This document shows, in pieces, positions 1 to 26,312 of a stretch of DNA of 26,312 nucleotides (within the stretch, counting starts at the first letter, position 1; every line of letters begins with the position of its first letter). Under the pieces are notes generated by a model. The model was not told where the DNA came from and did not search any database. It saw only the letters and a list, made by a program, of their open reading frames with translations. The translations under genes and the position numbers were made by a program. The stretch lies in IMG/VR virus record IMGVR_UViG_3300009515_000021, positions 1 to 26,312 of that record; one strand, written 5' to 3'. This DNA is from a virus.

Positions 1-51
1 ATGCCCTACACAATCACAGAGGCCCGTAAGGGTAAAAAGCCCCTGGTATAA
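1..51 (+). CDS. 3' end of an upstream gene (partial)
   Basis: An open frame enters the window at base 1 and stops at TAA 49-51, giving 16 residues rich in Lys and Arg (MPYTITEARKGKKPLV). It most likely represents the C-terminus of a gene starting before the window. The ATG at base 1 may be a coincidence of the cut. In tailed phages the gene before the portal is often the large terminase subunit, but nothing in these 16 residues proves that. Too short for a family call. Confidence 0.35.
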   Translation: MPYTITEARKGKKPLV

Positions 52-98
52 GGCTGGGGGCAAAGCATTAAAAATGTTGTATTAGTGAGTACAATAAG

Positions 99-155
99 GC
101 AGGTGGACCGCTTCATTTTTGTACGTTTTAATTCAAATGGTTCACCTGCTTTTTT
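99..155 (+). terminator. Possible intrinsic terminator with a long loop
   Basis: Arms 99-109 (GCAGGTGGACC) and 139-149 (GGTTCACCTGC) are complementary over 11 positions with one G-U pair, and a T6 run follows at 150-155. The 29-base loop is longer than usual for an intrinsic terminator. It would end transcription from the gene upstream of the window, just before the small gene at 161. Confidence 0.5.
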
Positions 156-160
156 ATATT

Positions 161-412
161 ATGAGAAACCTAACACCACAATTACTATTAGAGTACGGTT
201 TTGTACACATGCGCAAGGCATCGGATACGCCTGGCAACATATATACTAAGGGTAATTTTACCGTAACGGAGAACAATGGACGTTACTTTTGGTCCACCTC
301 AGAAACCCAAATACCACAGGAGCTACAAACGATAGAGGGCCTACGTATGGCATACGAGGGAAAAATGGGCAGTAAGCTTATGCGCACGTACAAAAGCGAA
401 ATGCGCACATAA
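161..412 (+). CDS. Small hypothetical protein, 83 aa
   Basis: Not recognised. The product is a soluble, mixed-composition protein beginning MRNLTPQLLLEYGF, with an aromatic and Gly/Asn-rich middle (NGRYFWS) and a basic C-terminus. This resembles the short accessory proteins often scattered through Bacteroidota phage genomes, but no named domain is visible. The frame is open from a TTG at 119 and also has an ATG at 137. I chose the ATG at 161 because the two earlier starts fall in the loop or 3' arm of the preceding terminator-like hairpin. It is followed by 73 bases that hold the promoter of the portal gene, so it is probably not in the head operon. Confidence 0.55.
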   Translation: MRNLTPQLLLEYGFVHMRKASDTPGNIYTKGNFTVTENNGRYFWSTSETQIPQELQTIEGLRMAYEGKMGSKLMRTYKSEMRT

Positions 413-457
413 TCATTTCTAACTAATAATACAATTTTATTTCCCAAAGTCAGGTAT

Positions 458-477
458 TTTTCTACCTTTGTAGAAAA
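458..477. promoter_or_regulatory. Perfect palindrome over the portal promoter (operator candidate)
   Basis: TTTTCTAC (458-465) and GTAGAAAA (470-477) form a perfect 8-base inverted repeat separated by CTTT. The dyad encloses the -7 element TACCTTTG. It lies in promoter DNA, mostly upstream of the expected transcript start, so a dimeric DNA-binding protein is a better explanation than an RNA hairpin. No equivalent dyad was seen at the other promoters here. Confidence 0.45.
463..470 (+). promoter_or_regulatory. Bacteroidota-type promoter of the head operon
   Basis: TACCTTTG matches the -7 consensus TAnnTTTG. It is 15 bases before the ATG at 486, which would leave a leader of about 10 bases with no Shine-Dalgarno. 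No convincing -33 TTG was seen. It likely drives the portal gene and the genes after it. Confidence 0.6.
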
Positions 478-485
478 GGTACCCT

Positions 486-3008
486 ATGGGATTTTTCGAC
501 AATTTCAGTTTTAATTTCAGTTTTGGCTTTGGCAACAAGAGCCAATCCGTTGGTGCACCAACCACGGAAGTGCCGGAAACTCAATTTACCAATGAGGAGG
601 TTAAAATACAAACTGAGGCCATTTACAATTATTTAAAGGAGCAAGATGCCGTAAAAAACACGGTTGATGCTAGTACTATTGATGTGCCTGCGGAGGGTGG
701 CCGTTCCTCAATTAACAACCAACGTAGCTTAGTGCCCAATGCCTTTACCCCGGCCACTACTGACTTCCCACTTACGGCTTTACCAGTACTAGAGAGCCTG
801 GCTATGTGGAACCGCCATATAAGCTATGCGGTTGATAACATTGAGAATTTAGCCAATACTGACTTTGAAATTGAGTTTGATGAAACGATAAGCGAGGAAC
901 GGGCTATGCAGTTGAAAAAGCACCTAATGTCAAGCCTCAATAAATGGTATGGCTTTAGTGTTGGTGCTAATTCGCTTATAAACGACCTGCTTAGGCAACT
1001 GGCCATATATGGTGCTATTAGTGCTGAACGTGAGCCGAATGAAAACCTACGGGAGATTAAGGCCATACACTTAATACCTAACCATGAGATTGAGTTTGCT
1101 TACAAACAAGATGAGGATGTTTATATACCGTTACAAAAAATACGTGCCCTGGGCAATGTAATTATTGACCAAACACAGTTCCCAGGCTATAAGGTTCTTA
1201 ACACCGAGACATATAAGTACATTGCCATGCGTAGGTTCCGCCAAGAACCATACGGCATACCAGGCTTTTTGTCCGCAATACAAGATATTATTATTGAAAA
1301 TGATATGATTAAAGGCTTCCAGGAAATGATGAAGCGCCTGGGTATGTTAGGTTTTTTAGCCATCCTTGTTGATATGCCTGCAAAGGATACGGCCCAGGGT
1401 GAAAGCGATAGCGCCTACCGTACACGTTTGCAGGAGTATTTAAAGCTTAACCACGAAAGGGCTAAGGATGGTTTTAGCCGTGGTATGACTGTAGGCTATA
1501 AGGGTAAGCATGAATTTGAGGTTGCCGGCAATACTATGAATGCCCAAGGTGCTGAGAAGCTAATGGACATTGTAAAGTCTCTTGTGTTTGCTGGGGTTAA
1601 GCAGGACCCTAATATGTTGGGCGAGAACAAGGCCACTACCGAAACTTTTGGCAGGGTTATACTTGCTAAGATGCTTACCCAAACCAAGAATTTCCAAAAT
1701 GCTGTTAAGGCTTTCTTAGAGGATACGTTTGCATTGGAGCTACGCTTAGGCTTTAGGTACACCGGTACGGTTACCGTTAAATTTACAAAGCCATTGGTGG
1801 GTGACCAAAAGCGTGAGCAGGAAACTTGGGAAAAGAAAATTGCCAACAACATTAACCTTTATAACCAAGGCTTGATTAGTCAGGAGGAATTGGCTGAGCG
1901 TTTAGATATTGATGAGCCTGATTTACCGGTACCGCGTGTAACTGCTAATGCCGGTGGTGGCGGTGGTGGTGATGAGCGTGAGGTTGAAACCACGGAAGAA
2001 GCGGAGAACCAAAGGGCCCAGGAGGCTTTAAAGAATGTAGGCTTTGGGACGCGCACTTTTGTATATGAGTGCCCGGATGGCTGTGCACATGAGCACCCCA
2101 GCTTTGTAAACGAGTTCCAGGACAATCGCATTGAGCGTATTATAAATGATTACAATAGTGAGGTTAACCGCAAATATAGCGTTGCTATTGAAAGGGCGTT
2201 ACCCGGTATGCGTAGGGCTATTGCTGCGCTACCGGAGAATGCCTCACAGCAACGGATTGAGAACATAGTGGTATTCTACCTTATCAAAGATTGGGATAAA
2301 AACTTTACTAAGCGCATTGATACTGATATACGCAAGAACGTAAAGGAGGCATACAATATATATAGGAAAGACAAAAAGGTTTTCCAGGATGCCGAGGGCT
2401 TTGGCAAATCAACACAAAAGCTGTTTACCATACCGGAGGCTAGTTTGGACCTATTGGACTTTAGAACCATTGAGTATTTGCAGGACCTTGATAGGGTGTT
2501 CCTCGGTAAGTTTATTACCGACCCGGATACAATGACACGGGTAACCAGGTTTATTGAGGAGGCTTATGTTAGTGATAACAGCCCATTGAGTAGCCCGGAG
2601 AACTTGAATAAGTTTATGGAGGATTTTGGCGAGTTGGTTAATAATGAGAGTTGGAAGGCAAGGCGTATTATTGAGACGACTATTAATAAGGCTAGGAATT
2701 ATGCCAATGTAATGTACATCAACCAAGCCGAGATTAAAAAGTTTGAGGTGGTTGAGGTGGTGGACCAGCTTACGTGCCAATGGTGCGCATATATGGATGG
2801 CCAGGAATTAGAGGTTGTTACGGAGGTTGAGAAGATAAAGGACCTTAACACGGGAGAGATTACAGATATTGCAAGTAAGGCACCTTTTGCAACAAGTATA
2901 CCTATTGAGCAATTTGAGGCTATGGATGCCCAGGCTATACAAGCGGCCGGCATAGGCACGCCTCCAAATCATTGTCATTGTAGGGGTCGTATTGTGGCTG
3001 TAATATGA
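486..3008 (+). CDS. Portal protein fused to a Mu F/SPP1 gp7-type head morphogenesis domain
   Basis: 840 residues. Residues about 60-485 look like a phage portal, the dodecameric ring at the packaging vertex, with a long helical region including DIIIENDMIKGFQEMMKRLG. A run of six glycines (490-495) with acidic residues after it marks a linker. The remainder resembles the Mu gpF/SPP1 gp7 minor head protein family: its C-terminus carries C764-x2-C767 in TCQWCAYMDG and the H829-C830-H831-C832 cluster, matching that family's usual Cys/His ending. A further C529-x3-C533-x-H535-x-H537 cluster just after the linker could bind metal. Portal and MuF proteins are usually separate neighbouring genes. It is the first gene of the head operon, and its TGA overlaps a possible small ORF by ATGA. 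Role is from family resemblance; domain borders are approximate. Confidence 0.87.
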   Translation: MGFFDNFSFNFSFGFGNKSQSVGAPTTEVPETQFTNEEVKIQTEAIYNYLKEQDAVKNTVDASTIDVPAEGGRSSINNQRSLVPNAFTPATTDFPLTALPVLESLAMWNRHISYAVDNIENLANTDFEIEFDETISEERAMQLKKHLMSSLNKWYGFSVGANSLINDLLRQLAIYGAISAEREPNENLREIKAIHLIPNHEIEFAYKQDEDVYIPLQKIRALGNVIIDQTQFPGYKVLNTETYKYIAMRRFRQEPYGIPGFLSAIQDIIIENDMIKGFQEMMKRLGMLGFLAILVDMPAKDTAQGESDSAYRTRLQEYLKLNHERAKDGFSRGMTVGYKGKHEFEVAGNTMNAQGAEKLMDIVKSLVFAGVKQDPNMLGENKATTETFGRVILAKMLTQTKNFQNAVKAFLEDTFALELRLGFRYTGTVTVKFTKPLVGDQKREQETWEKKIANNINLYNQGLISQEELAERLDIDEPDLPVPRVTANAGGGGGGDEREVETTEEAENQRAQEALKNVGFGTRTFVYECPDGCAHEHPSFVNEFQDNRIERIINDYNSEVNRKYSVAIERALPGMRRAIAALPENASQQRIENIVVFYLIKDWDKNFTKRIDTDIRKNVKEAYNIYRKDKKVFQDAEGFGKSTQKLFTIPEASLDLLDFRTIEYLQDLDRVFLGKFITDPDTMTRVTRFIEEAYVSDNSPLSSPENLNKFMEDFGELVNNESWKARRIIETTINKARNYANVMYINQAEIKKFEVVEVVDQLTCQWCAYMDGQELEVVTEVEKIKDLNTGEITDIASKAPFATSIPIEQFEAMDAQAIQAAGIGTPPNHCHCRGRIVAVI

Positions 3009-3133
3009 TAGTATATAAGGAGCATAGTTTTTGGCTTACTAAAATGTGTAATTACATAGATGTGTATACGCTTACAGCGTTTGATGTTAAAGGAGGTATT
3101 TTTGCACATGTCGGATTAATTGTCTATAATTGA
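3005..3133 (+). CDS. Possible small ORF, 42 aa, between portal and protease
   Basis: ATG 3005 overlaps the portal stop as ATGA, the same coupling used elsewhere here, and the frame stays open for 42 codons to TGA 3131-3133. The product (MIVYKEHSFWLTKMCNYIDV to GLIVYN) has mixed composition and no recognisable domain. It covers almost all of the 138 bases between the portal stop and the protease ATG, and it contains the AAAGGAGGT and TATTTTTG signals discussed below. It may be a real small protein or a chance frame. The coupling favours it; the embedded initiation signals count against it. Confidence 0.35.
   Translation: MIVYKEHSFWLTKMCNYIDVYTLTAFDVKGGIFAHVGLIVYN
3090..3110 (+). promoter_or_regulatory. 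Shine-Dalgarno plus TAnnTTTG element before ATG 3108
   Basis: AAAGGAGGT (3089-3097) is one of the few strong Shine-Dalgarno sequences in the window and is correctly spaced from ATG 3108. TATTTTTG (3097-3104) overlaps it, matches the -7 consensus, and ends three bases before the same ATG. That ATG opens only Met-Ser-Asp before an in-frame TAA (3117-3119). The signals therefore point to a start that seems to have been lost or bypassed. Confidence 0.45.
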
Positions 3134-3146
3134 AAAAAATTTAAGC

Positions 3147-4610
3147 ATGATACTTAAAGGCACGGATAACTTAACGTTGGTACATCAGATACAGGAGAAC
3201 AACAACAAGAGTACTGATTTAGGGGAACACCATGATATGATTTTGGCCAGGCTTAAAAAAGAGCGTGGTTTGGATTTGCAAAGTGCTGATATACCTACTG
3301 TGCCTGATGAGGATGATTTGGTTGAGTTTCCCTTCCGTCAATTAAGTGCAACCATAGTTGGTGCCGGTAGTTGGAAGGCTACGGACTTTAGTAAAGGCAA
3401 TGTACTTAAGAAGTCAATGCCCATGCTAGAGGGTGTGCCTGCTTATAGGAACCACCACACTTTTGTTGGTAATGAGGTTGGGCATATTGGCACACCCACT
3501 TGGAGTAATTCATACACTAATGCCGATGGCAAGAAGATACCGGCAGGTATTGATGCGCCTTTTATTATTGATAAAATATTGGAGCCAAAATTGGTGCGCC
3601 AACTTAGTAGCCCCCGTAGCCCAGTTAAATCATCATCCGTAACGGTGGTGTTCGAGTGGGAGGCCTCACATGACTTTGATAAAGAATGGATGTTTTGGGA
3701 TATGCTTGGCACGTTTGCCGAGGATGGGGAAATGGTTAGACGTATAGTAACCAACATAACGGCTTATTATGAGAGTAGCTTGGTATGGTTGGGTGCTGAC
3801 CCTTTTGCTGGCAAGTTGGATGAGAATGGTGAAGTTGTAGAAATTGACCAAGCAAGCGTTATCGAAAATAGTCGCTCAGGTGAGGAATTTGAGCAATTTT
3901 ATAAAAAACATAAAAAATATTTCATATATTCTTGTTCAGAATCTGAAAAAGACATACTTTTGAAAATGAACAAGGAAGGTGGCCCACAAAGCCACTCAAA
4001 AACCGAAAAACAAACGGCCATGAATAAAAAGCTTCTTGAAAAAATCGCCCAATTAAACAACTGCAAAGTTGATGAGGTTACCGAGGAAATGATTGAAAAG
4101 TTTGATGTTATTGAAACAGATAAGCTTGCAGCTTTAGAGAAGGCGGATAGTGAGGTTAAAACCCTTAAGGCCGATAAAGAAGCTGAGGAAGGTAAGGTTA
4201 AGACGCTTACGGATGAAAAGGCGCAATTGGAGAAGGATAACAAGGAGAATGCTGAAAAGGTTGAGAAACTTGAAAAAGAGGCTAAAGAGAATGAGGCTAA
4301 GATTAAGGCCGGTGAGGCACACCTTAATAGTATGCGTGAGCACACTAAGGAGGTTTACACCAAATTTGCAGGAGATAAGGTTGATGATACCATTGTAAAA
4401 GAAATAGAGGGCAACAACATAGAGGAGCTTGAAGCTAAGCTTAAATTGTTTGGTGCTGAGGCCGTTACCAAATTTGGGGCACATTGTACGACTTGTAATA
4501 GTAGTGAGCATATCTCCTACCGTTCAAGTATTGATAACGGTGGCGGTGTTGGAGATGATGAGGATGAGCCTATGCACATGGGCGAGGCATCACAAATAGG
4601 ACGAAACTAA
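3147..4610 (+). CDS. Prohead protease fused to a coiled-coil scaffold domain
   Basis: 487 residues from ATG 3147. The N-terminal ~240 residues resemble phage prohead (head maturation) proteases: PAYRNHHTFVGNEVGHIGTP holds candidate catalytic His (H103/H104, H113), and a strand with S162-S164 (KSSSVTVVFEW) holds candidate Ser. A low-complexity linker, KKHKKYFIYSCSESEKD, follows. Residues about 292-420 are a long Lys/Glu/Ala coiled coil, as expected of a scaffold that fills the procapsid and is then cleaved. Its place between portal and capsid genes is standard. In-frame TTG 3120 would add nine residues. I preferred ATG 3147 because its A-rich leader matches other genes here. Catalytic residues are inferred from position, not from an alignment. 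Confidence 0.8.
   Translation: MILKGTDNLTLVHQIQENNNKSTDLGEHHDMILARLKKERGLDLQSADIPTVPDEDDLVEFPFRQLSATIVGAGSWKATDFSKGNVLKKSMPMLEGVPAYRNHHTFVGNEVGHIGTPTWSNSYTNADGKKIPAGIDAPFIIDKILEPKLVRQLSSPRSPVKSSSVTVVFEWEASHDFDKEWMFWDMLGTFAEDGEMVRRIVTNITAYYESSLVWLGADPFAGKLDENGEVVEIDQASVIENSRSGEEFEQFYKKHKKYFIYSCSESEKDILLKMNKEGGPQSHSKTEKQTAMNKKLLEKIAQLNNCKVDEVTEEMIEKFDVIETDKLAALEKADSEVKTLKADKEAEEGKVKTLTDEKAQLEKDNKENAEKVEKLEKEAKENEAKIKAGEAHLNSMREHTKEVYTKFAGDKVDDTIVKEIEGNNIEELEAKLKLFGAEAVTKFGAHCTTCNSSEHISYRSSIDNGGGVGDDEDEPMHMGEASQIGRN
3955..3962 (+). promoter_or_regulatory. Internal TAnnTTTG promoter candidate inside the protease-scaffold gene
   Basis: TACTTTTG matches the -7 consensus and is followed three bases later by an in-frame ATG (3966). 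It falls exactly in the linker between protease and scaffold domains, in a stretch more A/T-rich than its surroundings. This fits a promoter for separate scaffold expression or a relic of an old intergenic region. A chance match is possible. Confidence 0.4.
4020..4610 (+). CDS. Possible nested scaffold protein, in frame with the protease-scaffold gene
   Basis: In-frame ATG 4020 starts MNKKLLEKIAQLNN, which reads like a natural scaffold N-terminus. It would give 196 residues that are almost wholly coiled coil plus an acidic tail. The leader before it (AAAAACCGAAAAACAAACGG) is A-rich like the leaders of the decoration and capsid genes, and a promoter-like element lies at 3955-3962. ATG 3966 is an alternative start giving 214 residues. 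Producing the scaffold alone from a start inside the protease gene is established for lambda C/Nu3. Here it is an inference. Confidence 0.45.
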   Translation: MNKKLLEKIAQLNNCKVDEVTEEMIEKFDVIETDKLAALEKADSEVKTLKADKEAEEGKVKTLTDEKAQLEKDNKENAEKVEKLEKEAKENEAKIKAGEAHLNSMREHTKEVYTKFAGDKVDDTIVKEIEGNNIEELEAKLKLFGAEAVTKFGAHCTTCNSSEHISYRSSIDNGGGVGDDEDEPMHMGEASQIGRN

Positions 4611-4643
4611 TTTTTGAAATTTTTTAACTAAAGATACACGAAC

Positions 4644-5090
4644 ATGGGATTAGGTACAGGAACAGTACAAGGAAGGCAAACAACTCTTTCTAAGCATTTT
4701 GACCAAGCTGGAATCCGCCTTTCAATGAATAATGGCGAAGGTGCTGAAATAAAAGCAGGTACCGAGGTTAACCTTACAGGAGATAATGAGGTAAGCATCC
4801 GTGATACTGCTACTGATAGACCTTTTGGTGTTTGTGAAATAGGTGGTGCAGATGGAGAGAAGGTAACTGTACATGTACATGGACAGCGTACTTTGCAGGT
4901 AGTTGCTACCGGTGGAGCTTTTACGGCTGGGGATTTAGTTAAATATACCGGCACACATGATGCTAATGGTGTACCTAATTATGTTGCCGCTGTGGCTTCT
5001 GATTTAATTACTGCTCTTGTAATAAAGGGTGCAGCGCAGGATGCGGTAGCAGAGGTTGTAATTATGAACCAATATGTAGTTGCTCCATAA
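4644..5090 (+). CDS. Capsid decoration (cement) protein, DUF2190-like
   Basis: 148 residues, Gly/Thr/Val-rich and likely all beta. The segment AEIKAGTEVNLTGDNEVSIR, followed by PFGVCEIGGADGEKVTVHV and GGAFTAGDLVKYTG, has the look of the DUF2190/capsid cement family, small proteins that bind the outer capsid surface or stabilise it. Its position directly before the major capsid gene supports that role. The leader (TTAACTAAAGATACACGAAC) is A-rich without Shine-Dalgarno, as expected for strong Bacteroidota starts. The 3' end lies inside an intrinsic terminator whose loop contains the stop codon. Family assignment is by resemblance only. Confidence 0.72.
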   Translation: MGLGTGTVQGRQTTLSKHFDQAGIRLSMNNGEGAEIKAGTEVNLTGDNEVSIRDTATDRPFGVCEIGGADGEKVTVHVHGQRTLQVVATGGAFTAGDLVKYTGTHDANGVPNYVAAVASDLITALVIKGAAQDAVAEVVIMNQYVVAP

Positions 5091-5108
5091 GGGTAGCTAC
5101 TTTTTTTT
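5076..5108 (+). terminator. Intrinsic terminator overlapping the decoration gene stop
   Basis: Arms 5076-5085 (GTAGTTGCTC) and 5091-5100 (GGGTAGCTAC) pair over 10 positions with three G-U pairs. The five-base loop (CATAA) contains the stop codon, and eight T follow at 5101-5108. It sits between decoration and capsid genes, where no clear TAnnTTTG promoter follows, so it may be a partial terminator that sets expression ratios. Confidence 0.7.
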
Positions 5109-5145
5109 AAATAGAAAAATTTTATAGTATAAATATACCGAGAAA

Positions 5146-6429
5146 ATGGCAGTATTAGAATTATCCAAATTACGTGAGCACAATCAAAGTCTAAGCAACA
5201 AAAAGACTGGAACTATTAGCAAGCGTGCTGATATTAAGGATACTATTGAGGCTAACTTGAAAAAGTTTGCCAAAGAGGTTGGTGAAACTCGTAAAGGTTT
5301 CAGAGATGCAAACGGAAACGATATTGCACCTTATGATATTGATATTAACGAGGCCAGTAAGCACATGTTTGGTACTGACCTTAATGGGGTGTTGGCGCAA
5401 CTTGGTATTTATACTAAGAGCGATAATGTTTCAGAGGTGTGCCAAAAGCTTGGATATAACAATGTGAATGCTAAGGCCATACAGGACCTTATGATTACAC
5501 AATCTGAGCTTGGCATTGAGACACTTGCTGAGCAAAATACTGACCATAGGTTTTTGTTACCCGAGATGATTATGGCCGCTATCCGTATAGGGTACCAGCA
5601 CAATGCGATGCACATGAATTGGATTGCTGGCACACAGCCTGTGAGACAATTGAAAAAGAACCCAATGCCTCAATTATTAAGAGGTGATGCGGTTAGTGCC
5701 AAAGTAAACGAGGGAGCTCAGTTTCCTTTGGGCTCTGTGAAGTTCGGGCAAAAGTATGTGGATACTTTTAAAATAGGTACAGGAATACAGCTTACCGATG
5801 AGCTTATACTATCGGCCAGCCTGGATATATTCTTCTTGTTTATGCAGGAGGTTGGTAACGATATGCGTATTGGCGCGGATAGTCTTGCAATTGATGTTCT
5901 CATTAATGGTGAGCAAACGGATGGCTCGGAGACTGCACCGGTTGTTGGTACTGATGATGGTACCTCGTTTACCTACAAAGATATTAAGCGTATGTTTACT
6001 CGTATGAGTAGAATGTCACAACCTGCCACCCGTATAATTGCCGGTGAGGAGGATACGATTGATATTACCGGGATTGATAGGTTTGAGGGTTTTAACGGTG
6101 ATACCCGTTTGGCTTCCATTCGTTCAATTGTTGGTGTACCTGATACATTCGACATGGACGTATACCCGTTGCCTACTAACCAAATTATGTTTATTGCGCC
6201 TGACCGTGCGATGATTAAATTGCAGTTTGGTGGCATGAAAACTGAGCGTGATAGAGATATTACCACTCAAAAAGAAATTATGGTAATTAGCGATTACATC
6301 AACTTCGCCATCGTGAAGCGTGATGCAAGGGTTATACTTACCAAGGCGGACACTATTGTTAACTTACCATTCCCTAGCTACATGGATATTGATGCTAGAA
6401 TTGCAGAGACATTTGATAACCTCGATTAA
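5146..6429 (+). CDS. Major capsid protein
   Basis: 427 residues. It is the size expected for an HK97-fold capsid protein and in the expected position after protease/scaffold and decoration genes. The N-terminal ~100 residues are charged and helical, like a delta domain or N-arm removed or reorganised on maturation. The rest is mixed alpha/beta and includes PQLLRGDAVSAKVNEGAQFP, a typical E-loop-type stretch, and a C-terminal segment with FAIVKRDARVIL resembling the closing strand of the capsid A-domain. The A-rich leader has no Shine-Dalgarno. The gene ends with three in-frame stops (TAA TAG TAA) inside a strong hairpin. Assignment rests on context and general features. Confidence 0.85.
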   Translation: MAVLELSKLREHNQSLSNKKTGTISKRADIKDTIEANLKKFAKEVGETRKGFRDANGNDIAPYDIDINEASKHMFGTDLNGVLAQLGIYTKSDNVSEVCQKLGYNNVNAKAIQDLMITQSELGIETLAEQNTDHRFLLPEMIMAAIRIGYQHNAMHMNWIAGTQPVRQLKKNPMPQLLRGDAVSAKVNEGAQFPLGSVKFGQKYVDTFKIGTGIQLTDELILSASLDIFFLFMQEVGNDMRIGADSLAIDVLINGEQTDGSETAPVVGTDDGTSFTYKDIKRMFTRMSRMSQPATRIIAGEEDTIDITGIDRFEGFNGDTRLASIRSIVGVPDTFDMDVYPLPTNQIMFIAPDRAMIKLQFGGMKTERDRDITTQKEIMVISDYINFAIVKRDARVILTKADTIVNLPFPSYMDIDARIAETFDNLD

Positions 6430-6444
6430 TAGTAATCGGGGTTA
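6417..6444 (+). other. 12-bp hairpin spanning the capsid gene stop codons
   Basis: TAACCTCGATTA (6417-6428) pairs with TAATCGGGGTTA (6433-6444), with a single G-U, across a four-base loop. The three tandem stop codons lie within this hairpin. No T-run follows, so it is unlikely to be a simple intrinsic terminator. A 3' end that protects capsid mRNA, or a processing site, fits better. Confidence 0.55.
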
Positions 6445-6450
6445 CAATAC

Positions 6451-6480
6451 CTTATTAAAAGAAGATATAGCTTATTAAAA
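6451..6480 (+). repeat. Direct repeat CTTATTAAAA x2, 20-base period
   Basis: CTTATTAAAA occurs at 6451-6460 and again at 6471-6480, in the leader of the next gene (ATG 6490). The A/T-rich bases after each copy are also alike. It may form a translation-enhancing leader, a protein-binding pair of sites, or a small duplication. Confidence 0.5.
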
Positions 6481-6489
6481 ACAGAAACT

Positions 6490-7095
6490 ATGGCTGAGCA
6501 AAAAACCTATTATGTACTTTCACCAGGCGTTAACATATTTAACGACCCTACCCAGGAGGATGGATTAAAGACTCTTTACCCAAAACAAGCTTTACAATTA
6601 GCTAAAACAGCACGTGTCAAAAAATGGTTAGGCACCGGGGCTCTTATGGTGATTGAGGAAAAGGAAGCTAACAAGATTAACGCTGAGCGCAACAAGGGTA
6701 AGAATGAGGCTAAGAAGGTTGCTGATGCCAAGAAGAAGGAATTTGAGGAAAGTGTAGTAGGTGAGAACCAGGAATTGCAAAAGCAGGTAGATGCACTTAC
6801 TAAACAAAGTAAGGCCAAGGACCAGGAGATAGCTGAGCTTAAAAAGCAAATTGAGGATGGTGGCGATATAATGACTGAGGTTGATAACGAAGGTGATATA
6901 CCGGCTGAATTGCTTGAGCAGTATAAGGCGGTAGTTGGTAAGGATGCTGAGGAGGATGTGACGGCTGAGGACCTTGAAACGGAAATACGTCTTGTGGTTT
7001 CTGATGAATACCTTAAGGTAATTGGTGAGGCTGCACAGGAGGATATGCCCATAGAGGATATGCAAAAAGCTATTGAAGAAAAAAAAGGTAAGTAA
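6490..7095 (+). CDS. Head-associated protein with coiled coil and a C-terminal tandem repeat
   Basis: 201 residues, not assigned to a family. Residues 1-55 form a small globular segment (YYVLSPGVNIFNDP onward). Residues about 56-122 are Lys/Glu/Ala-rich and predicted coiled coil. The C-terminus has two 22-residue repeats exactly 29 apart: Y145-I166 (YKAVVGKDAEEDVTAEDLET) and Y174-I195 (YLKVIGEAAQEDMPIEDMQK). Each looks like a small helical bundle. The gene follows the capsid gene after a hairpin and an A-rich leader, and overlaps the next gene by TAATG. A head-to-tail joining or capsid-associated role is suggested by position only. Confidence 0.7.
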   Translation: MAEQKTYYVLSPGVNIFNDPTQEDGLKTLYPKQALQLAKTARVKKWLGTGALMVIEEKEANKINAERNKGKNEAKKVADAKKKEFEESVVGENQELQKQVDALTKQSKAKDQEIAELKKQIEDGGDIMTEVDNEGDIPAELLEQYKAVVGKDAEEDVTAEDLETEIRLVVSDEYLKVIGEAAQEDMPIEDMQKAIEEKKGK

Positions 7096-7301
7096 TGGCT
7101 AAGCAAGATACCAAAGAGCAAAATTATATTTACATACAGCTAAAGGATAAGAATAGCTCCTGGCAGTATAAAAAAGGTGTTTACCTTAGAGGGGATAGAG
7201 TTGCCAAGACTGATGGGGATAATGATAAGGTAAAACAAGCTATTAAGATGGGTGTTATTATAAAAGTTGATGCCCCCAAGGTAAAAGAAGAAAAGGATTA
7301 A
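7095..7301 (+). CDS. Small hypothetical protein of the head module, 68 aa
   Basis: Not recognised. A lysine-rich soluble protein with one likely beta segment (NYIYIQLKDKNSSWQYKKGV) and an acidic/basic tail. It starts in a TAATG overlap with the preceding gene, so it is probably translationally coupled. It ends the head transcription unit, being followed by a strong terminator. Location suggests a minor head or connector protein. Confidence 0.6.
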   Translation: MAKQDTKEQNYIYIQLKDKNSSWQYKKGVYLRGDRVAKTDGDNDKVKQAIKMGVIIKVDAPKVKEEKD

Positions 7302-7334
7302 CCACACACTATCTCTAACTCATAACAAAATAAG

Positions 7335-7367
7335 AAACCCTTAGCTTTCACGGTTAAGGGTTTTTTT
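7335..7367 (+). terminator. Intrinsic terminator ending the head module
   Basis: AAACCCTTA (7335-7343) pairs perfectly with TAAGGGTTT (7355-7363) across an 11-base loop, with T continuing to 7367. The T-run runs directly into the TAACTTTG promoter of the next unit. Confidence 0.85.
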
Positions 7368-7368
7368 A

Positions 7369-7376
7369 TAACTTTG
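7369..7376 (+). promoter_or_regulatory. TAnnTTTG promoter of the connector module
   Basis: TAACTTTG is followed by exactly four bases (AAGT) and then ATG 7381. With the usual start site of this promoter class, the first transcribed base would be at or next to the A of the ATG, so the mRNA is predicted to be leaderless. It overlaps the end of the preceding terminator. Confidence 0.7.
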
Positions 7377-7380
7377 AAGT

Positions 7381-7878
7381 ATGGCACTACCTAGCTTACT
7401 CATAATGGTTAAAAAGTTGGTACCGTATTTAACGGATGCCCAGGATACTGCTACGAGTGAGTGGATTTGCATGAGCCAATGGGAGTTGCAATCTTATCTG
7501 GGTATTGCGGATGTAGATGTAGAGGATGAGAGCAAGTACACAAATCGCCAAAACATACTGGTGGCTCACCATACGGCATATAAAATGCTATGTGAAAGAG
7601 TGTTGCTTAATATGGAGGGCAATACCGATGATAGTGTGGTGCCTAATAACAAAACACTTAAAAGGGCTAAGGCTGATGTAACCGAGGTCGAGTTTCAAGT
7701 AGGTAAAGCCTCTGATGGCTCTAAGTTATTGATGACGGCCGCACAACTTAAGGATGATATACAGAAAAAGACGTGCCATTTAGCATGGAGCCTGGATATA
7801 TCATTACCCCTTTGTGCTGATATTGATAGCAGGGCCGGTGTTGTTACCGAGAGTTTTATGTTCTTTGAAAGTGAGTAG
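7381..7878 (+). CDS. Head-tail connector (adaptor-like) protein
   Basis: 165 residues, mostly helical, starting at the ATG immediately after a promoter. An adaptor (SPP1 gp15/HK97 gp6 type), which docks under the portal ring, is the expected first protein of the connector set, and the size and helical character fit. The order that follows (stopper-like, gpG-like, terminator-like) supports this. No diagnostic motif is visible, so the call rests on synteny. The next gene starts two bases after its TAG stop. Confidence 0.6.
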   Translation: MALPSLLIMVKKLVPYLTDAQDTATSEWICMSQWELQSYLGIADVDVEDESKYTNRQNILVAHHTAYKMLCERVLLNMEGNTDDSVVPNNKTLKRAKADVTEVEFQVGKASDGSKLLMTAAQLKDDIQKKTCHLAWSLDISLPLCADIDSRAGVVTESFMFFESE

Positions 7879-7880
7879 TA

Positions 7881-8342
7881 ATGGCGGACCAAATTACAGA
7901 TGCGGAATGGGCAGAATTTAGACAGGCAATAGGTGATGTATTTGATACTTTTGCTGATTTCCCGGTAACCATCCGTAGGCGCACTACTAAATTAAGCGCA
8001 ACAAATCAAAGTCGTACTAAAAACAATAATACTACTGATACAATATTAAATGCGGTACTGGTAAATATTGGTAAGGATGATGATGCCCAGGTAAGATTAA
8101 GTGATAATGGCAGTATGGACCGTAGCGAGAGTTATGTGTTGATTAATTATGAGGTATTTGCTGCGGCTGGATTAGTTGATGCTAATGGCAACCATGTTTT
8201 ATTGGAGGGTAAGGATAGTGTGATTGTTAAGACGAAGGAATATGATATTTTTGGTATTAATCAACTAGGGCCGGCAGATGGCCAGGAGGCTGTCGTTAAG
8301 ATACATTTAAAGAAGCCGGTTGCACCTAAAGTTACGCGGTAA
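7881..8342 (+). CDS. Head closure (stopper-like) protein
   Basis: 153 residues, beta-rich. The central part (DTILNAVLVNIGKDDDAQVR, then SYVLINYEVFAAAGL and KTKEYDIFGINQLGP) resembles the small beta-barrel head-closure proteins (SPP1 gp16/lambda FII type), which stop DNA leaking from the filled head. It lies between adaptor-like and gpG-like genes, which is the usual place. It overlaps the next gene by TAATG. Assigned by shape and position, not by a motif. Confidence 0.55.
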   Translation: MADQITDAEWAEFRQAIGDVFDTFADFPVTIRRRTTKLSATNQSRTKNNNTTDTILNAVLVNIGKDDDAQVRLSDNGSMDRSESYVLINYEVFAAAGLVDANGNHVLLEGKDSVIVKTKEYDIFGINQLGPADGQEAVVKIHLKKPVAPKVTR

Positions 8343-8818
8343 TGGGAATGAAGAAAACTGGCGATTGGGATGAGGTGCGTAAATTAATAGATACTGCACC
8401 ACAAAGGGTACAGGCTATTAACCAACGTAGTTTGCAGCGTGTTGGATTGAAGGCAGAGAGGATGGCTGTAAAATTTATTAAGAACCAAAGCCTTAGTTGG
8501 GCACCATTGAATCCTGCCTACTTGAAATGGAAATTAGATAATAATAAATCTGAGAAAACATTGGTATCTGATAGTACTTACTTTCAAAGCATCACCTCAA
8601 TTGTGGAAAAGAATGTGGCTTTTGCAGGTGTTAGTAAAAAGGTTAAGAATGCTGATGGTGATACGGTTGCTGATATTGCCAGGATACATGAGTTTGGTAG
8701 CGTGGCCCGTAACATTCCGGCCAGGCCATTATGGGGTGTGGTTTTTAAGCATATAAAAACGTTTGTTGTTAATAAGAACTTTTTTGCCAGGGAGGTAATA
8801 AATGAATTGAAAAGTTGA
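8342..8818 (+). CDS. Tail completion protein, Mu gpG-like virion morphogenesis family
   Basis: 158 residues. The stretch ADIARIHEFGSVARNIPARP followed by LWGV is the hallmark of the phage virion morphogenesis (Mu gpG/HK97 gp10-like) family, where the His-Glu-Phe-Gly and IPARP elements are conserved. These proteins act at the head-tail joint. The N-terminal part is helical and basic. The start is in a TAATG overlap, and the stop overlaps the TTG start of the next gene. Confidence 0.8.
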   Translation: MGMKKTGDWDEVRKLIDTAPQRVQAINQRSLQRVGLKAERMAVKFIKNQSLSWAPLNPAYLKWKLDNNKSEKTLVSDSTYFQSITSIVEKNVAFAGVSKKVKNADGDTVADIARIHEFGSVARNIPARPLWGVVFKHIKTFVVNKNFFAREVINELKS

Positions 8819-9561
8819 AGTTTGATATAGAACATATTGATAATGGTGTTGAATTACAGGTACGACAAATAGTTGAGGCATTAGGGTATTGGCCTAATCA
8901 AACACAGTTTTTTAAGGATGATGATGAGCCCGGTTTTGATGCTGCTCTTACGGCTGCAATAGCGGCACAAGATACACAACCATTAATTAAGGTGTTTGGC
9001 CCAGGTGGTTATAGGGACCGTGAGCAATTGATGGAGAATAATATTGTGATTAGCCGCACAGGCATACAGCCGGGCGATATTGGGTTTAGCAACCCTATTG
9101 CTTATGAGGAGTATAGTGGGGCGATGAGTGAGCAATTATTTAGAAAGGTACAGACGGAGGAGGGTACAAAAAATATTTCTTATGATATACGGTTTTTTTG
9201 TAATAACACCGATTTGGATAGAGCCATTAGCGATATATTGATTAGGGCATTTAGTACTAGGAAGTATGTATATGGGCAGATAATAACTGAGGGGCCCAAT
9301 AGCATTACTAACACAACACAGGGCTTTTGGGTGTTCCCTATTGGGGACCCTGTGGAGTTGAGCAGCATGAATTATATTGAGCGACTTTATAGGTTTTTGG
9401 TGGTTGATGTATGTTTAGAGGATAATGTTACATTATATGAGGGTATACCACCTATGACGGTGCCTGTTATTGAGGTAGCACCGGGCCCTAATGATTGTAT
9501 AAAAGTGGGTGGCACAAAAGTTTTTGTAGATGGGGTGTTTGAGTGTGGTGTTTTTGAATAA
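8815..9561 (+). CDS. Tail terminator-like protein
   Basis: 248 residues from a TTG that overlaps the previous TGA (TTGA). No in-frame ATG occurs until well inside the protein, so TTG is the best start. Its beta strands (NISYDIRFFCNNTDLDRAIS, RLYRFLVVDVCLEDNV) around helices fit tail terminators, which cap the tube and sheath and join the tail to the head. The C-terminal ~45 residues (VAPGPNDCIKVGGTKVFVDG onward) look like an added Gly/Val-rich strand pair. Last gene of the connector unit. Moderate certainty, based on order. Confidence 0.55.
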   Translation: MKFDIEHIDNGVELQVRQIVEALGYWPNQTQFFKDDDEPGFDAALTAAIAAQDTQPLIKVFGPGGYRDREQLMENNIVISRTGIQPGDIGFSNPIAYEEYSGAMSEQLFRKVQTEEGTKNISYDIRFFCNNTDLDRAISDILIRAFSTRKYVYGQIITEGPNSITNTTQGFWVFPIGDPVELSSMNYIERLYRFLVVDVCLEDNVTLYEGIPPMTVPVIEVAPGPNDCIKVGGTKVFVDGVFECGVFE

Positions 9562-9567
9562 AATGAT

Positions 9568-9575
9568 TACCTTTG
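9568..9575 (+). promoter_or_regulatory. TAnnTTTG promoter of the fibre cassette
   Basis: TACCTTTG, then four bases (AATT) and ATG 9580: the same spacing as at 7369, 14800 and 20111. No terminator was seen before it. Predicts a leaderless mRNA for the fibre-like gene and the two genes after it. Confidence 0.65.
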
Positions 9576-9579
9576 AATT

Positions 9580-10665
9580 ATGGCATCATTAATAGATAGC
9601 TTAAACCTTAGATTAGCAAAAGGCATTGAACTGACTGCTCAGGAGCATGATGATAACATGCAGGCTATAAGTGATTGGGTGGACCCACCGTTGGCGCTGG
9701 ATAGCGCTACAAATAATAAAGTTATCCACAATCCCTCTGGCGATAATGCGGTTTATTTTAATTATGAAAACTCAGCTGAGAATCAAGATGGATGGGTTGA
9801 TTATAAAGATATGGTTGTGTGGTTTGGGAATGCTGATGTTGTTAATAATGATACTAGTGGTGTTTTTTGGACGAACGCTATGTACCAGGCAGAGTATGAT
9901 GATACTGTTGAGAGGGGTAGGGAGATTGGTAAGTGGGTTACTAATAGTACTGATTATGATGTGGCGTGGGCAGAGGACTTTATGTCTCTCTACGGCATAG
10001 GCACAAGCAATATTTACGCTGATAGATATATGTCGGCAGCCGGAGAGGATACGCTTGGCAATCCATATAGCAATTTCATAAGAATGTCCATAGATGCCAT
10101 GCAGTTTAACAGGGAATCTATAAGCGATAACCCTAGTTATGATAGGCAGATAACTAACTTTATAACTGAGACGAACGCCACGTTATTTGGCAGGAATAGT
10201 TATGATGATACTGCGGGGACGTTTTGGGAGAATAGGGTTGTGATGACTGATTGGGATGGAGGAAATGGGCCGGAGCAACGGTTTGAGTTTAGTGTAAGTG
10301 CAAGGGTTAACCCGGCAGACCCATTTATGAATAATGTGTTACAGCAAAACCCAAATTATAATAGGTGGAGTTGGAATATGGGTGGTTATGATATTGCTAC
10401 TTATGGTAATAAGAAGTGGTTTGAGGCAAATAAAGATGAGATTTTTTTACATAGCGAGGGAGGCCTTAGCATTACTACTCAGGGTAGGATTGGTTTAAAT
10501 AGTAATGGCGCAGCATTTTACGAGCCGCCAAATGTAGCATTGGCAAATAGGCATTTTGATTTTAGGGGAAGTAATAATGCTGGCGTTGGCTTTAAATTAA
10601 AACAACCTAATGGAACTGTGAGGACGGTTACCATTAACAATACAGGTAATTGGTCAATAGTATAA
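9580..10665 (+). CDS. Fibre-like structural protein
   Basis: 361 residues. The N-terminus (LNLRLAKGIELTAQEHDDNM) matches the style of fibre anchoring segments in Bacteroidota phages. The middle is rich in Asn/Asp/Trp/Tyr with related units (NNDTSGVFWTNAM and YDDTAGTFWENRV), and the C-terminus (GFKLKQPNGTVRTVTINNTG) resembles a trimeric fibre end. It is not at the distal fibre end of the genome but between connector and sheath genes, with its own promoter, so it could be a neck whisker, collar or head fibre. The next gene starts two bases after its stop. Confidence 0.6.
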   Translation: MASLIDSLNLRLAKGIELTAQEHDDNMQAISDWVDPPLALDSATNNKVIHNPSGDNAVYFNYENSAENQDGWVDYKDMVVWFGNADVVNNDTSGVFWTNAMYQAEYDDTVERGREIGKWVTNSTDYDVAWAEDFMSLYGIGTSNIYADRYMSAAGEDTLGNPYSNFIRMSIDAMQFNRESISDNPSYDRQITNFITETNATLFGRNSYDDTAGTFWENRVVMTDWDGGNGPEQRFEFSVSARVNPADPFMNNVLQQNPNYNRWSWNMGGYDIATYGNKKWFEANKDEIFLHSEGGLSITTQGRIGLNSNGAAFYEPPNVALANRHFDFRGSNNAGVGFKLKQPNGTVRTVTINNTGNWSIV

Positions 10666-10667
10666 TT

Positions 10668-11084
10668 ATGCAAGAGATACAGATAAACATAAATAAGCAA
10701 TTAACCTCGATAGAGGGTTATGTTTTACCAACTAGTGTTTTTGAGGTTGAGGTAAACCCACAATCAAAAACAAAGGGGGATAAATCAATAATACCCTGGC
10801 ACGCCAACATATATCTATCCAAAACATCAAAAAGCAATGGTGATGAGCCATGCAGGATAAAAGGCATTTTTATCAGTGATAAAAATGTGCGGGGGTTACA
10901 CAATAAGAGGGAAAAAGATGAGATTAAGGGTAATACTGATATTGATAAATTTGTATATCAAACAGAGCTTAAGAATGGTAAAATCAAATTAAACCCAGGC
11001 GCACTAAACTCAATAAAAGGTCAAATAATCAAGCAATTAGCCAGTAGGTACTCTAACATAATCGAGGAACAAGACTTATCGTAA
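10668..11084 (+). CDS. Hypothetical protein, 138 aa, in the inserted cassette
   Basis: Not recognised. A soluble Lys/Asn/Ile-rich protein with likely beta segments (FEVEVNPQSK, PWHANIYLSK) and a basic helical C-terminus (NSIKGQIIKQLASRYSNIIE). I use ATG 10668, two bases after the preceding stop; a TTG at 10650 would overlap the fibre gene. Its codon use is more A-rich (AAA, ATA, CAA) than that of the sheath and tube genes, which suggests later acquisition. It overlaps the next gene by TAATG, so the two probably act together. Confidence 0.6.
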   Translation: MQEIQININKQLTSIEGYVLPTSVFEVEVNPQSKTKGDKSIIPWHANIYLSKTSKSNGDEPCRIKGIFISDKNVRGLHNKREKDEIKGNTDIDKFVYQTELKNGKIKLNPGALNSIKGQIIKQLASRYSNIIEEQDLS

Positions 11085-11464
11085 TGACAAACCATGAAGC
11101 TTATTTATTGGGTGGTATTCTATCAGCAATAGAGCCCACTAATTTTGATAGATTAGATGTTGATAGTATTGATAAATTAATACAAACTCAGGAGGTATTA
11201 ACTAACATATCATCTAAATACTCAAAAACCCGCACTACAATTTTTAAAAGCTATAATGTTGATTTTGATAGCGAGGGCAAGTATGATTTTAGTAAGCATG
11301 ATAAGGCTGATGAGATTATTAATAAAATAGATGAGTTGGGGAATAAAAAAATAATGGATGATATACCGTATTTGAATTTTCTCAATCAAGAGGAATTCCA
11401 AGCCTTAACACGTGGGTTGGTTATGCAGGATAGAGTATTTATAAATAAATATCTGCGTGCATAA
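11084..11464 (+). CDS. Hypothetical protein, 126 aa, in the inserted cassette
   Basis: Not recognised. An acidic, helix-rich soluble protein (TNHEAYLLGGILSAIEPTNF; a later Asp/Lys-rich loop; C-terminus QEEFQALTRGLVMQDRVFIN). It has no signal peptide, membrane segment or obvious catalytic motif. It is coupled to the preceding gene by TAATG and ends 74 bases before the sheath gene. It may be an assembly factor for the fibre or an accessory (moron) protein; the sequence does not decide. Confidence 0.6.
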   Translation: MTNHEAYLLGGILSAIEPTNFDRLDVDSIDKLIQTQEVLTNISSKYSKTRTTIFKSYNVDFDSEGKYDFSKHDKADEIINKIDELGNKKIMDDIPYLNFLNQEEFQALTRGLVMQDRVFINKYLRA

Positions 11465-11538
11465 AAAGAAAAGTAGGTATTCTTTGTCAGGAAATTATTT
11501 TTTTCTAATATTGAAGAAACTTAGATAAACTTTTAGAT

Positions 11539-13125
11539 ATGGCAGCACAAGGCGCACCAAAAACCACATTTAGAGTAAAGGATGAAAGCATTGTTATTTC
11601 AAATCCAGTACGAGGTATTATTTGTGTACAGGGAGAGACCCATTTGGGTGAGATAAATGAGCCTGCCTTTTGCGGTAATTCTAATCAGTTTCTAAGAAAA
11701 TTCGGCAGCTATCATCCCGATAGTAAATTCCCTCTTTATTGTTTACGATTGTTGGATAGTGGAGCTAAGCTTTGGGTTAGCCGTGCAGGGGAATTTACAG
11801 ACCCTACGGATAAAACTACTGTTGTTGGAACTAAGGCGGAGACTACGTTTACTGTATCTACGGAGACGGTTGTTATGGAGGCTACCGCTGTTGGTGCCGG
11901 GTATAATAGTATTGCTGTTACCATTACTAGCGCAGCTAGTTTATTGGCTAATGCTGTTGATATAAGCATTAGTATACCTGGGGTGCCTGGTGATTTTGTT
12001 GTTAGAGATGTACCTAACACATTGGATGCCCAGGGTATTATTGACCAAAATGTAAGATTGAAGGATGCTTTATTGCATGTGCAGATAAAAAGCATTACTG
12101 GTTTTATACCTGTTGGTACGTTTACGCTTGGCGCCACCATTGCTGGCGTTCAGGATGTCTCAGCTATTGATGCTGCTGATTATAATGGCTCATTGGCAGG
12201 CAGTACCGGGTGGTACAGTTTTAACACCGTAACAGATGCCTTTCGTATAGCCAATATACATCAGCCTGACCCTGTGATTGATGCTGGATTGGATGCTTTT
12301 GCTACATATAGGCTTAACAACACTAGTTATCCTATGCGATACCATATAGGCTCACCCTTGGGGTTGAGCGCTGCCGGTATGGGAGCGTACCGAGAGGGCA
12401 CATCTCCTTACAGCCATACGCCATTAGATAACTTTTTGGGACATTATGTGGTTGATGATGTGAATATTAACGACCCTGTTGAGCCATCATTAAGATTTGA
12501 TATACCATCTATTGTTGATTATTTGGCCATACAGTCAAAGAATGACATTGAGGCATGGCCCTGGTATAGCCCCGCAAGGCAGGAGGTAAATAAAATAATA
12601 GCTCCTAACAACGGTGTGCGTTTAAACCTTAAGGCGCCTGCTAATGTGGCTGATTATGATTCCCTCTATCCAAAACAGGTAAATGCTATTGTGCAGGAGG
12701 ATGGGCGCGTTAAGTATCATGGCAATAAATCGCTATTGCGTAATAACAACAAGATTTTGGTTAAGCACAATGTGGCCGATTTAATGGTTTATATTTTAAG
12801 GGAGTTGCCGCCATTGGTAAAACTTGGAGAGTTCCAACCAAACGATGTACAATTGTGGAAGGAAACATACCGAAGGGTTAGACCTTGGATTGTTGATGTA
12901 TTGGTGGCTAATAGAGCTATTAAGCCAACTGAGAATGTAGATTGGTTTTGGGTTGGTGACCAAGATGCTAATACGCCTGGGGATGCTGAGTTTAATGAGC
13001 AATCCAACATTGATGCTGGTATTTATAAGACTAAATTTATTTTCGTACCTATAACAGCTACGGAGTTTATAGTTGTTGATATTGTGGCAACTGATAGCAA
13101 CACACTTGCAAGTATAATACAATAA
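11539..13125 (+). CDS. Contractile tail sheath protein
   Basis: 528 residues. The N-terminal SNPVRGIICVQGETHLGEIN followed by AFCGNSNQFLRKFG matches the opening of phage sheath proteins. Residues about 95-215 are a Val/Thr/Ala-rich inserted domain exposed on the sheath surface. The C-terminal third (IEAWPWYSPARQEVNKIIAP and the final TKFIFVPITATEFIVVDIVA) is the conserved sheath core that interlocks subunits and slides on contraction. Directly followed by the tube gene, the standard pair. The leader is A/T-rich with no clear promoter: TATTCTTTG at 11478-11486 is one base too long for the consensus. Confidence 0.93.
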   Translation: MAAQGAPKTTFRVKDESIVISNPVRGIICVQGETHLGEINEPAFCGNSNQFLRKFGSYHPDSKFPLYCLRLLDSGAKLWVSRAGEFTDPTDKTTVVGTKAETTFTVSTETVVMEATAVGAGYNSIAVTITSAASLLANAVDISISIPGVPGDFVVRDVPNTLDAQGIIDQNVRLKDALLHVQIKSITGFIPVGTFTLGATIAGVQDVSAIDAADYNGSLAGSTGWYSFNTVTDAFRIANIHQPDPVIDAGLDAFATYRLNNTSYPMRYHIGSPLGLSAAGMGAYREGTSPYSHTPLDNFLGHYVVDDVNINDPVEPSLRFDIPSIVDYLAIQSKNDIEAWPWYSPARQEVNKIIAPNNGVRLNLKAPANVADYDSLYPKQVNAIVQEDGRVKYHGNKSLLRNNNKILVKHNVADLMVYILRELPPLVKLGEFQPNDVQLWKETYRRVRPWIVDVLVANRAIKPTENVDWFWVGDQDANTPGDAEFNEQSNIDAGIYKTKFIFVPITATEFIVVDIVATDSNTLASIIQ

Positions 13126-13136
13126 AAAATTGAGAT

Positions 13137-13652
13137 ATGAGTTTTACTAACCCACAAAAGAATTTTCGTTATGCCCTAGAGTTTCTAGGTATAAACATGT
13201 TCTTAATCCAGGAGGCAACCATACCTACTGTTGAGGCTGATTTGGTTGAGCATGGCGCACCTGGTAATTTACCTAATGGTAAGACACCCGGTAAAATGCG
13301 TGTGGGTCAGCTTATATTAAAGAAACTTAAGCCTGCGGTTGGCGCAGATACTTGGGCGTGGGATTGGTTTGCTGAGAATATTACAGGTTTACGGAACCAG
13401 TTTGCACGTACAGGCTTCTTCACCGAGCTTGGCCCCGATGGGTTTACGCCCGTAAAAAAATGGTTTTGTGGCGATGTGTTTGTACAGAAGATTGAAACAG
13501 ACCCGTTTGTTTCAACCGGCTCTGATAATGTTATGGAAACAGTTACTTGTGAGCCTGAGTATTTCTATCCGACAGACTCACCATTGTTTACAGCTTTATT
13601 TGCTGGTAATGCAGCCGCTGGCTTTGCCGGCACATTAGGCAATGCAGGATAA
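13137..13652 (+). CDS. Tail tube protein
   Basis: 171 residues, right size and place for the inner tube (T4 gp19-like) that the sheath drives through the envelope. FRYALEFLGINMFLIQEATI followed by PTVEADLVEHGAPGN and GKTPGKMRVGQLILKKLKPA has the form of the first strands and loop of the tube fold. The Gly/Ala-rich C-terminus (FAGNAAAGFAGTLGNAG) is probably flexible. It starts 11 bases after the sheath stop and is followed by a strong terminator. Confidence 0.9.
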   Translation: MSFTNPQKNFRYALEFLGINMFLIQEATIPTVEADLVEHGAPGNLPNGKTPGKMRVGQLILKKLKPAVGADTWAWDWFAENITGLRNQFARTGFFTELGPDGFTPVKKWFCGDVFVQKIETDPFVSTGSDNVMETVTCEPEYFYPTDSPLFTALFAGNAAAGFAGTLGNAG

Positions 13653-13695
13653 CCACTAAGCTCACTTCTGTAGGCTATATCTTCGATTTGTGGTG

Positions 13696-13724
13696 GGGCA
13701 CGATTTATTTCGTGCTCTTTTTTT
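13696..13724 (+). terminator. Intrinsic terminator after the sheath-tube pair
   Basis: GGGCACGA (13696-13703) pairs with TCGTGCTC (13710-13717), with one G-U, across a six-base loop, and seven T follow (13718-13724). Confidence 0.85.
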
Positions 13725-13749
13725 ATTTGTTATATTTGTTATATATTTG
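13722..13749 (+). promoter_or_regulatory. Cluster of -7 type elements before the tail chaperone gene
   Basis: TATATTTG occurs at 13731-13738 and 13742-13749, exact matches to TAnnTTTG spaced 11 bases apart, with a weaker TTTATTTG at 13722-13729 overlapping the terminator tail. The last copy is 19 bases before ATG 13769. This may be one promoter plus decoys or alternative start sites about one helical turn apart. Confidence 0.55.
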
Positions 13750-13768
13750 AGCAAACAAATTAGAAGAT

Positions 13769-14608
13769 ATGGAACAACGCACATCAGTAACAGTATTACC
13801 ATCAGGAGTTGAGATGGAGGTACGCGCCTTTATAGGAGGCGATATGGAGAGGCTATCTATGGATGCCCAGGAAAAGGGAGTAGATGCCTTTAATGAGCTA
13901 TTGGCAAATTGTATTATAAGGTTGGGTAATGATAGGTCGATAACATTACAAAAGATACAAAAAATGCTTAGCAATGACCGTAAATATGGATTGCTTTATT
14001 TACGGAATTTTAGCTTAAACTTTAAACCTACATTTGATTTTACACATGAGTGGCCTGTTGAGGAGGATGGCCAGGGGAAGGATACTACGGACCATAGTAT
14101 ATTATTGAGGGGCTTCCCCATGCGCCCTTATTATTGGGTTGCTGAGGTTATGGAGCGTATGAGAGAGGAGGCAGAGAGCAAGGGCGAGTCATTTGATAAC
14201 TCAAAATTCCCTAAAATGTTTGAGAGCTATGAGGAGGTTTACCCGCATTTGGAGCAAGTTACTAAGCTTAACAATACTGGTATAGAGGTGCATTGGAAGA
14301 TTTTAACAGCTAGTAAGGAAAAGGAATTTGCTGAGGTAGGGCCCAAGCAGCGCCATTTAAATTTACCTATTGTAATGCGGGTGCCTAGGATTATGTTAGA
14401 GCCTAAAAGCGGTAAAGAGCCTGTGCCTACTATTTATGAGACTAGCAAGGGTGATTGGGGAGATTTGGAGCAACTACGTGCTGAGATACACAAAAAAGAG
14501 GGTAAGATTGATACTATGATTACCATTAAACACCCCAATAAAAGCAAAGAGGCATCGGTTGACTTAATTGGTACACTTGCTTTTTTCGTGCCTTCTCAAG
14601 CAATTTAA
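13769..14608 (+). CDS. Tail assembly chaperone, zero-frame (G-type) product
   Basis: 279 residues. It sits between tube and tape measure, where tailed phages encode the chaperone that coats the tape measure during tail assembly. The N-terminus (TSVTVLPSGVEMEVRAFIGG) resembles small beta domains of T4-baseplate-type or chaperone proteins, while the rest is mixed and acidic. The frame ends at TAA 14606-14608, just after T TTT TTC (14581-14587), where a -1 shift opens a longer product. Lambda gpG/gpGT is the classic parallel. It lacks a signal peptide and is not expected in the virion. Confidence 0.72.
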   Translation: MEQRTSVTVLPSGVEMEVRAFIGGDMERLSMDAQEKGVDAFNELLANCIIRLGNDRSITLQKIQKMLSNDRKYGLLYLRNFSLNFKPTFDFTHEWPVEEDGQGKDTTDHSILLRGFPMRPYYWVAEVMERMREEAESKGESFDNSKFPKMFESYEEVYPHLEQVTKLNNTGIEVHWKILTASKEKEFAEVGPKQRHLNLPIVMRVPRIMLEPKSGKEPVPTIYETSKGDWGDLEQLRAEIHKKEGKIDTMITIKHPNKSKEASVDLIGTLAFFVPSQAI

Positions 14609-14784
14609 TCGACATTTGGTTCGACCTCTGCTATGCCGGCTTGGGGGGGCTTACATACGAGCATCTTGCCAGGCATGATGTACGTGATATAGATAGATTG
14701 CGGTATCGAATGACTAAGCAAAAGGAATTTGAGGCTAAAGAAATAGAGGAGGCTAAAGAAAAAGCTAGAAATAGAAAGCGGTAA
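13769..14784 (+). CDS. Tail assembly chaperone, -1 frameshift (GT-type) product
   Basis: Reading 273 codons to 14587, slipping back one base at T TTT TTC and continuing in the -1 frame gives 65 more codons (RAFSSNLIDIWFDLCYAGLG through KARNRKR) before TAA 14782-14784: 338 residues in total. The extension has a hydrophobic/aromatic first half and a strongly helical, charged end, as expected of the T part that binds the tape measure. The -1 frame fills nearly the whole gap to the tape measure gene and ends inside the terminator hairpin, which argues that it is coding. Frameshift efficiency cannot be judged from sequence. Confidence 0.72.
14581..14587 (+). promoter_or_regulatory. -1 ribosomal frameshift slippery heptamer
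   Basis: T TTT TTC in the frame of the chaperone gene (GCT TTT TTC GTG). Both tRNAs can re-pair after a one-base backward slip. It lies seven codons before the zero-frame stop. No clear stimulatory pseudoknot was found by eye downstream. Confidence 0.72.
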
Positions 14785-14800
14785 ACCACCGCTTTTTTTT
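14775..14800 (+). terminator. Intrinsic terminator before the tape measure gene
   Basis: AAAGCGGT (14775-14782) pairs perfectly with ACCGCTTT (14788-14795) across a five-base loop, followed by T to 14800. The stop codon of the frameshift product begins in the hairpin (14782-14784), and the last T is the first base of the next promoter. Confidence 0.85.
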
Positions 14801-14807
14801 ATCTTTG
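14800..14807 (+). promoter_or_regulatory. TAnnTTTG promoter of the tape measure/baseplate unit
   Basis: TATCTTTG shares its first T with the preceding terminator's T-run. Four bases (ACGT) separate it from ATG 14812, predicting a leaderless mRNA for the tape measure gene and the coupled baseplate genes. Confidence 0.7.
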
Positions 14808-14811
14808 ACGT

Positions 14812-17169
14812 ATGCCAATCGGTTCATCAGATTTTGGAATGGGTATTACCTTCACCTTGGAGGATAACTTTAGTACGCCCGCCAAGAAGATACAGAATTC
14901 ATTTAGTAAAATGGATTCCTCCATCACAAAAGGCATCCAAAAAGTTAATAGTAAGATTAGTGCTGTACGTAGCCAAATAGGTAATGTGGCTGTTGGCGTT
15001 GGTATTGCCTTGGCATTAACGGCTCCATTTGCTATTGCGGTAAAAAAGAGTGCTGAGCTTTCCGATGCCCTGGCAGATGTAACCAAGACTACCGGTATTG
15101 CAGGTGCGCAATTACAGGATTTGAGGAATGATATTGAGAGTATTGATACTCGCACATCTGTATTTGGGCTGTTGGAGATTGCGAAGGCTGGTGGCGCTAT
15201 GGGTGTTGCTAAGAATGATATTGCTGGGTTTACCGAGGCTGTAGATAAACTGAATGTAGCGTTGGGGGACCAATTTACGAGCCCTGAATTGTTGGCGCGT
15301 GAGTTGACTAAGCTGCGGAATGTGTTGAGGGATATACAGACGGATAATATAGACCAGGATTTATTGCATATTGGTAATGCCTTAAACTTTATGGGTGCAA
15401 ACTCGGCAGCCTTGGAGAGAAATATTTCCAGTATGGTAACCAGGATGGCTGGCTTAGGGCAGGAGCTTGGGGCTACTACACCTGAGTTATTTGGTTTGGC
15501 TACAGCGATGGATGAGTTAGGTGTTAATGTGGAGGTTGCGGGTAGTAATGTGCCGTTGATAATGCAAAAGATGGCAACGGATTATCAGAAATTTGCCAAA
15601 GCCATTGGCGTTAACGCTACACAATTTAAAAGCTTAGTGAATGAGGATATTGTTGGTGCCCTGACCTTCTTTGCCGAGAGACTGAAACAACAAGAGCCCA
15701 CGGCTACCGGTATGGCCGCTGCATTAGATGAGATAGGATTAAATGGTGCGCGCGTATCTCAAGTATTCTTAAAATTGGGCTCTAATGTTGAGCTTGTAAA
15801 CAGGCGTATTGGTGAATCCGAAGCAGCCCTAAAAGGCACTAGCTCTATAATGGATGAATTCAACGCCAAAAACACTACGTTTGCCGCAGTAATGGATAAA
15901 GCCCGGAAGCGTTTTGATATATTTATGACACGTATAGGCGATGCTTTAGCACCAATTATATTGAGAATAGCGGCAGCATTAGAAAAGGTTATGCAGGTTT
16001 TGAGTGATTTTGTTAGCACGGGTGTAGGTAAGGTGGTTACGGGAATGGTTGCTATGGCGGCTGCCGGTTTAGGTTTAATATCTATCCTATCACCGTTAAT
16101 ATCTGCCTTAACACATTTAGGCATATCAGTAACCGCAGCATTAGGCCCTATAGGGATTATAATAGCTGCCATAGCTGCCTTAATTGCAATTGTGGTTACT
16201 GTTAAAAGGGCTATGGATGATTTTAAGACGTTTATGGAAGGTGGAGTGGCGGTGGAGAAAGGCTTTGCAGGTTTCTTACAAAAGCTTGGTGGCGTGGCCA
16301 CGGCAATTATAGAGATATTCCGTAATGCCACCTCAGAGGGTTTCTCAATGAGTGTAAAAATGAGAGATGCGCTAGATAAACTGGGTATATTAGATTTTGT
16401 TATTAGCTTGGGAACATGGATAGTGCGTATCAAAGAGTTCTTCCGGGGCGTGTTCGATGTACTTAAATTTGCTTTTGATGCGTGGAAGGAAGTATTTGTG
16501 GCGTTGTTTGATGTTTTTTTAGAAATAGTAGATGCTCTTGGTTTGTTTGAAGGCAGCATGCAAAAGGGTGTTGGCAGTATGGAGGCTTGGCGTAATATAG
16601 GTAGGGCCATGGCTGTGTTTATGACTGGCACTATGATACCTATATTTAAAACTATGGCAGCATTAATACGCGCTGTTGGCGCGGCCTTTGTTTTTATGAT
16701 TAACTTCATAAAGTTCAACTTCGGTCTTGCCAAAGATATTGTGCTTGATTTTGTTGATATATTTACCAATTTACCGGATTTCTTCTTAAACCTCGGCAGC
16801 TTAATCGTGGATAGCCTTTTGGCTGGTATAACTGGTAATTGGGATAAGCTTAAGGAGAGTTTGTTAGGATTGATAAGCGCTTTACCTGGTGGTAGTTTTA
16901 TATTGGATGCTTTAGGTATTGGTGGTGGAGAGGGTGGTGCTGAGGGGCGTGTAGCTTTAGCAAATGATGGTACTGAGGCTGCCGGGGGTGTAAGTAATAT
17001 AGGAAGGGCCCAGGCTAGGGGCAGGGCGCGTGAGGTAAGCACTGAACCTACTGTAATTGATAAATCCACCAAGGAGGTTAAGGAGGTTGTTATACCTATA
17101 CAGATTGGTAGTGAGAAGATTACTAAGGTGGTTAATTTGGAGAATGACTTTCAAGACAGTAGAGACTAA
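14812..17169 (+). CDS. Tail tape measure protein
   Basis: 785 residues. Residues about 60-380 match the TP901-type tape measure core, with SAELSDALADVTKTTGIAGA, repeated Gly/Ala-rich helices and LLARELTKLRNVLRDIQTDN. Strongly hydrophobic segments at about 405-465 (VVTGMVAMAAAGLGLISILS, then GPIGIIIAAIAALIAIVV) and 600-650 could insert into the host membrane during DNA ejection. The C-terminus is Gly-rich, then charged. The protein sets tail length; at about 1.5 angstrom per residue for an extended helix, 785 residues imply a tail near 120 nm. It overlaps the next gene by TAATG. The long antisense frame inside it is a shadow. Confidence 0.92.
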   Translation: MPIGSSDFGMGITFTLEDNFSTPAKKIQNSFSKMDSSITKGIQKVNSKISAVRSQIGNVAVGVGIALALTAPFAIAVKKSAELSDALADVTKTTGIAGAQLQDLRNDIESIDTRTSVFGLLEIAKAGGAMGVAKNDIAGFTEAVDKLNVALGDQFTSPELLARELTKLRNVLRDIQTDNIDQDLLHIGNALNFMGANSAALERNISSMVTRMAGLGQELGATTPELFGLATAMDELGVNVEVAGSNVPLIMQKMATDYQKFAKAIGVNATQFKSLVNEDIVGALTFFAERLKQQEPTATGMAAALDEIGLNGARVSQVFLKLGSNVELVNRRIGESEAALKGTSSIMDEFNAKNTTFAAVMDKARKRFDIFMTRIGDALAPIILRIAAALEKVMQVLSDFVSTGVGKVVTGMVAMAAAGLGLISILSPLISALTHLGISVTAALGPIGIIIAAIAALIAIVVTVKRAMDDFKTFMEGGVAVEKGFAGFLQKLGGVATAIIEIFRNATSEGFSMSVKMRDALDKLGILDFVISLGTWIVRIKEFFRGVFDVLKFAFDAWKEVFVALFDVFLEIVDALGLFEGSMQKGVGSMEAWRNIGRAMAVFMTGTMIPIFKTMAALIRAVGAAFVFMINFIKFNFGLAKDIVLDFVDIFTNLPDFFLNLGSLIVDSLLAGITGNWDKLKESLLGLISALPGGSFILDALGIGGGEGGAEGRVALANDGTEAAGGVSNIGRAQARGRAREVSTEPTVIDKSTKEVKEVVIPIQIGSEKITKVVNLENDFQDSRD

Positions 17170-17645
17170 TGGCTTTTGATACTACAGATGGATTGTTATA
17201 TATAACGGAGGTGGACCCCCCGTTTGAAAGCTTGCGTTTACAGTTTGTGCCTAATGATTTTACTTGGAATAGACAGGGTAACTATAGTGAGGTGGTTGTG
17301 GTTGGTAGGAATCACCCTAGGTATCATTTTATTGGAGGCAAGGATACTATTGGCATACAATTGGATTTCTATAGTGATGAGGAGGGTAGGGATGATGTTT
17401 ACCGTAAGGTACGTTGGCTGCAAAGTTTGATATATAATGATGGTAGCTTTGGCCATGTAAAACATATTAAGCTTACGTTTGGCGATATGTTTAAGGGCCA
17501 GCAGTGGGTTGTTAAGAGTGCTAATGCCAAGATGAGCCACTTCAATAAATTCTATGGCATGATGCCACAGAGGGCTTTAGTTGATTTGGTGTTGGACCAA
17601 GATGTTGTTAATAATTTAACCAGGGCAGATGTCCGTAGAAACTAA
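17169..17645 (+). CDS. Baseplate hub adaptor, CIS-tube-like (Pvc7/Afp7 N-domain type)
   Basis: 158 residues. PNDFTWNRQGNYSEVVVVGR followed by NHPRYHFIGGKDTIGIQLDFY has the layout of the contractile injection system tube/hub adaptor family: a PxxxTWxxxxxYSE-type turn, then an FxGG turn and paired strands. In that family the domain commonly sits beside a LysM domain; here a LysM-like protein is the next gene, so the two appear split. Expected role: joining the first tube ring to the gpD-like hub. Starts in TAATG overlap with the tape measure gene. Confidence 0.7.
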   Translation: MAFDTTDGLLYITEVDPPFESLRLQFVPNDFTWNRQGNYSEVVVVGRNHPRYHFIGGKDTIGIQLDFYSDEEGRDDVYRKVRWLQSLIYNDGSFGHVKHIKLTFGDMFKGQQWVVKSANAKMSHFNKFYGMMPQRALVDLVLDQDVVNNLTRADVRRN

Positions 17646-17647
17646 TA

Positions 17648-17989
17648 ATGGGTACCCAAATAAATACCGACTTAGAATTAAGAGAGACTAATTTGTATGC
17701 CACCGGCAGGATTATAACCTTTCCTGATGGCACACAGATATTGGAGCGTGAGTTTATTGATTATGAACCCGAGGAGGATGATATTTACTACACGGTTAAG
17801 CAAAACGATATGTTGGATGAGATTGCTTATAACCATTACTTTGAGGTTATTGAGCCTGCCCAGGCTAGTAAATTATGGTGGGTATTGGCTGATGCAAACA
17901 ATGTAATCAACCCATTGGATATTACTGATTTTATAGGCCAGGAGATTGTTATACCCAACATTACCAGGTTTTTATTAATCAATGGATAA
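17648..17989 (+). CDS. LysM-domain tail protein (gpX/gp53-like)
   Basis: 113 residues. Residues 48-103 form a LysM-like unit: YTVKQNDMLDEIAYNHY, a KLWWVLADANNVINP middle, and a closing IGQEIVIPN. Phage baseplates use this fold (P2 gpX, T4 gp53) as a structural hub or wedge part, not necessarily to bind peptidoglycan. It starts two bases after the CIS-tube-like gene and overlaps the hub gene by TAATG, consistent with a fixed complex of these three proteins. Confidence 0.75.
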   Translation: MGTQINTDLELRETNLYATGRIITFPDGTQILEREFIDYEPEEDDIYYTVKQNDMLDEIAYNHYFEVIEPAQASKLWWVLADANNVINPLDITDFIGQEIVIPNITRFLLING

Positions 17990-19224
17990 TGCCAAAGTCA
18001 CCATACTATAAAGTACTCATAAAAAGTAACAACCGAGATATTAGCGGGCTAATAAGCACGTTTAAGTATGAGCAGACGATTGAGAAGGATGATGTGCTTA
18101 CGTTAATTATTAACAATGCCACAACGGCTATGGTTGATGATGATGATTTACAGGAGGGTAAATTGGTGGAGTTCCGCTTTGGTTACCTGCAATTAAAGCA
18201 CAGCCGCAAATACCTGGGTAGGATAAGTAATGTTGAGCCACGGTATGAAAAAACTATAAGTATTACAATGAATATTACTGATTTGGGGCCGTTGTTGAAA
18301 AAGGATGATGTTGATAAGGTGTGGGAGAACCAAAAGGTTAGTGATATTGCTAAGGAAATTGCTAAAAAACATGGGTTAAAAGCCAATGTGTTTGAGACGT
18401 TGATTGAGTATGATGTAATACCACAGGGAGGAAAGACGGATTATGAATTTATGAAGTACCTAACTACCTTTCCTTTGGATTTGCCGTTACAATTTTGGAT
18501 TGATGGTGATGTGTTAAATTTAGCGCCAAGGCAATTGCGGAAAGCCAGCGCAGCTACTTATACATGGAATGATGGCCGGGGCAAGGTCCTGGGTTTCTTT
18601 CCCTCTAGCATGGAAACCAAAAAGAAGGGAGGCAGTAAGGAAACGGAGGTTGTTGGTGTGGACCCTTTTACTGGTAATGATGTTAGTAAAAAGGCTAATG
18701 CTGATACGGTTAAAAATGATGAAAAGCTGGATGATTACCCAGTGCATTATAATATAAATGGCAAGGAGGTATTTAATAAGCAATCTGAGCGCCAAACACG
18801 TAGTGCTGATAATCGTAGTAATGCTACGGGCCGTAAAATTATTATACCGGTGCAGAATGATATTGAGGCAGAGAATGTGGCTAATAAGGCTAAAAAAGAT
18901 GCTGAGCTTGGCGATATAAAAGCTGAGTTATCAATGGAGGGCGACCCTGCTGTTGAGGCTGATAGGGTTATAACAGTTAATGGCGTTGGAGAGAAGTTTA
19001 GTGGTAATTGGTATGCCCATACGGTTGTGCATAGTATTGATACTGGTGGCTATATTACAACCCAAATGCTTAAGAGGAATGCCAGCAGAAAGGCTAATTT
19101 GGAGGATGAGGATGCGGTTAAGGCCAATGATGATGTTACTAATAAGAGTGTTGGTACTGAGGATGAGGAGCCTAAGAAAAAGGTAGATAGAGTTAATTTT
19201 GATATAAATGGGGTGGCGCAATGA
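17989..19224 (+). CDS. Baseplate hub protein, gpD/gp27-like
   Basis: 411 residues. The opening (YYKVLIKSNNRDISGLISTF KYEQ style), DLQEGKLVEFRFGY and KVSDIAKEIAKKHGL match the late-control gpD/T4 gp27/VgrG-N family, in which a trimer forms the hub that carries the spike. PQGGKTDYEFMKYLTTFPLD is the typical middle of the domain. After residue ~200 there is a Lys/Asp/Asn-rich segment, then a final beta domain with GDPAVEADRVITVNGVGEKF and a charged tail. It overlaps the spike gene by ATGA. Confidence 0.85.
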   Translation: MPKSPYYKVLIKSNNRDISGLISTFKYEQTIEKDDVLTLIINNATTAMVDDDDLQEGKLVEFRFGYLQLKHSRKYLGRISNVEPRYEKTISITMNITDLGPLLKKDDVDKVWENQKVSDIAKEIAKKHGLKANVFETLIEYDVIPQGGKTDYEFMKYLTTFPLDLPLQFWIDGDVLNLAPRQLRKASAATYTWNDGRGKVLGFFPSSMETKKKGGSKETEVVGVDPFTGNDVSKKANADTVKNDEKLDDYPVHYNINGKEVFNKQSERQTRSADNRSNATGRKIIIPVQNDIEAENVANKAKKDAELGDIKAELSMEGDPAVEADRVITVNGVGEKFSGNWYAHTVVHSIDTGGYITTQMLKRNASRKANLEDEDAVKANDDVTNKSVGTEDEEPKKKVDRVNFDINGVAQ

Positions 19225-19847
19225 CAAGCGGGGTTAGGCAGTTGATACGAGAGGTAAAGGAGTTTGGTTTATTCTCCGTCTTTAAGCGTTATTATAGCTT
19301 TTATAGGGCTGAGGTTGTTGATAATGCAGACCCGGAGGGTATGGGCCGTTTAAAGGTAAAATGTAGAACTGTATTTAGGGATGCTACGCCTGATAAATGG
19401 ATATTTCCCAAAGGAGCCATAGCCGGCAAAAAATCCGGTTTTTATCATTTACCCCAAGTGGGTGATATGATTTATTTAATGTTCGAGGAGGGCGATAGCC
19501 GTTTCCCTGTTTGGGAATATGGGTGGTGGTTGCAAGGACAGGGGCCGGAGGAAATAGCACCAAATAAATTTAGCTGGGTAAGCCCAAATGGTAATAGGAT
19601 TGATTTGGATGATGAAAATAACACGGTTAAAATTACAACTAAGGATGGTTATGTGGTGGAGACTGACACTAAGTTATTTGCCGGTAATGATGCTAACAAC
19701 CTGGGTAATTTGATTGACCAATTATTTGATGCCTTTGCTAATACTAAGGTAAGTACCAGCCTTGGCCCACAGCCATTTATAAACTTGCCGGAGTATGAGG
19801 CGTTGCGAGCCAAGTTTAAAACCATATTAAAAGAAAGCACACAATGA
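19221..19847 (+). CDS. Baseplate spike protein, gpV/gp5-like
   Basis: 208 residues. Residues about 25-110 look like the OB-fold of phage baseplate assembly protein V: YYSFYRAEVVDNADPEGMGR starts the barrel, and HLPQVGDMIYLMFEEGDSRF closes it. The following WVSPNGNRIDLDDENNTVKI is the usual start of the C-terminal beta-helical needle, short here. No lysozyme domain is present. It acts with the hub to puncture the outer membrane. Overlaps neighbours on both sides by ATGA. Confidence 0.85.
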   Translation: MTSGVRQLIREVKEFGLFSVFKRYYSFYRAEVVDNADPEGMGRLKVKCRTVFRDATPDKWIFPKGAIAGKKSGFYHLPQVGDMIYLMFEEGDSRFPVWEYGWWLQGQGPEEIAPNKFSWVSPNGNRIDLDDENNTVKITTKDGYVVETDTKLFAGNDANNLGNLIDQLFDAFANTKVSTSLGPQPFINLPEYEALRAKFKTILKESTQ

Positions 19848-20095
19848 GTTTAACCAAGCCAAGTATAAAATCGGATTTCCTAACCATTATCAACAACATT
19901 GATAATGCCAACAAGGTACAGGGCGCACAACCTGGTCAAATACAGGACCAGTATGCCGATAAAATGGCGGATTATATGATTGCCACTATACAAAGCCTGC
20001 GTATAACCATACCGCCAGGTGCTATTGTGGTTACTGATGGTACTACGGTTAGTAGCAATGCCGGTGCTATAGTTTTGGATGGTGTAGTGAGTTAA
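19844..20095 (+). CDS. Small baseplate-associated protein, 83 aa
   Basis: Not recognised. The N-terminal half is helical and polar with Gln-rich segments; the C-terminal half (LRITIPPGAIVVTDGTTVSS, then AGAIVLDGVVS) looks like a small beta unit. It starts within the ATGA overlap of the spike gene and ends just before a new promoter. Its position suggests a spike tip or hub accessory protein, but it shows no PAAR motif. Confidence 0.6.
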   Translation: MSLTKPSIKSDFLTIINNIDNANKVQGAQPGQIQDQYADKMADYMIATIQSLRITIPPGAIVVTDGTTVSSNAGAIVLDGVVS

Positions 20096-20110
20096 TATAA
20101 AAACATTTCT

Positions 20111-20118
20111 TATCTTTG
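20111..20118 (+). promoter_or_regulatory. TAnnTTTG promoter of the wedge/fibre unit
   Basis: TATCTTTG, four bases (AAAC), then ATG 20123. No terminator precedes it, so readthrough from the hub genes probably adds to this start. Same leaderless geometry as the other three. Confidence 0.65.
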
Positions 20119-20122
20119 AAAC

Positions 20123-20518
20123 ATGGCACGACCGTATTTAGGGCAAGGCATAAAGAACCCACCTGTAATTAATGGCTTTGGGCGAATTGATTTAGAGAAT
20201 GATAGGGCGTTGGTTGAACAATCAATCCTTGACCGCCTAAATACACCGCGTAGCTCTGAGTTCTTTAACAGGCAGAATGGCAGTATTTTAAATCAACTTT
20301 TGTTTGCTCCTAATGATGCAGTATTGTTGGACCTACTGGACTTTCACATTCAAGAAACAATAGAGACACAGGAGCGTAGGGTAAAGTATTTAGGTACTGA
20401 TTTTTTTCAAGATGCCAGCCGGCCAGAGTTGATACAATGTAACATACGGGTGCAGCTATTACAAAGTAGTGAGGTTATGAGTATTATTTTTCCATTCTAT
20501 AAAGAAATACCAAACTAA
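20123..20518 (+). CDS. Baseplate wedge protein, gp25/gpW-like
   Basis: 131 residues. Small size, the DRALVEQSILDRLNTPRSSE FF-type segment and the position directly before a gpJ-like protein all match the gp25/gpW family, a core wedge component that nucleates sheath assembly. The C-terminal strand pair (LIQCNIRVQLLQSSEVMSII) fits the lysozyme-related fold of the family. It overlaps the next gene by TAATG. Confidence 0.8.
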   Translation: MARPYLGQGIKNPPVINGFGRIDLENDRALVEQSILDRLNTPRSSEFFNRQNGSILNQLLFAPNDAVLLDLLDFHIQETIETQERRVKYLGTDFFQDASRPELIQCNIRVQLLQSSEVMSIIFPFYKEIPN

Positions 20519-22167
20519 TGTCTTTAGTCAATAGCTGGATAGGATATGTTGACCGTTCGTATGAACAGATAAAGGCAAATGTTCTTTTGAACTTCGGTAA
20601 CCTAGTACCGGAAATAACCGACCATACTGATAGTAACCCTTGGGTAAAAGGCATTAACGTATTTGCTGGCATTGCTGAGATGCTGGGTTATTATTTAGAT
20701 GTAAATGCACGGGAGGTTTACTTAAGTACGGCCCGCCAATTCCGCTCAGCCATTAAAATAGCTAGATTCTTTGACTACCGCAGCAGAGGGGCTATTGCGG
20801 CTACTGTTGATGTTAAGTTTTTTATTGATGCACCTACGATTGCTGATATAACTATACCAGCTGATAGCCAGGTTAGCACTAAAGAGGGTGTTAAATTTTT
20901 AACGCAGAGTGAGGTTAAAATACTTATTGGCCAAACAGAGGTTACGGTAAGTGCTACACAGCATACCGCAGTAACGGGTGTAGCATTGGGTACAAGTGAT
21001 GGGAGCCCTAACCAAATTTATGTATTGGAGGAGGATGTTGAGCATGAGAGCCTAGCGGTATTGGTTGATGTTACGCCTTATACGCAAATAGATACTTTTG
21101 CTAATGCCATTGATACTGATGAGATATATATTGCTGAATTGAATGAGGAACGCCAAATGCAAATTGAATTTGGTGATGATATTAATGGCAAAATACCACC
21201 AAGCACATTGGATATAACGGCAGATTATTTTATTACCCAAGGCACGATAGGCAATGTGGCTGCGGAGACTATAACTGTTATTGATAGCTCAATAACCGTC
21301 CCCGGTGGTGTTACCTTGAAGGTTACTAATATTGAGGGTGCTAGTGGGGGTGTTGATGCTGATGATTTAACTACGTTACAAAAGAAGATACCGTTGGCTA
21401 ACCGCACTAAATATAGGGCCGTTACTGAGCAGGATTTTATTGATGTAACTGAGTTGGCACCAGGTGTTGAGAAGGCTGGGGTGCTTTATGATTGCGGTAA
21501 GTTTGTAGAGGTTTATATAGTTCCAGAGGGTGGTGGCATAGCAAGTGGCGCGCTTATTACTAGCGTAACGGATTGGCTGAAAGCGCGAAAAATAATCACT
21601 ACCTCAGTTAATGTGCTTAGTGCAGGTGAGGTATTGGTTGAGTTCCAAATTGATGTAGTGGCCATACCTAATCAACAAAATAGTGTTGTTGAGCAGGCCA
21701 TACGTGATAACCTGGATACATTCTTTTTACCTGAGAACCAAACCATAAGTGGCAACGTGTTCCTTTCTGATATTTATCAGACTGTAGAGAACACTACTGG
21801 GGTTAGCAACAGCAACATAAATATTATGAAGGCCGTGCCTTATGCCAGGCCAATTAATAATACAGATGCTTTGGATTGGGATAGAGATATACAGGTTAGT
21901 AGCAATGAGACGGTTAAATGGGAAATACGATTTACGGCTGTTGATACTTTTGAATTGTTAAGGAACAGCACGTTTGTTGGTACTTTTATGGTTGGTATTG
22001 AGGTTAGCTTAACAGAGGTTGATTTTACGATTAACTCAAACAGTACCATAGGCCATAGATATGAATTTTATACCTATAAATATTTTGGTAATTTAGTATT
22101 GGTTGAGCCTAGCATACCGGGTGTTGACCAAACATTGGTTAGTTTAAATGTAGTTGGGGGCATATAA
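20518..22167 (+). CDS. Baseplate J-like (gp6-type) wedge protein
   Basis: 549 residues. The N-terminus holds a helical region (GINVFAGIAEMLGYYLDVNA REVYLSTA). The middle matches baseplate J: IQIEFGDDINGKIPPS-like segment (MQIEFGDDINGKIPPSTLDI), then EQDFIDVTELAPGVEKAGVL and the VYIVPEGGG strand. Residues about 430-549 form an added beta-rich C-terminal domain. In contractile tails this protein dimerises to build the iris of the baseplate. Overlaps the next gene by TAATG. Confidence 0.87.
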   Translation: MSLVNSWIGYVDRSYEQIKANVLLNFGNLVPEITDHTDSNPWVKGINVFAGIAEMLGYYLDVNAREVYLSTARQFRSAIKIARFFDYRSRGAIAATVDVKFFIDAPTIADITIPADSQVSTKEGVKFLTQSEVKILIGQTEVTVSATQHTAVTGVALGTSDGSPNQIYVLEEDVEHESLAVLVDVTPYTQIDTFANAIDTDEIYIAELNEERQMQIEFGDDINGKIPPSTLDITADYFITQGTIGNVAAETITVIDSSITVPGGVTLKVTNIEGASGGVDADDLTTLQKKIPLANRTKYRAVTEQDFIDVTELAPGVEKAGVLYDCGKFVEVYIVPEGGGIASGALITSVTDWLKARKIITTSVNVLSAGEVLVEFQIDVVAIPNQQNSVVEQAIRDNLDTFFLPENQTISGNVFLSDIYQTVENTTGVSNSNINIMKAVPYARPINNTDALDWDRDIQVSSNETVKWEIRFTAVDTFELLRNSTFVGTFMVGIEVSLTEVDFTINSNSTIGHRYEFYTYKYFGNLVLVEPSIPGVDQTLVSLNVVGGI

Positions 22168-22946
22168 TGGCGTTTACATTAAAAGATAAGATTTTTGGTT
22201 ATTTCGGTATTTACGAAACTCTTACTGATACGTTTAAAGATAATGTAACAGACCCTGGCAAGGGTATTAAACAGCGTTATTACGAGAGTATTGCCGAGGA
22301 TTTTGATGATGAATTGATACCGCTTATTGACCTATATATTGATAACCTTGTGCCGCCACAAACCTTATTGGCTAAGTTCCTTTTTTATGCCGAGAGTATG
22401 TGGGGTGGTTTGGTGATATTGTTGCCAACGGAAACTTTAAGGCGCAAGGTACTGCGCTTTGCCAATCACATCCTTACTATTAAAAGCACCATACCTAGTT
22501 ATGAGTTGTTGTTTAGAATGTTGGGTAGCACAGGTGTGGTTATTGATGAGGATTTTACTAAGTATGGCTTTGATAGCGTGGTTACTTTTGATGATGCAGA
22601 TAGGGTTTTTGATATGGCCTGCCCGGAGTGTACTAGCTATGATGTAACTTTAACGGGTGGCCCGGCAATAACAGATGAATTAACGCTTGCTTTTTTCCGT
22701 ATAATTAACTTTCTTGAACCTATAAACGCCAAGCTAGGCACATTCCTTTATGATGGAATGGAGGTGGTCTTTGGTATTATCTTCGATATTTTCATAGATT
22801 TGCAAAGCGGGAGGTTGATTTATGAACGGGGCACGGACGAAACAATTACGTTTAATGTTGATGGTAATGGGCATTTGATAATTAGCGGGGATACTGAGGG
22901 GAATTATAGCCTTGATGAGAACGGACATTTAATTTATACACCATGA
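22167..22946 (+). CDS. Tail protein I-like (gp7-type) baseplate wedge protein
   Basis: 259 residues. The helical N-terminal half (YYESIAEDFDDELIPLIDLY) and the later RKVLRFANHILTIKSTIPSY ELLFRMLG resemble tail protein I, which links the wedge to fibres; its place between gpJ-like and fibre genes is standard. The C-terminus carries two short related units, VDGNGHLIIS and LDENGHLIYT, probable beta hairpins that may hold the fibre. It overlaps the fibre gene by ATGA. Confidence 0.75.
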   Translation: MAFTLKDKIFGYFGIYETLTDTFKDNVTDPGKGIKQRYYESIAEDFDDELIPLIDLYIDNLVPPQTLLAKFLFYAESMWGGLVILLPTETLRRKVLRFANHILTIKSTIPSYELLFRMLGSTGVVIDEDFTKYGFDSVVTFDDADRVFDMACPECTSYDVTLTGGPAITDELTLAFFRIINFLEPINAKLGTFLYDGMEVVFGIIFDIFIDLQSGRLIYERGTDETITFNVDGNGHLIISGDTEGNYSLDENGHLIYTP

Positions 22947-24163
22947 GTATTGATGCAGGTTTAGTAGCAGGAATAATTAAGAGCCAAACGGCTCCCACCG
23001 AGCTTTCTGTGCTCTGGGCAAAGGTGTTAAATCCATCATTCCCCAACACCACCGTACTGCATAGGTATAATTTTGTAACATCAACTTGGGTTAAGGTTGA
23101 GGATGCTATAATTAAAAACCCCATAATAACATTCCAACTAGATACCCCACCGGGCAGCCCCAGCGAGGGCGATGCTTATATTATTGGTAATGCACCAACT
23201 GGTGTATGGGCTGGCAGGGCTAAGGACCATGCTTTGTATTTGGGAGGCCAATGGAATTATACTACGCCTAAGAATGGTAGCTTTTGTTCACAGGCTACCG
23301 GTGGTGGAGAGAATATCTATGTGTTTAATGTTTCGCTTAACGATTGGGCCCTTTACAGCCCATCACCATTAACCGGCACAAATACTAATACGGTTAGGTT
23401 TGATGTTTCAGGGGATTTAGTTGAGAGTGCAGTTCTTAAGAATGATGGTACGGACATAGAGATTGTCAATAAACTAAAGTTAGGTGGTAAGGTTGAGCAG
23501 AATAAGGCTACTGGAATTGCTATTGATAATTTATTAAATACGGCTGTTTTGGAGTGGCTTGCTAATAACGGGCTTTATATACAAAACGGTAGTAGCTATG
23601 CCGGTGCTGAGGATGGTGGGGCAAGTATAGGCAATGGGAATAACCTTGTGGCTGTAGATAGCTCTGGAAATATAAAACTTAGCTCTAATGCGCTTGCCAA
23701 TGCCATTATATTGGCATTCCCTAACCTGGGCGCAGGGCAAACGGTAACACAGGAGTACCAGGCACAAAATGGCGTTATAAGTAATGAGATTGAGGTTTAT
23801 AATATTAATACAACAAGCACGGTACTAGGTGGCGGCAGCACCATTATCAATGGTGCTTCATACGCACTACCGGAGGATGGCACTTGGATTGCTGAGTGGA
23901 GCGGCTCAATGGACTGCCCTGATGATGATGCGGGGCAATGTGGTTTATATTTAAATGGTACTATAATTAATGGCTCAAATAGAGAGTTTGGAGCAATAGT
24001 ATCAGGAGGTGGTAGTGTAGATGCTATGTTACCTACGCATACTAGAACTGTACAATTTGTTGGTACTACAGGCCAAACTATAACCGCACAAGGGCAATCC
24101 AATGTAGGCTCAGTAACAGCCCTTACAGATGGTAACTTTGTGGTTAAACAAATAAAGAGGTAA
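22943..24163 (+). CDS. Tail fibre protein with DUF2793-like segment
   Basis: 406 residues. Residues about 61-135 (TPPGSPSEGDAYIIGNAPTG VWAG, then LYLGGQWNYTTPKNGSFC) match the DUF2793 pattern found in phage fibres. A collagen- or coil-like Asn/Gly region follows. The last ~130 residues (GGGSTIINGASYALPEDGTW through QTITAQGQSNVG) look like a jelly-roll receptor-binding head of C1q/TNF type. Likely the adhesin that contacts the host surface. Starts in ATGA overlap with the gpI-like gene and overlaps the next gene by TAATG. Confidence 0.75.
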   Translation: MSIDAGLVAGIIKSQTAPTELSVLWAKVLNPSFPNTTVLHRYNFVTSTWVKVEDAIIKNPIITFQLDTPPGSPSEGDAYIIGNAPTGVWAGRAKDHALYLGGQWNYTTPKNGSFCSQATGGGENIYVFNVSLNDWALYSPSPLTGTNTNTVRFDVSGDLVESAVLKNDGTDIEIVNKLKLGGKVEQNKATGIAIDNLLNTAVLEWLANNGLYIQNGSSYAGAEDGGASIGNGNNLVAVDSSGNIKLSSNALANAIILAFPNLGAGQTVTQEYQAQNGVISNEIEVYNINTTSTVLGGGSTIINGASYALPEDGTWIAEWSGSMDCPDDDAGQCGLYLNGTIINGSNREFGAIVSGGGSVDAMLPTHTRTVQFVGTTGQTITAQGQSNVGSVTALTDGNFVVKQIKR

Positions 24164-25152
24164 TGAAGTTAATAATTAAAAATAATAACCTAGCTGCGGA
24201 TTTAGCCACTTTAAAAGCTATTGATACTGGTACTGTACAAAGCGGAGAGCTTAAGTACGTTGTGGCTACAGGTAATATTTATAAATTTCAACCATTAATC
24301 ACCGATGCCGGTAATGTTAGAGCCGATGATGATGGGGGTGATTGGGAATTGCAGGCAAACGGTATTGATGAGATAGTTACGGTACAACTGGATAGTTATA
24401 ATGAGGCTACTAATAATGATGAAAATATTAGTGAGTTAGATAACTGGATTGAATATGGGCCAAAGTTGATTAAAAAGAAGTTTTATGGTTTTAAAGATTG
24501 GAAGTGTTTAAGGGACCAAATACTTAAGGATATTAAAGCTATATGCGGTGATGATTTGGCTAATTTTGATAGCTTGACTGATAGCCAAGAGGATGCCGCG
24601 CTGGTGTATATACCTACTTACATTATAGCCCAACAAGGCCAAGCGTTTTTTGTAGGCCGTTGCCCTGGGGCTGACCAAAATGAAAAAACTGCTAATGCTA
24701 ATACGTATGTAGATAATTACATAATTGAGGTGCAGGGCGATATAACTGAGGGTAAGACTGGTGCGTATAAATATAGGTGGAGGGCTGAGGTTGGACACTT
24801 TTATAGCCAATTGGGCGCTACACATGGATTGGAATTAAGCGATGAGGCTTGGAAGGAGGGTATTTATGGTTTGTACACTAAGTATGGGGTGTTGCTTAAA
24901 ACGGTTGATGGTAAGGAGGGCTTTACTGATTGGTTGTATAGCCAAGAGAAATATGGGGCGCAAGGAACTGAGGGGGGTGTAAAATATTATTTAGAGGAAT
25001 TAGTAGCTGCGGATTGCCCTGATTTATTGTTGGTTGACCCAACGGCACAAACACCTGTTAAACTGGATGAAACGACAACACCTAAGCTAAGTGAGGTTAT
25101 TGATACATTCCTCCAAACCGGGAATGACATAGTAGATAAGGGCTTATATTAA
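24163..25152 (+). CDS. Putative tail-associated protein, 329 aa
   Basis: Not recognised as a whole. Residues about 10-70 (LATLKAIDTGTVQSGELKYV, then NIYKFQPLITDAG and GGDWELQANG) resemble the small beta domain found near the N-terminus of many tail fibres. The rest is different: helical, Trp/Tyr-rich (EYGPKLIKKKFYGFKDWKCL, GKEGFTDWLYSQEKYGAQGT), with an acidic end. The mix suggests a fibre-attached or fibre-folding protein. Coupled to both neighbours by TAATG. Confidence 0.6.
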   Translation: MKLIIKNNNLAADLATLKAIDTGTVQSGELKYVVATGNIYKFQPLITDAGNVRADDDGGDWELQANGIDEIVTVQLDSYNEATNNDENISELDNWIEYGPKLIKKKFYGFKDWKCLRDQILKDIKAICGDDLANFDSLTDSQEDAALVYIPTYIIAQQGQAFFVGRCPGADQNEKTANANTYVDNYIIEVQGDITEGKTGAYKYRWRAEVGHFYSQLGATHGLELSDEAWKEGIYGLYTKYGVLLKTVDGKEGFTDWLYSQEKYGAQGTEGGVKYYLEELVAADCPDLLLVDPTAQTPVKLDETTTPKLSEVIDTFLQTGNDIVDKGLY

Positions 25153-25442
25153 TGTTAAACTTTATGGCCTATATTATTAAACACAAAGGGGAATTTACTG
25201 ATATGGGAAAGGTTGCGTTTGTAGCTATCTCAACATTCTTAGTCGGTATTTATAACCAATTCATAAACACCTTCTTGGTTAATTTCATTTTAGCCAAGGT
25301 AAGTACTTATGATACTGTTATTGATGAGGTTGTACACACTGGCACAGCATTGAGCGTTGCGCTTGGGGTGGTGTATGTAGGAATTAAGATTTACTTATTG
25401 TTATACCCTAGAAAGAAAAAAGACGATGGGCCAGCAAATTAG
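25152..25442 (+). CDS. Two-TM small membrane protein, holin-like
   Basis: 96 residues. Hydrophobic segments at about 21-48 (VAFVAISTFLVGIYNQFINT FLVNFIL) and 63-85 (TGTALSVALGVVYVGIKIYL), then a basic tail (RKKKDD). Size, two membrane spans and charged C-terminus fit a class II-type holin, and holins are often found among fibre genes. No endolysin is seen nearby, so this is not confirmed; another small membrane protein is possible. Overlaps the next gene by 17 bases. Confidence 0.6.
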   Translation: MLNFMAYIIKHKGEFTDMGKVAFVAISTFLVGIYNQFINTFLVNFILAKVSTYDTVIDEVVHTGTALSVALGVVYVGIKIYLLLYPRKKKDDGPAN

Positions 25443-26172
25443 ATATTGGAATAAGTTTGATGATGATGATACCTATGAGATAAGCTCATGGTTAGTTGCG
25501 CTTAATACACCGGGTAGATACCACGGGTTTGATAATGCTGGTTTTGCCGCCAATATGACCTTAACTTTGGACCATGCCCTTACTGGTTACCAGCGCATTA
25601 CTAAGGCTAAGGCTTTTGCTAGTAAGGCGGGTGTGTTTATTACCAGCCAGGGTGCTGTGGTATATGATACTAATACTTATGATTTAGCTATTAGCCCTAC
25701 GGGGGCCGGTGAGAACCGCAGGGATTTGGTTGTGGCTACGCATGAGTATATTGATGTTGATGATGGGCAACAAGCTACCGTAACCGTTATTGAGGGCAGC
25801 CCAAGTGCGGGGGACCCGGTTAGGCCGGCATTGACGAGCCCTGAGACACAGATTGTTATTGGAGAGCTTTACTTGCCTGAAAACACAAGCGCTTTGAATG
25901 GCGCTGGGGTTGTTTGGATGCCTGAGCCAGCACCTACTTATAGTGGTAGTGGGCGTTATGCTTTAAGGGATAAGAATAACCGGTACACAGCGCAAAACCA
26001 AGAATATGTGCTTAGTTATAACACACCATCTGATACGTTGGAGCATGAGAATGGCTTTTTTAAAAAGTCAGACCTAAGCAATACCATACTGCTTGGCTCT
26101 AATTATGGTGGTGATAGTATTAATTTGACACTTGATTTGGTATCTGGCACTAATAATACACTAGTGGTGTGA
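25426..26172 (+). CDS. Fibre-type virion protein, possibly truncated at its C-terminus
   Basis: 248 residues. The N-terminal ~150 residues (LNTPGRYHGFDNAGFAANMT, then ENRRDLVVATHEYIDVDDGQ and SPETQIVIGELYLPENTSAL) have the layout of a fibre or baseplate anchoring domain widespread in Bacteroidota phages. A Ser/Asn/Gly-rich end follows. The frame stops at TGA 26170-26172. Skipping one base there would continue VVENEASGTSSKAKLGIFCC, similar in style to the SGTNN just before the stop, so the annotated end may reflect a one-base frameshift. Shares 17 bases with the holin-like gene. Confidence 0.65.
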   Translation: MGQQIRYWNKFDDDDTYEISSWLVALNTPGRYHGFDNAGFAANMTLTLDHALTGYQRITKAKAFASKAGVFITSQGAVVYDTNTYDLAISPTGAGENRRDLVVATHEYIDVDDGQQATVTVIEGSPSAGDPVRPALTSPETQIVIGELYLPENTSALNGAGVVWMPEPAPTYSGSGRYALRDKNNRYTAQNQEYVLSYNTPSDTLEHENGFFKKSDLSNTILLGSNYGGDSINLTLDLVSGTNNTLVV

Positions 26173-26231
26173 AAATGAGGCATCTGGCACCAGTAGCAAG
26201 GCTAAATTAGGCATTTTTTGTTGTTGAGATT

Positions 26232-26261
26232 TTGGGAATAACTGGTTTATTCCCAACTTTT
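26232..26261. terminator. Hairpin with short T-run after the last gene
   Basis: TTGGGAATAA (26232-26241) and TTATTCCCAA (26247-26256) pair perfectly across a five-base loop, followed by C and TTTT. Symmetric enough to work from either strand, though the T-run is short. Confidence 0.55.
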
Positions 26262-26262
26262 C

Positions 26263-26284
26263 TGGGAAAGAAGGCACTTTCCCA
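26263..26284. other. Second hairpin, related to the first
   Basis: TGGGAAAG (26263-26270) pairs perfectly with CTTTCCCA (26277-26284) across a six-base loop. Its arms share TGGGAA/TTCCCA with the preceding hairpin, so arms of the two could pair with each other. No T-run follows. Confidence 0.5.
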
Positions 26285-26290
26285 AATTTA

Positions 26291-26300
26291 CCCCCCCCCC
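26291..26300 (+). repeat. C10 homopolymer tract
   Basis: Ten consecutive C in an otherwise AT-leaning intergenic stretch, 12 bases from the window end. It may be a real slippage-prone tract, or an artefact near an assembly end. Confidence 0.6.
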
Positions 26301-26312
26301 TGGCCTCTGAAC

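Follow-up and report, generated by a model that had tools for sequence, protein, structure and literature searches.

A probable nested scaffold and a candidate internal promoter in the protease-scaffold gene of a tailed-phage family

The protease-scaffold gene and its neighbours

The window analyzed here is a 26,312-base IMG/VR virus record, taken over its whole length. Its head genes run in the order portal with a Mu-F-like C-terminus (486-3008), protease-scaffold (3147-4610), cement (4644-5090), and major capsid protein (5146-6429). The reading frame of the protease-scaffold gene is open from 3120, and ATG 3147 was picked as the gene start by alignment with relatives. The 840-aa ORF at 486-3008 combines a portal protein (phrog_3753) at residues 69-524 with a Mu-F-like minor head domain at about 705-840. 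The features discussed below are as follows.

3147-4610, + strand: protease-scaffold gene, 487 aa and 54.6 kDa; phrog_8158, head maturation protease, E 8e-30
3279-3851, + strand: protease domain, residues 45-235 of 487, modelled gp21/assemblin fold, with invariant His103, Ser162, and Ser164
3864-4019, + strand: disordered A/T-rich linker, residues 240-291, with low pLDDT over most of 240-290
3932-3934, + strand: TTG, candidate for a weak -33 element; the -7 box follows after a spacing of 20 nt
3955-3962, + strand: TACTTTTG, candidate Bacteroidota sigma-A -7 box, fitting TAHHTTTG; predicted transcription start 3967-3968
3966-3968, + strand: in-frame ATG, probably not a start, unconserved in alignments
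4005-4019, + strand: A-rich leader, with A at -14 to -10 and at -6 of ATG 4020
4020-4022, + strand: predicted internal start codon of the nested scaffold, conserved across families
4020-4610, + strand: predicted nested scaffold, 196 aa, 21.8 kDa, pI 4.85, coiled coil, with a C-terminal CxxC at 4485-4496
4644-5090, + strand: cement/decoration-like protein gene (Phage_cement_2), downstream of the protease-scaffold gene
5076-5100, + strand: terminator-like hairpin with a T8 tail, between the cement and major capsid genes
5146-6429, + strand: major capsid protein gene, given for context

The gene at 4644-5090 carries two labels, head scaffolding protein in PHROG (phrog_673, E 1e-6) and cement protein in Pfam (Phage_cement_2). 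The cement identity fits better since the predicted nested scaffold sits upstream.

A preliminary description of this DNA had pointed to a promoter-like site and two possible internal starts within the gene. TACTTTTG is indeed found at 3955-3962, ATG 3966 and ATG 4020 are both in frame with the 3120/3147-4610 ORF, ATG 4020 opens the peptide MNKKLLEKIAQ, and the product sizes of 196 and 214 residues given there are correct. The A-rich leader reported before ATG 4020 contains an A-run at 4006-4010, which corresponds to -14 to -10 relative to that codon. The linker had also been called richer in A/T than its flanks and unusually rich in Lys, Tyr, and Ser. Its GC content is 0.28-0.29 at 3850-3999, whereas it is 0.42-0.48 in the upstream part and, past ~4150, mostly 0.41-0.44, and the segment EEFEQFYKKHKKYFIYSCSESEKD has the claimed K/Y/S-rich composition.

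An AlphaFold2 model of the 487-aa protein, built from 24 relatives, contains a confident domain at about residues 50-230 (mostly 82-97 pLDDT), followed by a region in which most of 240-290 is predicted to be disordered. The scaffold part begins at about 286, is helical, and includes a single long helix at 324-408. The box and ATG 3966 lie inside the disordered linker, and ATG 4020 lies at its end. Re-alignment of the protease domain (VIA) gave T4 gp21 as the best match, with Z 9.7 over 125 residues, and herpesvirus proteases (HSV-2, VZV, PRV, HCMV) at Z 7-9.3, including the VZV protease at Z 9.3 and PRV pUL26N at Z 8.9; the matches to gp21, VZV, and PRV all fall on residues ~53-237. Plain Foldseek of the full-length 487-aa model against the PDB gave no match with E below 0.001, so the PDB fold match depends on the second aligner. 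Structural neighbours of the model in BFVD include prohead serine proteases. His103, Ser162, Ser164, and His175 are invariant in the family alignment and are candidate catalytic residues. The phrog_8158 profile covers window residues 36-457 (E 8e-30) and is matched by 24/24 relatives, while Pfam protease models (S78, DUF2213, and others) matched none of the 24 members at E 0.01.

Fusion and the internal start codon across relatives

Relatives were gathered in several rounds of viral scans, to which two phage records and one genome contig were added. Scanning viral contigs with the window protein as a single query returned no relative, and alignment queries were required. The first set consisted of 24 families, with a median pairwise identity of 30% in a 23-family alignment, and a blind set of 41 non-redundant new families was fetched without a prior look. 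The internal Met was counted over 65 non-redundant full-length members, one of which is the window.

Protease and scaffold are fused in all ~80 distinct relatives examined, which suggests that the fusion is old. The distant relatives L019 and L020 are also fused, but they have neither the linker nor the internal Met. The preliminary description had raised the possibility that separate protease and scaffold genes were joined, with the old intergenic promoter and start kept as coding sequence, and had proposed looking for relatives in which the genes are still separate. No split genes were found among the relatives' loci searched, which counts against a recent fusion of this kind. The signals do not behave as relics either, since they are under selection across ~30% identity, with the Met kept at that distance and selection visible at a synonymous site. 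A possible trace of stand-alone scaffolds is phrog_8730, a 191-residue PHROG profile with no assigned function, which has a nearly collinear match to the C-terminal half of the scaffold (window 4287-4520) and might be a candidate stand-alone scaffold family; tblastn of four scaffold queries in phages returned no stand-alone scaffolds. Taking these points together, we regard a recent fusion as highly improbable.

Several members of the family depart from the common gene structure. In L003, a gut phage record marked UNVERIFIED (MT835790), the scaffold part of the gene at 4767-6296 is interrupted by an in-frame stop, at a position where the frame stays open in the close relatives L002, L016, and L021. 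In L035 (3440-3460) and L018 (near 4130) the frame of the protease-scaffold gene is broken as compared with the near-identical L030 and L006; these breaks are variants or assembly errors. L068 (2779-4740) carries an extra linker segment that looks helix-turn-helix-like by eye and has no clear internal Met.

A Met is found at the position of window ATG 4020 in 63/65 non-redundant full-length members, many of them only ~30% identical. It is present in 24/24 families of the first set, in L026 only after a three-codon shift at an alignment gap, and in 39/41 families of the blind set, where it is displaced by two codons in the alignment of some families and where L064 and L068 are the exceptions. 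A last group of relatives, inspected by eye only, gave the same picture. The linker residues preceding this Met are unconserved.

The DNA before the Met is distinctive as well. The A content at -15 to -1 is 0.57, versus 0.32 ahead of the other Met codons that lie in frame in these genes (p 2e-13), a difference that was repeated in the blind set (0.56 versus 0.33, p 1e-19), and the A profile peaks at -14 to -11, as it does at other gene starts on the same contigs. In F. johnsoniae, A is over-represented at -14 to -11 of starts, and A at -13, -12, -6, and -3 promotes initiation where no Shine-Dalgarno sequence is present (PMC6847099). Position -13 is a third codon position and can therefore be tested free of the protein. 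At this synonymous site the frequency of A is 0.59, versus 0.36 expected from codon usage (z 4.8, 63 families), and in the window's clade it is 0.79 versus 0.47. The base at -3 is A in 39/63 families and G in 21/63, so that A or G is found in 60/63. The residues following the Met (N/D/K/E, then K/E) are like those of an N-terminus, and folding of the leader RNA is unremarkable (z -0.8).

A different explanation for the conservation of this Met would be that it is kept for protein reasons, as a helix cap or near a release site, with no second start, and that self-cleavage in the linker releases the scaffold, as it does in P2 gpO. In the model a helix starts at residue 286, six residues ahead of the Met, and the recurring linker peptide h-x-L-S-K could conceivably be a cleavage site. 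Structure would not explain, however, why a near-invariant Met stands beside unconserved linker residues, why its DNA context is A-rich with an excess of A at synonymous -13, or why N-terminus-like residues follow it, and we consider this explanation improbable. From the comparison of the sequences, we conclude that selection acts at the ATG 4020 site as a translation start. Since the Met is conserved, its context is A-rich with the -13 excess, and ATG 3966 is unconserved, the nested 196-aa scaffold very probably starts at ATG 4020. The nested scaffold resembling lambda C/Nu3 that had been proposed earlier is in this way strongly upheld for ATG 4020, but not for ATG 3966, the other start put forward with it. 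The case for the nested scaffold comes from the relatives, and the features of the window alone are unremarkable.

The candidate promoter in the linker

TACTTTTG at 3955-3962, together with TTG at 3932-3934 and a spacing of 20, matches the Bacteroidota sigma-A promoter, which has a -7 box TAHHTTTG and a weak -33 TTG/TTTG (PMC6847099). A sigma-70 promoter scan was rejected as addressing the wrong promoter type for these signals. The box by itself is not above chance, since TAnnTTTG is common in the window (42 occurrences versus 33 +/- 6 expected); what is above chance is the place of the box and its comparative conservation. In the first set, 11/24 families have TAnnTTTG in the 90 nt preceding the internal ATG, versus 3.0 +/- 1.2 in synonymous resampling, and each of the remaining 90-nt bins of the gene has it in 0-2/24. 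No word of the same form is more enriched, and this one is absent from the reverse strand.

The distribution of the box differs between clades. It is present in 12/28 families of the window's clade, versus 3.2 +/- 1.3 in synonymous resampling (0/2000), and in 2/35 of the sister clade (H-type), where the null is 0.6. The blind set, which belongs mostly to the sister clade, has the box in 3/39 families (0.9 expected), and the blind part of the window's clade has it in 2/9 (null 0.6, P about 0.05). The two-part pattern TTG-N18..20-TAnnTTTG occurs in 6/28 of the window's clade, versus 0.41 expected, and nowhere else in 43 kb of these genes. The peptide h-x-L is encoded as TAnnTTTG in 9/15 cases in linkers versus 16/837 elsewhere (p 1.5e-11). 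On the tree, the distribution of the box corresponds to at least 7 gains or losses, and among the nearest relatives of the window it is found in L023 and L026 only, with none in L022, L024, L004, and L005. The box overlaps the peptide h-x-L-S-K, and as this peptide is retained in families without the box, part of the recurrence may be protein constraint.

These observations can be set against a reading in which the nested scaffold is made only by internal initiation on the full-length mRNA, in the mode of lambda C/Nu3, and TACTTTTG is a chance or peptide-driven match. Such a reading would account for a start conserved in both clades when the box is as a rule absent from the sister clade, for the overlap of the box with a conserved peptide, and for the chance frequency of TAnnTTTG in the window. 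It does not account for the fact that the window's clade is enriched, at the codon level, for the box at this single place, nor for the -33-like TTG that accompanies half of these boxes, and we give it an appreciable but minority share of the probability. An internal promoter is likely, yet less certain than the start, since the box is enriched in the window's clade and not in the sister clade. The promoter-like site of the preliminary description thus gains moderate support within the window's clade, which does not extend to the sister clade. The box is a clade-level feature that probably works in the window, but the design does not include it throughout the family; judging from these patterns, the chance that the promoter works in this phage lies between even and likely.

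Published spacings place the box at -12 to -5 of the transcription start (PMC9723704) or leave a gap of 4-5 nt from the box to the transcription start (PMC6847099), and they therefore predict a 5' end at 3967-3968. Such a 5' end would break ATG 3966 and leave a leader of 52-53 nt to ATG 4020. The nested product could instead be imagined to start at ATG 3966 (214 aa), on a near-leaderless mRNA from the box, given a gap of only 3 nt between box and ATG and given that four window genes with a box exactly 12 nt before their ATG would be leaderless. The codon is unconserved in alignments, however, and the published 4-5 nt spacing puts the 5' end inside the ATG, so that we find a start at ATG 3966 barely credible.

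The four start-proximal boxes are at 7369-7376, 9568-9575, 14800-14807, and 20111-20118, before ATGs 7381, 9580, 14812, and 20123, and it is the published box-to-start spacing that would make the mRNAs of these genes leaderless. Among 123 other gene starts of the window and its relatives, the box is at -12 in five and at -11 in two. At 7340-7376 and 14780-14807, inverted repeats with T-runs, recognized by eye, lie directly before two of the start-proximal boxes and look like intrinsic terminators, as if a terminator had been joined to the next promoter.

The cement gene has no TAnnTTTG before its start in the window and has its own box in only 2/21 loci; it is probably carried on the same internal transcript as the scaffold. 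A Bacteroidota host is suggested for this phage, as judged from the start and promoter signals only.

Known systems and a proposed mechanism

In lambda, the capsid protease and scaffold are encoded in one reading frame and the scaffold alone is produced from an internal start, and the gene described here shares with it the common frame and, by prediction, the scaffold-only product from an internal start. Lambda gpC is a ClpP/SppA-like peptidase, whereas the protease modelled here is T4 gp21/assemblin-like. The systems also differ in the start context, which here is A-rich, of Bacteroidota type, and without a Shine-Dalgarno sequence, and in the internal promoter, which here is likely in one clade. 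The overlap of the lambda protease and scaffold genes C and Nu3 is reported in a passage of PMC8508860 that cites Shaw and Murialdo 1980. In the herpesvirus UL26/UL26.5 pair, the in-frame scaffold gene has a promoter that lies within the protease coding sequence, and the transcripts are 3'-coterminal (PMC2949831). An assemblin-fold protease, a linker, and a scaffold in one ORF are common to that pair and to the present gene, but the latter is a tailed-phage gene with a bacterial promoter as candidate, and the likeness shown is one of fold only.

Protease-scaffold fusions or nested scaffolds are also present in phage Mu I/Z, P2 gpO, and T4 gp21, and T4 gp21 is the best fold match to the protease domain here (Z 9.7). 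Sequence similarity of the window protein to Mu I/Z, P2 gpO, and T4 gp21 was below threshold, and we know of no internal Bacteroidota-type promoter in these three systems. A literature search for nested scaffolds in Bacteroidota phages found no paper on them, which is not proof of absence. Nested protease/scaffold genes are thus already known from lambda C/Nu3 and from UL26/UL26.5, the latter with an internal promoter; the new elements are the family, a start context of Bacteroidota type that lies within a coding sequence, and a likely promoter inside the gene.

The fused architecture, the protease fold, the conserved Met, the A-rich context with its synonymous-site signal, and the clade-level enrichment of the box are read from sequence, and from this anatomy and from lambda, Mu, P2, and the herpesviruses we infer the actual initiation, promoter use, stoichiometry, and proteolysis. 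We consider it likely that one reading frame gives rise to two proteins, the 487-aa fusion and the 196-aa scaffold, with an internal promoter probable in this phage. Initiation at ATG 3147 would yield the protease joined to the scaffold through the disordered linker and initiation at ATG 4020 the scaffold alone, with ribosomes locating ATG 4020 by the Bacteroidota A-rich context and not by Shine-Dalgarno pairing. The sigma-A type promoter at TACTTTTG (3955-3962) would probably yield extra mRNA for scaffold and cement, which may end at the T-run hairpin at 5076-5100, and would raise both products over the protease. Many free scaffolds would then build the prohead together with few protease-scaffold fusions, which would enter it by the shared scaffold part, bringing the protease that would afterwards digest the scaffold. 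We propose only tentatively, at a little under even confidence, that this is a UL26/UL26.5-like unit in a tailed-phage family, in which a host-type promoter and start lie inside an assemblin-fold protease gene and the nested transcript for scaffold (and cement) sets the protease-to-scaffold stoichiometry.

A plain ORF reading of this locus gives one protease gene and misses the scaffold, which is probably among the most abundant morphogenetic proteins. With these relatives, nested protease/scaffold coding would also be present in a large uncultivated family that uses signals of Bacteroidota type, and the scaffold could be located by a rule, as the part that begins at a Met behind an A-rich linker. 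Should the internal promoter be functional, the transcriptional layout would be common to phages and herpesviruses in addition to the protease fold and the scaffold plan, by convergence or descent.

Near the scaffold C-terminus, C456 and C459 of the CxxC (4485-4496) are invariant in the family, and a conserved FRSS-like stretch and an acidic tail come after them. The CxxC may, as a speculation, serve in metal binding and in contact with the capsid protein.
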